Positions 1-64,000 of a stretch of DNA of 64,000 bases are shown here, piece after piece. A program made the translations under genes and the position numbers. The notes beneath the pieces are model-generated. The model saw only the letters and a list, made by a program, of their open reading frames with translations, did no database searches and was not told where the DNA came from. Within the stretch, counting starts at the first letter, position 1. The number at the start of each line of letters is the position of its first letter. The DNA lies in assembly GCF_009769385.1 (NCBI RefSeq), contig NZ_ML775962.1:314955-378954 (forward strand), given 5' to 3'. Source of the stretch: Saccharothrix deserti. Its GTDB lineage: Bacteria > Actinomycetota > Actinomycetes > Mycobacteriales > Pseudonocardiaceae.

Positions 1-129
1 GTGGTGTCCGAGACCCGCAAGTCGGAGTCGGTCCGATCCTGCTCCGCCTCGATCACGACTCCGGCCCCGGCGGCTCCGCGCAGTGGCGCCCCGCCGGCCG
101 GTGCGCGGACGCTGACGTCGAGCCCAACC

Positions 130-795
130 CTATGGCTGGGCCTCCTGATCCGCTGCCGCTTCGCATGACGGCGGTGGGGTGGTGATGACGAAGAGGGTGA
201 AGTCTTCGCGGGCCTTCGCGTCGATGGACATGGGCAGGCGGATGCGCCCGGAATCGACCATGCCTCTCACGGCGGATCGACTCAGGCCGAACCCGGCCGT
301 GAGCAGCTTCTCGACCCGGATGGGCGCCGGGAGCTCGAATCTGACGACGACCTCGAGTGGCACCGGATCCTCGCGCCCGAGTTCGTAGAACGGCATGTCG
401 GTTTCCAGCTCCCACGTGCCGCTCCAGTCGAGCCGGTATGCGGCCTTGCCGGCCAGCGCCGCGTCCATGACCAGATGTCGCACCATGGCGGGATCGTTGT
501 TCTCGAACATCAGCAGCCGCTCGTGCTCGAGCGCCTGCACATGGATGCGCTCGTGGACGGGGATCTTCGACGTGCGGCCGCACAGCTCGCAGCAGATCAG
601 CATCCAGACGTCGAGGAGCTTGCCGTTCGCGTTCACGCGGAACTTGCCGGTGGGGTGGTGACGCGTGGACCTGCACGACACGCATGCTTTGACGATGGCG
701 GGCAGACCGAGCTCTCCGACCACCCACAGCGCTTTCCGGTCGATGCCGGATCCGCCACCTTCAGCGGGCACACGGGTACTGCGAAAATCGTTCAT
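130..795 (-). CDS. DUF1062 family protein
   Basis: This is a cytoplasmic protein of about 221 residues without signal peptide or membrane segments. Near its N-terminus it has a Cys-X-X-Cys pair (ACVSC), then a KFRVNANGK stretch and a second pair (CCELC), which is the layout of the DUF1062 family and suggests a zinc-ribbon-like fold. The C-terminal part carries a short helix-turn-helix-like segment (LSRSAVRGMVDSGRI). The biochemical role of the family is not known. I chose the ATG at 795; an in-frame TTG at 813 would add six residues. It stands alone on the minus strand, with no obvious operon partner. Family call is confident; function is unknown. Confidence 0.75.
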   Translation of the reverse strand: MNDFRSTRVPAEGGGSGIDRKALWVVGELGLPAIVKACVSCRSTRHHPTGKFRVNANGKLLDVWMLICCELCGRTSKIPVHERIHVQALEHERLLMFENNDPAMVRHLVMDAALAGKAAYRLDWSGTWELETDMPFYELGREDPVPLEVVVRFELPAPIRVEKLLTAGFGLSRSAVRGMVDSGRIRLPMSIDAKAREDFTLFVITTPPPSCEAAADQEAQP

Positions 796-831
796 GGCTT
801 CGGCGAACTCCAAGGCTTTGCGGAGGAGGCG

Positions 832-1012
832 TCAGGCAGCGCTTTGCCGCGCCGTGAATTCCTCCCGGATCCAGTGGCGTACGGCCGGCGCCTGAAAGCG
901 GAGCACGCCGGCCGGCGCGACGTCGCACATCACGTCGCGTGAAGGAAACCCGCACTGATCACACGGTGCGGGCTTCGAGCGGCACGTCGGAGAAAGACGG
1001 GGAGTGACTCGA
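832..1012 (-). other. possible C-terminal remnant of a small Cys-containing protein
   Basis: Reading the minus strand from about 1012 to a TGA at 832-834 gives about 55 open codons with a CDQCG motif and a VLRFQAPAVRHW segment, ending 37 bases before the DUF1062 start. No in-frame start with a ribosome site is visible, so this looks like the end of a decayed gene. I do not recognise the family. Confidence 0.25.
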
Positions 1013-1089
1013 ACCCGTCTTCATTCCGCACGTGCTCCACCACTGCTTACAGATCCATGATCGCCATGATGTTCAACCAGCGGGCTTCA

Positions 1090-1275
1090 GGCAACAGATT
1101 TTCCAGGAGGCCACGGTCGGTCACCCAGGAGCTGTCTGACTACCTCTCTGCACGCAGCACCGGGCACATCGGCTCACTGATGACGCTGACGGCCGGCGGG
1201 AGGCGCTGCCGGTGGACAGCCGGGAGGTGATCGCCACGGCGCTCGACCGGGTCCCGCAGCCCTGCCGACTCTCCG
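1090..1275 (+). pseudogene. remnant of a TniB-like transposition ATPase (C-terminal part)
   Basis: One frame reads ELSDYLSARSTGHIGSLMTL, which resembles the C-terminal helix region of TniB-type AAA ATPases of Tn5053/Tn7-like elements. A neighbouring frame continues with VIATALDRVPQPC, resembling the family's final helix. The two pieces need a frame change near 1195 and nothing upstream of about 1050 extends the gene, so only a broken tail remains. It suggests a past transposon insertion just before the glycosidase gene. The assignment rests on motif recall over a short stretch. Confidence 0.4.
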
Positions 1276-1436
1276 CCCCGGCGGGGGTGATCAGAAGCGG
1301 CTGGCGAAACCGCGGAACGTCTTGCCCGCTCACCGAAAACATTTCGGAGGATTGCCGGTCACGGGCCCATTGCCCTAGCGTTCCCGAGGTCCGGCGGAAA
1401 TGCCGGCACCGGCTGTCGCACTGGGTGGGAGTCGCA

Positions 1437-4400
1437 ATGTTCGCCACGCCCCTTCGGGTTTCCGCGTCGTCGCGTACGCGCAGATCAGCCGTCCTGGCCG
1501 CGATTGTCGCGTTAGGACTGTCGGTGATCGCCCCGGCGCCCGCCGCGGCGGCGCAGACGATCGGCTACCCGACCTTTTCCGGCCCGGACGTCCCGCCGCC
1601 GCCGGTCGGCTACACCACCGGCGACATGATGCGTGCGATGTACGACCGGGAGAAGCGGGGAACGGACTTCTGGATGGACCGGCTGCTGGCCCGGCGCGGC
1701 GCAGACCCGGCGGGCGACTGGCTGATGACCCGCGGCCGTGCGGTGTTCATGAAGTCCCACGACCCGTCCGTGATCGGGTTCGGCGGCGACATCGCTTACT
1801 GGGAGAGCATCGACGGCCGCGACGCCTATTCGGTCGAACTGAGTCCGGGCACGTTCACGGAGAAAGTCGACGAACGGCTGCAGACGCCGAGCTACTGGCA
1901 GGGCACCTACACCAGCGGCTCCCTGCGGCTGACCGTGCGCAAGTTCATCACCGACAACAACTCCGCGGTCGCCGACCTGACGCTGACCAACGACGGGGAC
2001 GCGTCGCAGTCGGTGCGGTTGCGGGCGAGTTCGCCCTACACCACGACACCGGACGGCAACGAGCTCACCGGGGTCGTGGACGCCAAGAACAAGCTCACCA
2101 CGGTCTTCCCCCGGCTGAGTGGGGACGGGTTCACCGCGGAGGGCACGGACCTGGTCCGGTCGGTGTCCGTCGCGGCGGGGCAGAGCGTGCGGACCAAGGT
2201 GGTGATGGGGTTCCTCACCGACGAGATCCCGGCGTCGGCGGCGGACTACCGCTCCTACCGCGCCGCCACACCGCAGGACGCCTTCGGCACCCACGTGCGC
2301 GCCTACAACCGGTGGTGGGCCGACAACGTGCCCTACATCGACGTGCCGGACCCGGCGATCAAGAAGAGCGTCTACTACCGCTGGTGGCTGATGCGCTTCA
2401 ACTACCTGGACGCGAACATCCCCGGCAACGACTTCCAGTTCCCCACCTCGGTCGAGGGCGCGCTGGGCTACAACAACGCGATCGCGCTCACCGTGCCGAT
2501 GTTCATCGACGACCTGAAGTACCTGCGCAACCCGGTGTACTCGTACGGGCCGTGGGTCTCGGTCGGCGAGGTGTCCGGGAACGGCCGCTACACCGACAAC
2601 CCCGGCGACCCGGAGAACTGGAGCAACAGCTACACCCAGTACATCTCCGAGGCGGCCTGGCGCAGCTACCAGGTCCACGGCGGCCAGCCGGCCATCGCGG
2701 GCAACCTGGCCCACTACGCCGAGCAGGACGTCAAGGGACAACTGGACTTCTACGACCGCGACCGCAACAACCTGATCGAGTACGACTGGGGCGCGCTGAC
2801 CGGCAACGACGCCGACGCGGTCTCGTTCCACTGGAAGCCCGGACGGCTGGACCGCACCGAGTCCGCGTACGTCTACAGCAACGCGCTCGCCGCGGCACAG
2901 GCCTACGAGACGGTCGGCGACACCGCGAAGGCGGCCGAGATGCGGACCATCGCCGGCAACGTCCAGAGGGCGGTCGTGGACGTGTTGTGGGACCCGCAGT
3001 CGAAAGTCCTGGAACACCGCCACGTCGAGTCGAACACGCTCGTGCCGTGGAAGGAGATCAACAACTTCTACCCGTACTCGGTCGGGCTGATGCCGAACAC
3101 CGCGGACCACCGCGAGGCGTTGCGGCTGTTCGCCGACGAGACCGAGTACCCGCTCTTCCCGTTCTACACGGCCAACCAGAAGGACAAGGCCGCCGCCGCG
3201 GAGCAGGGCAAGCCGGGCACGAACAACTTCTCCCAGATCAACTCCACGGTGCAGTTCCGGCTGTTCTCCTCGGCGCTGCGCAACTACCCGAGCCCGTACA
3301 TCACCGCGGAGATGTACAAGAAGCTGCTGTACTGGAACGCCTGGTCGCAGTACATCGGCGGCGACACCCGGTGGCCCGACGCCAACGAGTTCTGGGCGGA
3401 CTGGAACCCGGTGGACCAGAGCATCGACTACCGGTCCTGGATCCACCACACCATCCTGGGCAGCAGCAACTGGACCGTCGTCGAGGACGTGGCGGGCCTG
3501 CGGCCGCGCAACGACGACAATGTGGAACTCTCCCCGATCGACATCGGGTGGTCCCACTTCACGGTCAACAACCTCCGGTACCGCGACTCGGACCTGACCA
3601 TCGTGTGGGACGACCCGGCCGACGGCGTCACCCGCTATCCCGGTGTGCCGCAGGGGTATTCGGTCTACGTCGACGGGAAGCGGGCATTCACCCTCGACCG
3701 GCTGACCGCGGTGGTCTGGGACCCGGCCACCGGCGCGATGAGCTTCCCCGGCGAGCGCGCGACCGTGAAGTACAACCGGCCGGCCTGGGGGATGAAGGCG
3801 CCCAGCCAGGTGGTGCACCGCGATCCCCGCATGGTCGACCTGTTCGCCAAGGCCGGTGTCAACCTCACCTCCGGCGGCGCCGACCTGGCCTCGGGCGCGA
3901 CCGCCTCGGCCTCGTACACCGCACCGGGGACGAGCGCGGCGGCGGCCGTGGACGGCTTCACCATCAACAAGCCGTTCTGGGGCAGCAAGGGCTCACCCGA
4001 CGCGCAGGACTCCTATGAGCTGGATCTGGGGTCCGCCAAGACGTTCGACGACATCCGGGTGCACTTCCGCAGCGACCGGGCCGTCGGCGGTTACGCGGAG
4101 CCTGCGATGTACCAGGTCCAATACTTCGAAGACGGCGCCTGGATCACGATCCCGCGGCAGGCGAAAACACCCGCTGCGCCCACGGCCAACCACAACCGGA
4201 TCCGGTTCCCGGCGGTCACCGCGCAACGGGTGCGGCTGGTGATGACCCATCAGCCCGGGTTCCACACCGGACTGACCGAGGTGAAGGTCTTCCGCACCGG
4301 CGGGTGGCAGGCATCGAGGAACACGGCCCCCTCCGTCCTCGCCCGCGTCGACAAGGCGTTCAACCAGCCAGGCCAACTGCGGCTGGTGGGCAGGGTGAAG

Positions 4401-5498
4401 GACGACGCGCTGCCGTCCGGCACGCTGACCAGCACCTGGACCGCGGTCAGCGGCCCCGGCGAGGTCACCTTCGCCGCTCCCGGCGCCGTCAGCACGCAGG
4501 CGTCGTTCGGCAAGCCCGGCGTCTACGTGGTCCGGCTCACCGCGAACGACGGCGCGGCGTCGGCCTCGTCGGACGTGACGGTGACGGTCACCGATCCCGG
4601 TGGCGCGTTCAACGTCGCGCCGTCCGCCACCGCGTCAGCCTCGTACACCTCCGGGTGGGAGAACGTCGAGGCGATCAACGACGGGATCGAGCCCACCGGT
4701 TCGGCCGACAGCCCCCGGTGGGGCACCTGGCCGGAGACCGGGCAGCAGTGGGCCGAACTCACGTGGGCGACGCCGCAGCGGCTCGACGGGGCCGGGCTCT
4801 ACTTCTTCGACGACGGCGGCGGAGTGCGGGTGCCGAGCGCTTGGAAGCTCCAGTACTGGGACGGCAGCACCTACGCCGACCTGCCCGGCACGTACCCCGT
4901 GGCGGTAGACCAGTTCAACAACACGTCCTTCCCCAGCGTGAGCACGACGCGGCTGCGCGCGGTGCTCACGTCCGGAGTGGCTTCCGTCGGTCTCGTCGAG
5001 TTCAAGGCGTTCGCCGAGACACCGTCGTCGGTCCGGGCCGTCCACCAGCCCACGCCCGCCGGGCGCGTGCCCACGCTGCCCGCCACGGTCACCAGGGTCT
5101 ACGCCGACGGCACCCGGCTCGAAGCGCCGGTGACGTGGCAGCCGATCGAGGCGTCCCAGGTCGCGACCGGCGGCAAGAACTTCACGGTGCGCGGAATCGT
5201 CGACGGCACCGGCCTCCCGGCGGTCGCGACGGTCTGGGTGCGCGCCACGGACCAGGTCGCCATCACGTACCTCGATCCGGAGACCGTGGTCACCAGGGTC
5301 GGGGTGCCACCCGCGCTGCCGCCCACGGCGACCGCCACCTTCAACGACGGATCACGCGACAACGTGGGCACGACGGTGACCTGGGCCGAGGTCGACCCGG
5401 CGAGCTACGCACAGCCCGGCACGTTCACCGTCACCGGGCAGGTGCCCGGCACATCACTGACCGTGCAGGCCACCGTGGAGGTGAAGCCCGGCGGCTGA
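1437..5498 (+). CDS. secreted multidomain glycoside hydrolase (MGH1/GH63-like barrel with two F5/8-type domains)
   Basis: The product of about 1353 residues starts at ATG 1437, preceded by GGGTGGGAG; the open frame extends further upstream but without coding character. Residues 1-39 form a signal peptide (RTRR basic end, hydrophobic core, AAAA cleavage region). About residues 45-830 look like an (alpha/alpha)6-barrel glycosidase related to the MGH1/GH63 group, with Trp/Tyr-rich blocks typical of sugar clefts. A discoidin-like F5/8 C domain follows (about 830-955), then a PKD/Ig-like domain, a second F5/8 C domain (about 1060-1185), and two bacterial Ig-like repeats. It is therefore an extracellular plant- or fungal-polysaccharide enzyme with carbohydrate-binding appendages. 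The exact substrate cannot be read; an arabinose-containing glycan would fit the GH43/AbfB genes at 37.8-40.7 kb. Confidence 0.8.
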   Translation: MFATPLRVSASSRTRRSAVLAAIVALGLSVIAPAPAAAAQTIGYPTFSGPDVPPPPVGYTTGDMMRAMYDREKRGTDFWMDRLLARRGADPAGDWLMTRGRAVFMKSHDPSVIGFGGDIAYWESIDGRDAYSVELSPGTFTEKVDERLQTPSYWQGTYTSGSLRLTVRKFITDNNSAVADLTLTNDGDASQSVRLRASSPYTTTPDGNELTGVVDAKNKLTTVFPRLSGDGFTAEGTDLVRSVSVAAGQSVRTKVVMGFLTDEIPASAADYRSYRAATPQDAFGTHVRAYNRWWADNVPYIDVPDPAIKKSVYYRWWLMRFNYLDANIPGNDFQFPTSVEGALGYNNAIALTVPMFIDDLKYLRNPVYSYGPWVSVGEVSGNGRYTDNPGDPENWSNSYTQYISEAAWRSYQVHGGQPAIAGNLAHYAEQDVKGQLDFYDRDRNNLIEYDWGALTGNDADAVSFHWKPGRLDRTESAYVYSNALAAAQAYETVGDTAKAAEMRTIAGNVQRAVVDVLWDPQSKVLEHRHVESNTLVPWKEINNFYPYSVGLMPNTADHREALRLFADETEYPLFPFYTANQKDKAAAAEQGKPGTNNFSQINSTVQFRLFSSALRNYPSPYITAEMYKKLLYWNAWSQYIGGDTRWPDANEFWADWNPVDQSIDYRSWIHHTILGSSNWTVVEDVAGLRPRNDDNVELSPIDIGWSHFTVNNLRYRDSDLTIVWDDPADGVTRYPGVPQGYSVYVDGKRAFTLDRLTAVVWDPATGAMSFPGERATVKYNRPAWGMKAPSQVVHRDPRMVDLFAKAGVNLTSGGADLASGATASASYTAPGTSAAAAVDGFTINKPFWGSKGSPDAQDSYELDLGSAKTFDDIRVHFRSDRAVGGYAEPAMYQVQYFEDGAWITIPRQAKTPAAPTANHNRIRFPAVTAQRVRLVMTHQPGFHTGLTEVKVFRTGGWQASRNTAPSVLARVDKAFNQPGQLRLVGRVKDDALPSGTLTSTWTAVSGPGEVTFAAPGAVSTQASFGKPGVYVVRLTANDGAASASSDVTVTVTDPGGAFNVAPSATASASYTSGWENVEAINDGIEPTGSADSPRWGTWPETGQQWAELTWATPQRLDGAGLYFFDDGGGVRVPSAWKLQYWDGSTYADLPGTYPVAVDQFNNTSFPSVSTTRLRAVLTSGVASVGLVEFKAFAETPSSVRAVHQPTPAGRVPTLPATVTRVYADGTRLEAPVTWQPIEASQVATGGKNFTVRGIVDGTGLPAVATVWVRATDQVAITYLDPETVVTRVGVPPALPPTATATFNDGSRDNVGTTVTWAEVDPASYAQPGTFTVTGQVPGTSLTVQATVEVKPGG

Positions 5499-5812
5499 AC
5501 CTCCTTCGACCGGCCTCCGGCCTGTTGCACGGCTGCCTCGAACGGCCCGCACATTCCAGGGAACAGTCTGTCCTGGGCGTGCAACGTGGCCGGGCCGTCG
5601 TCGCCGATCGATCACGGAGTACAGGTCATCCGTCCTCCCGTCCTCCCGTCGTCCTGTCGTCCCGTCGTCACGCCGGGAGCAAGCGGGACGGCCACGGGCC
5701 GGCCCGGCTGGACCGGTATGTGTCGCCCTCGTACCTGTCGACCGCACGGTTGCCGGCTCGATCCTTCGAGGGCGTGCGGGGACGTGTCTGGCCCGCGCCT
5801 GTCGCAGCGGCG
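5499..5812. other. intergenic region between convergent genes
   Basis: This gap separates the ends of the convergent glycosidase and TOPRIM genes. It contains a low-complexity CGTCCTCCC/CGTCGTC-type run near 5628-5672. I see no gene and no clear terminator with a T-tract. Confidence 0.5.
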
Positions 5813-6481
5813 TCAGACGGCGGTGAGCAGGGCGGTGAGCGGTTGCGGCATCCGGTCGAGGGCGATCGCCTCGGTCAGCAGGCGGGCGTAGCGGAGCTTG
5901 CGCTGCGAGCCCGCGCCGAAAAAGCGCCGCAACTGCGCCGCCTCGTCCCTTCCCCGCCATGCGGGTTGCTGCTGGATGGTGCGGAACGCGCCGAGATCGC
6001 CGTGTGCGGCGAGGACCTCCGTCACCTGTGCGGGTCCGGCGGCGCGGATGAGTTCGTCCTCCAGGTCCTCGACGCAGACGAAGAAGCCCAGTCGCCCCAG
6101 TTCGGCGCGCGAGCCGGGCGCCCCGACGCCGGCCGCGGCCAGACCCCGCTGGACGATGTGCGCCTCGCCGGCGTCGCAGAGCCCGGCCAGCCGTGCACCG
6201 GTCCCCTCGGGGCCGAACCGCCGCAGGTGGCGGGCGACGCCGTGAGCGCCGCCGACGGGCAGGACCACGATGTGCTCGGCCTGCAGGTCGCGGCCACGCC
6301 GTGCGGCGAGGGTCTCGACGGCGATCTGGTCGCTGACTCCCTCGACGAGCACGACAACGCGGGCGCTTTCCGCCCGCGCCAGCGCCACGGCGGTCGCCTC
6401 GGTCGCGGCCGCCGGCCCTGTCACGTAACCCGCGAGGAGATCCTCGCCGTCGTCCGCCCGCACAGGTCCACTGTCGACCAT
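5813..6481 (-). CDS. TOPRIM-domain protein (OLD-nuclease-like, no ATPase part)
   Basis: The 222-residue product has a TOPRIM core: VVLVEGVSDQIAVE (about residues 42-55) supplies the acidic Glu-Gly/Asp motif and LCDAGEA (about 100-106) resembles the second, DxD-like acidic site. This arrangement occurs in the C-terminal nuclease half of OLD-family proteins and in stand-alone actinobacterial proteins often named ATP-dependent endonuclease. No Walker motifs are present, so any ATPase would have to be a separate protein. The N-terminal 35 residues are Ala-rich and weakly conserved, so the true start may lie slightly downstream. It is monocistronic and convergent with the glycosidase. Nuclease activity is inferred from the family only. 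Confidence 0.65.
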   Translation of the reverse strand: MVDSGPVRADDGEDLLAGYVTGPAAATEATAVALARAESARVVVLVEGVSDQIAVETLAARRGRDLQAEHIVVLPVGGAHGVARHLRRFGPEGTGARLAGLCDAGEAHIVQRGLAAAGVGAPGSRAELGRLGFFVCVEDLEDELIRAAGPAQVTEVLAAHGDLGAFRTIQQQPAWRGRDEAAQLRRFFGAGSQRKLRYARLLTEAIALDRMPQPLTALLTAV

Positions 6482-6769
6482 GTCCGCCGGCAGGCGCCAC
6501 CCGGTTTCATCGGGAGCCTCATCGGCATGTGCGGACGTCAGGCGGCGTGATCAATTGGCACGTTCGACCAGCGGCACGAGCGAGCGTTCGACCGGGGCCT
6601 AGGGGTGTCCCAGGCGTGGAGAAAGTCCCGTTTGTGGGTCGAACAACCCTCACCGACCCCCGAAATCGTCTCTGACGTCGTCGGCGAACACAGCGGGATC
6701 GCGCGTTGGCCCGGCTGCGGCGGTTGAGGAGTGGGGTCTCGGCTGGGCAGGCCATGAGGAAGGGTTCTT

Positions 6770-7240
6770 GTGTTCGGGAACGATCTCAACCGGATTCTGG
6801 ATCTCGGGGATCCGGAGGAGATGGCGCGGCGGCTCGACGAGTTGGACCGCAGGATGACGCAGGCCGCCGAGGGTTACGAGCAGCTTGAGCGGGTCGCGGA
6901 GGGTATGCGGATCTCCGAGGTCGACCCGGCCGGTGTGACGGCCACGGTGGATGTCGACGGGCAGTTGGTGGAACTGGTCACCACCCCCGCGATCGCGAAG
7001 CTTCCACCCGAGCGGATCGGGCCGACGGTGTTGGCGTGCATTCGGCGGGCGCAGTCCCGCATCGCGGACAAGTACCGCGAGGCCGCCGAGCAGACCGGCG
7101 GCGACGACGAGTTGACGCGGCACGTCGTGGACTCCTACCGGCGACGTTATCCCGCTCAGGAGCCCGAGCCCGGCGTGGGCGGCCCGACGACCGGGAGCGG
7201 TCCGAAGACGTTGGCGCTCGGCCAGTTCGAGGACGACTGA
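6770..7240 (+). CDS. YbaB/EbfC-family protein of a type VII toxin cassette
   Basis: The 156-residue protein starts at GTG 6770 behind AGGAAGG. The first 40 residues are helical and charged (MARRLDELDRRMTQA), followed by the YbaB core of short strands (ISEVDPAGVTATVDVDGQLVELV) and an amphipathic helix (VLACIRRAQSRIADKYREA). YbaB/EbfC proteins are small dimeric DNA-binding or scaffold proteins. In actinomycetes, diverged copies precede WXG100-like and polymorphic-toxin genes, as here. The next gene begins 45 bases downstream and the whole set to 11693 appears co-transcribed. The exact role in the cassette is not established; chaperone or secretion-accessory function is inference. Confidence 0.75.
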   Translation: MFGNDLNRILDLGDPEEMARRLDELDRRMTQAAEGYEQLERVAEGMRISEVDPAGVTATVDVDGQLVELVTTPAIAKLPPERIGPTVLACIRRAQSRIADKYREAAEQTGGDDELTRHVVDSYRRRYPAQEPEPGVGGPTTGSGPKTLALGQFEDD

Positions 7241-7285
7241 CCAGAAAAGGCGGGCGCTGCCACAGCACACCAGATGGGGGGAGTC

Positions 7286-7597
7286 ATGACCGACCGGTAC
7301 GAGGTCGCCGTCGAGGCGTTGACCAAGCACGCGCGCAGCCTGGAGGACCGGGCTGCCGCCGCGTCGGAGGCGTTGCAGGCGGCGATGTCGGTGAGTGTGT
7401 CCGACGACGCGTACGGCGTGATCTGCCAGTTCCTTCCGCCGCACATCGATCCGGTGGAGAACGAGGGCGTCAACGCGTTGAAGGCGGCGGTCGAGTGCTT
7501 GCAGGAGGACGCGCACGACATCCGGGCGACCGCCTCCGCCTATCGGAGCAGTGACGGCACCAACGCCGCCGGATTCACCGAGGGGATGGCGCGGTGA
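7286..7597 (+). CDS. EspC/WXG100-like small secreted protein
   Basis: The start is ATG 7286 behind GGGGGGAG; an upstream in-frame ATG at 7274 overlaps the Shine-Dalgarno run. The 103-residue product is all-helical and Ala-rich (VAVEALTKHARSLEDRAAAASEAL), a helical-hairpin plan typical of the EspC/WXG100 group of ESX substrates or partners. It ends inside the start of the Rhs gene (GTGA overlap at 7594-7597), so the two proteins are translationally coupled and probably co-secreted by a type VII system. The secretion apparatus itself is not in the window. No canonical WXG triplet is visible, so EspC-like is the safer label. Confidence 0.65.
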   Translation: MTDRYEVAVEALTKHARSLEDRAAAASEALQAAMSVSVSDDAYGVICQFLPPHIDPVENEGVNALKAAVECLQEDAHDIRATASAYRSSDGTNAAGFTEGMAR

Positions 7598-10500
7598 CGG
7601 AGAAGTCCCTGGTCGCGAAGCCCGTCGACGAGACCGAGTGGTACAGCGGCATCTCCCAGGTCGAGGACGCGAAGGCCGTGTCCGAGGCCGTCAAGCGTGG
7701 CGACTGGATCGAGGCCGGAATCGCCGGGGCGCCGTTGGGCATGGACCTCGCGATGTGCGCCACCGACCCGACGGCGGCGCTGGGCATCGTGGTCCAGGCC
7801 GGCGTCGGCTGGCTGCTGGAGCACGTCGAGCCGCTGCGGGACGCCCTGGACAAACTCGCGGGCAACCCGGCGGTGGTCAAGTCCTTCGGCCAGACCTGGC
7901 AGAACGTCGCCGAGCGGATGACCGGGATCGCCGAGGACTGCGCGGCCGACGTCAAGGCCGACCTGTCGGAGTGGACGGGCACCGCCGCCGACGCCTACCG
8001 GAAGGCCTCGGCCGAGCGAGTGGACGCCCTGCGCGCGACAGCGGAGATCTGTTCCGCCGTGTCCTCGGCGGTGACCAAGGCCGGTGAGCTGGTCACCATG
8101 GTGCGCATCCTGGTGCGCGACATGATCGCCGCCCTGGTCTCGGCGCTGATCGAGGCGGTGCTCCCGCCGCTGGTGCTGGTCCGCGCCCACCGCTCGGACT
8201 ACCGGGTGGGCCGTTGGTTCGGGCCGTCGTGGGCGTCGACGCTGGACCAGCGGATCGAGGTCACCCGGGACGCGGTGCACTTCGCGGCCGAGGACGGCAT
8301 GCTGTTGCGGTACCCGGTGCCTGCCGGTACCGCGGTGCTGCCGGTGCAGGGAACGCCGTGGCCGTTGGCACGCACCGAGAGCGGCGGGTTCACCATCACC
8401 GACCCCGTGCTCGGGCGGACTCTGCACTTCGAGGCGTCCACGGGGAGCGCGTGGCCGATCAGCGCGGTGGTCGACCGCAACGGCAACCGGATCGACTTCG
8501 AGCGCGACGGCGACGGTGTGCCGACCGGTATCAGGCATTCCGGTGGTTACCACATCGTCGTGGACACCGCAGGCGAGCGGGTCACCGGCCTGCGCCTGAT
8601 CGGCGCTACCGCGGAGATCGTCCTGACCGACTACCGCTACGACGAAGCGGGCAGGCTCACCGAAGTGCTCAACTCGTCCAACGCCGCGATGCGCTTCGAC
8701 TACGACGAAGCGGGCCGGATCACACGCTGGGAAGACCGGAACGGCATGTGGTACCGCTTCACGTACGACGAGGAAGGTCGGTGCACCGGCGGCGAGGGCA
8801 GGGACGGACACCTCAGCTACCGGTTCGAATACGACCGGGTGAACCGGGTGACCAGGTCGACCGACTCACTCGGCCACACCACGACACACCACCTGAACGA
8901 ACAACTCCAGATCGTTCGCGAGGTCGACCCCCTGGGCAACACCACATCGAGGGAGTGGGACCGCCATCACCGGTTGCTGACGTGCACGGACGCCTTGGGC
9001 CGCGTTACCCGGTACACCTACGACAACGGCGGCAACCTCACGTCGATCACGCGGCCGGACGGAAGCCTCGTGCGGGCCGAGTACGACGAATCCGGATTCC
9101 CTACGACCATCGTGCAACCGGACGGCGCGGTGTGGCGGCAGGAGCACGACAGCCGCGGGAACCTGGTCGCGGTGACGGACCCGACAGGTGCCATCACGAC
9201 CTACACCTACGACTCGCGCGGCCACGTCACCGAGCACACCGACGCGCTGGGCAACACCCGCCGGATCCGGGCGAACGCGGCGGGTCTGCCGGTCGCCGTC
9301 ACGGATGCTCTGGGTGCCACCACCGACTACGCCAGGGACGACTCCGGCCGGATCACCGCCGTGACCGACCCCGCGGGCGGGGTGACCCGGTTCGGCTGGA
9401 CGATCGAGGGCAACCCCCTGTGGCGCAGGCTGCCCGACGGTGCGACCGAGCGGTGGCGCTACGACGGCGAGGGCAACGAGGTCGAGTACGTGGACGCCCT
9501 CGGCCAGACCACGCGCATCGACATGGGCCACTTCGACATGCCGACGGCGGAAACGGGTCCCGACGGCGCCCGGACGCGGTTCGAGTACGACACCGAGATA
9601 CGCCTCACCAGGGTGGTCAACCCCCAAGGACTGGTCTGGCGCTACGAGTACGACGCCGCCGGCAACCTCGTTCGGGAGACCGATTTCAACAGCCGGGTGC
9701 TCGAGTACCGGTTCGACGCGGCGAACCAGCTCGTCGAACGCGTCAACGCGGTGGGCGATGTCGTCCACTTCACCAGGGACGCGCACGGCCGGGTGGTGGA
9801 GCAGAGGGCGGGCGACGTGGTCGCGCGGTTCGAGTACGACCCGGTCGGCAGGATGATCCGGGCGACCAACACCGACGCCACCCTGGAGTGGCGCCGCGAC
9901 CCGCTCGGCCGGGTGCTCGCCGAGATCTGCAACGGCCGAGTGGTGGCCTCGACCTACGACGCGGCGGGACGTCGCACTGTGACCGCGGACCGGGGATTCG
10001 GCCGGGGACCGGTGGTTCTGCAACGGCGTTCGTACAACTACCGGGCGGACGGGCACGTCACCGCCATCGTCGACCTGCTGTCGGGCTCCCGGGAGTTCGC
10101 TCTCGACCCGGTCGGGCGAGCCACCGAGGTGCGCGGTCCGGGGCCGGGCGAGCGCTACGCCTACGATCCGTCCGGGAACATCACCCACGCGGTGCGGTCC
10201 GAACCCGACCTCGACGGTGCACGCGTGCACGACGGCACACTGGTGCGCCAGGCGGGGAAGGTCCGGTACGAGTACGACGCACAGGGGCGGGTGGTGTCGC
10301 GCAGGCAGAAGCGGCTGTCGTCCGGCCCGCTGGTCTGGCGCTACACCTGGGACGCGGACGACCGCTTGGTCGCTGTGACGACAGCGGACGGTCAGCACTG
10401 GCGTTACCGGTACGACCCGCTCGGCCGGCGCATCGCCAAGCAGCACCTGCGGGACTCCGCCGTGGTGGAGCAGGTCGACTTCACCTGGGACGGCGCGGTG

Positions 10501-10941
10501 CTCGCGGAGGAGTCGGCCCGAGGCCGCGCCACGGTGTGGGAGTGGCATCCGGACGGCGTCCGGCCGTTGTCGCAAACCGAACGCGTCCCAGTGGCCGATG
10601 CCCCTCAGGAGTGGGTCGACGAGCGGTTCTTCGCAATCGTCACCGACCTGTCGGGAAGAACCAGTGAGCTGATCGACCCGGCGGGCGAGGTCGCCTGGCA
10701 CACCCGGACGACGTTGTGGGGTTTCGGACTTGATCACCAGGGCCGCCGGTTCGCGGGTGACGTTCGACTGGACGACCGGATCGGCGGCGACCACGGCCCA
10801 CCTGGCGCGGATCGACGGCAAGTACTTCGTCGTCCAGTTCTTCAAGGACGGGCCGAGAGCAGGGGAAGTGGCCACCGCGTTCGCCCCGAGGAACGCGCAA
10901 CTGGGAGCGATGCTGCGAGCGGCGGGAGTGGGATGACATGA
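7594..10941 (+). CDS. WXG100-Rhs polymorphic toxin, core-deleted and frame-disrupted
   Basis: The GTG start at 7594 gives 1115 residues. Residues 60-190 are helical with a W-T-G triplet (EWTGTAADAYRKAS), a WXG100-type secretion domain, then a hydrophobic stretch (about 170-200). From about 205 a DUF6531-like entry leads into roughly 800 residues of YD/RHS repeats (YDEAGR, YDPLGR types), which build the beta-cage around a toxin. A normal Rhs protein next has the conserved core (RFPGQ...YYDP...DPLGL) and a 100-200 residue toxin. Here the repeats stop at about residue 1043 (VAWHTRTTLWG) and the rest of this frame is Arg/Gly-rich shadow sequence. The adjacent frame supplies a toxin-like tail (10730-10936). 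The core and most of the toxin were probably lost by deletion, leaving an inactive gene or a donor cassette. Confidence 0.8.
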   Translation: MTEKSLVAKPVDETEWYSGISQVEDAKAVSEAVKRGDWIEAGIAGAPLGMDLAMCATDPTAALGIVVQAGVGWLLEHVEPLRDALDKLAGNPAVVKSFGQTWQNVAERMTGIAEDCAADVKADLSEWTGTAADAYRKASAERVDALRATAEICSAVSSAVTKAGELVTMVRILVRDMIAALVSALIEAVLPPLVLVRAHRSDYRVGRWFGPSWASTLDQRIEVTRDAVHFAAEDGMLLRYPVPAGTAVLPVQGTPWPLARTESGGFTITDPVLGRTLHFEASTGSAWPISAVVDRNGNRIDFERDGDGVPTGIRHSGGYHIVVDTAGERVTGLRLIGATAEIVLTDYRYDEAGRLTEVLNSSNAAMRFDYDEAGRITRWEDRNGMWYRFTYDEEGRCTGGEGRDGHLSYRFEYDRVNRVTRSTDSLGHTTTHHLNEQLQIVREVDPLGNTTSREWDRHHRLLTCTDALGRVTRYTYDNGGNLTSITRPDGSLVRAEYDESGFPTTIVQPDGAVWRQEHDSRGNLVAVTDPTGAITTYTYDSRGHVTEHTDALGNTRRIRANAAGLPVAVTDALGATTDYARDDSGRITAVTDPAGGVTRFGWTIEGNPLWRRLPDGATERWRYDGEGNEVEYVDALGQTTRIDMGHFDMPTAETGPDGARTRFEYDTEIRLTRVVNPQGLVWRYEYDAAGNLVRETDFNSRVLEYRFDAANQLVERVNAVGDVVHFTRDAHGRVVEQRAGDVVARFEYDPVGRMIRATNTDATLEWRRDPLGRVLAEICNGRVVASTYDAAGRRTVTADRGFGRGPVVLQRRSYNYRADGHVTAIVDLLSGSREFALDPVGRATEVRGPGPGERYAYDPSGNITHAVRSEPDLDGARVHDGTLVRQAGKVRYEYDAQGRVVSRRQKRLSSGPLVWRYTWDADDRLVAVTTADGQHWRYRYDPLGRRIAKQHLRDSAVVEQVDFTWDGAVLAEESARGRATVWEWHPDGVRPLSQTERVPVADAPQEWVDERFFAIVTDLSGRTSELIDPAGEVAWHTRTTLWGFGLDHQGRRFAGDVRLDDRIGGDHGPPGADRRQVLRRPVLQGRAESRGSGHRVRPEERATGSDAASGGSGMT
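10730..10936 (+). pseudogene. out-of-frame C-terminal tail of the Rhs toxin
   Basis: In the frame +1 to the Rhs gene the sequence reads TAHLARIDGKYFVVQFFKD and ends ATAFAPRNAQLGAMLR, with natural codon bias and a stop at 10934-10936. That stop lies one base before the ATG of the putative immunity gene at 10938, the spacing expected between a toxin and its immunity gene. There is no ribosome site for an independent start. I read it as the last ~60 residues of the original toxin domain, joined out of frame to the repeat region near 10718-10735. The toxin fold is not recognised. Confidence 0.6.
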
Positions 10942-11693
10942 CTGCGAAGAACGGGCGGGCACCCCGCTCGCCGCTGGTGCAACCGGCTTTCTACTTCGCG
11001 CGGCGGGGGACGGAAGAGGTGTTCTTCGCCGTCGTGGACCACCTGATCGACCGGGGTGGGCGAGTGGTCGACGTGGTGCTGGGTGAGGTGGGGGCGGTGG
11101 ACGCCCTCGCCGACCCGGTGCACGACCGGATCGACCGGGTGGCGGTTCGCGGTCGGGCCGAGCTCGACTCCGTGCGGGCGTCCACCGGGCGCGTGATCGC
11201 GGGGGTCGGGCTTGCCGATGTGGGCGCCGGTTCCTCGGGACGTGACGTCCAGGTGCGGGTGCTGCCGATCCCCGAGGCCGCGGTCGGGCGGGACCACCAC
11301 CCGATCGCGATCTGGTGTGACGGGCGCGCGTTCGAGCCGGGAGCGGGCTCGACGCGGAAACGCGCCGCCGCCGGGGTGCTCGACCTGTTCACCTCCGTGG
11401 TGGTTGCCCTGTCGCCGTCGTACGGCGCCATCCTGGTGGAGTGGCCGCTGCCGTGCCCGTACGAGGTCGGAGAACGACCAGACGGGTTCGAGTTCGCGGA
11501 CTTCTACCTGGCCACCGACTACGTCGGCCGCGAGAAGCTGGACAAGATCGCGGCCTTGGCTAGCGACAGGTGCACCACCCTGCCCGAAGGCACGCTGTTC
11601 CTCACCAGCGGCCTGTTCGGCGCGAGAGCGGAATCCGTCGAAGACATAGGGACATGGGCGGCGTTGGCCGTCGTGGCGGCAGATCGGGCGTAG
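10938..11693 (+). CDS. putative immunity protein for the Rhs toxin
   Basis: The 251-residue product begins at ATG 10938, one base after the toxin-tail stop. It has no signal peptide or membrane segment, and reads as a mixed alpha/beta cytoplasmic protein with hydrophobic strands (AFYFARRGTEEVFFAVVDHL; GAILVEWPLPCPYEV). The immunity role is inferred from position: polymorphic-toxin loci place the cognate immunity gene immediately after the toxin tail. I do not recognise a named family. Since the toxin appears inactivated, this may now protect against the same toxin delivered by relatives. Confidence 0.55.
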   Translation: MTAKNGRAPRSPLVQPAFYFARRGTEEVFFAVVDHLIDRGGRVVDVVLGEVGAVDALADPVHDRIDRVAVRGRAELDSVRASTGRVIAGVGLADVGAGSSGRDVQVRVLPIPEAAVGRDHHPIAIWCDGRAFEPGAGSTRKRAAAGVLDLFTSVVVALSPSYGAILVEWPLPCPYEVGERPDGFEFADFYLATDYVGREKLDKIAALASDRCTTLPEGTLFLTSGLFGARAESVEDIGTWAALAVVAADRA

Positions 11694-12544
11694 GGCAGAC
11701 GCCTCAGAGCACGGGGGTAGTGCAGTCATCGAGACCAGCCGCCAACCACGATGAAAAAGATTCAATGATCAACATGCAGGAAAGTGATCACCTTCGATTC
11801 AATACTTCGCCGATGGCCATGGGTGGTGATGCCCCCGTGTTCCCTGGACGCGAGAACACATGTGAGTGACGTCGACCAAGATCGATGTGACTTCCGGAAG
11901 CGAGTCCTCCCCGGTCGAGTTGTCGATTCGCTCGCGTCGGTGATATGAGTTGTGCTGACCGGCGGTCAGTGGTTGTCCACGCTACCGTGGACGGAAGGAA
12001 TCTCTTCCGGAAGACCACGATCTTGTCAGGAGCTGCGATGGCCGCTTTGACTTGACATCGCGGCAGCGGTGAAGCGCGACGGCTCGGTTGGGTGGCATCC
12101 CGCCGTCCCTCCTCGAAGGATCCCTGCATTGTCGGGTAACCGGGTGGCGAGATCGTCGTAACGGATTTCGAGAATCACATATTCGGTCGAGTGGTGTTTG
12201 AGATCGCGTTACCGGTGGAGGATCGAGTCGTACGCCCGGGGTCAACATTTTTCGCGATAGGCGCATGATGGGCGGAGTGGCATTTGCGTGGCATTTGCAG
12301 CCGGCATGATGTGACCTCGCGACGAAGTTTTCCGATTCGGCGGCATCGGCGGCATCGACGGCTGGGGATATTACAACTCCCAGTCCGGCGCCCCGGCGCC
12401 CCTTGGGGGCGGGTCCAAAAGATCGCCCGTGCGCCCGGCAGCCGGAATGTGTTCCATCACTGATGGGCGCGCCCGCTGTGGTGGGCGCGGCCCTGCCGGT
12501 GTCGGCCGTGACATATGCCTATGGAAAAGCTAAGGAGAGAATCG
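11694..12544. other. long intergenic region upstream of the PsiD-like gene
   Basis: No convincing gene is present in these 851 bases. Two hairpins lie close together: CTGACC-N3-GGTCAG near 11955-11969 and a 7-bp stem GTCCACG-CTAC-CGTGGAC at 11975-11992. A C-rich then G-rich inverted segment sits near 12390-12412. Base composition is lower in GC than the flanking genes between 11740 and 12310. The region probably holds the promoter and a long leader of the decarboxylase gene, but I cannot place a promoter. Confidence 0.45.
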
Positions 12545-13828
12545 ATGTCGGTTGACATTGCGACACAGGTCGGTGACTGGCTCCCGACCAATCAGGCGTA
12601 CTTGGCCCGGTGGCTCGACGAGTTCATCGAGCAGGTCGAGGAGGACAAGCGGGTCGCGAGGGGGCCTCGCGAGCTGGCGGACCCGCTCAAGAACTTCCGT
12701 GAGTTCGTCTATGACAACCCCGAGATCTACGTCCTGTTCACGGATATGTTCGAGCAGCTGTCCCTGAAGGTGACCCCGACTGGATATCCCCAGGTCAAGT
12801 CCTTCGAGCACATGTTGGAGCTCATTGACAAGGTGATCAAGACGGTCCCGACGTACAACGAATCAGGGCTCGTTGGATTCCCGATCAACGTGATCCTGAA
12901 CTGGGCCATGGGAACGCAGGCCGGATTCGCGGCGTTCTTGAACAAGGAGGTGAACACGCAGCTCAAACCTGTGCTGGACGAGTGGGCGACGTACTTGAAG
13001 TCGTTCGAGTCGGCGAAGGCGATGGAGGCCGGCGGATGGTTGTCGCCGAAGGCCCTCGAAGCCATGACGGACCCAGGAATGAAGTTCGATGACCTCTTCC
13101 AGTGCAATCCGAGAGAGCTGTACTACGGCTTCACGTCGTGGAACCACTTCTTCACCCGAAACTTTAAGAACCCGGAAAAGGACCGGCCCGTCGCCAAGGG
13201 CGACGATGTCGTCGTGAGCGCGTGCGAGGCTTCCCCCTATCGTGTGAGCAGGAAAGTGAAGCTCCACGATCATTTCTCCGTCAAAGGGCAGCCGTATTCA
13301 CTCGCGCACTTGCTCGACACCGCCCACAAGGGGGTCGGGGAGCCCGATGCGGAGGAATTCGTCGGCGGCACGGTGTATCAGGGGTTCCTCAAGGCGCTCA
13401 ACTACCACCAGTGGCACAGTCCGGTCAAAGGGAAGGTTGTCGCGTGCCGCAAGATCCCGGGTTCGTACTATTCGGAGGCACCCTCGGCGCTGTGCGATGC
13501 CGCAGCACCGGACATCTCCCAGGGGTACATCTCCCACGTCGCCACCCGGGCATTGATCTTCATCGCGGCCGACAACAAGAAGATCGGCACCCTGTGCTTC
13601 GTCGGCATCGGTATGGCCGAGGTCTCCTCCTGTAACCTCACGGTCGAGCCCGGCGATTCAGTGGTCAAAGGCCAGAAGCTGGGCGAGTTCCAGTACGGCG
13701 GCTCGTCGCACTGCCTCGTTTTCAAGCCCGGAGTCGAGCTCGACTTCATCGACGATGTCAAGAACATCAACCGTGACAACCCCAAGACTGTCCGGGTCAA
13801 CGCCGAGCTGGCGAAGGTCAAGCAGTAA
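12545..13828 (+). CDS. PsiD-like pyruvoyl-dependent decarboxylase (phosphatidylserine decarboxylase family)
   Basis: I chose ATG 12545 because AAGGAGAG lies just upstream; an in-frame ATG at 12515 has no such site. The 427-residue protein has an N-terminal helical region of about 170 residues typical of the PSDC-type domain found in fungal PsiD-like tryptophan decarboxylases, then the decarboxylase domain. Visible family features are LNYHQWHSPVKGKV and, near the C-terminus, GGSSHCLVF (about 385-393), where self-cleavage between Gly and Ser would create the pyruvoyl group. Classical bacterial Psd enzymes are shorter, membrane-associated and lack this N-terminal domain; no membrane segment is seen here. 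The substrate could be an aromatic amino acid or another amino acid. The gene is solitary with a long upstream region. Confidence 0.7.
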   Translation: MSVDIATQVGDWLPTNQAYLARWLDEFIEQVEEDKRVARGPRELADPLKNFREFVYDNPEIYVLFTDMFEQLSLKVTPTGYPQVKSFEHMLELIDKVIKTVPTYNESGLVGFPINVILNWAMGTQAGFAAFLNKEVNTQLKPVLDEWATYLKSFESAKAMEAGGWLSPKALEAMTDPGMKFDDLFQCNPRELYYGFTSWNHFFTRNFKNPEKDRPVAKGDDVVVSACEASPYRVSRKVKLHDHFSVKGQPYSLAHLLDTAHKGVGEPDAEEFVGGTVYQGFLKALNYHQWHSPVKGKVVACRKIPGSYYSEAPSALCDAAAPDISQGYISHVATRALIFIAADNKKIGTLCFVGIGMAEVSSCNLTVEPGDSVVKGQKLGEFQYGGSSHCLVFKPGVELDFIDDVKNINRDNPKTVRVNAELAKVKQ

Positions 13829-14229
13829 GCGGCGAATGCCCGCAAGACCGTTTCTCATCCCGGCGGAGCCGGAGGACTTTCTCATGGAACATGTCGTGCC
13901 ACATAGTCGAGGGCGTCAGGTCGGCGTGGGGATCGACCACGCCCGGCGGCATCGAGGTGACCTGGGACGTCCTGGTCGCCTGGAACGGCTATCTGGAATT
14001 GGTCGGGTACTGGTGGCCTGAGGGGTCCGTCGTCGGACACGCCCTCCGCCGGCCGGGTGAAGGGCGGGCTGGAGCGGTGCAGTGCCTTCATCGCCGCGGA
14101 CCGCCTGCGGACATCTCGATCTCGACGACGCTTTCCCGTGCCGATCAGCTTCACGTCCGGCTTCATCCCCGCCGACTTGCAGCCGCGCCAGCATGCGGAT
14201 CAGCGCCACGGAGGCGTCCGGGACCGGCC

Positions 14230-14650
14230 CGCCGAACGCACCGCTGTGCACCGGCCGCTCCAGTGTGCTGACCCGTACCTCGACGTCCACTACGCCGCGC
14301 AGCGAGGTGGTGAAGGTCGGCTTGCCCAGCTGGTAGTCCCCGGTGTCGGCGACAACGATGACATCGGCCTGGAACAGCTCGGGGTTGTCCAGGACATGCT
14401 GTTCGATCCGGTCGCCGGACTCCTCCTCGCCCTCCACCACCACCACCTTCAGGTGCACCGGCACTTCAGCTCGACGTCCTTCATACCGGCCCCGGTCAGC
14501 AGCTTCCTGACCTCGCCCGCCGCCTCGCGGAGCTCGGGGCTGTTCTTCGCGCGGTACCGCGGTACACCGACTGGATGGGCACCAGCTACAGGTCGTCGGT
14601 GATGCCCTTCATGAGCTTCTTGACCTTGGCGGGCAGGTCCTCCTGGCCGC
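14230..14650 (-). pseudogene. decayed M20-type dipeptidase
   Basis: On the minus strand the frame starting at 14464 reads VVVEGEEESGDRIEQHVLDN and SLRGVVDVEVRVSTL, then PVHSGAFGGPVPDA, all hallmarks of M20 dipeptidases including the acidic EGEEESG metal-site motif. Just upstream, other frames give LPAKVKKLMKGITDDL and EVRKLLTGAGMKDVEL, the expected N-terminal part. The ~90 residues between them that carry the first metal-binding His and Asp are missing and the pieces are in different frames; after about 14230 homology ends. The gene has suffered an internal deletion, frameshifts and loss of its 3' end. Confidence 0.7.
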
Positions 14651-14996
14651 CGGTAGCCCCCCGACCATGCAGTTCACACTGGGATACCGGCACACCACCG
14701 CATCGAGCACGGCTGTCACGCCAGGTCGTCAGCACAAGCTCCGGGGCACCGCTGTGCCCGGACTCGTTCCGGATCGCCGTGCTGCAGGTGGTATCGCCTG
14801 CTCCACTCGGCGGAGGTCATCGGCCGGACACCGGTTTCCGGCAGCGCCATAAGTGCTTCCCTGCGGTGAAGGGCGGGTCGTGGTAAACCCGTTGACGCCG
14901 ATGTGCGAGCACGGCGGCGGTGGGATGCGCTACGTCGCTACCGGCTTCACCGAATAGGATGGGAAATCGCAGCCGCTGGCTTTGCGTCGCCGGTAC
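14651..14996. other. intergenic debris between pseudogene and GH18-like gene
   Basis: I see no intact gene in this stretch. Minus-strand readings give short coding-like pieces in changing frames that may be further decayed sequence from the same lost locus, but I cannot assign them. Confidence 0.35.
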
Positions 14997-16022
14997 TTAT
15001 TTATGTGCGGTGGTGATGGCCGCGGTCTTCGCGCCCGTTGTGGAGCTGGTGGCTTTGTTGATCGCTTCTGCGTACTTTTGGGCGGTGCAGTCTTCCTTCT
15101 TTGGCTGGCACTTTTGTATCTCGTCGTAGTTCCAGATGAACCCGCCGGAGATTTTGGCTCCAGCCTTGCGCAATGTGCTGAGATTGTCTTGCACCTGTGT
15201 GGGTGTGCAGCCCTTGTTGCAGTTATTGCCGTGCAGGCTCGGCAGGCCGGGCTCAAGAGACATGCCTTTCATCGCCTCGGACCACTCGTCAAGGCACGCT
15301 TTTGTGCAGTTGTCAGAGCCGCCGTTGTAGCATTGCAGGTAGACACGGTCCACTCTCGAGCCGAGCTTGTCTTTGACCGCCCTCCAGTAGTCTTTCCTGT
15401 TGAATGGCGCAAAGGTGAAGTTCTGACACGCGATCTTTTTCGTCTTGTCGGCCTTCCTGATCTTCTCGATCATGTTGGCGAATTTCACGGTCGAGGCTTC
15501 GTCGTAACAATCCTCGTCGTCGCTGTTGATCGCATCTGCGCCGATTGTCTCCAGCAATGCCTTGAAATTGCGGTACAGGATGGAGGTGTCACTGTCGCCG
15601 TCTTTCGCGTTGATCAGCTCCTTGATCTTTTCCCAGTCCGCTTTCTCGTTCGGAGGTGTGTATGAACCGATCGAGATCTCGACGCGCTTGATCTTCGTGG
15701 TGTCCGTCCCTGTCGGTGTTTTCAACTGCTTCACCAGCTTGGGCCATTCTTTGTTCCCGACGTACGTCCCGTCGGAGACGATGCGGATGTCGTTGTAGAT
15801 CAGGTCGTTCTTCTTGATGCCGTTCGTCTCGTCTTTGTCGGCGATGTGGATGGTCCAGAGGATGACGGTGGTGAATCCTGACTGCTGCAGGTCTTTTAGG
15901 ACTTTCTTGGCGTTGGCGAGGTTGTCTGTGCCGTCCTTGCGCTCTGGGTAGATGGGGCCGCCGATGAAGACGGCCGAGCGGCCGGCGGTCGCGGCTCCCG
16001 GCCGTGTCGCTGTGTGGTCCAT
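14997..16022 (-). CDS. GH18-like TIM-barrel protein of lower GC content
   Basis: The 341-residue product has alternating strands and helices of a TIM barrel: strand FTTVILWTIHI, strand IKRVEISIGS, and a motif DAINSDDE at about 163-170 that matches the GH18 pattern DGxDxDxE with Asn for the third acid but the catalytic Glu and its Asp partner kept. Later strands (RVYLQCYNGG; GGFIWNYDEI) fit the remaining barrel. There are several Cys pairs but no signal peptide; the N-terminus (DHTATRPGAATAG) is polar. The gene is rich in Lys, Asp and Asn and visibly lower in GC than its neighbours, suggesting horizontal transfer. Chitinase-like hydrolysis is possible, but the missing Asp and lack of export signal leave function open. 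Confidence 0.55.
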   Translation of the reverse strand: MDHTATRPGAATAGRSAVFIGGPIYPERKDGTDNLANAKKVLKDLQQSGFTTVILWTIHIADKDETNGIKKNDLIYNDIRIVSDGTYVGNKEWPKLVKQLKTPTGTDTTKIKRVEISIGSYTPPNEKADWEKIKELINAKDGDSDTSILYRNFKALLETIGADAINSDDEDCYDEASTVKFANMIEKIRKADKTKKIACQNFTFAPFNRKDYWRAVKDKLGSRVDRVYLQCYNGGSDNCTKACLDEWSEAMKGMSLEPGLPSLHGNNCNKGCTPTQVQDNLSTLRKAGAKISGGFIWNYDEIQKCQPKKEDCTAQKYAEAINKATSSTTGAKTAAITTAHK

Positions 16023-16384
16023 GATGGGGCTCCTTGTCTTCGTTTTTCGGTCTGTCGGCCTGTCGTCCGTTGTCTACCCCTCAACAGCGCTGATAGTGCT
16101 GGAGGATGCTGCGCCAACCGATCGAGTCGCCGGCAAGCGTCGTCCTGCCGCGTTCGGGTCGATGTGCGACACAGGGTCATCGTGGGGCCCGGTGCCGGGA
16201 CAGCTCGCTGTGCCACAGTGGGGTTGGGCCTGATGTGGCCGTGTGCGGAGTGTGTCGATCACAACCTGGGCGCGATCTCGGGGACGTCGTTGTGCCTGGT
16301 CTCCTGCTATCGGTGACGGTGCTATTGCTGGGGGTAGGTAGGGGTGTAGGCGGTTGAGGAGTTGGTATTCGAGGTCCTCGGGAT
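16023..16384. other. intergenic region
   Basis: No gene with coding bias is evident. The segment contains G-rich runs (GGGGGTAGGTAGGGG near 16329-16344). It lies between the GH18-like gene start and an aminotransferase remnant and may hold the promoter of the former. Confidence 0.4.
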
Positions 16385-16543
16385 CATGGACATGCCGGCG
16401 TGAAGCTGCTGACCGGGACCACGTTGAGCCGCCCTCAGACGGGCTACTACCGGCTCTGCTTCACCGCGACCGACCGGGAGCGGATGGTCGAGGCAGTGGA
16501 GCGGATGTTCCGGTACCTGTACGGGCGAAAGGCCGCCGCCTGA
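16385..16543 (+). pseudogene. C-terminal remnant of a class I/II aminotransferase
   Basis: The frame ending at TGA 16541-16543 reads GVKLLTGTTL, then GYYRLCFTATDRERMVEAVE and ends in a basic tail, which matches the last ~50 residues of PLP-dependent class I/II aminotransferases (the Arg of YYRLCF is the family's carboxylate-binding Arg). A stop lies just upstream at about 16355 and no N-terminal or lysine-loop part is present. It is a gene end left after a rearrangement. Confidence 0.55.
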
Positions 16544-16750
16544 CGACCTCGTGCGACCGTCGGAAACAGTCGGCGTGGTGTTCGCCGGGCCCGGCAACAC
16601 CTAGGCCATGACCGCGGCGTGCATCCTGCTCGACGCCTGCGAGCGGGCGTACATCGACATCCGCTTCGGTCGCCGTGGCCGGAACCGGCCAGGGGGCCCC
16701 GCGCGCCAAGGTGCGGCCTCATGCTCCCGATGACGAGTCGATCTCAGGGG

Positions 16751-17268
16751 GTGGACGTGGACGGGCTGCTGCCTTCCGTGGCCAACACGGGATACCTGCG
16801 GTTGGCCGAGGAGTTCCGCAGGATCCGGAGGTGCGCGCGAAGAGCCGGGCGACCGCCTGGTCGGACGACGGGCTGGTCGAGGCGACGGTCGACGCGGGCG
16901 ACCGCCTGGTCGGCCTGCGCCTGGATCCGCGAGTCCACCGCAACCCCGACTCGGCCGCGCTGGCGCGGACCGTCCTGGACACCGTGCACGCGGCGAACCG
17001 GGAGGCCACCCGGACCGCGTTCGAGGACGCGGCCACGGCCTGGTCGAGCGCCGCCGCGACCATCGGCAGCCTGGAGGGCCAACTGGGCCGGGGCGTTCTC
17101 GGCCAGGCGTTCATGGGCAGGTACCGCGCCGGCGCCGAACAGGTCGCGCGTGAGGTCGGCCGGCGCCTGGCCGCGCCGGGAGAGCTGGCGGGCGCGGGGC
17201 TGGCGAGCGCCGCCGAGTACACGCAAGCCGACACCACCGGCCGCGGCCGGTTCGAGGGGCTGTCATGA
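16751..17268 (+). pseudogene. YbaB-like gene of the second WXG cassette, frameshifted
   Basis: Frame 2 from GTG 16751 (or 16757, five bases after AGGGGG) encodes DGLLPSVANTGYLRLAEEF, and frame 1 continues from about 16825 with DPEVRAKSRATAWSDDGLVE and a YbaB-like strand set (VEATVDAGDRLVGLRL) followed by helices to 17268. The two parts join if one base is added or removed near 16820-16830. Either this is a real inactivating frameshift or an assembly error. The stop overlaps the next start (ATGA at 17265). The C-terminal part (about 80 residues beyond the YbaB core) is Ala-rich. By position it is the counterpart of the gene at 6770. Confidence 0.6.
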
Positions 17269-17921
17269 CCATCCCCGAACCGAGTGGTCCACTGTGGACG
17301 GAGGTCAAGGCGCGCTACGACCCTTGGCCGCCGGACGACGAGGTGGTGGCGCAGCAGCTCGGCACGGCCTGGCGCGGAGCGGCGGGCGCCGTCAACGACG
17401 CCAGCGCACAGGTGACCACCTCGGGTCAGGCCGCGCACGCGTCCTGGCAGGACACCGGCGGGGACGCCATGGGGGCCGGGGCGGCGGCGATCGGCACGAC
17501 GTTCGAGCAGCTCGGACAGCAGCAGCTCCAGCAGGCGGCGTTGGCCGAGGACTACGCCACCAGCCTGATCCGGGCCAAGCAGGGCATCCACGACGTGATC
17601 GCCGAGTACTCGACCGGTCTGCACCTCAACGGCACGATCAACCAGCCCAGCGCCGAGGACCCGTTGATCGACCTGGAAGCGCAGGCCGGTGTGCAGGTCA
17701 CCGGCCCGAAGCTGGAACAGCCGCTCGGACCGGTCACCATCTCCGCCCAGCCCGAGTTCTACGTCGGTCCGGGCGCCAAGTTCTCGTTCGACCCGAACTA
17801 CGAGAACGGCAAGTTCAGCCTGGGCCTGAAGATCGGTGCCTCCCCGTTCATCGGCGGTGGGTTGAACGGCGGGGTCACGCTCGACTTCCCGGAGATCTAC
17901 CGGAGCCTCTTCCCCTCCTGA
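17265..17921 (+). CDS. WXG100/PPE-like type VII substrate
   Basis: The 218-residue protein starts at ATG 17265 overlapping the previous stop. Residues 1-120 are a helical hairpin rich in Ala and Gln (TTFEQLGQQQLQQAALAEDYA) with a W-Q-D triplet after ASWQ, similar to WXG100/PPE-like ESX substrates. The C-terminal ~90 residues are different: Gly/Pro-rich strands (FYVGPGAKFSF; GLKIGASPFIGGGLNGGVTL) that look like a small beta domain. There is no signal peptide, as expected for type VII export. It may be a secreted protein in its own right or a partner for a toxin encoded elsewhere, since no toxin follows here. Confidence 0.6.
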   Translation: MTIPEPSGPLWTEVKARYDPWPPDDEVVAQQLGTAWRGAAGAVNDASAQVTTSGQAAHASWQDTGGDAMGAGAAAIGTTFEQLGQQQLQQAALAEDYATSLIRAKQGIHDVIAEYSTGLHLNGTINQPSAEDPLIDLEAQAGVQVTGPKLEQPLGPVTISAQPEFYVGPGAKFSFDPNYENGKFSLGLKIGASPFIGGGLNGGVTLDFPEIYRSLFPS

Positions 17922-17967
17922 CCCGCAAGGACCGGAACGGACCGACTCGACCCGAACGGAGTGACCC

Positions 17968-18435
17968 GTGCGCGGAGAACTGTCGCTGCCCATCGCGTTC
18001 CGGCTTCCGCCGGGTTGGCTGCCGGTGCCGCCCGACGAGGTCGGCGCCGGAGGGGCGGCGTTCGTCGCCATCGACACCGCCACCCACGGCTCCGGTTTCA
18101 CCGCCACCATCGTCATCGACGAACTCGACGCGGGGTGGACGCCCGCCGAGCCGGCCGACCTGTCCGCAGCCGCCCTGCCGACCGCGACCGTCACCGACCG
18201 CGTCGAGCGGATCGGTCCCCACGGTCCGCGGCTCACCCAGTCGCTGAGCCTCACGACCACCGCCGGGCAGGAGGTCGTCCGGGTCGAGGAGTACCTGTCC
18301 CTGCCCGACCCGGCGAACCCCGACCGCCGCGGTGTGGTGCGGTTGAGGTGCACGGCCACCCGTGACCAGGCCGACGACGGAGCCGCCGACCTGGCCGAAC
18401 TGGTGACCGGCCTGCGTCCGACCGAGCCCCGCTGA
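17968..18435 (+). CDS. small LpqN/DcrB-like protein of unknown function
   Basis: The GTG start at 17968 gives 155 residues. The sequence alternates short strands and loops (IAFRLPPGWLPVPPDE; GFTATIVIDELDAGW; EVVRVEEYLSL) in the manner of small LpqN/DcrB-type alpha+beta proteins, without a signal peptide or lipobox. It follows the WXG-like gene by 46 bases and probably belongs to the same operon. Proteins of this type accompany type VII cassettes in actinomycetes. The family label is tentative. Confidence 0.45.
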   Translation: MRGELSLPIAFRLPPGWLPVPPDEVGAGGAAFVAIDTATHGSGFTATIVIDELDAGWTPAEPADLSAAALPTATVTDRVERIGPHGPRLTQSLSLTTTAGQEVVRVEEYLSLPDPANPDRRGVVRLRCTATRDQADDGAADLAELVTGLRPTEPR

Positions 18436-18866
18436 GGCCGGTGTCACGTCGTCCCGGGCTCGGACTCGGGCGCCGCTCCACCCCCGGTGCGGTCGCGTAG
18501 GCCCGAGGTGCACGACGACGAGTTCGGCGGTCCGGTGATGAAGGATCAGGGTTGGGTGACCTGTGGTCGCTCCGGTGCCCCGCTGTGTGCCTGATGGGGC
18601 TCCGCGCGGCGGAGTGGTGCGGGCCGTGGCGGACGACGGCGCGAAAGGCATCGATCAATGACGTCGCAGTGCTTCCTGCTGTACCGAGCCGCTGGACTGC
18701 CGGACCCGGGCTTGCTCATGCGGTTTCCGGTGCGACGGCTGCGGCGTCTCCACCACCCGGATCCAGGCGTGATCGCACACACGCCTGACGCAGTGGCCGA
18801 CTTGGACCGGCTCACCGGACGTCGGCCGAAAGCGAGTTGCGGCCGACCGAGGGCGGTTGCTGCACT
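18436..18866. other. intergenic region
   Basis: No gene is supported here. Short open frames exist on both strands but none has both a ribosome site and coding-type composition. The end of this segment should contain the promoter of the PQQ-repeat gene. Confidence 0.4.
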
Positions 18867-19868
18867 GTGCGGGTGATCGAGGTCCGGTGGGAGAGACAGT
18901 TGCACCAGGCCGGCTCCGACACCGGTCTCGCGGTGGCCGCCAACGGCCAGGTGGTGGTCCACGAGCGGCACACCAGGCTGGTGTGCCTGGATCCGGTGGA
19001 CGGGTCGGTGCGATGGGACATCCCCGTCGGGAAGTGGCTGCGAGCCCTCGTCGCCACCGGGCGACGGTGTCTGGTGCTGCCGCAGGACACCGACCGGTTG
19101 CTGTGCGTGGATCTCGATACCGGGGAGCGCGTTTGGAGTGCCGATCTCCGTGGGTGGACCGGGCACGTGGTGGTCGCGGGCGACACGGTCCTGGTGGGTG
19201 GCTGGCGCGGTTACACGCCACTTCGCGCGCTGGACCTCGCCACAGGCCAGGTTCTGTGGGAGACGGCCGACTGCACGCACACCGTGCGCCCGGCGGCGGT
19301 CGAGGGCAGATTCCTGATCGGCGAGCCGGCCGGCTCGTCGGCGCGGTTGATCGACGCCCGTGAGCCGCGGGAATCGTCGGCCTGGCTCTTGCCACAGCCG
19401 CTTGTCGATCCCGACTACCGGGCGGCGTTCACGGCGGCGGGCCGTGACCGCTTCCTCATGCGGTGTGGTGATCACGCCGTGGCGGAGATCGTGCCCTCGA
19501 CCGGGACCGTGCGGGAATTCGTCCTGCCCGGAAGCGATCTCACGCAGGCGGCGCCGGAGTACGTCGACGGCAGGCTCTGGGTGTCGGAACGTCGAGCGGG
19601 CTATGTCGTCGTGGATCTCGCCGATGGTCGTGTCCTGCACAGGATCGACGTCCGGCAACCCCTGGCCGGTCGTGCCGTCCCCATCGGTTCCGGGGTCGTG
19701 ATCGCCGGCACCGCGGGAACCCTGTTCCGCCTCGGCGCCGACGGGCAGGTCGTCGAGCGCGCCGCAGTGGCCCGCCGGATCCGCGCACTGCATGCTCTGG
19801 GCCCGGCCCACGTGCTCGCCGTGACCAAGGGGACATTGCTTGCCGCAGCGGTCGGGAACCGGGAATGA
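18867..19868 (+). CDS. cytoplasmic PQQ-type beta-propeller protein
   Basis: From GTG 18867 (18873 is also possible) the product is about 333 residues made of repeated PQQ/WD-like blades, for example RLVCLDPVDGSVRW, RLLCVDLDTGERVW, PLRALDLATGQVLW, GYVVVDLADGRVLH. The conserved 'D..tG...W' blade endings identify the PQQ-like family; residues for PQQ cofactor binding are not evident, so it is more likely a binding scaffold. It has no signal peptide or membrane anchor. It stands apart from its neighbours by more than 350 bases on both sides. Confidence 0.7.
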   Translation: MRVIEVRWERQLHQAGSDTGLAVAANGQVVVHERHTRLVCLDPVDGSVRWDIPVGKWLRALVATGRRCLVLPQDTDRLLCVDLDTGERVWSADLRGWTGHVVVAGDTVLVGGWRGYTPLRALDLATGQVLWETADCTHTVRPAAVEGRFLIGEPAGSSARLIDAREPRESSAWLLPQPLVDPDYRAAFTAAGRDRFLMRCGDHAVAEIVPSTGTVREFVLPGSDLTQAAPEYVDGRLWVSERRAGYVVVDLADGRVLHRIDVRQPLAGRAVPIGSGVVIAGTAGTLFRLGADGQVVERAAVARRIRALHALGPAHVLAVTKGTLLAAAVGNRE

Positions 19869-20199
19869 CATTGCCGAACCGGCACCGGGCCGGTGGCCGA
19901 GCGCTCGGCCACGGTCGAGTCGTGGATTCTGTGCTGTGCCTCGGAGAACCGTTCGAGCCGACGCCGGGTTCGCACCGCGAGCCGTCGAGTCGCGGCCGAC
20001 CTCGTCCTGTCCGCCGGTGAACAATCCCCACTCGCCACACCGTTGGAGGCTAGGGAACCGCGCCGTCCCAGTCGTCCAACCACGGGTGTATGTCACCTAC
20101 CGCGTAGGTTGACCCGACTCGACGTTCCAAGGCGATGGGCTGGTCAAGGCCTCGGGTTTACGCTCATGCGGTGTTCGGCAAGGCCGGGCAAACATGGGG
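19869..20199. other. intergenic region before an IS3 remnant
   Basis: I see no gene here. The sequence probably includes flanking material of the degraded insertion sequence, but I could not find terminal inverted repeats. Confidence 0.35.
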
Positions 20200-20516
20200 C
20201 AGCCCGGTGTCAAAGGACTTCCGGGCAACAGGCGCCGACGGCTACGCCCGAGGTGCCCGCCGCCGACCTGGTCGACCACGACTTCGTCCGCGACGCACCG
20301 AATCAGCTCTGGATCCCCGACGTCACCGAACACCGCACTCGTGAGGGCAAGGTCTACTGCGCGGTGGTGTTGGACGCCTTCTCCCGCAAGGTGGTGGGCT
20401 GGTCGATCGACAGCCGCCAGGACGCCGCGCTGGTGACCAACGCGCTCGGCATGGCCCTGCGCAACCGCGAGGCCGCAGCGGGCACGGTGATCCACTCCGA
20501 CCACGGTGTCCAGCTC
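20200..20516 (+). mobile_element. IS3-family transposase (OrfB, DDE integrase core) remnant
   Basis: One frame near 20206 reads GVKGLPGNRRRRLRPR and the adjacent frame from about 20245 reads DFVRDAPNQLW, then DVTEH, REGKVYCAVVLDAFSRKVVG and HSDHG. These are the rve/DDE core of IS3-family OrfB: the first Asp (WIPDVTEH) and second Asp (HSDHG) are present, but the sequence breaks off before the region with the catalytic Glu. The frame change and 3' truncation show it is dead. It lies directly upstream of the persulfide operon and may mark the boundary of an acquired segment. Confidence 0.8.
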
Positions 20517-20615
20517 GGGTTCAACCGGTCGTCGCCGGTTGAGTGGGGGTCGTGCCGGATCGGCCGTCGCGTGCTGGTCGACGCTCCGGACTTTCGTGGG
20601 GCTACGACAGCACAG

Positions 20616-20635
20616 GCATACCCCCGGGGGCATGC
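20616..20635. promoter_or_regulatory. CstR/CsoR-type operator, upstream copy
   Basis: The 20-base near-palindrome GCATACCCCCGGGGGCATGC has one mismatched pair. It follows the TACCC-N4-GGG(T/C)A plan seen twice more in this regulon and lies 73 bases before the rhodanese start. Confidence 0.6.
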
Positions 20636-20652
20636 GTGCTACCGTTGGAACA

Positions 20653-20670
20653 GATACCCCAGGGGGTATC
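20653..20670. promoter_or_regulatory. CstR/CsoR-type operator of the persulfide operon
   Basis: GATACCCC-AG-GGGGTATC is a perfect 8+2+8 palindrome located 19 bases before the GTG of the rhodanese gene. Palindromes of the form ATACCC...GGGTAT are the known type of operator for CsoR/CstR-family repressors, and such a repressor is encoded at 23964. Binding here would block transcription of the sulfur genes until persulfides modify the repressor. Confidence 0.75.
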
Positions 20671-20688
20671 CTGACTTCAGGAGCTGAT

Positions 20689-21006
20689 GTGACGCCCGAG
20701 ATCGACCAGAACGGTTTCGCCGCCCGCCTCGCCGAGGGAAACGCCTTCGTGCTCGACGTCCGCGAGGCCCGTGAGTACCGCCCCGGCCACGTCCCGGGCG
20801 CCCGGAACGTGCCGCTGAGCGTGCTGCCCGCCCGCGTGGCGGAGCTGCCCAAGGACCGACCCGTCTACGTCATCTGCCAGACGGGCGGTCGCAGCGCCCA
20901 GGCCACCGGCCTCCTGCGCGCCGTGGGGATCGACGCCGTCGACGTCCTCGGCGGCACCGGCGCGTGGATCGACTCCGGCCGTCCCGTCGAGACCGCGAAG
21001 GCATGA
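20689..21006 (+). CDS. single-domain rhodanese (sulfurtransferase)
   Basis: The GTG at 20689 behind AGGAG gives 105 residues; the open frame extends upstream through the operators, which is not credible coding. It is a compact rhodanese domain with VLDVREAREYRPGHVPGARN, the CH2A-like motif, and the active-site loop CQTGGRS whose Cys carries the persulfide. Such cytosolic enzymes move sulfane sulfur between glutathione or low-molecular-weight persulfides and acceptors. It is the first gene of a unit with a persulfide dioxygenase 14 bases downstream and is placed under the double operator. Confidence 0.88.
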   Translation: MTPEIDQNGFAARLAEGNAFVLDVREAREYRPGHVPGARNVPLSVLPARVAELPKDRPVYVICQTGGRSAQATGLLRAVGIDAVDVLGGTGAWIDSGRPVETAKA

Positions 21007-21019
21007 GGGGAGCGAACCG

Positions 21020-22397
21020 ATGATCACCGTCCTGCCCATCGACACGCCAGGACTCGGCGACCGCACCTACCTGGCCCACGACGGCGCGGTGGCCCTGGTG
21101 GTCGACCCGCAGCGCGACTACGACCGGGTGCTCGGCCTGGCGCGGGCCGCGGGCGTGCGCATCACCCACGTCTTCGAGTCCCACATCCACAACGACTACG
21201 TGACCGGTGGCTACGAACTCGCCCGTGAGGAGGGTGCGCAGTACCTGCTCAACGCCGACGACCCGGTCTCCTTCGAACGGGTCGGCGTGCGCGACGGCGA
21301 CGTGGTCGAGGTCGGCGACCGGATGCGGGTGGAGGTCCTGCACACCCCCGGCCACACCCACACCCACCTGTCCTTCGCCCTGTCGGAAGGCGGTGAACCG
21401 GTCGCGGTCTTCACCGGCGGCTCACTGCTCTACGGCTCCACCGGCCGCCCGGACCTGCTGGGCCCGGACCACACCGACGCGCTGGCGCACGCCCAGTGGC
21501 ACTCGGCCCGCCGGTTGGCAGGCGTTCTGCCCGACGCCACCGCCGTCTACCCGACGCACGGTTTCGGCAGCTTCTGCTCGGCCACCCAGTCCGAGGCCAC
21601 CACCGGCACCATCGGCCAGGAGAAGCTGTCCAACCCGGCGCTGACCCGGGAACTGGACAGCTACGTCGAGGAACTGCTCGCCGGGCTCGACGCATACCCG
21701 GCGTACTACGCGCACATGGCCGCCGCGAACTCCGCCGGACCGGGCCGGCCGGACCTCTCACCGCCCGCCGAGGCCGATCCGGTCGAACTGCGGCGCCGCA
21801 TCGCGGCCCACGAGTGGGTCGTCGACCTGCGCAGCCGGACCGCGTTCGCGGCCGGGCACGTCGCGGGCACGGTGAACTTCGGCCTCGACGGCCCGTTCGT
21901 CACCTACCTCGGCTGGCTCATCCCCTGGGGCACGCCCGTGACGCTGCTGGGCGAAACCGTCGAGGACGTCGCGGAGGCGCAGCGCGAACTGGTCCGCATC
22001 GGCATCGACCGCCCGGCCGCGATGGCCACCGGCAGGCCCGAGGACTGGGCGGGCGGCGAGCCGCTGCGCCACGGCCACCTTCGCCGACCTCGCCGCCGAG
22101 TCGGCCCGGGACCCGAGGACCGTCGTCCTCGACGTGCGCCGGAACCAGGAGCGCGCCGAACAGCACATCGCCGGCTCCACGCACATCCCGATCCACGAAG
22201 TGCTCGACCGCCTCGACGAGATCCCGGCAGGCCCGATCCGGGTGCACTGCGACGGCGGCTACCTCGCCGGCGTGGTGGCCGCACTGCTCGACGCCCACGG
22301 GGTCGACGTCGTGGCGATCGACGACACCTTCGACAACGCAGGCCCTGCCGGTCTGCCCCTCGCCTCCGCCCCGGAACACCAGGAGATCCACGCATGA
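21020..22397 (+). CDS. persulfide dioxygenase-rhodanese fusion (apparent frameshift at ~22070)
   Basis: The first frame (ATG 21020) encodes a metallo-beta-lactamase-fold dioxygenase: the metal motif appears as ESHIHNDYVTGG, further ligands as LHTPGHTHTH and YPTHGFGSF, typical of ETHE1-like persulfide dioxygenases that oxidise persulfide to sulfite. A first rhodanese-like domain without catalytic Cys follows (VVDLRSRTAFAAGHVAGTVN). After GGEPLR the frame becomes shadow-like; removing the C at 22070 restores TATFADLAAESARDPRT and a second rhodanese domain with HCDGGYLAG, to the stop at 22395-22397. The repaired length, about 458 residues, equals the usual size for this fusion. It is either a true frameshift, which would leave the dioxygenase half intact, or a sequencing error. 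Confidence 0.8.
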
Positions 22398-22984
22398 CGC
22401 GGCACCTCGGCACCGTCGACGGCCCATCGCTCCAGCAACGCCTCGACGACGCCACCAGCCCCGCCCCGCGCCTGATCGACGTCCGCACGGCCGCGGAGTT
22501 CGAGGCCGGGCACATCCCCGGCGCGGTCAACGTGCCGCTGGACGTGCTCAAGGAGCGGTTGGACGACCTGTGTCCCCTGCTGCGCGGCCAGGACATCGTC
22601 CTGGTCTGCCGATCGGGGCAGCGCGCCGGCCAGGCTCAGGAGGCGCTGGCCGGCGCCGGCCTCGGCGACAGCCAGGTGCTCGCCGGCGGCATCGCAGACT
22701 GGGAGAGGACCGGCGGCGAACTCGACCGCGGCCGACAGGTGTGGGAGCTGGAACGCCAGATCCGCTTCGTGGCCGGCGCAGTGGTCCTCGCGGCCGTGCT
22801 CGCCAGCGTCGTCGTGCCGCAGGCGAAGTGGCTGGCGGCTCTCATCGGCGGCGGGCTGGTCGTCGCCGCCTTGTCGAACACCTGCGCTTTGGGCATGGCA
22901 CTGGCTCGGATGCCGTGGAACCGCCGCCGCGGCGAGTCGCCGATCGACCGGCTCACCGCGGACCGGCTCACCGCGGACCGGTGA
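22394..22984 (+). CDS. membrane-anchored rhodanese with DUF2892 domain (YgaP-like)
   Basis: ATG 22394 overlaps the preceding stop by four bases. The 196-residue protein has an N-terminal rhodanese domain (LIDVRTAAEFEAGHIPGAVN) with active-site loop CRSGQRAG, and a C-terminal DUF2892 module of two membrane helices (FVAGAVVLAAVLASVVV and AALIGGGLVVAALSNTCALG). This is the YgaP architecture, in which the sulfurtransferase is held at the inner face of the membrane. The last residues contain a short duplication (LTADRLTADR). Its neighbour is a TSUP exporter, so it may hand sulfur species to export. Confidence 0.85.
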   Translation: MTRHLGTVDGPSLQQRLDDATSPAPRLIDVRTAAEFEAGHIPGAVNVPLDVLKERLDDLCPLLRGQDIVLVCRSGQRAGQAQEALAGAGLGDSQVLAGGIADWERTGGELDRGRQVWELERQIRFVAGAVVLAAVLASVVVPQAKWLAALIGGGLVVAALSNTCALGMALARMPWNRRRGESPIDRLTADRLTADR

Positions 22985-22988
22985 CCCG

Positions 22989-23867
22989 ATGCTGACGCTG
23001 ACCGTCGCGCTCGCCGTCGTCGTCGGGATCACCTTGGGCCTCCTCGGCGGCGGCGGGTCGATCCTCATGGTGCCGCTGCTGGTCTACGTGGCCGGCATGG
23101 ACACCAAGGAGGCCATCGCCGCCTCCCTGGTGGTCGTCGGCGTGACATCGGCGGTCGGCGTCCTCGGGCACGCCCGCGCCGGACGGGTCCGCCTGCGCAC
23201 CGGCCTGCTGTTCGGTCTCGCGGGCATGGCCGGCGCCTTCGTGGGCGGACTGGTCGGTGGCCACCTGCCCGGCCGGCTGCTGATGGCCGCGTTCGCGGTC
23301 ATGATGGTCGCCACCGCCGTGGGCATGCTGCGCGGTCGCAGGCACGTCGCCGCCTCGTCCGCGCACCCCGACCTGCCGGTGGGCCGGGTGCTCCTGGACG
23401 GGACCGTCGTCGGCCTGGTCACCGGTCTGGTCGGCGCGGGCGGCGGTTTCCTCGTGGTCCCCGCCCTGGCGCTGCTCGGCGGCCTGCCCATGTCCGTCGC
23501 CGTCGGCACTTCGCTGCTGGTGATCGCCATGAAGTCGGTCGCGGGTCTGACCGGCTACCTGGCCGCGGTGCCGATCGACTGGGCCCTCACCGGTGCGATC
23601 ACCGCCGCCGCGGTCGTCGGCAGCCTCATCGGCAACCTGCTGGTGCCCCGTATCCCGGCGGACGCGCTGCGCCGGGGGTTCGGCTGGTTCGTGCTGGCAA
23701 CGGGAGCGTTCGTGCTGGCCCAGCAAGCCCCGGACCAGCTGCGCGTCCCCGCGCTCCTCGCCGTCGCCGGCATCGGCGTCGCCGTGGGCACCTGCCTGGG
23801 GTTCGTGCCCCGCTGCCCGCTGCGGCACATCGGTGCCACCGGATCCCGTGCGACGGCCGGGACGTGA
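22989..23867 (+). CDS. TauE/SafE (TSUP) family sulfite/sulfur-anion exporter
   Basis: The 292-residue integral membrane protein has about eight hydrophobic segments and the two TSUP signature halves: LGLLGGGGSILMVPLLVYV near the N-terminus and VTGLVGAGGGFLVVPALALL in the middle, plus conserved K/T-rich loops (GMDTKEAIAASL; GTSLLVIAMKS). TSUP proteins export sulfite or related anions. Following a persulfide dioxygenase that yields sulfite, export of sulfite is the natural role. It starts four bases after the previous stop and is the last gene before a strong hairpin. Confidence 0.85.
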   Translation: MLTLTVALAVVVGITLGLLGGGGSILMVPLLVYVAGMDTKEAIAASLVVVGVTSAVGVLGHARAGRVRLRTGLLFGLAGMAGAFVGGLVGGHLPGRLLMAAFAVMMVATAVGMLRGRRHVAASSAHPDLPVGRVLLDGTVVGLVTGLVGAGGGFLVVPALALLGGLPMSVAVGTSLLVIAMKSVAGLTGYLAAVPIDWALTGAITAAAVVGSLIGNLLVPRIPADALRRGFGWFVLATGAFVLAQQAPDQLRVPALLAVAGIGVAVGTCLGFVPRCPLRHIGATGSRATAGT

Positions 23868-24239
<372 letters not shown>

Positions 24240-24486
24240 GGTGTCCCGACACCGCAGGTGGTGCAGGCTCGCCGTGGGCCTCGCGGCAGGACTTCATGCG
24301 GAGGCGGGCCGGTGGGCCTGCGGGCTGACGGGCTGACGGGCTGTAACGCTTGGGCGATCCAGCCGATCAAAGACACTGCGCCGCCCCGCCTTTGCTATGT
24401 TGTTCTGCTCGCCCCAGCGTGGTGAGAGCAGGAGCGGCAACCTGCCCACCCCTCGGATACCCGCGGCCTTACCCGGTTGACCAGCG

Positions 24487-24525
24487 TCGATGGCGTTTGT
24501 CGATGGTGTTTGGCGATGGCGTTTC
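24487..24525. repeat. three tandem 13-base repeats before the nucleotidyltransferase gene
   Basis: TCGATGGCGTTTG, TCGATGGTGTTTG and GCGATGGCGTTTC follow one another without gaps, ending 42 bases before the chosen start of the nucleotidyltransferase. Direct repeats in a leader may be a regulator-binding array. Confidence 0.55.
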
Positions 24526-24567
24526 GGCGTGCACGCGGTGCCGAGCAGTTCGGTTCGGAGAGCCCTG

Positions 24568-25653
24568 ATGGCAAACGGCGACGCGACGCGCGGTCGTTTC
24601 TCACCGGTACGGCCGTTATTGGCCGGCGATGTCCTCGACGGCGACCGGGTGGCGGGTTTCGCCTGGCGGCCGGGTGACGGCGGAAAACCGTCGACGCACT
24701 TGGACGACAAGTTGCTCCTCGCCGGCGACGAGCACCTCGCCACGCCCCCGGAGCGCGTGGTGCCGCAGACGTCGGAAGGGGCCGTCGAGTGCGCGCCGAT
24801 GCCGCCCGCCGATCTCGGCGACGGCGCTGTGCGGCCCGGCGCGTCGGTCGACCCGACGGTGCCGCACCGCGTGGACGCGCTGCTGGACCTGCCCGGCGCG
24901 CCGTGGCAGCCCGTCGCGCGGCTGCTGTTCGCCTCGGTGCACGCCACGGGCCACCGGGCGTGGTTGTCCGGCGGTGTGGTGCGTGACGTCGTCAGCGGCG
25001 TGGGGGAGCGGCGCATCAACGACCTCGACCTGTCCGGCACCGTCCCCGCGGGGCGGTTCACCGACATCCTCTACCAGTCGCTGCGTGCGTCGCGCATGTC
25101 GGAGTTCCACACGACCGTGACGCCGGATTCGCTGGTGTGCGCGGTGACGCCTCCCGGCTCGCGCGACCGGCTCATCGAGTACCGGGGCCTGTCGGCGACG
25201 GGTTTCCGGTTCCCGGCCGTCGGCAGCAGCCTGACCGAGGACGTGCGGCAGCGCGACTTCACGTTCAACGCCCTCTTCTACGACGTCCTCGACCACGAGC
25301 TGTTCGACCCGAGTGGCAGCGGTGTGGCCGACCTGACCGCCGACAAGCGGAAGTTCGTGCCGCTCAAGGAGACCGACGACCCGTACGCGCGGGCCGAGGT
25401 CGTGATCCGGGCGTTGAAGTTCGCCCTGCGCTGGGGCGATGCCGCGGAACCCGACCTCACGGGTCTCAACGCGTGGCTCACCCGCCTCGACCCGGACCTG
25501 TGCCGGGCGTTCACCGCGGGCCAGTGGCGCAGGCTGACCCGCGCCTACGAGCGCGCCGTGAAAGCCGACAAGGCCGAACAGCGCGCTTTCGCCGCACGCC
25601 TCGCGCAACCCGGCCGCGAGCTGCTGGAAACCTTGATCGGGGGCGCGAAGTGA
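24568..25653 (+). CDS. CCA-adding/poly(A)-polymerase-like nucleotidyltransferase
   Basis: I chose ATG 24568 with GGAGAG upstream; an ATG at 24490 lies in the tandem repeats. About residues 120-330 form a class II polymerase-beta-type nucleotidyltransferase head: LSGGVVRDVVSG (GG..RD motif), NDLDLSGT (metal-binding Asp-X-Asp) and VRQRDFTFNALFYD (family motif B). The first ~110 residues are not part of the usual enzyme, and the tRNA-binding neck/body/tail is reduced to about 50 residues, so this is unlikely to be the housekeeping CCA enzyme. It is the first gene of a chain with 4-base overlaps. It may make a nucleotide signal or tag an RNA or protein. Catalytic residues look intact; the substrate is unknown. 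Confidence 0.7.
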   Translation: MANGDATRGRFSPVRPLLAGDVLDGDRVAGFAWRPGDGGKPSTHLDDKLLLAGDEHLATPPERVVPQTSEGAVECAPMPPADLGDGAVRPGASVDPTVPHRVDALLDLPGAPWQPVARLLFASVHATGHRAWLSGGVVRDVVSGVGERRINDLDLSGTVPAGRFTDILYQSLRASRMSEFHTTVTPDSLVCAVTPPGSRDRLIEYRGLSATGFRFPAVGSSLTEDVRQRDFTFNALFYDVLDHELFDPSGSGVADLTADKRKFVPLKETDDPYARAEVVIRALKFALRWGDAAEPDLTGLNAWLTRLDPDLCRAFTAGQWRRLTRAYERAVKADKAEQRAFAARLAQPGRELLETLIGGAK

Positions 25654-26885
25654 CCGCCGCGCACCGACCGCTCAGCGCCTGGGTCTCCCACTTCGACGGC
25701 ACCACCCTGGACCCCGTCAACGACGGGGACGACCGCTCCGACGCCCGTGCTTTCGCGCACTTCGCGACGGGTTGGGCGCGCACCACCACGCCGTGGGGCG
25801 ACACCTTCGCACTCGCCCTCACCGACGGCAGCGCGACGGTCGTGGAGCTCGACGACTACGGCCGCCCCATCCCCGTCACCCCCGAGATCGTCCGTGCCGT
25901 CGAACGCGTCGAACGCGACTGGCCCGACGCCCTCCCCGACACCGGAGACCTGGCCGACGCGCCGCTGCCGCTGCGCTACTGGCTCCTGCGACGCCTCGCC
26001 GCGGAAGGCGACCCGCCGGACGAGGTGTTCGCCCTGCTGCCGTGGGACCTGCTCGACCGCGCCGTGACGTCCCTGCTCACCACGCTCGACGACCCGGCCG
26101 CGCCGGGCGAGCTGGTCGAGATGCGGCACTGGCTCACACCCGCCGTGCGCGGTCTGACCGGCCCGCTGGAGCAGCTCGACCACGGTCTGCGCACCGACGA
26201 CCCGCGCGTCGCCCGCCTCGGCGCGTCCGGCCTGCTGGACAACCTGCGGCACATCCCGTTGTCCCGCGTGCCCGCCACGTCCCTCGCCCGACTCGTGCCG
26301 CTGGTGCGGCGCCTGGGCGCGGCCGACCCGCTGTACCGGCACACCGCACGTGTCGTCGAGGCCCGGCTCGTCGGCGAGTCCGCGCCCCGCATGAGCGTGC
26401 GGCTGAACTCCGCGCTGGACGCGGCGGCCAACGACGAGGACGTGCGCGAGCACACGGAGGCCGTCGCCGACGAGGCGTTCAGCGTCCGCTTCGACGAGAC
26501 CCAGGCCGGCTGGGTGCGCGTCCTGGTGCAGGTGCCGAAGCCGACGGGCGGCCTGTTCGGCGACCGCGCGGACGTCTTCGCGCCGATCCGGGTCGCGCCG
26601 CGCGACGAGTCGCCCGAGCAGCGCTACTGGGTCGCCCTCTACCCGGAGGGCGACAAGCTGGTCGGCGTCGTCTCGTTCGCCCTGCCGCGGGGCTGGTCGG
26701 AGGTCGACTGCGACGCCGTGCCCGCGAGCGCGGACGACCTGGCCGCGGAGCACCCGGACGTGCTGCTGCCGTCGCTGCACGCCAGCATCCCGCCCAGCGC
26801 CCGGCAGTGGCTGGAGATCGCCGACGACCTGCCCGCCGGCCACCCGGCGCGCATCGCGGCGCAGCGGTTCGAGGAGTCCCTGTGA
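25650..26885 (+). CDS. unknown protein coupled to the nucleotidyltransferase
   Basis: GTG 25650 overlaps the previous stop (GTGA) and gives 411 residues. There is no signal peptide or membrane segment. The N-terminal ~90 residues look like a small beta domain (WGDTFALALTDGSATVVELD), the middle is helical with repeat-like Leu patterns (LPLRYWLLRRLAAEG; LARLVPLVRRLGAADPLYR), and the C-terminal ~130 residues return to strands (AGWVRVLVQVPKPTGGLF; KLVGVVSFALPRGWSEVD). I do not recognise a family. Tight coupling on both sides (next start also overlaps by four bases) suggests that it forms a complex with the nucleotidyltransferase and the following membrane protein. Confidence 0.6.
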   Translation: MTAAHRPLSAWVSHFDGTTLDPVNDGDDRSDARAFAHFATGWARTTTPWGDTFALALTDGSATVVELDDYGRPIPVTPEIVRAVERVERDWPDALPDTGDLADAPLPLRYWLLRRLAAEGDPPDEVFALLPWDLLDRAVTSLLTTLDDPAAPGELVEMRHWLTPAVRGLTGPLEQLDHGLRTDDPRVARLGASGLLDNLRHIPLSRVPATSLARLVPLVRRLGAADPLYRHTARVVEARLVGESAPRMSVRLNSALDAAANDEDVREHTEAVADEAFSVRFDETQAGWVRVLVQVPKPTGGLFGDRADVFAPIRVAPRDESPEQRYWVALYPEGDKLVGVVSFALPRGWSEVDCDAVPASADDLAAEHPDVLLPSLHASIPPSARQWLEIADDLPAGHPARIAAQRFEESL

Positions 26886-29800
26886 CCGGATCCGGTGCGA
26901 CCGAACTGGGCCACGAGGACCTGCTGGCAGACGACGACGTCTCCACGGAGGCCACGACGACGCGTGGCGTGCAGCTGGTCGATGCCCGCCAGAGGTACCT
27001 CGCCATCGTCAAGGACCGCGTGGCGGCGGGCGACCGGGAGACGTTGGCGGCGTTCGTCCAGGGCCGGCGCGCGGTGCACAAGGTGCTGGGCGCCAACAGC
27101 TCCAACCACCGCGTCCCGGGCCTGACCGGCGAGCCGTTCGTCAAGCGCGACGAACTGCTCGTCCACAGTGGACGCGCGCTCGCCTCGCTCGGGCTGGCCC
27201 TGGTCGACGATCCGGGAGCGGCGAGCGGGCACGTCGAGGTCTTCCGCCGCTGGGTGGACCACGCCGGGCTGCGCGTGCCGAGCGGCCTCGTCCGCGAGGT
27301 GGACGACGGTATCCGCCCCGTCCACCGCGCGGTGCTCGACCACTTGGCCGCCCGCGACGAACTCGACCCCCTCACGCTGACGTGGCTGCTGGAACTCGAC
27401 GGCTGGCTGCACCCCGCCCAAGGCAGGCGACGGCTGCGCACCGGCCCCGGCGTCCAAGTGCTGCTCGACCTCGGCACCGCGGGCCGGCGCGCCGAACTCC
27501 GCCTGTCCTGGACCCGCGACCTGCCGCACGGCCTCATCCCGGACCCGGCCACCATGACCCTCACCTCGGCCGACGAGGCGTTCCACAACGCGCTCTCCGC
27601 GGCCTGGGAACTGGCCGGCGGCCCGCGCTCGCACGCCGTCCTCTGGTCCCTGGCCGACCGGGGCGGTCCGATTCGCCGCGTGGGCGGCCCGTCTCTCGGC
27701 GCGGCGTTCACCGTGCTGTTGGACGAGCACAACCGCCTCAGCCGCCGCGTCCGGGGCCCGCTCACCGTCCGCCGCCTGCAGGCCGGCAACGCCATCGTGG
27801 GCGCGGTCGACGTGAGCAAGCCGGACGCCATCGTGTCGGTCTCCGGCTACGAGGCGAAACTTCGCGTCGTCACCGACAACATGCGCATCATCCTGCCCAG
27901 CGAGGACCGACCGGCCGCGCTGGAAGCCGACCGATCGGGCTTCGCCGACCTCGACCCGGTCGACACGTGGCCCGAGGCCGCCAAATCGGCCCGCCGCATG
28001 GCCACCCGACGACTCCTGACCATCGCCGCGTCCGTCCTCGGTGTGCTGGCCCTGGCCGCGGGCATCCTGTACGGCTTCACCGCCGCCGGCCGTGAAGCCG
28101 ACCAACTCCGCGCCCAATCGGCCACGCTCGCCGCACAGGCCATCGGCCTGCGCAACACCGACCCCGCGTTGGCGGCGAAGGTCGCCTTGGCCGCACACCG
28201 CATCGACCCGACCAACGCCCGTGCCGTGGACGCCCTGCGGGACCTGCTGGGCGACCGGCGCAACGTCGCCCACGCCTGGCAGGCCGATCCCTCGCGGCTG
28301 GACGCGATCGCCGTCAGCGAGACGCTGTCGAGAGTGGTGACGTCCGGCAGCGACCGGCTCACCAAGGTGTGGGCGCTGGACGGCTCGTTCGTCGGCCAGA
28401 TCGGGCAGCACAGCCGCGAACTCGTCACCGCCGACACCCAGGCGTTCGCCGCCGCCCTCCTCGACGACGGCATCGGCCTCTACGACATCGGCGGCGACGT
28501 CCCGACCGAACTGGCGGTGCTGCCCGAGCCGACATGTGCCGCCGAGTACACCACCGAGGTCGCCGACCTGGCGTTCGTCGGCCACGACTCGGCGCTCGTT
28601 GCCGTCTGGGACGACGGCTCGATCAGCACCTACGACGTGGTGACCCGTGAGGAGACGTCGTGCCTGCCGTCCGGCGAGGTGCTCGCCCCGCTCACGTTCC
28701 AGCCGGCGCTCCCGGTGCGGAAGGTCCTGGACGCGGACGTGATCGGGCAGTCCGGCGACGAGCTGGTGGTCGTGCTCCTGCTCACCTCCAACGATGTCGT
28801 GACCGTCCACAAGCCCGGCGCGAGGGCCGCGATCACCGTGCCGGCCAAGGAGATCTCCGGCGAACCGACGCTCGTCGCCGCGTCGGCGGAGGCCGTCGGC
28901 GTGGCCACCGACCGGGGCGTGGCCGTGTGGTCGCGCACCGACCGGGCGCTGCTCGCCAACCCGGCGGGCGGCCTGAGCACCGAGCCGCGCACGATCGAGT
29001 TCTCCGAAGGCCACCTGTTGATCGGCGGCGAGGAAGGCACGGCCGTCGTGCGGATCGGCAACCCCGCGTGGCAGATGGCGGACAGCCTGGGCGACCTCAA
29101 CGGCGGTGACGCCACCGTCGCCGCGATCGACGGGCGCAGCGTGGTGGCCGGTGGACCCGCCGGCCGGGTGTGGGTGATCGCCGACGCCACCAGCGGACTG
29201 CTGCTCGACCAGGAGACGTTCGCCACGGACGTGGACTTCCTCCCCGACGGCCGCATGGTCAGCTCGGCCGTGCCCGGCACATCCGGCCTGCGCGGCGAGT
29301 CGGACGGCACGGTGAGCGATGCGCTCGTCCTGCTCGACCCCAAGCGGTCGCCGGAGACCGTGGCGGGCAAGAGCAACGTCGACGCCCGCTACACCTACGG
29401 CGACGACAACCGCTTCTTCGCCAACGAGATCGCCGCCGTGCCCGGTTTCGCGGCCGCCGCGGGCCAGGTGAACAACACCGGCACCGTCCTGGCGTGGAAG
29501 GACGACCGCAAGGACTCCCCGCGCCAACTGACGCTCCCGGAGCCCGACGACGCGAAGGCCGACCGCACGGCGCACATCATCGCGTCGGTCGGCCTCACCC
29601 CCGACGGCGCGCTGCTCGTCGCGCGGCACGTCACCGGGAAGCTCGGCATCTGGTCCACCGCGACGTGGGACCGGGTCGCCGAACTCGACTTCGAGCCCGG
29701 CAACACCCGGATCGTCGTCCGGCCGGACCGGGTGCTGCTGATCAGCGGTTCGGGCGCGGCCACCGACCTCGTCCGGGTCGACCTGCCGTCCGGCAGCGTC

Positions 29801-30310
29801 AGCCGCCGCGTGCCCGCACCCAAGGTCGAACACCTCACGGCGAGCGCCGACGGGACCACCGTCGTCACGATGACCGAGGACGGCGTGGTGCAGCGGCGCG
29901 ACGCCGACCTCCAGGCAGTCGGGGAGCCGTGGCGGCCCTCCACGTCCGGCGAACCGGTCGGCACCGTCGCCGCCGATCCCGCCGGGCAGCGCGTCGCCAT
30001 CGGTCAGGGCGCCGAGATCCTGGTCTACGACCTCACCACCCACCTGCTCGCACTGCCGGAACTCGCGGCCGACGACAGCACGATCGTCAACGTCACCTGG
30101 TCGCCCGACGGGCAGGTCCTCGCCGGTGTGTCCATGCCACCGCAGCGCGGCGGGAAGCAGGTCAACCCGCTGCGGGTGTGGCAGGTGGGCGACCTCGACT
30201 GGGGCGACCAGGTCTGCGGTTGGGCGGGCGGTGGCTTCACGCCCGACGAGTGGGCCCGCTACGCGGGCGAGGACTCCACGTACATCGACATTTGCGGAGA
30301 GGACCGTTGA
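26882..30310 (+). CDS. membrane-anchored Lon-like/beta-propeller protein
   Basis: GTG 26882 gives 1142 residues. About 30-190 is a helical domain of unknown type. About 200-345 resembles a Lon (S16) proteolytic fold: strand LRLSWTRDLP, GGPSLGAAF at 268-276 (Ser271 in the place of the Lon nucleophile), NAIVGAVD, and SGYEAKL with Lys326 near the expected Lys of the dyad, one or two positions shifted. A single membrane helix follows (about 379-400), then an SFT-like helix (LAAQAIGLRNTDPALAAKVAL) often seen before propellers in actinobacterial STAND-like proteins, and a large WD40-type propeller (460-1140). The N-terminal part is probably cytoplasmic and the propeller outside. There is no NTPase domain. 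Protease activity is uncertain. Confidence 0.65.
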   Translation: MTGSGATELGHEDLLADDDVSTEATTTRGVQLVDARQRYLAIVKDRVAAGDRETLAAFVQGRRAVHKVLGANSSNHRVPGLTGEPFVKRDELLVHSGRALASLGLALVDDPGAASGHVEVFRRWVDHAGLRVPSGLVREVDDGIRPVHRAVLDHLAARDELDPLTLTWLLELDGWLHPAQGRRRLRTGPGVQVLLDLGTAGRRAELRLSWTRDLPHGLIPDPATMTLTSADEAFHNALSAAWELAGGPRSHAVLWSLADRGGPIRRVGGPSLGAAFTVLLDEHNRLSRRVRGPLTVRRLQAGNAIVGAVDVSKPDAIVSVSGYEAKLRVVTDNMRIILPSEDRPAALEADRSGFADLDPVDTWPEAAKSARRMATRRLLTIAASVLGVLALAAGILYGFTAAGREADQLRAQSATLAAQAIGLRNTDPALAAKVALAAHRIDPTNARAVDALRDLLGDRRNVAHAWQADPSRLDAIAVSETLSRVVTSGSDRLTKVWALDGSFVGQIGQHSRELVTADTQAFAAALLDDGIGLYDIGGDVPTELAVLPEPTCAAEYTTEVADLAFVGHDSALVAVWDDGSISTYDVVTREETSCLPSGEVLAPLTFQPALPVRKVLDADVIGQSGDELVVVLLLTSNDVVTVHKPGARAAITVPAKEISGEPTLVAASAEAVGVATDRGVAVWSRTDRALLANPAGGLSTEPRTIEFSEGHLLIGGEEGTAVVRIGNPAWQMADSLGDLNGGDATVAAIDGRSVVAGGPAGRVWVIADATSGLLLDQETFATDVDFLPDGRMVSSAVPGTSGLRGESDGTVSDALVLLDPKRSPETVAGKSNVDARYTYGDDNRFFANEIAAVPGFAAAAGQVNNTGTVLAWKDDRKDSPRQLTLPEPDDAKADRTAHIIASVGLTPDGALLVARHVTGKLGIWSTATWDRVAELDFEPGNTRIVVRPDRVLLISGSGAATDLVRVDLPSGSVSRRVPAPKVEHLTASADGTTVVTMTEDGVVQRRDADLQAVGEPWRPSTSGEPVGTVAADPAGQRVAIGQGAEILVYDLTTHLLALPELAADDSTIVNVTWSPDGQVLAGVSMPPQRGGKQVNPLRVWQVGDLDWGDQVCGWAGGGFTPDEWARYAGEDSTYIDICGEDR

Positions 30311-32280
30311 TGCGCACTTCACGTTCCCTGACGGTCTTCATGGCGGCGGTGGTGCTCACGTCGTGCACCGCAACGGGCGGCGAGCCCGCACCCGCGCCGA
30401 CCGGGCCGTCGTTCGACTCGACCGAGGCCGTCGTGGCGTTCCGCCAGGCGGACCGGGTGCGGTTCGCCAACGCCGCCGGGCGCGTCTGGGGCGACGTCCC
30501 GGTGAAGTCCCCGGACTGGGCGTGGTCGGCCGACGCCGGGCACTTCGCCCTGCTGGACGAGAACCGGCTGCACATCGTGGACTCCGAGACCGGCGAGGAC
30601 GCGTCGCAACCGTGTCCCTGCCACGGCTTGGGCGTGCTGGGTGACAGGTTCGCCACGATCAGCTCCGACGGCGCCGCCCTGCTGTTGTTCGCACCCGGCG
30701 CGGAAGCCGAGCGCGTGCCGCTGCAACGCCCGCTGACCGCAGCCGAACTCGTCGCGGGTGGCCGGGAGCGGGTGGCCGTCGCCGAACCGATCCCCGAGGA
30801 GTTGGCCGACTACCGGGGCCAGAGCGCCCTCTTCACCGTGGACGCCACGGGCGCGCTGACGCCGTTGATCGAGGGCAAGTCGGCCGTGTCGATCTGGGAC
30901 GGCACCACGTCGCCCGACGGGACGAGGCTCGCCACTGTCGAGTCGCCCAGCGGCGGCGCGTGCCACACGCAGCCGGGCGTCTTCTCGTTGCGGTACGACG
31001 AGACCAACCCCGTGCAGGAACGCGCCGTGCCCTCCGACCCCGCGTTCACCCGGGCCGTGCTCGGCGAGGTGCGCATGACGACCGGTCTGCGGTGGGCGGG
31101 CGACGACCTGGTGGTGACGTTCGGGCCCAACCCCGGCTGCCAGAACCTCCTGGCACCCCGTTACCTCACCTACCGGCTGGACGACGGCAAGTGGGAGCAG
31201 CTGGCGGTCGGCGTCCTGGAGCTCGGTTTCGGCGCGGACGGCCGCTCGTACGCCGTCGAACTGCCCGACGTCGTGGAGGCCGGGGAGAGCAGCGTTCTCG
31301 GGGCCGGGAAGTTCGTGGTCACCAATGCCGACGGCACCCGGAAGGAAGTCGGCGACAACGTCCAGGGCTTCGCCCTCACCCCGGCCGAGGAAGCCGCCGG
31401 CGAGCCGAAAGCCCGCCCACTGCCCGAACCCGAGCCCATCGCGGGCACCACCGACCGGGGCGCACCCCTCGACACCGAGTACCGCGACCTCGCGGAGCGC
31501 ATCGCCGACGCGGCCGAGTCCGGAGACCTGAAGGCCCTGGAATCGTTGTGCGGCAAGTGCGACGCGCCGACCCGCGAGCTGATCGGCACGCCGGAGGGAC
31601 GTGAGGCGATCCGCCGCGCTCTGCGCACCCACCCGGCCGTGGACGACCGCTCCGCCACCTACCCGGGTCTGGCCGTCAAGCGGTGCGTGGACGAACCGGT
31701 GCACGCGGAGGCGTGCACCGCGCAGCAGATCGGCGACATCGGTCTGCTGGGCCTGGAACCCGACTTCGACATCCGGGACGGACTTGAGGACATCTTCCGG
31801 GCACCCGTCACGGGATCGGTCCGCCTGGAGGTGGACGAGCGGGGCGACGCGCACTGGGCGGGCCGTTCGAGCTCCGCCGAGCCGTACAAGGTGAAAACGG
31901 CCGTCGAAGGCATGCCCGAGTCGTACTTCTTCATGCCGCCCGAAGGCGACTACTACTGCGGAATTTTCGACGAGATGGCCGGCTGCCAGGGCCGGACCCA
32001 GCCGATCCCGCCACGCCCGGAGTCGTGCGGTGAAGGGCCGTCATGGGGCGGCGGGATGTTCGTGGACTCGTCGGGCAAGGTCGACTTCCTGTGCGCCGGT
32101 GGCGTGATGTTCTACTGGGGCGACAAGAGCGAACCGGGACCGGAGGACCGGTTGGCCGTCGGGCAGACCGTGTCGGCGCTGGGGTACACGTGCACGGCGG
32201 GAGAGCAGGACATGCGGTGCGTCCACGACGCCTCCGGCCACGGGTTCCGGATGGCGCCGGACTCCAACGACCAGTTCTGA
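30310..32280 (+). CDS. propeller-containing lipoprotein of the nucleotidyltransferase operon
   Basis: ATG 30310 overlaps the preceding TGA by one base. The 656-residue product has a lipoprotein signal (MRTSRSLTVFMAAVVLTSC, lipobox LTSC, Cys19), so it is anchored on the outer face of the membrane. Residues 35-365 contain propeller-like blades (WAWSADAGHFALLDENRLHI). A Pro/Glu linker near 375-390 leads to an alpha-helical region, and the C-terminal ~120 residues are Cys-rich (YYCGIF, MAGCQ, DFLCAGG, GYTCTAG, MRCVHD) and likely disulfide-bonded. Two extracellular propellers encoded side by side suggest a surface sensor complex. The family is not recognised. Confidence 0.65.
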   Translation: MRTSRSLTVFMAAVVLTSCTATGGEPAPAPTGPSFDSTEAVVAFRQADRVRFANAAGRVWGDVPVKSPDWAWSADAGHFALLDENRLHIVDSETGEDASQPCPCHGLGVLGDRFATISSDGAALLLFAPGAEAERVPLQRPLTAAELVAGGRERVAVAEPIPEELADYRGQSALFTVDATGALTPLIEGKSAVSIWDGTTSPDGTRLATVESPSGGACHTQPGVFSLRYDETNPVQERAVPSDPAFTRAVLGEVRMTTGLRWAGDDLVVTFGPNPGCQNLLAPRYLTYRLDDGKWEQLAVGVLELGFGADGRSYAVELPDVVEAGESSVLGAGKFVVTNADGTRKEVGDNVQGFALTPAEEAAGEPKARPLPEPEPIAGTTDRGAPLDTEYRDLAERIADAAESGDLKALESLCGKCDAPTRELIGTPEGREAIRRALRTHPAVDDRSATYPGLAVKRCVDEPVHAEACTAQQIGDIGLLGLEPDFDIRDGLEDIFRAPVTGSVRLEVDERGDAHWAGRSSSAEPYKVKTAVEGMPESYFFMPPEGDYYCGIFDEMAGCQGRTQPIPPRPESCGEGPSWGGGMFVDSSGKVDFLCAGGVMFYWGDKSEPGPEDRLAVGQTVSALGYTCTAGEQDMRCVHDASGHGFRMAPDSNDQF

Positions 32281-32330
32281 TCCCGGCCTGACGAGTGGAA
32301 GAAGATCTTCGGTGATCGGATGACCAGGCC

Positions 32331-33299
32331 ATGAGCAATCCCGTCGACTCGAACGGCATCCGGGGCGTTCCGCCACGGGCGATCCACGAACGGCAACTCG
32401 ACCACGACATGCTGCGCCTTCAGCGCGCCGCGTCGGCAAGCCACCAGCGTGGTCAACTCGTCGAGGCGGTCCGGGGCGTCGCAGCGGCTCTGCTCGCGGT
32501 CGCCGGCATCCTGGTCACGATCCTCGGCCACGGTCGACCGGCCGTGGCCATCACCGGCTTCTTCTGGTTCCTCGTCTCCGCGTTCCTGCTCAAGCGCCTG
32601 GCCGGGACAACGGCCCGACAGGGAGCCCTGCTCCAGGAGATGTTCGACACCGGCCTGTTCCACCTGCCCTGGCGCTCCACGGTCGCGGGCGACCCGATCC
32701 CCGAGCCCGACGTCAACCGACTCGCCCGCCAACTCACGCGGGGGAGCGCCAAGGACCAGCGCATCACCGGAGGCTGGTACGACCCCACCTCCGACGTCCA
32801 CCACCCCTACGACGTGCTCATCGCCCAGGAGCAGAACCTCGCCTGGGACGCCCGCCTCCGCCGCCGCTACAGCTACTTCATCGTCGCCGCCGCCGTCCTC
32901 TGGACCGCGATCGGTCTGGCTGTCGGCCTGGCGATCGCCAACGCGACCCTCCCCGACACGCTCCTCAGCTTCTTCGTCCCGTCACTGGCCGCCTACCAGA
33001 TCGCCATCGAGATCTGGGCGGGCCAGCAGAAGGTCGCCGACGAGCGAGAACGACTCACCAAGATCGTCAACAGTGAGCTGCGCGACGGTCGTCCCGGGCC
33101 GGTGCCCGAACGCGAGTGGCACCGGCTCCGTGACGTTGCCCGCGATGTGCAGGACGGCATCCTGCGCACCCGCCTGGACCCCACCCGAGTGCCGGAGTGG
33201 TTCTACAAGCGATTCCGCGACGGCGACGAACGCGATTTCGCCGACACCGCCGAGGGCCACCGCCTCCGCCTCGCCGCGCACACGGCGCCGCCCGCATAA
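32331..33299 (+). CDS. S-4TM (SMODS-associated four-transmembrane) effector-type protein
   Basis: The 322-residue protein has the S-4TM plan: N-terminal IHERQLDHDMLRLQRAA in place of the 'RQ...L..L.A' start, two membrane helices (about 45-90), then LLQEMFDTGLFHLPW, GGWYD, and AQEQNLAWDARLRRRYS, which match the family's conserved 'FD..L..L.W', 'WY' and 'R.N..WD..LRR.Y' blocks, and two further helices (about 180-235) before a charged C-terminus. S-4TM proteins are known as membrane effectors in nucleotide-activated (CBASS-like) systems, where they are thought to disrupt the membrane. Here no SMODS/CD-NTase gene is adjacent; the nearest nucleotidyltransferase is at 24568, and this gene lies 50 bases after the lipoprotein in the same direction. 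Confidence 0.8.
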   Translation: MSNPVDSNGIRGVPPRAIHERQLDHDMLRLQRAASASHQRGQLVEAVRGVAAALLAVAGILVTILGHGRPAVAITGFFWFLVSAFLLKRLAGTTARQGALLQEMFDTGLFHLPWRSTVAGDPIPEPDVNRLARQLTRGSAKDQRITGGWYDPTSDVHHPYDVLIAQEQNLAWDARLRRRYSYFIVAAAVLWTAIGLAVGLAIANATLPDTLLSFFVPSLAAYQIAIEIWAGQQKVADERERLTKIVNSELRDGRPGPVPEREWHRLRDVARDVQDGILRTRLDPTRVPEWFYKRFRDGDERDFADTAEGHRLRLAAHTAPPA

Positions 33300-33378
33300 C
33301 ACGGCATTCGGGCCTCTGGAGGCGCCCTCGTGCGCGGGCATCCGATGTCGGAGTGCGACCGGTAGGCGCTGCGGTTCC

Positions 33379-33416
33379 TTGCGGCGTACGATACCTAACA
33401 GTACTATGCATCGTAC
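33379..33416 (+). promoter_or_regulatory. promoter and inverted-repeat operator of the padR operon
   Basis: TTGCGG (33379-33384), a 17-base spacer and TACTAT (33402-33407) form a plausible -35/-10 promoter. The 7-base arms GTACGAT (33386-33392) and ATCGTAC (33410-33416) are perfect inverted repeats spanning the spacer and -10, so a dimeric repressor, most simply the PadR protein encoded next, would block the promoter. Confidence 0.65.
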
Positions 33417-33445
33417 ATCTAGGGCTTGGGGTGGGTGGAGGTCTC

Positions 33446-33820
33446 GTGAAAGTCACCAAGGATCTTGTGGCCGCCTCGGCGACACCGATGGTGTTGGGCA
33501 TCCTGGCCGAGGCGGACAGCTACGGCTACGCCATCCTCAGGCGGATCAACGAGCTGTCCGGCGGGGAGCTGGACTGGACCGAGGGACTGCTCTACCCGCT
33601 GCTGCACCGGCTCGAGCGCCTCGGACACGTGGAGTCCAGCTGGCAGTCGGTCGCCGGTGAACGGCGGCGCAAGTACTACCGCATCACCCCCAGCGGTCTG
33701 GCCGAGCTCGCCGAGCAACGCCGCCAGTGGGACACGGTGGTGGGCGCGCTCAAGGAGATCTGGCGCGGCGCCGGCGATTCCAGGCCGTTGATCGCGATCC
33801 CGCTGGAGGGTCAGGCATGA
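33446..33820 (+). CDS. PadR-family transcriptional regulator
   Basis: GTG 33446 follows GGAGG and yields 124 residues. The winged helix is clear: VLGILAEADSYGYAILRRIN, then the family signature EGLLYPLLHRLERLGHV and the wing RRRKYYRITPSG. PadR proteins of this size repress a neighbouring membrane-protein gene and are relieved by ligands. The stop overlaps the start of the HAAS-domain membrane gene (ATGA at 33817), the classical PadR/HAAS pairing, and an inverted repeat overlaps its promoter, suggesting autoregulation. Confidence 0.88.
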   Translation: MKVTKDLVAASATPMVLGILAEADSYGYAILRRINELSGGELDWTEGLLYPLLHRLERLGHVESSWQSVAGERRRKYYRITPSGLAELAEQRRQWDTVVGALKEIWRGAGDSRPLIAIPLEGQA

Positions 33821-35184
33821 CGGACCGTCAGGACGACCTGGAAGCCCAGTTCGCTCAGTGGCGTCAGTACGTGCAGCGCCGCCGAGAGATGCGGCAGTCC
33901 GACGCCGAAGAACTCGAAGACCACCTCCGGGGTTCCGTCGACGAGCTCGTCGCCGCCGGCCTCCACGCCGACGAGGCGTTCCTGGTCGCGGTCAAGCGCA
34001 TGGGCAGCTTGGACGAGTTGTCCCGCGAGTTCGCCCGGGAGCATTCGGAACGGCTGTGGAAGCAATTGGTGCTGACCGGCGGGACCGACAGCCCGGCAGC
34101 GGACACCCGGTCCCGGCGCGACCTGCTCACGATGGCCCTCTGCGCGGCGGGCGCGGCAGCCTCGATCAAGGTGCCGGAACTGTTCGGCATGAGCCTCGAA
34201 GAGGACGGCGCGTTCTACGGGCCCAACGTCGGCCTGTTCGTGCTGCCCTGGCTGGCGGCCTTCCTCGCCTGGCGCCGTCATGCCACGAAAGCGCTGATCG
34301 GCGTACTGCTGGCGTTGTTCGCGCTCGGCGCCGTGGCGGCCAACGCCTACCCGCTCGCGGACGACTCCCAATCGGTGGTCCTGACCGGCATCCACCTCCC
34401 CATCGCCCTGTGGTTCGTGGTCGGCTTGGCCTACGTGGCCGACGATGTGCGCGCGCCACGCCGACGCATGGACTTCATCCGCTTCACCGGCGAGTGGTTC
34501 GTCTACTACGTCCTCATCGCCCTCGGCGGCGGCGTGCTGATCGCCTTCGTGTTCGGGACCTTCGAGGCCATCGGGATCTCCCCGGAAGGCTTCATAGCGC
34601 AGTGGGTGCTTCCCTGCGGCGCCGCGGCCGCGGTCGTGGTGGCAGGGTGGCTCGTCGAGGCCAAGCAGAGCGTCGTGGAGAACATCGCCCCGGTGCTCAC
34701 GCGACTGTTCACGCCGCTGTTCACCGCGGCACTGCTGGCCTTCCTCGTCACCCTCGGCGTGACCAGCGGCGGCATCGACGTCGAGCGGGAAGCGCTGATC
34801 CTGTTCGACCTCCTGCTGGTCGTGGTGCTGGCGTTGCTGCTCTACTCGATCTCGGCCCGCGATCCGCTGGCCCCGCCCGGCTTGTTCGACAAGCTCCAGC
34901 TCGCTCTGGTGGTCAGCGCACTGGTCATCGATGTGTTGGTGCTGCTGGAGATCACCGGGCGCATCACCGAGTACGGCACCACGCCCAACAAGGCGGCGGC
35001 ACTCGGGGAGAACGTCATCCTGCTGGCCAATCTCGCCTGGTCGGCCTGGCTGCTGCTGGGGCTTGTCCGCCGACGCACGCCGTTCGCGGTGCTCGAGCGC
35101 TGGCAGACCGCCTACCTCCCGGTGTACGCCACGTGGGCCTGGATCGTGGTCCTGGTCTTCCCCCCGTTGTTCAACTACCTCTGA
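33817..35184 (+). CDS. HAAS-domain multi-spanning membrane protein
   Basis: ATG 33817 overlaps the padR stop. The 455-residue protein starts with a helical HAAS/permease-prefix domain (QFAQWRQYVQRRREM; AEELEDHLRGSVDELVAAGL; DEAFLVAVKRMGSLDEL), followed by about ten hydrophobic segments from residue 105 onward, in a DUF4153-like arrangement. HAAS domains are partners of PadR regulators, and the membrane part may sense membrane stress or act as a transporter. No transport motif is recognisable. The pair probably forms a two-gene regulatory unit. Confidence 0.7.
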   Translation: MTDRQDDLEAQFAQWRQYVQRRREMRQSDAEELEDHLRGSVDELVAAGLHADEAFLVAVKRMGSLDELSREFAREHSERLWKQLVLTGGTDSPAADTRSRRDLLTMALCAAGAAASIKVPELFGMSLEEDGAFYGPNVGLFVLPWLAAFLAWRRHATKALIGVLLALFALGAVAANAYPLADDSQSVVLTGIHLPIALWFVVGLAYVADDVRAPRRRMDFIRFTGEWFVYYVLIALGGGVLIAFVFGTFEAIGISPEGFIAQWVLPCGAAAAVVVAGWLVEAKQSVVENIAPVLTRLFTPLFTAALLAFLVTLGVTSGGIDVEREALILFDLLLVVVLALLLYSISARDPLAPPGLFDKLQLALVVSALVIDVLVLLEITGRITEYGTTPNKAAALGENVILLANLAWSAWLLLGLVRRRTPFAVLERWQTAYLPVYATWAWIVVLVFPPLFNYL

Positions 35185-35203
35185 CCGTTCAGGGCGGCGG
35201 CGG

Positions 35204-37186
35204 TCACCGTTCGACGGGCGCGCCGGCCCGGCGCCAGGCGGTGTCGCGCAGCAGGCGGAGCCCGTTGAGCCCGACGATGACCGTCGAGCCTTCGTGCCCG
35301 AGGACGCCCAGGGGCAGCGGCAGGGTGCCGATCAGGTCCCACAGGACCAGTCCGGAGATGAACACCCCGGCGATGACGAGGTTCTGCACCACCAGGCGGC
35401 GGGCCGTTCGCGAGAGCGCGATGACGGTGGGGACGGTGGCGAGTTCGTCGCGGACGATGACCGCGTCGGCGGTCTCCAACGCGAGGTCGGACCCGGCGCG
35501 GCCCATGGCGATGCCGGTGTGGGCGGCGGCCAGGGCGGGGGCGTCGTTGACGCCGTCGCCGATCACGAGCACCTTGCGCCCGTCCTTCTCCTGTTCCCGC
35601 ACCGCGGCGACCTTGTCCTGCGGCAGCAGTCCGGCGCGGACGTCGGTGATGCCGACCTCGGTGGCGAGGCGGGCGGCGGCACGCGGGTTGTCGCCGGTCA
35701 GCAGCATCGGGGGACGGCCGGTCAACGCCGTGAGGGCGGCGACGGTGGCTGCCGCGTCGGGGCGCAGCCGGTCGGCGATGCCGAGCACGCCGACCGGACT
35801 CCCGTCGCGCCGGACGAGGACCGCGGTGCGGCCACCGGTCTCCAGCTCCTCGGCCACCGCCGCGACCCTGGTCGACGCCGCGTCACCGAGACCGTCGAGC
35901 AGGCGGGCGGGTGCGCCGACGGCGATCGCGTGGCCGTCGACGGTGGCGGTCACCCCGATGCCGGGGGTGGAGGTGAAGTCCCGCACGTCGGGTACGGCGA
36001 GGCCGCGGTTGCGGGCGGCGTCGACGATGGCGCGGGCCAGGGGGTGTTCGCTGGGGCGCTCGGCCCCGGCGGCCAAGGCCAGCAGGGCGTTCTCGTCCAG
36101 GCCGCTGCCGGCGAAGGTGCGGATGTCGGTGACGCGGGGAGTGCCCTCGGTGAGGGTGCCGGTCTTGTCCAGCGCGACCGCGTCGACCTGCCCGAGGCGC
36201 TCCATGACCACGGCGGACTTCACCAGCACACCGTGACGTCCGGCGTTCGCGATGGCCGAGAGCAGCGGTGGCATCGTGGCCAGCACCACCGCGCACGGCG
36301 AGGCGACGATCATGAACGTCATCGCGCGCAGCAGCGCACCGGTCAGATCGTCGCCGAAGCCCAGCGGGATGAGGAACACGGCCAGGGTGGCGAAGACCAT
36401 GCCCAGGGAGTACCGCTGCTCGACCTTCTCGATGAACAACTGGGTCGGGGCCTTGGTCTCGGAGGCTTCCTCGACCATGGCCACGATCCGGGCGATCACG
36501 GAGTCCGAAGCGTCGCGCTCGACCCGCACGCGCAGGGCGCCGGTGCCGTTGAGGGTGCCGGCGAACACCTCGTCGCCCGGCTCTTTGGCCACGGGCAGCG
36601 GTTCGCCGGTGATGGTGGCCTGGTCGACCTCGCTGGCCCCGTCCAGCACGCGCCCGTCGGCGCCGACGCGCTCGCCGGGCCGGACCAGGATCGTGTCCCC
36701 GACGGCGAGTTCGGCGGTGGCGACGGTCTCCTCGTCCCCGTCGTCGGTCAGCCTGGTGGCGGTGGTGGGAGCGAGATCGAGCAGCCCGCGGACCGCGTCC
36801 TGGGTCCGCGCGGTGGCCAACGCCTCCAGGGCGCCGGAGGTGGCGAAGATGACGATCAGCAGCGCGCCGTCCATCACCTGCCCGATCGCCGCCGCACCGA
36901 GCGCGGCGACGATCATCAGCAGGTCCACGTCCAGGGTCTTCTCCCGCAGCGCCTGCAAGCCCGCCCAGCCGGGTTCCCAGCCGCCGGTGACGTAGGCGAT
37001 CGCGTACAGCGGACCCCACGCCCAGGCCGAGAGGCCGGTGAGTTGCAACGGCAGCGCGATCAGGAACGCGATCGTGGCCGCGCCGGCCCAGCGTGCCTCG
37101 GCGAGCGCGAACACGCGGGTCCGCCGCTTCGGGGCGACGGGCTCACGTGTGGCGCGGGCCGGGCGCTCGGTGAGGGTCGAAGACAT
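35204..37186 (-). CDS. P1B-4-type heavy-metal ATPase (Co/Ni exporter, CtpD/CtpJ-like)
   Basis: The 660-residue pump has no N-terminal metal-binding domain, a TGEP actuator motif, the SPC metal motif in a membrane helix (IVASPCAVVLATMPP), the phosphorylation site DKTGTLTEG, an HP locus (SEHPLARAI), GDGVNDAP, and HEGST in the last membrane region. SPC plus HEG(G/S)T defines the P1B-4 group, which in mycobacteria (CtpD, CtpJ) exports cobalt and nickel. It is divergent from an NmtR-like sensor with a large shared palindrome in the 97-bp gap, so metal induction through that sensor is expected. Confidence 0.88.
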   Translation of the reverse strand: MSSTLTERPARATREPVAPKRRTRVFALAEARWAGAATIAFLIALPLQLTGLSAWAWGPLYAIAYVTGGWEPGWAGLQALREKTLDVDLLMIVAALGAAAIGQVMDGALLIVIFATSGALEALATARTQDAVRGLLDLAPTTATRLTDDGDEETVATAELAVGDTILVRPGERVGADGRVLDGASEVDQATITGEPLPVAKEPGDEVFAGTLNGTGALRVRVERDASDSVIARIVAMVEEASETKAPTQLFIEKVEQRYSLGMVFATLAVFLIPLGFGDDLTGALLRAMTFMIVASPCAVVLATMPPLLSAIANAGRHGVLVKSAVVMERLGQVDAVALDKTGTLTEGTPRVTDIRTFAGSGLDENALLALAAGAERPSEHPLARAIVDAARNRGLAVPDVRDFTSTPGIGVTATVDGHAIAVGAPARLLDGLGDAASTRVAAVAEELETGGRTAVLVRRDGSPVGVLGIADRLRPDAAATVAALTALTGRPPMLLTGDNPRAAARLATEVGITDVRAGLLPQDKVAAVREQEKDGRKVLVIGDGVNDAPALAAAHTGIAMGRAGSDLALETADAVIVRDELATVPTVIALSRTARRLVVQNLVIAGVFISGLVLWDLIGTLPLPLGVLGHEGSTVIVGLNGLRLLRDTAWRRAGAPVER

Positions 37187-37233
37187 GGCGACGGTGATCC
37201 TTCGCGTAGGCGGCCGGGCGACTCACGACAGTA

Positions 37234-37267
37234 CAGGAACACATGAAGAGGTATTCATTCGTTCCTG
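37234..37267. promoter_or_regulatory. 34-bp palindromic operator between the ATPase and NmtR-like genes
   Basis: The arms CAGGAAC (37234-37240)/GTTCCTG (37261-37267) and ATGAA (37243-37247)/TTCAT (37254-37258) are perfectly symmetric about a 6-base centre. This size suits an ArsR/SmtB dimer and lies in the shared divergent promoter region, 17 bases before the regulator ATG and 48 bases before the ATPase start. Confidence 0.75.
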
Positions 37268-37283
37268 CGCATAGGATGGTCGC

Positions 37284-37664
37284 ATGGGCCATGGAGTCGT
37301 CCGGACCACCGACAACGCCGTACCGCGCACCCGCCTGGACGCGGCCGGTGCGGCGAAGGTGGCCACCACCCTCCAGGCCCTCGCCACGCCGTCGCGGTTG
37401 CTGATCCTCGCCCGGCTGCGGGAAGGGCCGCTGCCGGCGACCGAGCTGGCCGCCGAGGTCGGCATGGAGCAGTCCGCCTGCTCCCACCAACTGCGCCTGC
37501 TGCGCAACCTCGGCCTGGTCGTGGGCGAACGCCGCGGGCGTTCGGTGGTCTACGCCCTCTACGACCACCACGTCGCCGAACTGCTCGACCAGGCCGTCTA
37601 CCACGTCGAACACCTCCGCCTCGGCCTCAGCGACGCCCCACAAGACCTCGCCGACAGCGACTGA
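37284..37664 (+). CDS. nmtR: NmtR-like ArsR-family nickel/cobalt sensor
   Basis: The 126-residue repressor begins MGHGV, as NmtR of Mycobacterium tuberculosis does, and has the ArsR winged helix with recognition segment MEQSACSHQLRLLRNLGLV. The last helix carries Asp94, His95/96, His107 and His110 (YDHHVAELL; VYHVEHLRLG), the alpha-5 site of NmtR; the N-terminal Gly-His adds the extra ligands used for nickel. Metal binding would release the operator at 37234 and allow the divergent ATPase to be made. An additional Cys (ACSH) in the recognition helix is not a known ligand in NmtR. Confidence 0.85.
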   Translation: MGHGVVRTTDNAVPRTRLDAAGAAKVATTLQALATPSRLLILARLREGPLPATELAAEVGMEQSACSHQLRLLRNLGLVVGERRGRSVVYALYDHHVAELLDQAVYHVEHLRLGLSDAPQDLADSD

Positions 37665-37791
37665 GCGGCGGCAACTCCTCTGACGATGAGGAATAGCGGA
37701 AGATCACGCGCGGGATGAACTGCCGCGCTACCGCGAACGGGGTTCGGGGGTGGACGGCTGAGCGTCCACCCCCTTCCGCCGTGAAGGGTGG

Positions 37792-39243
37792 TCAGGTCGT
37801 AACGCGGAACGTGGCGTCGTTGCGGCCTACCGCGGTGGTGATCGGTTCGAGCTTGAGCTGATAGGCGTAGTGGCGGATGTAGCGGTCGGGGACGTTGTAG
37901 GACTGGAAGGAACTCCACGACGACGACGCCAAGCCCGTGACCTGCCGGAACGTCGCGTCACCCTGGAACGTCGTGCTGCCGTCGTAGGGCGCGAGCACGA
38001 AGTCGTAGTTCACGTGCCGCAGGTAGTAGCCGGGGAAGTTGACCGACTGGAACGACACGGCCGACGGGTCGGCGAGGCCGGGCATGATCCGGAACTGGGA
38101 GTCCTGGACGGGGCTGACGTTCGGGTCGATGCGCACGTCGAAGTCGGCGTGGCGCACGAACCGGTCCTGGAAGTTGAAGGACTGGACCCGGTTGACCGGC
38201 CTGCTGACGCCGTACTTGCCCAGCACGCGGCTCTCCTCGGCGGCGGTCAGGCTCATGATGCCGCCGTGGCGCTTGCGGTTGGCGCCGAGCGCGTAGTCCG
38301 ACACCGTGCGGAAGTTGTTCGTGCTGCCGAGGTTGGTCGACGTGATCGGCATGTACCCGCGGCCGGTGGCGTACTGGTCCAGCCACAGGCCCCACTCGTT
38401 GCGGTCGTTGAACGGCATCCACATCGGGCCTTCGACCACGTTGCCGCCGGTCGCGCCGTTGGAGATGCCCATGTGGGACAGGTCGCCGATCCGCGTCCAC
38501 GAGCCGAGGATCGAGTTGCTGCCCTCGATGGTGATCTGCCCGTCGGCGGACGCGCGGTAGTAGCGGAAGCCGCCGACGCTGGTGGGCGACTCCACGATCT
38601 GGGTGTCGATGATGCCCTGGCCCGCGCCCCGGTCGATGTAGAGGGTCGGCGCGCTGACCGTGCGGAAGTCACGGGTCCGCGTGTAGTAGATGCGGTGCTT
38701 CTTGACGCCGTTGAGGGTCGCGTTCGTCGCCCAGTAGATGACGTAGTCACCGGTCGCCGGGTCGAAGATCGCCTCGGGCGCCCACGCGTCACCCGCGCCG
38801 GAGATCGCGCCGGCGACGTTCAGCAGGCGCGGCGCGGACCAGTTCACCAGGTCCGTGGACTCCCACACGACGAGCTGGGTGCTGCCGCGGTTGGCCGCGT
38901 CGCTCCACGACGTGCCGCTCGCGATGCGCAGGTCGGTCGCGATGATCCAGTACCGGTCGCCCGCGGGGGAGCGGACGAGTGCGGGGTCGCGCACACCGCG
39001 GGTGCCCACGGTGGACAGCAGGACGGGAGCGCGGTCGTTCAGGTCGGTCCAGTGCAGGCCGTCCTTGCTGTGGGCGAAGTAGATCTGCTCGCCGATCGCG
39101 CTCTCCCCGGTGAAGTGCGCCATCAGGTAGCCGGTGAACGGGTCCGCGGCGGACGCGCGGTCCACGGCGAACAGGACCTGGGCGCTGATCAGCATGACCA
39201 TCGCACCCAGCATCGCGCCGATCCGCGACAGTGTTCGTTGCAC
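37792..39243 (-). CDS. secreted GH43-type arabinan-active enzyme with C-terminal AbfB domain
   Basis: The GTG at 39243 follows GAGGAGAAG, giving 483 residues with a signal peptide ending near ASA-A (about 33). The catalytic part (35-335) is a five-bladed propeller like GH43/GH117 enzymes: GVRDPALVRS, WESTDLVNWSAPR, AWAPEAIFDP and DTQIVES supply typical acidic residues. The last ~140 residues are an AbfB (CBM42) arabinofuranose-binding beta-trefoil, with three repeats each containing S(F)N/V..F...YIRH-like blocks (FNFQDRFVRHAD, VNFPGYYLRHVN, YNVPDRYIRHYA). It is downstream of another AbfB/GH43 gene by 17 bases and likely co-transcribed. Likely target is arabinan or arabinoxylan side chains. 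Confidence 0.82.
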   Translation of the reverse strand: MQRTLSRIGAMLGAMVMLISAQVLFAVDRASAADPFTGYLMAHFTGESAIGEQIYFAHSKDGLHWTDLNDRAPVLLSTVGTRGVRDPALVRSPAGDRYWIIATDLRIASGTSWSDAANRGSTQLVVWESTDLVNWSAPRLLNVAGAISGAGDAWAPEAIFDPATGDYVIYWATNATLNGVKKHRIYYTRTRDFRTVSAPTLYIDRGAGQGIIDTQIVESPTSVGGFRYYRASADGQITIEGSNSILGSWTRIGDLSHMGISNGATGGNVVEGPMWMPFNDRNEWGLWLDQYATGRGYMPITSTNLGSTNNFRTVSDYALGANRKRHGGIMSLTAAEESRVLGKYGVSRPVNRVQSFNFQDRFVRHADFDVRIDPNVSPVQDSQFRIMPGLADPSAVSFQSVNFPGYYLRHVNYDFVLAPYDGSTTFQGDATFRQVTGLASSSWSSFQSYNVPDRYIRHYAYQLKLEPITTAVGRNDATFRVTT

Positions 39244-39260
39244 GGGTTCTTCTCCTCGGA

Positions 39261-40658
39261 TCAGAGGGTGGGGACGATCGGGGCGATGGTGCCGTCGGCG
39301 TTGAACGTCATGCGGTCGACGGTGACCTCGCGGTTGGTGCCGTTGCCCCCGGGCACGGCGAACCGGTGGTAGGCGATGTACCAGGTGTCGGTGCCGGGCG
39401 CCTGCACCACCGAGTGGTGGCCGGGCCCCTTGATGCCCAGCTCCAGCCGCTTCTGCAGTACGACACCGCGTTTGGTCCACGGTCCGAGCGGCGACGGGCC
39501 GGTCGCGTAGGCGACCTGGTAGTTCTCGTCACGGGTGTCGTTCTCGGACCACATGAAGTAGTAGGTGCCGTTGCGCTTGAGCACGAACGACGCCTCGCGG
39601 TACCCCGTCGTGGTGATCGTGCGCACCGCCGCGGGGTCGAACGAGACCATGTCGGCGTTCAGCGGCACGACGTGCGCCGACCCGTTGCCCCAGTACAGGT
39701 AGGACTGCCCGTTGTCGTCGGTGAACACCATCGGGTCGATGGCCTGCCCCGGGTACGCGCCCGCCCGGATCAGCGGCTTGCCGAGCGCGTCGCGGAACGG
39801 CCCGGTGGGGGAGTCGGACACGGCGACGCCGAGGTGCTTGGCCGTGTCGCCGGACGCCGCCCCGCCGCTGAAGTACAGGTAGTAGCGCCCGTTCTTGGCG
39901 ACCACCGCCGGCGCCCACGCCGAGTTGTCCGCCCAGGACACGTCCGGCCCGTGGTCCAGGATCACGCCGTGGTCGGTCCAGTTGACCAGATCGGTCGAGG
40001 AGAACGCCTTGTAGTAGGGCGCGGACCAGCTCGCGTAACCGTCGGTCGTCGGGTACAGGTAGTACCGGCCGTTGAAGTTGGTGATGTGCGGGTCGGCGAA
40101 CAGGCCGGGGATGACCGGTCCCTTGTTGGTCTTCGGGGTCCACGGGGCGGTCAGCCGGAACGAGCTGTCGGCGCGGAACTGCGCGGTGTCCTGGTTCGCG
40201 TCCACCCACAGCTCGAAGTTGCGGTGCCGCAGCCGCCGGTCCGGGAAGTTGAACGACACCAGCGACACCGAGCCGGTCACCGAACCGGTGACCGCGCAGA
40301 ACGTCGCGTCCCCGCGGAACGTCGGTGTGCCCGTGTTGGCTTCCAGGAGCACGCGGTAGTCCCGGTGCCGCAGGAACATCCCGTTGGCCGCTTGGAACGA
40401 GTAGCACGACGGCGACGCCAGGCCGGAGACGACGGTGAACGTGGCGTCCGACTTGGTCTGCGCCGAACTGCCGGAGGTCACGGCGGCGAGCCCGCCCAGG
40501 TAGTCGGCGTGCCGGACGAACCGACCCGGGTAGTTCACGGATTCCAGCGACCGCGCTCCGGTGGGCAGCGTGTCCGCGGACGCCGGGGTGACGGGCAGGG
40601 TGAGTGTCGAGGCGATGACGAGGGACGACACCACAAGAGCGCGTGCTCGTCGGTTCAT
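39261..40658 (-). CDS. secreted arabinofuranosidase/xylosidase-type GH43 with N-terminal AbfB domain
   Basis: The 465-residue protein has a signal peptide ending at ASA-D (about 28), then an AbfB beta-trefoil (about 35-170; VNYPGRFVRHAD, FQAANGMFLRHRD, FNFPDRRLRHRN), then a GH43 propeller. GH43 acids are visible: FADPHITNFNG (general base Asp), AIDPMVFTD (pKa modulator Asp) and GYREASFVLKRNG (acid Glu). The domain order is the mirror of the next gene. With that gene it would release arabinose from plant polymers outside the cell. Upstream lies a LacI-type operator (40740), so induction by a sugar-responsive LacI-family regulator is likely; no such regulator is in the window. Confidence 0.85.
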   Translation of the reverse strand: MNRRARALVVSSLVIASTLTLPVTPASADTLPTGARSLESVNYPGRFVRHADYLGGLAAVTSGSSAQTKSDATFTVVSGLASPSCYSFQAANGMFLRHRDYRVLLEANTGTPTFRGDATFCAVTGSVTGSVSLVSFNFPDRRLRHRNFELWVDANQDTAQFRADSSFRLTAPWTPKTNKGPVIPGLFADPHITNFNGRYYLYPTTDGYASWSAPYYKAFSSTDLVNWTDHGVILDHGPDVSWADNSAWAPAVVAKNGRYYLYFSGGAASGDTAKHLGVAVSDSPTGPFRDALGKPLIRAGAYPGQAIDPMVFTDDNGQSYLYWGNGSAHVVPLNADMVSFDPAAVRTITTTGYREASFVLKRNGTYYFMWSENDTRDENYQVAYATGPSPLGPWTKRGVVLQKRLELGIKGPGHHSVVQAPGTDTWYIAYHRFAVPGGNGTNREVTVDRMTFNADGTIAPIVPTL

Positions 40659-40739
40659 GGTCTGCTCCGATCTGCGTTGGTCGGGGCGAGGCAGGGGATG
40701 CGCGCAGGGACGTCAGCAACCGATCACAATTGTTGGAAG

Positions 40740-40751
40740 GTGAGCGCTAAC
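40740..40751. promoter_or_regulatory. LacI-family-type operator upstream of the GH43 pair
   Basis: GTGAGCGCTAAC is a near-palindrome centred on GC, one base from the GTTAGCGCTAAC form common for sugar-responsive LacI-family regulators. It lies 82 bases upstream of the minus-strand start at 40658. Confidence 0.6.
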
Positions 40752-40920
40752 ATCATTTAACAAACGGGCTTCACCGTGGCGGCAGGAAGACTGCTGTGCC
40801 ATGTAACGGACTCCTCGCGTCGCTGCGGGCAGCAAGGAGTATGTGTGTTGTCGGGCGTTGGCAGCAAGGGTCTACCGATGATGATCAGCGGATGTTGACG
40901 CCTCGCCTGGCCGGTCCTAT

Positions 40921-40932
40921 GTTATCGCTAAC
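40921..40932. promoter_or_regulatory. second LacI-type operator, before the truncated secreted gene
   Basis: GTTATCGCTAAC resembles the site at 40740 and lies 35 bases before the ATG of the broken plus-strand gene, suggesting that a divergent carbohydrate gene shared the same regulator. Confidence 0.55.
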
Positions 40933-40966
40933 TTCGAGCAGTGACGCTGACGTCAGGGAGCCTGGA

Positions 40967-41311
40967 ATGCCCCAGGTCCCCGGCGACGTCGGTTCCTCAC
41001 CGCGATCCTCGTGGTCGTCTCCCTCACGGCGACGTCCCTGCTCGCGTCGGCGGCACGTGGTGAGGCGGCGATCGACCAGGGGCCGGCCGACGCCGTACTT
41101 CCTGTGGAACCTGGGCAACAGCACGAACAACGTCGGCGACGGCTACCTGTTCGCGACCGGCGACACCTACCGGGCCGCCATCGCGTCGGGCAACTGGTCG
41201 ACCGAGCAGACCGCCGACAGCAAGCGTGCGCTGACCCGCGGCGCGTGGGGCGGGTCGTGGTCATCGAATCTCCTGTCGCGGGACAAGGCCGCGCCGGAAT
41301 TCGAGCAGGCC
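40967..41311 (+). pseudogene. truncated, frameshifted secreted protein (probable former carbohydrate enzyme)
   Basis: ATG 40967 has AGGGAG seven bases upstream. A signal-peptide-like segment (RRRRFLTAILVVVSLTATSL, LLASAARGEA) appears in one frame between 40985 and 41075, and a mature-protein-like segment (PYFLWNLGNSTNNVGDGYLF; YRAAIASGNWSTEQTADSKR) in another from about 41090 to 41310. The frame must change at least once, and the sequence then runs into the end of the tetR gene with no remaining domain. The gene has lost its 3' part. Its shared LacI-type operator suggests it belonged to the arabinan-utilisation set. The enzyme family is not recognisable from what is left. Confidence 0.55.
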
Positions 41312-42034
41312 CTAGTCCCTGGTCGGGGTGATCAACGCGAGGGTCGCCTGTCGCTTCTCGGCGAGCAGTCGCAGGCCCTCGCGGGCGGTGGCGCCGACGT
41401 CCTCGGGGCTCGCCGTTTCCGGTCCGAGCAGGGCGGTCACCGCCGCGCCCATGACCTTGTCCGGGGAGTCGACCTCGATGTTCGGCAGGATGTCCGCGTT
41501 GGCGCTCGCCCGGACGAACCCGTGGATGAACCCGTCGATGAGCGCGCACAACGCGTAGGCCTGTTCCTCCAGCGGCCAGTCGGTGCGGGCCAGCCCGTGC
41601 CGGCGCAACACCGGCAGCACCTCGTACGCCAGGGCGGCCGGGCCCAACGTGTTGAGCAGTTCCTTGCTGCGCGGGTCGTTGGCGAGCACGCCGAGCAGGT
41701 CGACGTCGGCGGTCAGCACCGCGCGGACGAACGGGTGGTCGAGCGTGGTGCGGACCGCCTTCGGGAACAGCCGGTGGGGGCGGGCCAGGTCCGAGTCGGC
41801 GGTCAGGGCCGCTTCGTATTCGTCCACAGTGGCCAGGAAGTCCCGGGCGAACAGCCCGACGAACAGGTCTTCCTTGGTCTCCCAGTACTGGTAGGCGGTG
41901 CCCTTGCCGACGTGTGCCTTCTCGGCGATCTCGGCCACCGTGACGCCCTTGACGCCGCGCCGCAGCACGAGTTCGCCCGCGACGGCGAGGATCCGGGCCG
42001 CCTTCTCGGACTCGTGTTCGGGCAGCAGCGTCAT
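41312..42034 (-). CDS. TetR-family repressor next to a FAD monooxygenase
   Basis: The 240-residue protein has a TetR N-terminal helix-turn-helix (RILAVAGELVLRRGVKGVTV; EIAEKAHVGKGTAYQYWETK) and a helical ligand-binding domain. It is encoded 53 bases downstream of the monooxygenase, same strand. It probably represses the monooxygenase gene and itself, through the inverted repeat near 43326. The ligand is unknown, but would be a substrate of the oxygenase or a toxic aromatic compound. Confidence 0.82.
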   Translation of the reverse strand: MTLLPEHESEKAARILAVAGELVLRRGVKGVTVAEIAEKAHVGKGTAYQYWETKEDLFVGLFARDFLATVDEYEAALTADSDLARPHRLFPKAVRTTLDHPFVRAVLTADVDLLGVLANDPRSKELLNTLGPAALAYEVLPVLRRHGLARTDWPLEEQAYALCALIDGFIHGFVRASANADILPNIEVDSPDKVMGAAVTALLGPETASPEDVGATAREGLRLLAEKRQATLALITPTRD

Positions 42035-42087
42035 CGTCGTTCTCCAGTCTGGGCAAGCCGGTCAGACCCCGGCGGGGAGCTCGTCCA

Positions 42088-43308
42088 TCATGCCCGAGTG
42101 ATGTCGGCTCCGTTCATCCGAGCCGCCTTGTTGTGCGCGCTCCACCACCGGAAGGGAGCTCCCACCACACGCCTGCCGTTCAGCACGGTCAGCGCCCGGC
42201 GCATCCCGACCTGGAACCGGTTGTCCGGCGTGAAGAACGTCTGTTTCTTGATCCCGTCCTTCTGGTAGTAGTCGATGTAGGGCCGCAGCCCGGCCTCCCA
42301 TTCGGTGAGGGCGCGCTCCAGGTCGTCGGGGTGACGCGCCAGCATCGTGCCCAGCAGTTGCGCGCCGGCCAGGCCCGACGATGCCCCCATTCCGGCGTAC
42401 AGCGTCACGCACCACGCCGCGTCGCCCACCAGGACCACGCGACCGCGGTGCCAGCTGTCCATGCGCACCTGCTCGACCGAGTCGAACAGCAGCTCGTCGG
42501 TGGACTCCATGGCCGCGACCACGTCGTCGAGGGTGCGCCCGAGCGGTTCGGGGCCGTACCTCGCGCGGATCCGCTCGGCCGGCGACGCGGTGAACTCGGC
42601 GTCCACGTCGTCGGTGCGGTAGGACAGCAGCACGGTCGGGTCGTGGTCGGAGAACGGGAACACCCACATCGACCGACCGGGCTCCAGCAACGTCGCCCCG
42701 TCCCCCTTCTCCAGTCCGGCGGGCACACCGGTGAACTCGAAGGCGGCGATCATGAAGTTCAGCCGGTGCAGGTACTTCTCGTGCGGTCCGAACACCAGCG
42801 ACCGGACCGTGGAGCGGAGTCCGTCCGTGCCGACGACCAGGTCGAACCGCTCGGTGGCCACGGTGCCGTCCGCGGAGTTCGTCAGCGTGACGTCCACCCC
42901 GTCGGCGTCCTGCTCGATCTTCGTCGGCACGGTCGAGTAGCGGACCTCGACCTCCGGCGGAAGCTTGGCGAAGGCCGCCCGCTCGACGTCGCCGCGCAGC
43001 ATCAGCCACACGTCACCCGGGAAGTCCTTGAAGCTCAGCCCCTGCCGTCGGTTGCCGTCGCGGTCGATGTCGAAGTGGGTGCCCGGTGTGGTGCGGTCGT
43101 GCACCCCGTCCAGCAGCCCCAACCGCTCGGCGGCGGTCTTGCCCGCGCCGAACAGGCCGATGAAGTAGCCCCCGGACCGCCGTGCCGGCGCCTTCTCCAC
43201 GACGACCGGGGTCCACCCGATGCCGTGCAACCGCAGCGCCGTGGCGATCCCGCTGATCCCCAGCCCGACCACCAACACCCGGCGCGCCCTGTTCTCGATC
43301 AAGTCCAT
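42088..43308 (-). CDS. FAD-dependent monooxygenase (PHBH fold)
   Basis: The 406-residue protein has the dinucleotide motif VLVVGLGISGIATALRL near the N-terminus, the NAD(P)H/FAD-linked DG motif (FDLVVGTDGLRSTVR), and the late FAD motif GRVVLVGDAAWC (about 285-296). It belongs to the group of class A flavin hydroxylases that includes TetX-like and aromatic hydroxylases. No membrane segment is seen. It is paired with a TetR repressor, an arrangement common for inducible detoxification of antibiotics or aromatic compounds. Substrate unknown. Confidence 0.82.
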   Translation of the reverse strand: MDLIENRARRVLVVGLGISGIATALRLHGIGWTPVVVEKAPARRSGGYFIGLFGAGKTAAERLGLLDGVHDRTTPGTHFDIDRDGNRRQGLSFKDFPGDVWLMLRGDVERAAFAKLPPEVEVRYSTVPTKIEQDADGVDVTLTNSADGTVATERFDLVVGTDGLRSTVRSLVFGPHEKYLHRLNFMIAAFEFTGVPAGLEKGDGATLLEPGRSMWVFPFSDHDPTVLLSYRTDDVDAEFTASPAERIRARYGPEPLGRTLDDVVAAMESTDELLFDSVEQVRMDSWHRGRVVLVGDAAWCVTLYAGMGASSGLAGAQLLGTMLARHPDDLERALTEWEAGLRPYIDYYQKDGIKKQTFFTPDNRFQVGMRRALTVLNGRRVVGAPFRWWSAHNKAARMNGADITRA

Positions 43309-43325
43309 ACGACCACCGTAGACCG

Positions 43326-43352
43326 ACTGACCATATTCGTCATTCAGTCAGT
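43326..43352. promoter_or_regulatory. inverted repeat upstream of the FAD monooxygenase
   Basis: ACTGAC (43326-43331) and GTCAGT (43347-43352) flank 15 bases, within 45 bases of the monooxygenase start. It is a plausible TetR operator, weaker than the one at 43440. Confidence 0.45.
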
Positions 43353-43439
43353 TCAGTGACGAGGGTCACTGGGGAAGTCATGGTTCGCCACGTGCCCGGT
43401 CGTGGGTGGTCGGCGGCCGTGTGGCGCCTCGCCACCGCC

Positions 43440-43461
43440 ATACCAACCTTCCGGTTGGTAT
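43440..43461. promoter_or_regulatory. TetR operator of the SMR efflux operon
   Basis: ATACCAACC-TTCC-GGTTGGTAT is a perfect 9+4+9 palindrome ending nine bases before the GTG of the tetR gene. This strongly implies autoregulation of the regulator/SMR operon. Confidence 0.8.
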
Positions 43462-43470
43462 GGTTGCCCG

Positions 43471-44061
43471 GTGACGAATTCTCGCGCGCACATCCTGGAC
43501 AGCGCGTTGGCGCTGCTCCGGTCGGGCGGCACGGTGTCGCTGGAGTCCGCGGCCCAGCGCTCAGGACTGACCAAACCCGGCCTGATGCACCACTTCCGCA
43601 CGAAAGAGGCGTTGATGGTCGCGCTGGTCGACCACGTGGTGGACCGGTGGGAGCGCGAACTGGCGGACCGCCTGCCCACGCCGCCGACCGAGGCGTCGGC
43701 CCGTGACCGGGTGCTGGCCTACCTGGACTGGGCGCTGTCGGGCGAGTTCGACAACGCCGACCTGGTCATGCTGGCCGACCCGCGCCTGCGCGACCGGCTG
43801 ACCACCCGTTGGGGGCAGCGGCTCGCGCCGTGGATCGACCTGCCCGCCGACCTGCCCACCGAAGTGCGCGCCCGGCTGGCGGCGGTGCGGATGCTGGCCG
43901 ACGGCGTGTGGCTGGCCGACGCGATCGAGGTGTTCCCGCTGGCCGCCGACGAACGCCACCGGGTGCGCGCCGCGGCGCTGCGACTGCTCGACGACCCGAC
44001 CGACGACCCGACCGACGGCACACCCGCCGACGAAGGCCGAACGATGGGAATCGAACGATGA
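43471..44061 (+). CDS. TetR-family repressor of an SMR efflux gene
   Basis: I chose GTG 43471 just after the palindrome; the frame extends upstream to 43402 but would pass through the operator. The 196-residue protein has a TetR helix-turn-helix (ILDSALALLRSGGTVSLESA; RSGLTKPGLMHHFRTKEALM) and a Leu/Ala-rich ligand domain. Near its C-terminus is a short DDPTDDPTDG duplication. The stop overlaps the start of the SMR gene by four bases. Regulation of the SMR pump through the 43440 operator is expected, with a cationic drug-like inducer. Confidence 0.85.
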   Translation: MTNSRAHILDSALALLRSGGTVSLESAAQRSGLTKPGLMHHFRTKEALMVALVDHVVDRWERELADRLPTPPTEASARDRVLAYLDWALSGEFDNADLVMLADPRLRDRLTTRWGQRLAPWIDLPADLPTEVRARLAAVRMLADGVWLADAIEVFPLAADERHRVRAAALRLLDDPTDDPTDGTPADEGRTMGIER

Positions 44062-44378
44062 GGAAATGGTTGTTCCTGGCCGGCGCGATCGCCGGCGAGG
44101 TGACCGGCTCGCTGTCGCTGAAGGCCGCACTGGACCACCCCGGCTGGTACGCGCTGGTCGCCGCGGGCTACCTGGCCTCGTTCGCGTTCCTGACCGCGGT
44201 GCTGCGCGCCGGGGTGCCGCTGGGCGCGGCCTACGGCATCTGGGCCGCCTCCGGTGTCGCGCTGACCGCCATCGCGAGCAAGTTCCTGTTCAAGGAACCA
44301 CTCACCCGCCTCATGGGCCTGGGCATCGGCTGCATCGCCGCCGGCGTCCTGCTCGTCGAATTCGGCGCAGGCCACTGA
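44058..44378 (+). CDS. small multidrug resistance (SMR) family transporter
   Basis: The 106-residue protein has four hydrophobic helices and the membrane-embedded Glu in helix 1 (AGAIAGEVTGSLSLKAA, Glu14), with the family helices YALVAAGYLASFAFLTAVL, GAAYGIWAASGVALTAI and LGIGCIAAGVLLVEFG. SMR proteins act as dimers exchanging protons for cations or guanidinium. Only one subunit is encoded, so a homodimer is likely. It is translationally coupled to its TetR repressor. Confidence 0.88.
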   Translation: MRKWLFLAGAIAGEVTGSLSLKAALDHPGWYALVAAGYLASFAFLTAVLRAGVPLGAAYGIWAASGVALTAIASKFLFKEPLTRLMGLGIGCIAAGVLLVEFGAGH

Positions 44379-44699
44379 CGCCGGAACGTGAGCGGCCACT
44401 TCGGGCAGCGGATGCGGTCGGTCGTCTTCGTTGACCGTCGCCGTCCATTGATTCTCATCCGGCAGTGCGCGTGCGCAGCCCATTTTAATTCTCTGTGATC
44501 GGTGGAGGCCGGTCGGAGGCGTGCGCGATACCAAGATGAGAACGGTGTCGATTAGCATCGTGCGAGGAATCTTCCAGAAAGGTTTCGACGATGTGGTGGT
44601 GGTTCTGGTGGCGCGGCCGGTCGTCGTCGCGGCGCGCCTACGACCGGCCTGCCGTGAACCGAAGGTCGGCGCGCATTTTCCGAAAAATCGGGAGAAAGA
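44379..44699. other. intergenic region at the left edge of the biosynthetic cluster
   Basis: I see no gene. The stretch contains an AT-richer patch (CATTTTAATTCTCTGTGATC near 44482-44501) that may hold the promoter of the N-acetyltransferase operon. A 65-codon open frame from 44521 has poor support. Confidence 0.4.
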
Positions 44700-45476
44700 G
44701 TGGATGATCGGACGGTAGACGCCTACCTGGAGCGCATCGGGGCCAAGCGGCCTGATCGCCTCGATCTGGCCGCGCTGCGTGAACTGCACGAACGGCACTT
44801 GTTGAGCGTGCCGTACGAGAACGTTTACGCGGTCGAGCAACGTGCGTTCGAGCTTGTCGAGGCCGAACTCGTGGAGAAGATCGTGCACCGGCGGCGCGGG
44901 GGGTTCTGCTACGAACTCAACGGCGCATTCGGTCTGCTGCTCCGCGCGCTCGGTTTCGAGGTGACCGTGTATGCGGGCCGCGTCCTGCTCGGTACGCCGT
45001 CGGGTCCGGCGGAATGGGACCACCTGTGCCTTCGGGTCGACCTCGACGAGCCTTACCTGGTCGACATCGGGCTCGGCTGGTTCAGCCGGTACCCGCTCCG
45101 GCTGGATTCAGTCGAGGTGCAGACGGATCAAGCCGGCGAGTTCCGCATCGAACCGGTTTCGGACGACGAGCGGATCATCCACCACAACGGAACCCCGCTG
45201 TACCGCCTGTGGTTGCGCCCGCGCGAGCTGGACGATTTCAGGGAGAGTTGGTGGTGGCACCAGACATCGCCCGAATCGCACTTCGCCCAGGAGTTCATCT
45301 GCTGGCTGCCCACCGAGGACGGGCGGTTGCTCATGCTCGGCAACCAACTGGTCCGGCAGAAGGGCGATCAGTGGACCGACGAATTCTTTAATGACGACGA
45401 GAGCCTGCTCGCCGCCTACCGGGAGCACTTCGGTCTGGATCTCGACCGGGTCCCGCCGCCCGCCGCCCAGCGTTGA
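44700..45476 (+). CDS. arylamine N-acetyltransferase family enzyme
   Basis: GTG 44700 follows GGGAGAAAG and gives 258 residues. The NAT triad is intact: Cys70 in RRGGFCYELN, His108 in WDHLCLR and Asp122 in LVDIGLG. NATs transfer acyl groups to arylamines, and relatives such as RifF close the macrolactam of ansamycins by amide formation with an aromatic amine. Its position at the start of a cluster containing an aminodeoxychorismate synthase fits acylation of a para-aminoaryl product, either as biosynthesis or self-protection. It is followed by the 2OG-oxygenase gene 74 bases downstream in the same direction. Confidence 0.88.
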   Translation: MDDRTVDAYLERIGAKRPDRLDLAALRELHERHLLSVPYENVYAVEQRAFELVEAELVEKIVHRRRGGFCYELNGAFGLLLRALGFEVTVYAGRVLLGTPSGPAEWDHLCLRVDLDEPYLVDIGLGWFSRYPLRLDSVEVQTDQAGEFRIEPVSDDERIIHHNGTPLYRLWLRPRELDDFRESWWWHQTSPESHFAQEFICWLPTEDGRLLMLGNQLVRQKGDQWTDEFFNDDESLLAAYREHFGLDLDRVPPPAAQR

Positions 45477-45550
45477 CCTGGGCCGCCACGCCCACTCCAC
45501 GGCGCTGCGCCGACCGCAGCCCGACCAACACGACCGGAGGTCGCGCAACC

Positions 45551-46372
45551 ATGACCAACGCCGACACGAGCTTTGTGTACGACCCGTCGGTCGAGTCGAT
45601 GACCGTGCACACCCTGTTCGACCCGGTGGTGACCGACCGGCTCACCCGGGATCACCTGGTCCGCCTGGCGGCCGGTGTGGCCGCGGTGATCCGGGTGCGG
45701 AACTTCCTGCCGGTCGATGCGTGCGCCGAGATCATGGCGAACCTCGAACGGCACAAGATGGGCAGGTACGACTTCACGCCGCCGATGGCGAAGCTCGGTT
45801 CGGCCGCCTACGACCACTACAAGACCGGCGAACTCGGCCCGGAGTACTTCGAGCAGGCCGAGGCGGACGTCGCGGCCCGCCGGTCGCTGCTGGCCGGTGC
45901 GGACCCGCTCGACCTCGTGCTGGACAAGCTCGCCGCGGCGTGGGGAGACGCTGTCGTCCCCGCGACCTCGCAGGGGAGGCCCTTGTTCGCGGGCATCATC
46001 CGGGAGATCAACAACGGTGCCCGCCTGCACTTCGACGAAATCGCCCGCGAGTGTCCGACCGCGCTGGACATCCCCCCGGTGAGCCAGTTCGCGTTCAACT
46101 GCCACCTCGCGATGCCGCCCACCGGTGGTGAGGCCGTGGTGGTCCGCAGGCGGTGGCGCCCCAGCGACGAGCAGCACCGGGACGGCTACGGCTACCAGGC
46201 CCACCTCGCCGACGGCGAGCCGACCGTGGCGATCAGGCCCGAGGTTGGCGACGCCATCCTGTTCGATCCCCGCAACTTCCACCGGGTGGAGCCGATCAGC
46301 GAGGGCCGGCGCGTGTCGCTGTCGTTCTTCCTCGGGGTGACCGGTGCGGGCCCGCTCATCGCGTGGTCCTGA
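45551..46372 (+). CDS. 2-oxoglutarate/Fe(II)-dependent oxygenase
   Basis: ATG 45551 follows GGAGG by ten bases. The 273-residue protein has the iron facial triad: His160 and Asp162 in ARLHFDE and His244 in NFHRVEP, with Arg253 (EGRRVSLSFF) placed to bind 2-oxoglutarate. The layout resembles prolyl/aspartyl-hydroxylase-type oxygenases, with strands LFAGIIREINNG and GDAILFDP of the double-stranded helix. In this cluster it likely hydroxylates or desaturates an amino-acid or pathway intermediate. The actual substrate cannot be deduced. Confidence 0.78.
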   Translation: MTNADTSFVYDPSVESMTVHTLFDPVVTDRLTRDHLVRLAAGVAAVIRVRNFLPVDACAEIMANLERHKMGRYDFTPPMAKLGSAAYDHYKTGELGPEYFEQAEADVAARRSLLAGADPLDLVLDKLAAAWGDAVVPATSQGRPLFAGIIREINNGARLHFDEIARECPTALDIPPVSQFAFNCHLAMPPTGGEAVVVRRRWRPSDEQHRDGYGYQAHLADGEPTVAIRPEVGDAILFDPRNFHRVEPISEGRRVSLSFFLGVTGAGPLIAWS

Positions 46373-46422
46373 TCGCGTGTTCGCCGACAGGCCGGGCGGA
46401 CCACCGCCCGGCCTGTCGCGCG

Positions 46423-47154
46423 TCACGCGGCGACGTAGACCGAGATGCTGCGCCCCTTCTCGGTGTAGGGCGCGCGGTCCCAGGCCGAGTAGCGGTGCAA
46501 CAGGGACAGTCCCGCGAGGGCGGCCATCGAGTCCAGTTGGTCGACGTCGAAGTACCGGAAGCGCACCGGGTACAACTGGATGCCGTGGTTGGAGATCATG
46601 ATGCTCTGCTGGCTGATCACCTGCTCGCCCGGGTCGAGCTGCGCCGCGGAGAGCACGACGTAGTTCGCGTCGAGCAGCGACGTCTCGACGTACTGGTTGT
46701 CGACGAACCGTTCCGGCTCGGGCTCCCACGACTCCAGCACCAGCCGGCCGCCCGGCCGCAACTGGCCGACCACGCGACGCAGGTACTCCACCTGTTCCTT
46801 CTCCGACAGCAGGTTGCCCAGGCCGTTCTGGAGCAGGTAGACGAGGTCGTACCGCAGTGGCGGCTCGGCGGTGAGCATGTCGCCGACGAGGACCTCCACC
46901 AGGTCGCCGCCCGGCTTGCTCCGCAGCTGTTCGGCCATCGCGGTGCTCACTTCGATCCCGTGCACCGTGTACCCGGCCCGCGCTAGGGGGATGGCGATGC
47001 GCCCGGTGCCCACGCAGGGTTCGAGAATGTACTTCCCGCCCGCTTCGGCGGAAAGGAAGTCCACGGTGCGCTCGTTTTCCTCCGCGTCGGCGTTGAGGAA
47101 GTCGAACACCCCTGCCATCGTGTCGCCGTAGCTGCTCGGAGTGTAATTCTCCAT
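46423..47154 (-). CDS. SAM-dependent methyltransferase (class I)
   Basis: The ATG at 47154 follows GGAGAGGGAG and gives 243 residues. The SAM site is seen as YILEPCVGTGRIAIPLARAG (motif I), HGIEVSTAM (acidic loop), VGDMLTAEPPLRYDLVYLL (motif II region) and LRPGGRLVLE (motif III). The core fits methyltransferase domain 25-type small-molecule enzymes. It is transcribed opposite to its two neighbours. O- or N-methylation of the cluster product is a reasonable inference. Confidence 0.85.
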   Translation of the reverse strand: MENYTPSSYGDTMAGVFDFLNADAEENERTVDFLSAEAGGKYILEPCVGTGRIAIPLARAGYTVHGIEVSTAMAEQLRSKPGGDLVEVLVGDMLTAEPPLRYDLVYLLQNGLGNLLSEKEQVEYLRRVVGQLRPGGRLVLESWEPEPERFVDNQYVETSLLDANYVVLSAAQLDPGEQVISQQSIMISNHGIQLYPVRFRYFDVDQLDSMAALAGLSLLHRYSAWDRAPYTEKGRSISVYVAA

Positions 47155-47309
47155 GGCAACTCCCTCTCCTGGCTCCAGAAAATTCGAGTGGCGTCCGGTG
47201 TGTGCCGTGTGGCAGCGTAACAACGGACACTCTTAATCCGGTATCCATTCGGAATGAGATGTGCGCGTTCGGCTTGCCGGTTCATCACCCGCGTCGGTAT
47301 GAAGAGTCC

Positions 47310-49118
47310 GTGCGGAAAACCCTGATCACGTTCGCCTCGGTCGCCGTCCTCGTCGCGAGTGGCTTCGCGCCGACGCGCGCCGGAACCGCCGGAACCGCCG
47401 GAACCGCCGGAACGAACGTCGAGGCTTCCGGCGGGTACGCGGAAGCGGTGCGCGAACTGGTGCACGTCGAGACGCCGGTCGACACCGACCTCGACGGCGT
47501 GCGCGATCGCGTCGCCGCGTACGTGATCCGCCCGCGAAGCACCGAACACGGCCACCGAGTACCGGTGATCATCGAGACCGACCCGTACTGGGCGGGACTG
47601 GTGGACGTCGCACCGCACCCGGCGGACGTGCGGTCGGTCCCGGAGTTGGCCCCCTGGGAGCCACCGCCCTCCGGTGCGCCGAGCGACTACTCCGGCGGCT
47701 ACTACGACAACTACTTCGTGCCGCGCGGCTACGGGGTGGTCGAGATGGCCTCGCTGGGCACCGGCGACTCGGGCGGTTGCCCCGGCACCGGGAGCAAGGC
47801 CGAAGCGGAGGCCGTGAAGGCCGTCGCGGGGTGGCTGACCGGGCAGGGGACCGCGTGGCGCACGGACGGCACGCCGGTCGCCGCGAGTTGGTCGACCGGC
47901 GCGTCGGCCCTGGTGGGACTTTCCTACGGGGGTTCGCTCGCGCTGAGCGGCGCCGTCGCCGGGGCGCCCGGTGTGCGGGCGGTGGTGGCGAGCGCCGCCG
48001 TGACCGACTGGTACCGCTACTACCGCGCCAACGGCGCGCACGCCGCACCGCGCGGGTACGCGGGCGACGACGCGGACGTGCACGCCAAGGCGCTGCTCAC
48101 CCGGGCGGATCCCGCGCGGTGTGAACCCCACATCCGACGCATGGAAATGGCGGTGGACCACGCCTCCGGCGACCGCAACGCCTTCTGGGACGACCGAGAT
48201 CTGACCCGCGACCTGCGGAAACTGCGTGCAGCGGTGTTCCTGGTCGCGGGTCTCAACGACGACAACGTCCGCCCCGGACACAGCACCCGGATGTGGCAGG
48301 CGTTGGAGCGCGCGGGTGTCGAGCGGCGCATGTGGCTGCACCAGGGCGGGCACGACGACCCGATCGACGTGCGCGGCGCCGAGTGGCTCCGCCTGGCCGA
48401 ACGCTACTTCGGCCACCACCTGCAGGGGCGTGACACCGACTGGGACGAGGGTCCGGTCGTGTCGGTCGAGACCGCGCCGGGCCGGTGGGAGGAACACCCG
48501 CGGTGGCCCGCGCCCGGTGTCCGCACGACGACCGTCCCCGGTTCCGGTTCCGGATCCGCCGTCTTCGTGGACGACCCCTCGCGCTCCGCCGCGGACCTCG
48601 TCACTTCGGGCGGCGTGCCGCTCGCGACCACCGGACCGCTGGGGCGGGCGACCCGGCTGTCGGGCAGTGCCGAGGTCACCGTGCGCGCTTCCGTCGCGGG
48701 TGCCTCGCCCTACCTGACCGCGCTGCTCGTCGACCTGGGCGAGGCCGACCGCGTCGTCGGCCGGACCGCGACGGACCGGACCTGGTGCTTCGCGCCGGTC
48801 ACCGACGAGGACGGGTACGGCTGCCGCGCCCGAACCGAGCCGGTCGTCGAACGCGCGCCGTTCCGGATCGTGAGCCGCGGCTGGCTCGACATCCGGAACC
48901 GCGCCTCGGACTACGGTGAAAGGCCTGTCGATCCCGATCGGCAGTACACGTTCACCTGGCGGCTCGAAGCCGTCGATTACGTGGTTCCCGCCGGACACCG
49001 GGTCGCTGTCGTGCTGATCGGCACCGATCGTGAGCACACACTGCGGTACGCGGGTGACACCCGAGTGGTCGTCGATCTCGAAAGGAGCAGTGCGCGAATA
49101 CCGCTGGCCATCGGGTGA
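47310..49118 (+). CDS. secreted Xaa-Pro dipeptidyl-peptidase (S15/CocE-type)
   Basis: I chose GTG 47310, where a typical signal peptide begins (VRKTLITFASVAVLVASG); its end is followed by four AGT-like repeats. The 602-residue enzyme has the S15 alpha/beta-hydrolase core with nucleophile GLSYGGSLAL, an Asp in FLVAGLNDDNV and the His in LHQGGHDD, then a jelly-roll domain in the last ~190 residues. Lying in a natural-product cluster, it may process a prodrug outside the cell, as extracellular peptidases do in some DNA-targeting antibiotic pathways, or be a general exopeptidase. Upstream is a divergent methyltransferase gene. Confidence 0.8.
   Translation: MRKTLITFASVAVLVASGFAPTRAGTAGTAGTAGTNVEASGGYAEAVRELVHVETPVDTDLDGVRDRVAAYVIRPRSTEHGHRVPVIIETDPYWAGLVDVAPHPADVRSVPELAPWEPPPSGAPSDYSGGYYDNYFVPRGYGVVEMASLGTGDSGGCPGTGSKAEAEAVKAVAGWLTGQGTAWRTDGTPVAASWSTGASALVGLSYGGSLALSGAVAGAPGVRAVVASAAVTDWYRYYRANGAHAAPRGYAGDDADVHAKALLTRADPARCEPHIRRMEMAVDHASGDRNAFWDDRDLTRDLRKLRAAVFLVAGLNDDNVRPGHSTRMWQALERAGVERRMWLHQGGHDDPIDVRGAEWLRLAERYFGHHLQGRDTDWDEGPVVSVETAPGRWEEHPRWPAPGVRTTTVPGSGSGSAVFVDDPSRSAADLVTSGGVPLATTGPLGRATRLSGSAEVTVRASVAGASPYLTALLVDLGEADRVVGRTATDRTWCFAPVTDEDGYGCRARTEPVVERAPFRIVSRGWLDIRNRASDYGERPVDPDRQYTFTWRLEAVDYVVPAGHRVAVVLIGTDREHTLRYAGDTRVVVDLERSSARIPLAIG
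47379..47414 (+). repeat. four tandem 9-base repeats in the S15 peptidase signal region
   Basis: GCCGGAACC occurs three times and GCCGGAACG once, encoding a (Ala-Gly-Thr)n stretch after the signal peptide. Copy-number change here would keep the reading frame. Confidence 0.8.
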
Positions 49119-49207
49119 GTCCAGGCGTGACCGATCCGTCCGATATGTTGGGTTCGTCCCTGCTCGGACTCAACGCCCATCGCCATCGAGGGATCGGAGA
49201 ACTCACG

Positions 49208-51712
49208 GTGACCACCACATCCGCCTCGAATCCCTGGCAGAACCACCCTGCCGGCTTTGTCGAGATCCGCGGCGCCCGCACGCACAACCTGCGGGACGTA
49301 TCGGTGCGCATTCCACGTGGTGTCGTGGTGGCGTTCACCGGGGTCAGCGGCAGCGGAAAGACTTCGTTGGCGATCGACACAATCCACGCCGAGGCGCAGT
49401 TGCGCTATCTGGAAGGGCTGTCGCCGTTCGTCCGGCAGTACATCAGCGTGCGCGATCGGCCGAAGGTCGACCGGATCACCGGCCTGGGCGTGACCCTGGC
49501 CGTCGACCAGCGCAAGCTCAACCGCAACCCGCGGTCGACGGTGGCCACGCTGACCGGTGTGGACGGCTACCTGGGGTTGCTGTTCTCCAGGCTGCCCGGG
49601 TTGGTCGGGTTAGCCGATCCGGTGGCCGGGGACCTGACGGCAGCGCACTTCGACCGGTATTCGCCGGAGGGCCGCTGCCCCGGCTGTCACGGCATGGGAG
49701 GACTGCTGCGCGCCGCACCGGAGCTGATCATCACCAGGCCCGAGTTGCCGCTGACCGAGGGCGCCTCGCCGTGGTTCGGGAAGTGGCGGTCCAACGAGCA
49801 CGCCGTGGTACCGGCGCTGGCGGCCAAGCGCGGTGTGGACCTGGGACTGCCGTGGCAGGAGCTGCCCGAGTCGTTCCGGCACGAGGTGCTGCACGGCACC
49901 GGTGACGAGGTGATCGAGGCGAACGCGACCGTCGCCATGCGCAAGGAGGACTCGGAGGTGACGTTCTCCTGGCGGCAGCCGATGCGGGGCGCGCTCGCGG
50001 ACGTGGAGCGGCTCTACGGCGCCGCGGGCACGGAGTCGGCCAAGCAGCGGTACGCCAAGTACATGAAGATGCTGCCGTGCACCGTGTGCGGCGGCAGCGG
50101 TCTGGGCGAGGCGGCCCAGAGCGTCACCCTCGGTGGGGTGAGCTACGAGCAGATCGTCGACCACGAGATCCGCGACGTGCAGCGTTGGTCGGCAGATCTG
50201 CCCGAGCGGCTCGACGCGGCGCAGCGGGAGGTCGGCGGACCCCTGTTGCAGGAGTTGGACAAGAGGCTGCGGCTGCTCGACCGGCTCGGTCTCGCGCACG
50301 TCCAACTCGGCCGCAGCGCGATGTCGCTGTCGGGGGGCGAGTTGCAGCGCACGCGGCTGGCGGCGCAGCTGGGCACGGATCTGACCGGGGTGTTGTTCGT
50401 CCTGGACGAGCCCGGTGCGGGACTCCACCCGGCCGACAAGAGCCACCTGGTGGACATCACCGCCGAACTGCGGGACGCGGGCAACACCGTCCTGCTGGTG
50501 GAGCACGACCCGGAGCTGGTCGCCCGCGCGGACTGGGTGGTCGACATCGGTCCCGGAGCCGGTCGGCTCGGCGGCGGACTGGTCGCCTGCGGCACACCCG
50601 CTGAAGTCGCCGCGGTTCCCGAGTCCGTCACAGGCCAGTACCTGCGGGGACACGGCACGCGCGTCTCCCGCACGCCGCGACCGGTCGACGCGTCCGCGCG
50701 GTGGCTGTCGTTGCGCGGTGTCAAAGTGCACAACGTCGACGTCGAGGAGGTGCAGGTCCCGCTGGGCCGGCTGACCTGCTTCACGGGAGTCAGCGGCAGC
50801 GGCAAGTCCAGCCTGCTGCACGAGGCGTTGGGCGAGGGCGTGCGGACGGCACTCGCGGGAGAGACGTGCGACGCGGTGCGGTCGGTGGACCCGGCCGGGA
50901 TCGCGTGGGTGGCCGTGGTGGACCAGGAACCGATCGGCCGCACCCCCCGGTCCAACCCGGCCACCTACACCAAGGCGTTCGACCAGATCCGCGCGCTGTT
51001 CGCCGGTACGGCCGGGGCGGAAGACCGCGGGCTGAGCGCGTCGTCGTTCTCGTTCAACGCCGCCGGCGGGCGCTGCGAGGACTGCACCGGCTACGGTCGG
51101 CGGCTGGTGAACATGCACTTCCTGCCGGACGTGTGGGTGATGTGCCAGACGTGCGACGGCAAGCGGTTCAAGCCCGAGGTCCTGGAGGTCACCTACCAGG
51201 GCCTGACGATCGACGACGTGCTGGGCATGACGGTGGAGGAGGCAGCCGAGCACTTCACCGCGCCCGCGGCACTGGCCGGCATCCTCACCGCGCTGCGGCG
51301 GGTCGGACTGGGGTACCTCCAGCTCGGCCAGAGCGCGACCGAGCTGTCCGGTGGCGAGGCACAGCGGCTGAAGCTGGCCACCGCGATCCACCGCGGCAGC
51401 ACCGGCCGCTCGCCCGGCCTGATCGTGCTGGACGAGCCGGTGTCCGGACTCCACCCGGCGGACGTGCAGCGCATGGTCGACGCCTTCGACCTGCTGCTGG
51501 ACGCGGGCAACACGGTTGTCGTCGCCGAGCACGACCTGCACGTCGCCGCGGCCGCCGACTGGCTGGTCGACCTGGGGCCGGGCGCGGGCGGCGCCGGTGG
51601 TCGGGTTGTCGCCGAGGGCACACCCGAACAGGTGCGCGGCGCGGACACGCCCACCGCCGGGTACTTGCGGCGCATCGTGGAGAGCCGTCCGCTGCTGGAC
51701 CTGCCGGGCTGA
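49208..51712 (+). CDS. UvrA-like self-resistance ATPase (DrrC type)
   Basis: GTG 49208 after GGAGAA gives 834 residues; an upstream GTG at 49115 overlaps the previous gene's stop but adds atypical residues. It has two ABC modules: Walker A GVSGSGKTSL and GVSGSGKSSL, signatures LSGGELQRTR and LSGGEAQRLK, and Zn-type Cys motifs (CPGCHGMGG; CTVCGGSG; CEDCTGYG...CQTCDGKRF). It is about 100 residues shorter than housekeeping UvrA, as are UvrA2/DrrC proteins, which are known from daunorubicin and other DNA-binding antibiotic clusters and give resistance to the producer. Two ABC exporters are convergent next door. This implies a DNA-acting product, but direct evidence is lacking. Confidence 0.88.
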   Translation: MTTTSASNPWQNHPAGFVEIRGARTHNLRDVSVRIPRGVVVAFTGVSGSGKTSLAIDTIHAEAQLRYLEGLSPFVRQYISVRDRPKVDRITGLGVTLAVDQRKLNRNPRSTVATLTGVDGYLGLLFSRLPGLVGLADPVAGDLTAAHFDRYSPEGRCPGCHGMGGLLRAAPELIITRPELPLTEGASPWFGKWRSNEHAVVPALAAKRGVDLGLPWQELPESFRHEVLHGTGDEVIEANATVAMRKEDSEVTFSWRQPMRGALADVERLYGAAGTESAKQRYAKYMKMLPCTVCGGSGLGEAAQSVTLGGVSYEQIVDHEIRDVQRWSADLPERLDAAQREVGGPLLQELDKRLRLLDRLGLAHVQLGRSAMSLSGGELQRTRLAAQLGTDLTGVLFVLDEPGAGLHPADKSHLVDITAELRDAGNTVLLVEHDPELVARADWVVDIGPGAGRLGGGLVACGTPAEVAAVPESVTGQYLRGHGTRVSRTPRPVDASARWLSLRGVKVHNVDVEEVQVPLGRLTCFTGVSGSGKSSLLHEALGEGVRTALAGETCDAVRSVDPAGIAWVAVVDQEPIGRTPRSNPATYTKAFDQIRALFAGTAGAEDRGLSASSFSFNAAGGRCEDCTGYGRRLVNMHFLPDVWVMCQTCDGKRFKPEVLEVTYQGLTIDDVLGMTVEEAAEHFTAPAALAGILTALRRVGLGYLQLGQSATELSGGEAQRLKLATAIHRGSTGRSPGLIVLDEPVSGLHPADVQRMVDAFDLLLDAGNTVVVAEHDLHVAAAADWLVDLGPGAGGAGGRVVAEGTPEQVRGADTPTAGYLRRIVESRPLLDLPG

Positions 51713-51857
51713 TCCGATCCGGTGGTGGAACGCGGTGACCGGGAGCCCGGCCGCCGCGTGCTCGCACCCGGTTCGGTGTCGGAGACCGCCGGGTCCCGCT
51801 CGTCCTGACCCGGTGGGGCGTGACCGGCACGTCCCGGTCACGCCCCACCGGAGGCCG

Positions 51858-53654
51858 TCACCCCTGACGTCGCCCGTAGCGCGAGCGCATGTCCGCGGAG
51901 GCGGCCAACAGCTCCGTGAACGTGCCGCTCGCCTCGATCCGGCCGTTCTTCATCAGCAGCACCTGGTCGGCCTGCTCCAGGACCGCCGGTCGGTGCGACA
52001 CGGCCAAGCAGGTCACGGACGTGGCGAAGATGCGCCGCCACAGCTCGCGCTCGGTTTCCACGTCGAGCGCGCTGGACAGGTCGTCCATCACCAGCAGCGC
52101 CGGTTCGCGGGCGAACATGCGCGCCGCCGCGGTCCGCTGGATCTGACCGCCCGACAGCCGCACGCCGCGCACGCCGATCTCGGTGGCCAACCCGTGGTCG
52201 AACCGTTCGAGGTCCGGCTCCAGGACCGCGGTGTGCACGGCCCGTTCGAGCCGGCCGTCGTCGGGTAGACCCAGCAGGATGTTCTCCCGGATCGTCCCCG
52301 ACAGCAGCGCCGGGTTCTGCGGTGTGTACGCCACGCGCGGCGGGATGAGGAACTCGCCCGGGGACTCCACCGCGTTCCCGTTCCACCGGATCTCGCCGTC
52401 CTGCCGTTCGTAGAGCCCGAGGACCGCCCGCAACAGCGTCGTCTTGCCCGAGCCGACCTCACCGGTCACCACCGTCACCGTTCCCGCCCGGATGGTGAGG
52501 GACACGTCCCGCACACCGTGTGTCGAACCGGGGAACACGTGGCTCAGCGACCGGACCTCCAACGACCGGAACTCCTCGTCGAGCGGCGCGGGTGGCGCCA
52601 CCGGTGGCGGATCGCCGCGCAGGTACAGCTTGTTGTGGTCCACCAGGCTCATGGGCGGGGCACCCCGCAGCAGCGACACGGCCCGCGAGAACGCCACCCC
52701 CGACTGCTGGTAGGTGCGGACCAGGTAGCCCATGAACCCGGTGTAGTCCGACACCTGCATCAAGTAGGTCGAGAACAGCACGAAGTCGCCGATGGTGAAC
52801 TCGCCGGTGCGCATCTGCCCGGCCGCCACCAGCAGGGTCAAACCGGCACCGAGGCTCGCGGTGCTGTTGAACACCGAGTCCAACGCCAGGCTCTGCACCT
52901 TGTCCCGGATCATCGCGCGTTTGCGGATGGCGTTGTGCTCCCGCAACCGGGCGACGACCTGCTTCTCCTTGTGCGCCGCCTTGATACCCCGGACCGCCAC
53001 GACGATCTCACCGATGGTCCCGGTCACCTGGGCCGTGGCCGCACGGCTCTGCTCGCGGATCCGGTACGCCTTGGCGCGGGCCAGTTGGGCCAGGGCCAGC
53101 ACCAACGCCAGCGGCACCATGACCACCAACGTCACCTGCACGTCGACCGACAGGAGGATGATCAGCCCGCCGCCCGCGAAGATCAGCGCGGACAGCATGT
53201 CGAAACCCCAGCCGCCCATCATCGCGATGGCGTCGCTGTCGTCGCGCACGGTCGACACCGTCTCGCCCACGGAACCGGACGCGGCGTCGGCGCCCGGACG
53301 GCGGAAGATGCGGCTCAACATGTTGCGCTGCACCAGTCCGCGGGCGCGCAGGTACCAGCCGGCCCACGCCACGGTGGCACCGAGGATCGCCGCGCTCCGC
53401 GCGAGGCCGGCCGCCACGACGATGGCGACGACGGTCCACACGGTGAAGCCGAGGGCGGCGCGTCCCTCCAGGACGTCGAACAGCGCCTTGCCCAGCAGAC
53501 CGGGCATCAGCGGCCACAGGTGGAACACCATCCACCCGAGGGCGGCCAGCAGGTAGCGCCCCGGGCTGTAGGAGATCAGCCGGGCGAGGAACTTCAGCGT
53601 CGGCGGTGCGTCCGCCGGCTTCGCGTTCGCCTTCGCGTTCGCCTTCGCGGTCAC
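51858..53654 (-). CDS. ABC exporter, fused membrane/ATPase half B
   Basis: GTG 53654 overlaps the stop of the upstream ABC gene. The 598-residue half-transporter has a repetitive start (AKANAKANAK), six predicted membrane helices (about 30-310) and a nucleotide-binding domain: Walker A TGEVGSGKTTLLRA, signature LSGGQIQRTA, Walker B ALLVMDDLSSALD, and His loop SHRP. Compared with canonical Walker B, the catalytic Glu after LLVMD is Asp (DD), a degenerate site typical of one half of heterodimeric exporters. It probably pairs with the half encoded at 53651-55408 to export the cluster product. Confidence 0.88.
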   Translation of the reverse strand: MTAKANAKANAKPADAPPTLKFLARLISYSPGRYLLAALGWMVFHLWPLMPGLLGKALFDVLEGRAALGFTVWTVVAIVVAAGLARSAAILGATVAWAGWYLRARGLVQRNMLSRIFRRPGADAASGSVGETVSTVRDDSDAIAMMGGWGFDMLSALIFAGGGLIILLSVDVQVTLVVMVPLALVLALAQLARAKAYRIREQSRAATAQVTGTIGEIVVAVRGIKAAHKEKQVVARLREHNAIRKRAMIRDKVQSLALDSVFNSTASLGAGLTLLVAAGQMRTGEFTIGDFVLFSTYLMQVSDYTGFMGYLVRTYQQSGVAFSRAVSLLRGAPPMSLVDHNKLYLRGDPPPVAPPAPLDEEFRSLEVRSLSHVFPGSTHGVRDVSLTIRAGTVTVVTGEVGSGKTTLLRAVLGLYERQDGEIRWNGNAVESPGEFLIPPRVAYTPQNPALLSGTIRENILLGLPDDGRLERAVHTAVLEPDLERFDHGLATEIGVRGVRLSGGQIQRTAAARMFAREPALLVMDDLSSALDVETERELWRRIFATSVTCLAVSHRPAVLEQADQVLLMKNGRIEASGTFTELLAASADMRSRYGRRQG

Positions 53655-55408
53655 GCGGGCACCTCCCCGACGCGGTGCAACTCCGCCAGGCGGGATTCGG
53701 GGTTCGCCAGCAGGTCGGCGGTCGACCCCTGTTCCACCACCTTTCCGCGATCGAGCACCAACACCTGGTCCGTCCTCCGGATCGTGCCCAACCGGTGCGC
53801 GATGACGATCACCGTTCGTCCGGCGAGCAGCCTGTCCAGCGCCCGCTCCACCATCGCCTCCGTGGTCAGGTCGAGTTTGCTCGACGGTTCGTCGAGGATC
53901 ACCAGACCCGGGTCCTTGAGGAACACCCGCGCCAGGTTGAGCAACTGCGCCTGTCCCGAGGACATGGCCGTCGGTGAGATGCGCGAGGACAACCCGTCGG
54001 GCAGGCTGTCGAGCCACGGGCGCAGTTCCAGGGCGTCGAGGATTTCCACGAGGCGCTCGTCCGGCACATCGGGGTCGAAGAACGTCAGGTTCTCCCGCAA
54101 CGTGGCCGAGAAGACGTGCACGTCCTGCGTCACGAACCCGGTCTGCGACCGGAGCGACGACAGCGACAGCGACCGCGCGTCGATCCCGTCGAGCAGAACA
54201 CGGCCCCGCACCGGGTCGTACATCCGGAACAGCAGGTGCGCGATCGTGCTCTTCCCCGCGCCCGTGCGGCCGACGAGCCCCAGCGTGGCCCCCGGCTCCA
54301 GGCGGAACGACAGGTCGTCGAGCACTTTCTTGCGTTCGACCTCGCCGGTGTCGTCCGCGCTGACGTACTCGAACGCGACGTCGTCGAACTCGACCGAGAG
54401 GGAACCGGCGGGGAGCGTCTCCTCGCCGTCGACCAGCTTGGAGGAGTAGCCGAACATCTCGGAGATGCGCCGGATCGCCGCCCGTGCCTGCTGAAGCCCC
54501 TGCACCTGCTCGCGCAGCACCTCGATCGGGGTGTTCAGCATGGTGGCGTAGGCGACGACGAGGTACGTGTTCGCCAGCGAGATCATGCCGTTCTGGTAGA
54601 AGAAGCCGCCGTAGCCGAAGGCGAACGCCGTGCTGGCCGTGAACACCAGCGACATCACGATCCAGATCGTGCTGCTCCACGCTTCGGCGCGGACCTTCAC
54701 CGGCAGCCACGAGCGCAACCGCCGGTGGAACCGGCTCATCGCGTAGTCCGTCGCCGCGGACGACCGCAGGTCCTCCGTCGCGCGAATGGATTCGCTGACG
54801 TAGCCGAACAACTGCGCGCTCTGCTCGCGGTCGTCCTCCCACTTGGCGGTGGCCTTCGCGGTGACCTTGCTCAGCAGGATGAAGCCGAGCACGTTGATGA
54901 CGGTGAAGGTCAAGCCGATCCGCCAGTCGACCACGGTCAGCGCGATGAGGATGCCCAGGACCAGCAACGCGTTGCCGACCAGTTGGACGATCAGGCTGGA
55001 GAAGAACTCGGCGACCTGGTTCACGTCGCCGTCGATGCGCTCGATCAGCTCACCGGGCGACCGCGACTCGTGGAAGGTCAGGTCCAGGTCGAGCACGTGG
55101 GCGGAGAGGTCTTCCCGCACCGCGTTGGTCGCCGTCCACGACACGCGTTCGCTGGCGTAGGCGGCGACGACCCTGGTGATCTGGCGCAGGGCCGCGACTC
55201 CGAGGAAGACCAGGGCGATCGTGATGAGGACCCGCTCGGCGGCGCCCAGTTGGATGGACTCGATGAACCGCGCCACGATCAGCGGTTCCGCTATCTCCAG
55301 GGCGATCGACGCTATCAGGAGTAATGCCATGGCCAGCACGCTTCCGCGCTGCGGTCCCAGGTACACGCGGAGGAGCCGCCACGGCGTGGTGGGAGACGCC
55401 GACTTCAC
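53651..55408 (-). CDS. ABC exporter, fused membrane/ATPase half A
   Basis: The 585-residue half-transporter has six membrane helices and an ATPase domain with Walker A VGRTGAGKSTIAHLL, a Q loop (TGFVTQDVHVFS), Walker B GLVILDEPSSKLD with the catalytic Glu, and His loop AHRLGT. Its signature is SSGQAQLLN instead of LSGGQ. One canonical and one degenerate site across the two halves is the usual design of heterodimeric multidrug or antibiotic exporters. It is the first of the two-gene unit, with a direct-repeat element about 45-75 bases upstream. Confidence 0.88.
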   Translation of the reverse strand: MKSASPTTPWRLLRVYLGPQRGSVLAMALLLIASIALEIAEPLIVARFIESIQLGAAERVLITIALVFLGVAALRQITRVVAAYASERVSWTATNAVREDLSAHVLDLDLTFHESRSPGELIERIDGDVNQVAEFFSSLIVQLVGNALLVLGILIALTVVDWRIGLTFTVINVLGFILLSKVTAKATAKWEDDREQSAQLFGYVSESIRATEDLRSSAATDYAMSRFHRRLRSWLPVKVRAEAWSSTIWIVMSLVFTASTAFAFGYGGFFYQNGMISLANTYLVVAYATMLNTPIEVLREQVQGLQQARAAIRRISEMFGYSSKLVDGEETLPAGSLSVEFDDVAFEYVSADDTGEVERKKVLDDLSFRLEPGATLGLVGRTGAGKSTIAHLLFRMYDPVRGRVLLDGIDARSLSLSSLRSQTGFVTQDVHVFSATLRENLTFFDPDVPDERLVEILDALELRPWLDSLPDGLSSRISPTAMSSGQAQLLNLARVFLKDPGLVILDEPSSKLDLTTEAMVERALDRLLAGRTVIVIAHRLGTIRRTDQVLVLDRGKVVEQGSTADLLANPESRLAELHRVGEVPA

Positions 55409-55450
55409 AGCCTCGGCCCCCTCCCCGCACGTGCGGCGTGGCGCGGCGCT

Positions 55451-55484
55451 CTTGGTGGAGACAGCGGCGCACTTGGTGGAGACA
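55451..55484. repeat. 13-bp direct repeat with 21-bp period before the exporter operon
   Basis: CTTGGTGGAGACA occurs at 55451-55463 and 55472-55484. The 21-bp centre-to-centre distance is two helical turns, and the pair lies 43-76 bases upstream of the minus-strand start at 55408, so it is a plausible activator site. Confidence 0.65.
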
Positions 55485-55568
55485 TAGGTGTCCCGTCATG
55501 ATGTGGTGGATTGGGCACACCGCACTATAGCGATCTGTTACCGCCCGGTTACTCGCCGCATGATCTGT

Positions 55569-57032
55569 TCAGTGTTCTTCCAGGTCGTAGCCGTCAAGGC
55601 ACTTCGACGCCAGCGCGGCGTAAGCCTCCGTGTCGCCCTCGCGGACGATCGACGGCAGGTACACGTGCGGTGCACCGTGGTAGAACCGCTCGTACTGGTC
55701 GTGCCGCCCGGCGAATTCACTCCCCAACGCGTCCCACGCGAGCTTGAAGAGTTTGATGCGCTGTTCGGAGTCGTGTCCGGGTGAGCGGACGTACTTGCCC
55801 AGCAGCGCGGCGACCTCCGGCTGGAGCAGGTCCCGGTACGAGGAAGGCAGTTGGATCAGGCCGCCGCCCGCGAGCAGCTTGATCTCGTTGAGCACCTTCG
55901 GGTACAGCTCCGGACCGATGGCCAACTGCGCGTGCGCGATTTCGCGATTCGGCATCACGCCTTCGCCGCCCGGCACCGGCTCGCAGTTCTCCTCGGCGGC
56001 CACCACCAGCGCCTTGGCGGTGTTCAGCCAGGCCATGAGCTTGCCGATCTGCATCCGCACGGGCGGCATGTCGAACGTGTTGTTCGCGCGGGCGATGAGG
56101 ATCGCCAGCCCGGTCAGGAACTCCAGTTTCGTCCAGAACCTGGTGGCGCCGTGGTGGATGAAGGAGACGAACGCCGGTGTCTTCCAGAACTGGAGGTGGC
56201 ACACGTCGGGGTCGCGGTAGGCGAAAACCCGTTCCCAGGGGACGAACACGTTGTCGTAGACCACCAGCGCGTCGTTCTCGTCGAAACGGGACGACAGCGG
56301 GTAGTCGAACACGCTGGTCGCCCTGGCCTCGTACGACGTGCGGCTGATGATCCGCACGCCCGGCGTCGACACCGGAACCGAGAAGCTCAGCGCGTAATCC
56401 GCCTCGGACGGCGCCATCCGCTGCGTGACGCCCACGAAGATCTCGTCACCGAAGGCCGCCGCGGTGCCGATCATCTTCGCGCCCCGCACCACGATGCCGT
56501 CACCCCGTTCGGCCACCACACGCAGGTAGAGGTCGTCCTCCTCCTGCTCCGACGGCGCTTTTGTCCGGTCGACCTGCGGGTTGACCAGGGTGTGGGCCTG
56601 GTACAGGTCGCCCTCCGCCATCCGCCGCCAGTGCGCCAGCATGTTGGCCGAACCGTCGAACGACGCGCCTTTGAGGATGTCCGGCACGGCGGCGAAACCC
56701 GCGACCGCCGAGGCCATGTAGTCGGGTGAGCGGCCGAAGAAGCCGAAGCTCGCCTCGGACCAGCGCTTGAAGGCCCGGCCCTTCGCCCGCAGCTCTTCGC
56801 GCGTCCGGGGGATCTGGTAGGCGCGGGACACCGGTTCGTCCGACCCCGGCAGCGAAACGGTCAAGGCGTCGGAGTGCGCGGGGTCGTGCGTCATGTCGTA
56901 CAGCTCGGCGATGGAGCGGACCGACCGCCGGAACGCGGGGTGGACCGTGAGGTCCTCGACCCGCTCGCCGTCGATCCAGATCTCGCGACCGTCCCGCAGG
57001 GCCTGCAAGTACTCCTTGCCAGTCCTGGTCAT
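55569..57032 (-). CDS. hpaB: 4-hydroxyphenylacetate 3-monooxygenase-like flavin hydroxylase (HpaB family)
   Basis: The 487-residue protein matches HpaB/HpcB-type FADH2-dependent aromatic hydroxylases: N-terminal TGKEYLQALRDGREIWIDGE, YQIPRTREEL, the flavin-pocket stretch LVNPQVDRTK, FVGVTQRMAP, NVFVPWERVF, and C-terminal LPSSYRDL. Enzymes of this family in natural-product clusters ortho-hydroxylate phenols or aminobenzoates, including carrier-bound ones. A flavin reductase partner is required and is not in the window. It is translationally coupled (ATGA overlap) to the aminodeoxychorismate synthase, implying that the hydroxylated aromatic ring comes from that pathway. Confidence 0.88.
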   Translation of the reverse strand: MTRTGKEYLQALRDGREIWIDGERVEDLTVHPAFRRSVRSIAELYDMTHDPAHSDALTVSLPGSDEPVSRAYQIPRTREELRAKGRAFKRWSEASFGFFGRSPDYMASAVAGFAAVPDILKGASFDGSANMLAHWRRMAEGDLYQAHTLVNPQVDRTKAPSEQEEDDLYLRVVAERGDGIVVRGAKMIGTAAAFGDEIFVGVTQRMAPSEADYALSFSVPVSTPGVRIISRTSYEARATSVFDYPLSSRFDENDALVVYDNVFVPWERVFAYRDPDVCHLQFWKTPAFVSFIHHGATRFWTKLEFLTGLAILIARANNTFDMPPVRMQIGKLMAWLNTAKALVVAAEENCEPVPGGEGVMPNREIAHAQLAIGPELYPKVLNEIKLLAGGGLIQLPSSYRDLLQPEVAALLGKYVRSPGHDSEQRIKLFKLAWDALGSEFAGRHDQYERFYHGAPHVYLPSIVREGDTEAYAALASKCLDGYDLEEH

Positions 57033-59158
57033 CTCGATGCCTTTCCGGAGTCGGTGGTGGCAGCCCGTCGGCTGAGGCTGTGCAAAGGGGTCCGCGCCTT
57101 GAGCAGCATCTCCGCGAACTCCTCCTGGGGGTCGGAGTCGAGGACGATCGCGCCACCCGCGCCGACGGTCAGCGTCCCCCGGTGCGCGACCGCCGTCCGG
57201 ATCACGATGTTGAGGTCAGCCGTGCCGTTCCGGGACACGAAACCGAGGGCGCCGGAATAGACACCGCGCGCGGTGACCTCCAGCTGGTCGATGATCTCCA
57301 TCGTGCGCAGCTTCGGCGCCCCGGTCATCGAGCCACCGGGGAAGCAGGCGCGAACGCAGTCGATCAGGTCCGTGTCGGCGCGCAGCCTGCCCCGCACGGT
57401 CGACACGAGCTGGTGCACCGTCGCGTAGCTCTCCACGGCCATGAACCGCGGCACGCTGACCGACCCCACTTCGCACACCCGCCCCAAGTCGTTGCGCAAC
57501 AGGTCGACGATCATGAGGTTCTCGGCGAACACCTTGGGGTCGTGCGTCAACCGGGACCGCTGCTCGGCGTCGCGCCGGGGATCCGGGTCGCGCGGTGTCG
57601 TTCCCTTGATGGGCTTGGTCTCCACGGTCCGGTCCCGTTCGATGCGGAGGAACCGCTCCGGGGACGAGCACAGCACGACCAGTTCTCCGAGCCGCAGGAA
57701 CGCCGCGTACGGCGCGGGGTTGGCCCGGCGCTGCGCCAGGTAGAGCCGCAGCGGGTCCACGTCGGGCGCGTCGAGCCGGCTCTGCGTGGTGAGGCAGATC
57801 TCGTAACTCTCCCCGGCGTGGAGCTGCCGTTGGCACTCTTGGATGTCGGCGAGGTAGTCGCGGCGCGCGCGTACCAGTCCCGGTTCCGGATCGAGCGCCT
57901 CGACCAGCTCCACGCCGTGGCCCTCGGTGTCGGCGGGGCGGACCCGCGCGAGCACGTGCTCGGTGTCGTCCAGCCAGGCGGTGGCATCGGGGTCGTCGGC
58001 GGACCGGGTGAGGGCGAGCAGGTGGGTGGTGTGCTCCTCGTGGTCCACGACGACGAGCCGGGTCGCCGCCAACCACACCGCGTCCGGCGTGGTCGCGGTG
58101 TGGCGGTTGGGGGAGCCCAGCTGTGCCTTGAGTTCGTAGCCGAAGTAGCCGACATAACCGCCCATCAGGTCGAACGGCACGTCGGGCGGGTCCGACACCG
58201 GCTCGGCCAGCCGTTCACGCAGGGCGTCGAACACCGACTCCCGCGACGTCCGCGTCCCGTCCGGGGTGCGGACCGCCAAACCGGTGTCGAGCCGGTAGGT
58301 CAGCACCTCGCCGTCGGGGCCGTCCGGCGCCCCGAGGAACGAGAACCGCGAGAGACCGGGCTCCGCCCGGCTGCTGTCCAGCCAGAACGCGTGCTCCCGG
58401 TCGGCGAACAGCTCGATGAACGCCGCGGCCGTGTCCACCTCGTGGTCCAGGCGCCGGTGCAGCGCCCGCCAAGGGTTGCGCGGTGCGGTGACCGCGTGCG
58501 TCCGGGACTGGTCGGCGGCGACGGGGCCGAACCCGGACCGGCCGGCACCCCGCATTCCCCGCCCCCGCTCGGCCGCCACCTTGCCCGCGAGCCGGCCGAA
58601 GTTCTCCACCAGCCGCGCACCGTGTTCCGAGGAGATCGACTCCGGGTGGAACTGCACACCCCACAGCGGCCGGCTCCGGTGCCGGATCCCCATCAGCACG
58701 CCGTCCTCCGCCCACGCGGTGGCCTCGATGTCCGGGGGCAGCCGGTCGGCCGGCACGCACAGCGAGTGGTAGCGCACGGCCACGAAGTCCTGGGGCACGC
58801 CGTCGAACAGGTCCTCACCGGTGTGGCGCACCCTCGTGAGGTGCCCGTGCCGGGGGCGGGGGGCGCCGACCACCTCGGCTCCCGACAGCATCGCGATGGC
58901 CTGGTGCCCCAGGCAGACCCCGAGGAGGGGGACGGTGGTGGTCGCCATGGCCGTGCGGGCGGCGCCGAGGTCGCGCTCCCGGCCCGGGTGTCCGGGACCG
59001 GGGGAGACGACGATCGCGTCGAAGTCGTCGAGGTCCAGGTCGGCCCAGCGCGGATCGTCGTTGGTGAGCACCACCGGTGGCTTCTCGTACACCTCTGCCA
59101 TGAGCTGGAACAGGTTGTAGGTGTACGAGTCATGGTTGTCGATGAGCAGTGTGCGCAT
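57029..59158 (-). CDS. pabAB: bifunctional 4-amino-4-deoxychorismate synthase (PabA-PabB fusion)
   Basis: ATG 59158 follows GAGGAG. The 709-residue enzyme has an N-terminal glutamine amidotransferase (Cys82 in VCLGHQ, His171/Glu173 in VQFHPES) joined to a chorismate-binding domain. The order amidotransferase first and the motif PIKGT (516-520) identify aminodeoxychorismate synthase: its Lys518 forms the covalent intermediate, whereas anthranilate synthase has PIAGT there. The product, 4-amino-4-deoxychorismate, leads to para-aminobenzoate (with a lyase) or 4-aminophenylalanine (with PapB/PapC-like enzymes), none of which is visible here. It sits in one operon with the HpaB-type hydroxylase and diverges from the E1alpha gene. 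Confidence 0.88.
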   Translation of the reverse strand: MRTLLIDNHDSYTYNLFQLMAEVYEKPPVVLTNDDPRWADLDLDDFDAIVVSPGPGHPGRERDLGAARTAMATTTVPLLGVCLGHQAIAMLSGAEVVGAPRPRHGHLTRVRHTGEDLFDGVPQDFVAVRYHSLCVPADRLPPDIEATAWAEDGVLMGIRHRSRPLWGVQFHPESISSEHGARLVENFGRLAGKVAAERGRGMRGAGRSGFGPVAADQSRTHAVTAPRNPWRALHRRLDHEVDTAAAFIELFADREHAFWLDSSRAEPGLSRFSFLGAPDGPDGEVLTYRLDTGLAVRTPDGTRTSRESVFDALRERLAEPVSDPPDVPFDLMGGYVGYFGYELKAQLGSPNRHTATTPDAVWLAATRLVVVDHEEHTTHLLALTRSADDPDATAWLDDTEHVLARVRPADTEGHGVELVEALDPEPGLVRARRDYLADIQECQRQLHAGESYEICLTTQSRLDAPDVDPLRLYLAQRRANPAPYAAFLRLGELVVLCSSPERFLRIERDRTVETKPIKGTTPRDPDPRRDAEQRSRLTHDPKVFAENLMIVDLLRNDLGRVCEVGSVSVPRFMAVESYATVHQLVSTVRGRLRADTDLIDCVRACFPGGSMTGAPKLRTMEIIDQLEVTARGVYSGALGFVSRNGTADLNIVIRTAVAHRGTLTVGAGGAIVLDSDPQEEFAEMLLKARTPLHSLSRRAATTDSGKASR

Positions 59159-59384
59159 GCAGCTCCTCATTCTCGACCCGCGGCGTGGCGCCGCACCGGA
59201 AGTGCTGTGGCGCATTTGTCAGTAAATGGTGGAAGACGATGCCGGGCAACGTTCGGAGACCGGCGTGAGAGCGGGACAAGAGTGCGGAACCGGCTTCGAT
59301 ACCGAGGTGAGAACCGGCTCGGTTAGGGTCGCGGATGCGCTACGGCGCGGTACTTCCGCGAGCATTCGAGGAGCAGTGAAGGGC
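59159..59384. promoter_or_regulatory. divergent promoter region between pabAB and the acyl-unit operon
   Basis: This 226-base gap drives the two main biosynthetic operons in opposite directions. AT-richer sequence (TTTGTCAGTAAATGG near 59215-59229) may hold -10 elements. I cannot identify an operator with confidence. Confidence 0.5.
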
Positions 59385-60311
59385 ATGACCGCCGATCACC
59401 GGGAACCGCTGCCCCTTTCCGATGACGACCTGGCGTCGTTGGTCGGGATCAGGCATTTCGAACTGGCACTGCTGCGCATGTTCGGCGCCGGGGAATTGAA
59501 TGGCACCACCCACACGTGCCTGGGGCAGGAGTACGTCCCGGTCGCATTGGCGCCACTGCTGCGCGACGACTTCGTGCTGAGCAACCACCGCGGGCACGGG
59601 CACTACCTCGCCCGGTACCGCGACCCGGAAGGGCTGCTGGCCGAGATCATGGGACGGGAGGGCGCGGTCTGCTCGGGGGTGGGCGGCAGCCAGCACGTCC
59701 ACCGCGACGGCTTCCTCTCCACCGGGGTACAGGGCCAGAGCGTGCCGCTGGCGGTCGGCATCGGGCTGCGCTTCAAGCGGGCCGGCGAACGACGGGTGGC
59801 GGCGGCGTTCATCGGTGACGGCACCTGGGGTGAGGGCGCGGTCTACGAGGGGCTCAACATGGCGGCGCTGTGGCAGGTGCCCGTTCTGGTGGTGGTCGAG
59901 CACAACGGGATAGCCCAGTCCACGCCGACGGAACTCCAGCTGGCCGGGACGATCGCCGCGCGCGCCGCGGCGTTCGACGTCGACTTCACCGAGGTGGTGA
60001 CCAAGGACATCGCCGACATCCGGGCCCAGGTGGCTCCCGTGGTGGCGCGGGTCCGCGACGAGCACCGGCCCGCGGTCGTGCAGTTCACCACGCACAGGCT
60101 CGGGCCGCACAGCAAGGGTGACGACACCCGCGGCGCCGAGGAACTCGCCGCCCTGCGGGAGTGGGACTGGCACGGGGAGTTGGCAGCCCGGCTCGGGCAG
60201 CGGTTCCGCGCCATCGACGACAAGGAGCGTGACGAAGTGGAGAGGATCGTGGAGCGGGTGCGGAACCGCCCGCCCGCCACGTGGGCCGCTCCGGTGGGAG
60301 CAGTGCGGTGA
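59385..60311 (+). CDS. TPP-dependent 2-oxoacid dehydrogenase E1 alpha subunit (pathway-specific)
   Basis: I chose ATG 59385; GTG 59376 (nine bases up, near GAGGAG) is equally possible. The ~308-residue subunit has the E1alpha fold: SNHRGHGHYLAR, VGGSQHVH, and the TPP/Mg motif GDG...(27)...HN (GDGTWGEGAVYEGLNMAALW to VVVEHNG). E1alpha binds thiamine diphosphate and decarboxylates a 2-oxoacid or accepts a two-carbon unit from a ketose. Here the partner E1beta is fused to E2 and an ACP lies between, an arrangement known for pathways loading a short acyl or hydroxyacyl unit onto a carrier protein. The stop overlaps the ACP start. Confidence 0.85.
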   Translation: MTADHREPLPLSDDDLASLVGIRHFELALLRMFGAGELNGTTHTCLGQEYVPVALAPLLRDDFVLSNHRGHGHYLARYRDPEGLLAEIMGREGAVCSGVGGSQHVHRDGFLSTGVQGQSVPLAVGIGLRFKRAGERRVAAAFIGDGTWGEGAVYEGLNMAALWQVPVLVVVEHNGIAQSTPTELQLAGTIAARAAAFDVDFTEVVTKDIADIRAQVAPVVARVRDEHRPAVVQFTTHRLGPHSKGDDTRGAEELAALREWDWHGELAARLGQRFRAIDDKERDEVERIVERVRNRPPATWAAPVGAVR

Positions 60312-60538
60312 CCGGGCTGATCTCCCTGGTGGCGGACGTCCTGCGGCTGCCCGCCGCCGAAGTGGACTGGGACACCGGAACGGCCACCTCGTCCGCGTGG
60401 ACGAGCCTGCGCCACGTCGAGCTGGTCATGCGGGTCGAGCAGGAGTACGGCGTCAAGCTGACCGCACGGGAAGCGCGGACCTGTCGGTCGGTGCGGGTCC
60501 TGCGCGACGTCCTCGCCGAGAAGGGGGTCGCGGTATGA
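60308..60538 (+). CDS. acyl carrier protein
   Basis: GTG 60308 overlaps the previous stop. The 76-residue helical protein is a discrete ACP: helix 1 LISLVADVLRL, then helix 2 beginning at WTSLRHVELVMRVEQEYGV, whose Ser is the phosphopantetheine site. The usual Asp before this Ser (DSL) is Thr. It is located between the E1alpha and E1beta-E2 genes, overlapping both, so it is the likely acceptor of the acyl unit formed by the dehydrogenase complex and the substrate of the downstream KASIII-like enzyme. Confidence 0.85.
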   Translation: MTGLISLVADVLRLPAAEVDWDTGTATSSAWTSLRHVELVMRVEQEYGVKLTAREARTCRSVRVLRDVLAEKGVAV

Positions 60539-62679
60539 GCCCGCCCGAACCCCGGGTCGTGGAGGCCCTGAACCGCGCACTGCACCGGCTGTTCACCGAA
60601 CGCCCCGGCCTGCACCTGCTGGGGGAGGACGTCCTCGATCCCTACGGTGGGGCGTTCAAGGTGACCAAGGGCTTGTCCACCGCCCATCCCGACCGGGTGT
60701 TGACCACACCGCTGAGCGAGGCCGGCATCGCGGGCGTCGCCGGCGGGCTGGCGCTGGCGGGCGACGAGGTCGTGCTGGAGGTGATGTTCGGTGACTTCGC
60801 CGCGCTGATGTTCGACGAGGTCCTCAACCTGATCTCCAAGTCGGTCACCATGTACGGGCACACCGTGCCCATGCGGATCGTCGTGCGATGTCCGGTCGGC
60901 GGTGGTCGCGGGTACGGACCCACGCACAGCCAGAGCGTGCAGAAGCACTTCCTCGGCATCCCCAACCTGTCGCTGTACGAAACCACGCCGTTCCACGACC
61001 CGTACGGCCTGCTGTCGCACGCGCTGGGAAACGGCCCCGCCATGCTGTTCGAGGACAAGGTCCTCTACACCCGGCGCATGTTCACCGACGACGAGGTGTT
61101 CCGCTGCTCACTGGTCGGTTCGGCGCCCGGCTGGGCACACGTGACCAGCCCCGGTCCGGCGGACGTCGTGCTGGTGTGCCCCGGCGGGGTCGCCCATCGG
61201 GCGCTGGCCGCGGCGCGGCGCCTGGTGGCGCAAGGGGTGACCGTGCACCTGCTCGTTCCCGGACGGCTGCACCCGCTGGAACTCGATGACGTGCTCCCGC
61301 TGCTCGGAGCGGCGCGCCTGATCGCCGTGGCCGAGGAGAGCACGGCCGGCGGGACGTGGGGCGCCGACGTGGCCGCGTTGCTCTACGAACGGCTGTGGCA
61401 CGACCTGCGCTCGCCGGTGCTGCGGTTGTCGTCGGCGGATTCGATCATCCCCTCCGCCCGACATCTGGAGGAGCGGGTGCTGCTCGGAGAGGAGCACATC
61501 GTCAACGCCGTGCTCGACGCGCTCCGGGAGCCGGTGCGGGTGCACGGTGTGGAGCGGGTCGGGGAGGAGCGGATCGGGGAGGTCGTGGACGTCGTTCCCC
61601 CGTCGACCGGTGTGCCGGTCACCGCACCGAAGCTCAACAACAACGACGAGACCTACCTGGTCCTCGCCTGGCTGGTCGAGGACGGCGACGCGGTCGAGCC
61701 GGACACGCCGCTCGTGGAGTTGGAGACGTCGAAGGCGGTGGAGGTGATCGAGGCCGGGGCCACCGGCCACGTGCGGCAGTTGGCGCCGGTGAACGCCGAG
61801 GTCGGCGTGGGCGATGTGCTGGCCGAAGTGGTGTCCGAACCGCACACTCCCGCACCGCATACCTCTGCACCGCACACTCCCGCACCGCAGGCCACCGAGG
61901 CGCCGACCGTCGCGCAGCCCTCGACCGTCGCGCACGCTTCGACCGTCGCACAGCCGTCGACCGTCGCGCAGGCCGCCGACACCGTGGCGGACGCCCGGAC
62001 GTACGTGCTGGACAAGGCACAGCGCGGCACGGCGGCCGTCGTCACCCGGGCGCACCGGGAGGTCCCCGCGGCGTTCACCGCCGTGGAAGTCGCGGTGGAC
62101 GCGCTGACCGAACGGCTGCGGCGGTTCTCGAACGACAGCGGCGCGGAAGTCGGCCTGCCGGAGGCGGTCGTCAAGGCCGTCGCCGCCGCGCACCCCGACT
62201 TCGCCCACCTGTTCGGCACTCTGGTCGGCGACGACGTGGTCGCCGTGCCCGACGTCCCCCACGTGGCCGTGACGATGGACGCCGGCAACGGCCTCTACAC
62301 CCCCGTGATCCGCGACTGCGGCCAACGGTCCATTGTGGACATCGCGGACGACATGATGGACCTGCGCATGAAGGCGTGGCGCGGCGAGTTCACCGCCGCC
62401 GAGCTGTCCGGCGGCACGATCACCGTCTCGCTCAACAACGACGAGGGCGTGCTGCTCGTGCAGCCCATCGTGATGTGGCCGCAGGTCTGCATGGTGTCGG
62501 TGGGCGGACCACGCCCGCAAGTGGTCATCGAAGACGGTGTCCCGGTGCAGCGGACCGTCGTCACCCTCGGCCTCGCCTACGACCACCGCGTCGTCAACGG
62601 CCGCGACGCCATCGCATTCCTGAGGGTGATCGCGGAGTCCCTGAGCGATGCGCAGCGCCTGGACAAGCTGGTCGACTGA
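60535..62679 (+). CDS. E1 beta-lipoyl-E2 acyltransferase fusion protein
   Basis: The 714-residue protein joins an E1beta subunit (1-335; LLGEDV, TPLSEAGIAGVAGGLALAG, GDFAALMFDE) to a lipoyl domain (355-432, lipoyl Lys400 in LETSKAVEV), a repeat-rich linker (434-482; TPAPHTSAPHTPAP, and four TVAQ-like units) and an E2 catalytic domain (500-714). The E2 active-site motif reads DHRVVNG (His684, Asn688) where most E2 enzymes have HRxxDG. There is no peripheral-subunit-binding domain. E1beta and E2 are normally separate, so the fusion makes a self-contained relay from TPP to lipoyl to E2, with the adjacent ACP as probable acceptor. No E3 gene is present in the window. Confidence 0.85.
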   Translation: MSPPEPRVVEALNRALHRLFTERPGLHLLGEDVLDPYGGAFKVTKGLSTAHPDRVLTTPLSEAGIAGVAGGLALAGDEVVLEVMFGDFAALMFDEVLNLISKSVTMYGHTVPMRIVVRCPVGGGRGYGPTHSQSVQKHFLGIPNLSLYETTPFHDPYGLLSHALGNGPAMLFEDKVLYTRRMFTDDEVFRCSLVGSAPGWAHVTSPGPADVVLVCPGGVAHRALAAARRLVAQGVTVHLLVPGRLHPLELDDVLPLLGAARLIAVAEESTAGGTWGADVAALLYERLWHDLRSPVLRLSSADSIIPSARHLEERVLLGEEHIVNAVLDALREPVRVHGVERVGEERIGEVVDVVPPSTGVPVTAPKLNNNDETYLVLAWLVEDGDAVEPDTPLVELETSKAVEVIEAGATGHVRQLAPVNAEVGVGDVLAEVVSEPHTPAPHTSAPHTPAPQATEAPTVAQPSTVAHASTVAQPSTVAQAADTVADARTYVLDKAQRGTAAVVTRAHREVPAAFTAVEVAVDALTERLRRFSNDSGAEVGLPEAVVKAVAAAHPDFAHLFGTLVGDDVVAVPDVPHVAVTMDAGNGLYTPVIRDCGQRSIVDIADDMMDLRMKAWRGEFTAAELSGGTITVSLNNDEGVLLVQPIVMWPQVCMVSVGGPRPQVVIEDGVPVQRTVVTLGLAYDHRVVNGRDAIAFLRVIAESLSDAQRLDKLVD

Positions 62680-62692
62680 CCCTGGAGAAGCG

Positions 62693-63703
62693 ATGGAATA
62701 CGGCTTGGCCGCGTTCGGCACCGCGTTCGGCGAGCGGGTGGCGGTGAAGGATGTCGTCGCCGACCACACGGAGGACGTCGAGCGCGTCCTCGGCTACGGC
62801 TACGACTACCTGCACCTGGCACCGGCCGGTGTGGGGGTGTCGGACCTGGCCGTGGCGGCGGCGGAGCGGGCTCTGGCGGAGGCCGGCGTCGCGCCATCCG
62901 AGGTCGACCTGGTCGTCCTCGCGCTCACCGACATCGCCGAGTACCTGTACTGGGACGCCGCGGCGTCGGTGCAGGCCCGACTCGGCTTGCGGCGTGCGGA
63001 AGCGGTGCTGGTCGACCAGGGGTGCGTCGGCGGAGTCACCGCCCTGGACACCCTCGCGGGCCGCTTCGCCACTCACCCGGACTACCGGGTCGCCCTCGTG
63101 ATCGGCGCGAACCGGACGGCCGACGCCTACTGGAACCGCATGAGCACCCATTCCCTGCTGTTCTCCGACGGCGCCGCGGCGGCCGTGGCGCTGCGCGGTG
63201 AGACCACCATGCGGTGGCGTGCCTCGTACGCCGAATCGGACGGCCGGTACGCCGACTTCTTCCGCATGGACGTCGGTGGCGCCGCCGCGCCGTTCGCGGC
63301 CGGGTCACCCGATCCGCGCGCCAGGGATGCGTGGGACATCATGGAACACTTCGGGTTCGACGCGACCAAGGTCACCGATTTCGCGGCCGAGATCGACAAC
63401 CGCACGGCGCGCGCGGTTCACCGGGTGTGCAAGCGCGTGGGCTGCGTCGAGGAAGACCTGTCCTGGTTGTTCCTGCTCAACGACAACGTCCGAGTGCTGA
63501 CCGCCCAGGCCGACCTCATCGGCGTGCCGCTCGACCGCACCAACCACCGACTCGCCGTCGAACACGGTCACTTCGGCGCCGCCGACCACCTGATCGCCTT
63601 GTCGCGGCTCCGCGACTCCGGCGAGTGCCGCACCGGTGACCTGGTCGCCCTGGCGGCCAACGGCCGCGGGATGCACTGGGCGAGCGCTGTCCTGGAGTGC
63701 TGA
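62693..63703 (+). CDS. KASIII-like (FabH/HMG-CoA synthase fold) enzyme with altered triad
   Basis: ATG 62693 follows GGAGAAG, 14 bases after the E1beta-E2 stop. The 336-residue thiolase-fold protein keeps the active Cys111 (VDQGCVGGVTALD). The KASIII His loop (usually PHQAN) reads LLNDN (261-265), so the catalytic His is replaced by Leu, and the Asn motif (GNxSxxS) reads GHFGAAD with His293 in the Asn place. Decarboxylative condensation needs His and Asn, so this protein more likely transfers an acyl group (as CerJ/DpsC-type KASIII relatives do) or uses a different mechanism. The short acyl unit from the E1-ACP-E2 system is the obvious donor. Confidence 0.82.
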   Translation: MEYGLAAFGTAFGERVAVKDVVADHTEDVERVLGYGYDYLHLAPAGVGVSDLAVAAAERALAEAGVAPSEVDLVVLALTDIAEYLYWDAAASVQARLGLRRAEAVLVDQGCVGGVTALDTLAGRFATHPDYRVALVIGANRTADAYWNRMSTHSLLFSDGAAAAVALRGETTMRWRASYAESDGRYADFFRMDVGGAAAPFAAGSPDPRARDAWDIMEHFGFDATKVTDFAAEIDNRTARAVHRVCKRVGCVEEDLSWLFLLNDNVRVLTAQADLIGVPLDRTNHRLAVEHGHFGAADHLIALSRLRDSGECRTGDLVALAANGRGMHWASAVLEC

Positions 63704-63912
63704 CGGCGCGACCCCGGATCGACCACGCCGGGCCGAACGCCGCCACCGACTCGCGCATCCGCACCTGGACCCGATACCCGACCGAGGTTGCGTGACGCGG
63801 CACTCGGAGCGCTCACGGTCCCGACGCGTCGGTCGACGGAGGCATTTCCGGTACCGCAAAGGAATGAGATCCGGCCGGTGTCATCCCGCCGTGTAGGCGA
63901 CCGGTGTACAGG

Positions 63913-64000
63913 TCAACGGTCCGCGCGGTGTTCGACCATCCACGTGGCGATCTGGGTGCGCGAGGTGAAGCCCAGCTTGGTCAGCACGTTCTCGACGTGG
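63913..64000 (-). CDS. LuxR-type regulator, C-terminal end (runs off the window)
   Basis: Only the last 29 codons are in the window. They read HVENVLTKLGFTSRTQIATW, followed by a short tail, which is the second half of a LuxR/GerE-type helix-turn-helix: the recognition helix region and the dimer helix. The stop is at 63913-63915. It probably encodes a pathway-specific regulator of the cluster at its right side. Whether it is a large LAL-type regulator, an orphan, or a response regulator cannot be told. Confidence 0.85.
   Translation of the reverse strand, partial: HVENVLTKLGFTSRTQIATWMVEHRADR

What the first reader, a model, noticed from the sequence alone, without database searches (positions are those of the whole stretch)
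24487..33299. Candidate new nucleotide-signalling or surveillance system: CCA-like nucleotidyltransferase, Lon-like/propeller membrane protein, lipoprotein and S-4TM effector
Four genes overlap by 1-4 bases and a fifth, S-4TM-like gene lies 50 bases downstream. S-4TM proteins are known effectors of nucleotide-activated immunity, normally next to a SMODS/CD-NTase. Here the only nucleotidyltransferase is of the CCA/poly(A) type with an extra N-terminal domain and a reduced tRNA-binding body, and two proteins place beta-propellers outside the membrane. An extracellular sensor passing a signal to an intracellular nucleotide-making enzyme that triggers a membrane effector would be a new arrangement. 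The linkage of the S-4TM gene to the operon is inferred from direction and spacing only.
Basis: partly seen in the sequence, partly recalled or inferred. Interest (0 to 1): 0.88.

Follow-up and report, generated by a model that had tools for sequence, protein, structure and literature searches.

The report
Actinobacterial five-gene membrane-effector signalling operon
A conserved, swappable set of bacterial genes pairs an enzyme of the RNA-tailing family and a membrane-anchored protease-like protein carrying an outside sensor-like propeller with one of two known membrane-acting immune effectors, which suggests a so far undescribed type of bacterial alarm system.

Summary
Window 24490-33299 carries four genes overlapping by 4 bases each and an S-4TM gene 50 bases downstream. 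The doubtful linkage is now supported: locus L144 has all five genes in the same order; its sister L142 has the same first four genes but SLATT, another SMODS-associated membrane effector, in fifth place. Eleven intact loci of the Streptomyces family, and one remnant, also end in SLATT. In all, 15 of 26 loci have S-4TM or SLATT as next gene; 11 of 26 have no recognised one.

The nucleotidyltransferase keeps its catalytic GG and DxD motifs (25 of 25) but not the CCA-type EDxxR motif or the tRNA-binding body; a separate CCA-type gene exists in 15 of 15 genomes tested. The large protein has a Lon-type domain with an invariant Ser-Lys pair (25 of 25), one membrane helix and a WD40 propeller predicted outside. 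No SMODS gene lies near the operon in 25 of 25 genomes or records tested.

Best reading: a modular conflict system in which a poly(A)/CCA-type enzyme stands where CBASS has its cyclase. Product, signal direction and phage protection are untested. My paper searches listed no description.

The parts
24490..25653 (+). NT: class II poly(A)/CCA-type nucleotidyltransferase with an extra N-terminal ~125 aa and only ~100 aa after the head domain; true start may be ATG 24568
   Evidence: PF01743 E 3e-11, residues 157-284; profile best PDB hit E. coli poly(A) polymerase 3aqm E 4.8e-13; alignment A5; start: L143 aligns from residue 27
24970..25029 (+). catalytic GG (residues 161-162) to DxD (178-180) segment of the NT
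   Evidence: invariant in 25 of 25 NT rows
25650..26885 (+). g2: 411-aa protein of no known family, coupled to the NT
   Evidence: no Pfam or PADLOC match, no PDB profile match; spacing to NT -20 to 11 bases in 24 of 26 loci, not in L084 (divergent) and L095 (remnant)
26882..30310 (+). g3: Lon-like (S16) domain, one TM helix, WD40 propeller
27449..27946 (+). Lon-type S16 domain of g3 (about residues 190-355), dyad S271 (27692-27694) and K326 (27857-27859)
   Evidence: hhalign prob 93.4, E 2.4e-7, 15 controls E >= 0.089; alignment of both dyad residues; Lon_C 26.3 bits over cut-off 21.1 in homologue L146; S and K 25 of 25
28013..28069 (+). TM helix of g3 (residues 378-396), positive charges before it: Lon side predicted in, propeller out
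   Evidence: hydropathy; K/R 5 before, 1 after
28289..30211 (+). WD40-type propeller region of g3 (approximate borders)
30307..32280 (+). g4: lipoprotein, possibly with propeller-like repeats
   Evidence: lipobox-like N-terminus; weak PD40 in homologue
32331..33299 (+). S-4TM effector
   Evidence: PF18159 E 5.3e-82, PADLOC 4TM PDLC00720 2.9e-163; next gene also in L144

Best explanation
A modular, mobile membrane-coupled conflict (probably anti-phage or anti-toxin) system. g3 is a one-pass membrane protein with a Lon-type Ser-Lys protease domain in the cytoplasm and a propeller outside; with lipoprotein g4 it watches the envelope. A disturbance outside switches on the protease domain; its most likely substrate is in the NT-g2 pair (g2 as holder or inhibitor). 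The released NT, a poly(A)/CCA-type enzyme without templating motif or tRNA body, then makes a small nucleotide or oligo(A)-like product, which opens the membrane effector (S-4TM here, SLATT elsewhere) and stops or kills the cell. Shown: the parts, their conserved active-site residues, co-inheritance, and effector exchange. Inferred: order of events, product, substrate of the protease, topology, toxicity, protection.
For: NT, g2 and g3 are co-inherited: pairwise distances correlate at 0.91-0.94 over 23 loci, permutation maxima 0.24-0.37. Effector slot: S-4TM in window and L144; SLATT in L142, sister of L144 with 97% support, and in 11 intact loci of the Streptomyces family at gaps of -8 to 73 bases, plus remnant L095. 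PADLOC effector models were matched by all 7 of the 15 effectors that were scanned. NT GG, DxD, R255-D256 and N260 25 of 25; g3 dyad 25 of 25. Separate CCA-type gene in 15 of 15 genomes. SMODS in 5 of 25 operon-bearing genomes or records, none near the operon: own, G818, G920 and L088's genome on other contigs, G848 3.3 Mb away. dN/dS 0.11-0.64 in 23 gene comparisons from five pairs. Patchy: 10 clear of 394 genomes of the Streptomyces family and 5 clear of 390 of the own family, own included. Mobile or defence-like surroundings at several loci: plasmid, integrase, Prim-Pol, NB-ARC, caspase, trypsin/Trypco1 genes.
Against: 11 of 26 loci have no S-4TM or SLATT next to the core (tblastn only). 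No nucleotide product, protease activity, toxicity or protection is known. g2 has no recognised fold. The NT may act on RNA instead. g4's propeller is weak.
Confidence: 0.5

Rival explanations
1. The NT is itself an RNA-directed effector: it adds nucleotides to tRNA or other RNA 3' ends and blocks translation, g2 supplies RNA binding or acts as antitoxin, and S-4TM/SLATT is a parallel, independently triggered kill arm.
For: The closest solved structures are poly(A) polymerase and CCA enzymes, which act on RNA. NT and g2 are the most constant pair, as in toxin-antitoxin pairs. The eight class II loci keep NT-g2-g3 without S-4TM or SLATT.
Against: The tRNA-binding body is missing by length, and the EDxxR motif is not kept: E at 296 in 2, D at 297 in 17, R at 300 in 3 of 25 rows. 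The effector slot is filled by nucleotide-system effectors of two families.
Confidence: 0.25
2. Guard logic as in Panoptes: the NT product is made all the time and holds the effector closed; loss of product, or protease attack on NT-g2, releases the effector.
For: Panoptes pairs a non-CD-NTase synthase with a CBASS-type membrane effector whose ligand restrains it (PMC12657218, abstract and passages seen). A protease in the operon fits removal of the synthase.
Against: No direct evidence. Loci without a recognised effector keep the NT, which a pure brake would not need.
Confidence: 0.13
3. An envelope-stress or developmental regulator of actinobacteria, not an immune system; the membrane proteins are channels used for signalling.
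For: All relatives found are actinobacterial, also in the two searches not limited to actinobacteria (plasmids; species genomes). Surface propeller proteins and Lon-type proteases can serve stress responses (recalled).
Against: Patchy presence, plasmid and integrase surroundings, gene-order change and effector exchange fit conflict systems better.
Confidence: 0.12

Closest known systems
CBASS (SMODS/CD-NTase plus effector such as S-4TM or 2TM proteins)
   Same: Same effector families (PF18159 S-4TM; PADLOC 2TM and 4TM effector models); a nucleotidyltransferase in the same operon; the own genome holds a plain SMODS + S-4TM pair on contig C4
   Different: No SMODS gene; the NT is poly(A)/CCA-type; extra g2, Lon-TM-propeller and lipoprotein. 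The two NT families are distantly akin: a staphylococcal CD-NTase paper reports a weak CCA-domain match (PMC10686824, passage)
Panoptes (mCpol OptS + S-2TMbeta OptE; PMC12657218)
   Same: A non-CD-NTase synthase paired with a CBASS-like membrane effector
   Different: Other synthase family, other effector families, additional envelope-facing protease-like protein and lipoprotein
DRT9 and other reverse transcriptases with SLATT (PMC12483538, PMC8934634)
   Same: A polymerase paired with a SLATT protein; in DRT9 a homopolymer product is made
   Different: Reverse transcriptase with ncRNA versus poly(A)/CCA-type NT; SLATT only occasional in DRT9
Calp (CalpL/T/S; PMC11417357)
   Same: Lon-type protease inside a nucleotide-signalling defence system
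   Different: CalpL carries a SAVED sensor domain; g3 has a TM helix and propeller, and Pfam showed no SAVED domain
NTP-dependent conflict systems of multicellular bacteria (PMC7159879)
   Same: Modular, operonic, TM and propeller parts, SLATT as effector in GAP1 systems
   Different: No MoxR-vWA, GTPase or EACC1/caspase core in this operon; the whole word Lon was not found in its main text
Lon-like-TM-WD40 genes beside CRISPR type I-E on Streptomyces plasmids (L132, L133)
   Same: Same g3 architecture; in L133 a propeller protein follows (Vgb_lyase)
   Different: No NT, g2, S-4TM or SLATT among the annotated neighbours; an S1-domain protein instead

Membership tests
CBASS | CD-NTase/SMODS synthase in the operon | tested here: not met
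   PF18144: one SMODS in own genome, on C4, not C9; in 25 operon-bearing genomes or records 5 have SMODS, all on other contigs or 3.3 Mb away. Other CD-NTase families were not searched genome-wide
CBASS | CBASS-type effector adjacent | tested here: met
   S-4TM, SLATT/2TM
CBASS | cyclic oligonucleotide product activates effector | not testable with these tools
   needs biochemistry
class II CCA-adding enzyme / poly(A) polymerase | head domain with GG...DxD and RD motifs | tested here: met
   25 of 25 rows; PcnB alignment
class II CCA-adding enzyme / poly(A) polymerase | EDxxR nucleotide-selection motif (its role is recalled) | tested here: not met
   against PcnB the motif falls on positions 296, 297 and 300, followed by a 4-residue insertion; E 2, D 17, R 3 of 25
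class II CCA-adding enzyme / poly(A) polymerase | body and tail that bind tRNA | tested here: not met
   about 100 aa after the head; profile match to PcnB ends at 310 of 387; judged by length, no structure
housekeeping CCA enzyme | sole CCA enzyme of the genome | tested here: not met
   separate strong PF01743 gene in 15 of 15 genomes
Lon/S16 protease | S16 domain with Ser-Lys dyad | tested here: met
   hhalign E 2.4e-7, prob 93.4, 15 controls E >= 0.089; Lon_C over cut-off in L146; dyad 25 of 25. Against: no Pfam hit in the window protein or 11 N-termini; PDB profile search negative
Lon/S16 protease | proteolytic activity | not testable with these tools
   needs biochemistry
Panoptes | mCpol synthase and S-2TMbeta effector | tested here: not met
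   Pfam and PADLOC scans of the operon show neither
S-4TM effector | PF18159 domain over the gathering score | tested here: met
   275.9 bits, cut-off 26.9
anti-phage defence system | protection from phage | not tested
   experiment needed

The most novel reading that the evidence does not exclude
A categorically new signalling immunity class: poly(A)/CCA-type nucleotidyltransferases, freed from tRNA, make an undescribed second messenger for S-4TM and SLATT pores, and the alarm is raised from outside the cell by a membrane-spanning Lon-type protease with a propeller receptor, so that the attack is recognised at the surface rather than in the cytoplasm.
Probability: 0.3. Interest if true: 0.92.

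Novelty: new variant of a known kind. Interest (0 to 1): 0.77.

Why it matters
If the NT does signal, another enzyme family joins CD-NTases and Cas10/mCpol as a maker of defence messengers, and the ligand question for S-4TM and SLATT becomes testable in a compact operon with natural effector swaps. A protease-like receptor that spans the membrane would also be an unusual way to detect attack at the surface. Even if the NT acts on RNA, the operon is a compact, conserved, apparently mobile system of which PADLOC matched only the effector.

Tried and rejected
Rejected: (a) NT as housekeeping CCA enzyme. (b) S-4TM as chance neighbour. (c) A SMODS partner nearby.

Led nowhere: g2 against PDB (no match up to E 5), Pfam and PADLOC; g3 N-terminus against PDB (only an unrelated hit at E 0.63) and Pfam (nothing in 11 members); single-sequence g2 search over 396 phylum genomes (own genome only); g3 single-sequence search over 150 family genomes (own full match, elsewhere only partial matches to the TM/WD40 parts); NT single-sequence search (other hits look like ordinary CCA enzymes); g2 in phages (none); promoter and terminator scan (none of either); S-4TM paper searches (none). 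hhalign of g3 with the first 11 sequences gave prob 46 against the combined Lon set and 16 and 9 against its two halves; with 10 more rows (9 g3 homologues and P0008) it gave 93, 76 and 80. The label YlbL for one half of that set, and the identity of the catalytic Ser and Lys, are recalled.

L146 (g3-g4 without NT) is not among the 26 loci but is a row in the g3 counts. The 26 loci: window, L142-L145, L059, L071-L080, L083, L084, L086, L088, L090-L093, L095, L096. 24 of the 26 have NT, g2 and g3 (not L095, L145).
Full report
Five genes lie on the + strand: NT 24490-25653, g2 25650-26885, g3 26882-30310, g4 30307-32280 and S-4TM 32331-33299, with overlaps of 4, 4 and 4 bases and a gap of 50. 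The NT matches PolyA_pol at E 3e-11, the last gene S_4TM at E 5.3e-82 and PADLOC's 4TM effector model over its full length. PADLOC matched none of the other four genes.

The linkage question was the weak point. A first relative came from a Streptomyces plasmid, NZ_CP109179.1: all four core genes at 34-38% identity, in the order g3-g4-NT-g2, followed by a gene annotated as SLATT. A g2 profile then matched 11 of 394 genomes of that Streptomyces family, 10 of them clear (the eleventh, G663, shows no core gene). A scan of species genomes gave 15 loci, of which 5 repeat earlier ones. In the window's own family 6 of 390 genomes matched, own included, one of them weak (G1148). With the window and the plasmid this gives 26 distinct loci, listed under Tried and rejected.

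In the own family, L144 has NT-g2-g3-g4-S-4TM, core identity 45-57% and S-4TM identity 65%, the S-4TM start overlapping the end of g4 by one base; Pfam and PADLOC confirm the S-4TM. L142 has NT-g2-g3-g4 in the same order but a gene 16 bases downstream that matches PADLOC's 2TM and RT-associated SLATT models; Pfam gave it no family. A tree of 23 loci places L142 and L144 as sisters with 97% support and the window with L143, so the effector has been exchanged inside this small clade while the core was kept. In class I of the Streptomyces family (L059, L071-L077, L083, L092, L096) the next gene after g2 is SLATT, at -8 to 73 bases in 11 of 11; remnant L095 keeps part of NT, g2 over two frames and half of SLATT. 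PADLOC was run on 7 of the 15 effectors and matched all 7; the rest are called by tblastn similarity. Distances of NT, g2 and the g3 N-terminus correlate at 0.91-0.94, against permutation maxima of 0.24-0.37.

Against a fixed five-gene unit: 11 of 26 loci (L143, L145, L084, and the eight class II loci L078, L079, L080, L086, L088, L090, L091, L093) show no S-4TM or SLATT by tblastn. Four of the class II loci (L078, L079, L080, L088) have beside the core a protein with a shared hydrophobic C-terminus (by eye); the two that were scanned show pentapeptide repeats, one over and one under the cut-off. In L145 g2 matches the window only to residue 249; in L084 the NT lies divergently, and the contig ends about 500 bases after g4.

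The NT. Its profile aligns best with E. coli poly(A) polymerase (3aqm, E 4.8e-13), over the head domain. GG, DxD, R255-D256 and N260 are invariant in 25 of 25 rows. The EDxxR motif, which selects the nucleotide in CCA enzymes (recalled), falls on positions 296, 297 and 300 against PcnB and is not kept: E 2, D 17, R 3 of 25. Only about 100 residues follow the head. A separate strong PF01743 gene exists in the own genome and in 14 of 14 other operon-bearing genomes tested (in G857 the operon NT itself fell below the search), so the operon NT is an extra copy.

g3. Residues about 190-355 resemble the Lon (S16) domain. Evidence: hhalign of 21 N-termini (20 g3, and P0008 from a plasmid) against 23 Lon and YlbL-type domains gives probability 93.4 and E 2.4e-7, while one reversed, 12 shuffled and two unrelated controls give E 0.089 or worse. 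With the first 11 sequences it was E 2e-4, probability 46. A homologue, L146, reaches Pfam's Lon_C cut-off (26.3 against 21.1 bits), and a search of 198 genomes with the g3 profile picked up, besides the own gene, one fragment that reads like an S16 domain by eye. S271 and K326, which align with the Ser-Lys dyad, are invariant in 25 of 25. Against it: no Pfam match in the window protein and none in the PDB by sequence profile. A helix at 378-396 with more positive charge before than after it suggests Lon inside, propeller outside. The C-terminal part matches WD40 structures (E 5.3e-34). g4 has lipobox-like N-termini; its propeller rests on one sub-threshold PD40 match.

No SMODS partner. The own genome has one SMODS match, on contig C4 beside an S-4TM paralogue, an ordinary CBASS-like pair; the window's contig C9 has none. 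Of 25 operon-bearing genomes or records (own and 10, 14; L095's genome was not tested) 5 have a SMODS match: own, G818, G920 and L088's genome on other contigs, and G848 3.3 Mb away. Other CD-NTase families were not searched in whole genomes.

Selection and setting. dN/dS was 0.11-0.64 in 23 gene comparisons from five pairs, lowest for SLATT in the four pairs that have it. Loci sit on a plasmid, between two integrase genes (L144) or between an integrase gene and an integrase N-terminus (L086), near a Prim-Pol gene (L142) and near NB-ARC (L144, L145), caspase (L145) or trypsin and Trypco1 genes (L090). I did not make a control for how often random genes have such neighbours. This is the setting of conflict systems; it is not proof.

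Mechanism. I think an envelope event is read by the propeller proteins, passed to the Lon-type domain, and from there to NT-g2, whose product opens the S-4TM or SLATT channel. Panoptes shows that a synthase outside the CD-NTase family can serve a CBASS-like membrane effector (PMC12657218, abstract and passages); DRT9 shows a polymerase product acting in defence, with SLATT as occasional partner (PMC12483538, passages; also PMC8934634, passages); Calp shows a Lon protease in nucleotide signalling (PMC11417357, passages). In PMC7159879 (passages) SLATT appears as effector in GTPase-centred systems, and Lon was not found as a word in the main text. PMC8195603 (passages) mentions a pol-beta NT in another setting; PMC10686824 (passages) a weak CCA-type match in a CD-NTase; PMC7288161 (passages) had nothing on this. 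Searches for a prior description; no listed title or abstract start, and no passage I read, describes this gene set. The 2015 survey of nucleotide-centred systems by Burroughs and others (recalled) is not held, so mention there cannot be excluded.

Verdict: real, conserved, modular, probably a conflict system; mechanism open.

Noticed in passing
G000:C4:256579-257984 (L097, L128): The own genome also has an ordinary adjacent SMODS + S-4TM pair, a useful internal comparison.
   Followed up: partly
L132 6045-12861, L133 5176-12750: Streptomyces plasmids carry a Lon-like-TM-WD40 gene next to CRISPR type I-E genes; in L133 a Vgb-lyase-type propeller protein and an S1-domain protein follow, with no NT or SLATT annotated.
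   Followed up: partly
L099 9489-12093, L100 5922-10450: S-4TM genes next to proteins that look kinase-like by eye (weak TCAD9 match in L099; L100 not scanned) rather than SMODS.
   Followed up: partly
L080 13736-14668, L084 8941-9903, L086 7790-8578, L090 7783-8589, L093 7900-8790: A divergent gene with a shared C-terminal pattern upstream of the core in five loci; four of the five were scanned and have no Pfam match.
   Followed up: partly
L144 1607-2470 and 15459-16412: Two similar integrase genes flank the operon, as if it lay in or between mobile elements.
   Followed up: partly
L146 4336-10956: A g3-g4-like pair without NT, preceded by two unknown genes; the g2 profile matched weakly there (E 5.2e-6), so the gene just upstream of g3 may be a distant g2 relative.
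   Followed up: no
L095 9267-11559: A remnant of the system: part of NT, g2 over two frames and the second half of SLATT, without g3 or g4.
   Followed up: partly
window 21020-22984: The long ORF with metallo-beta-lactamase-like start and rhodanese-like end (by eye) changes character in the middle, as a frameshift or two merged genes would look.
   Followed up: no
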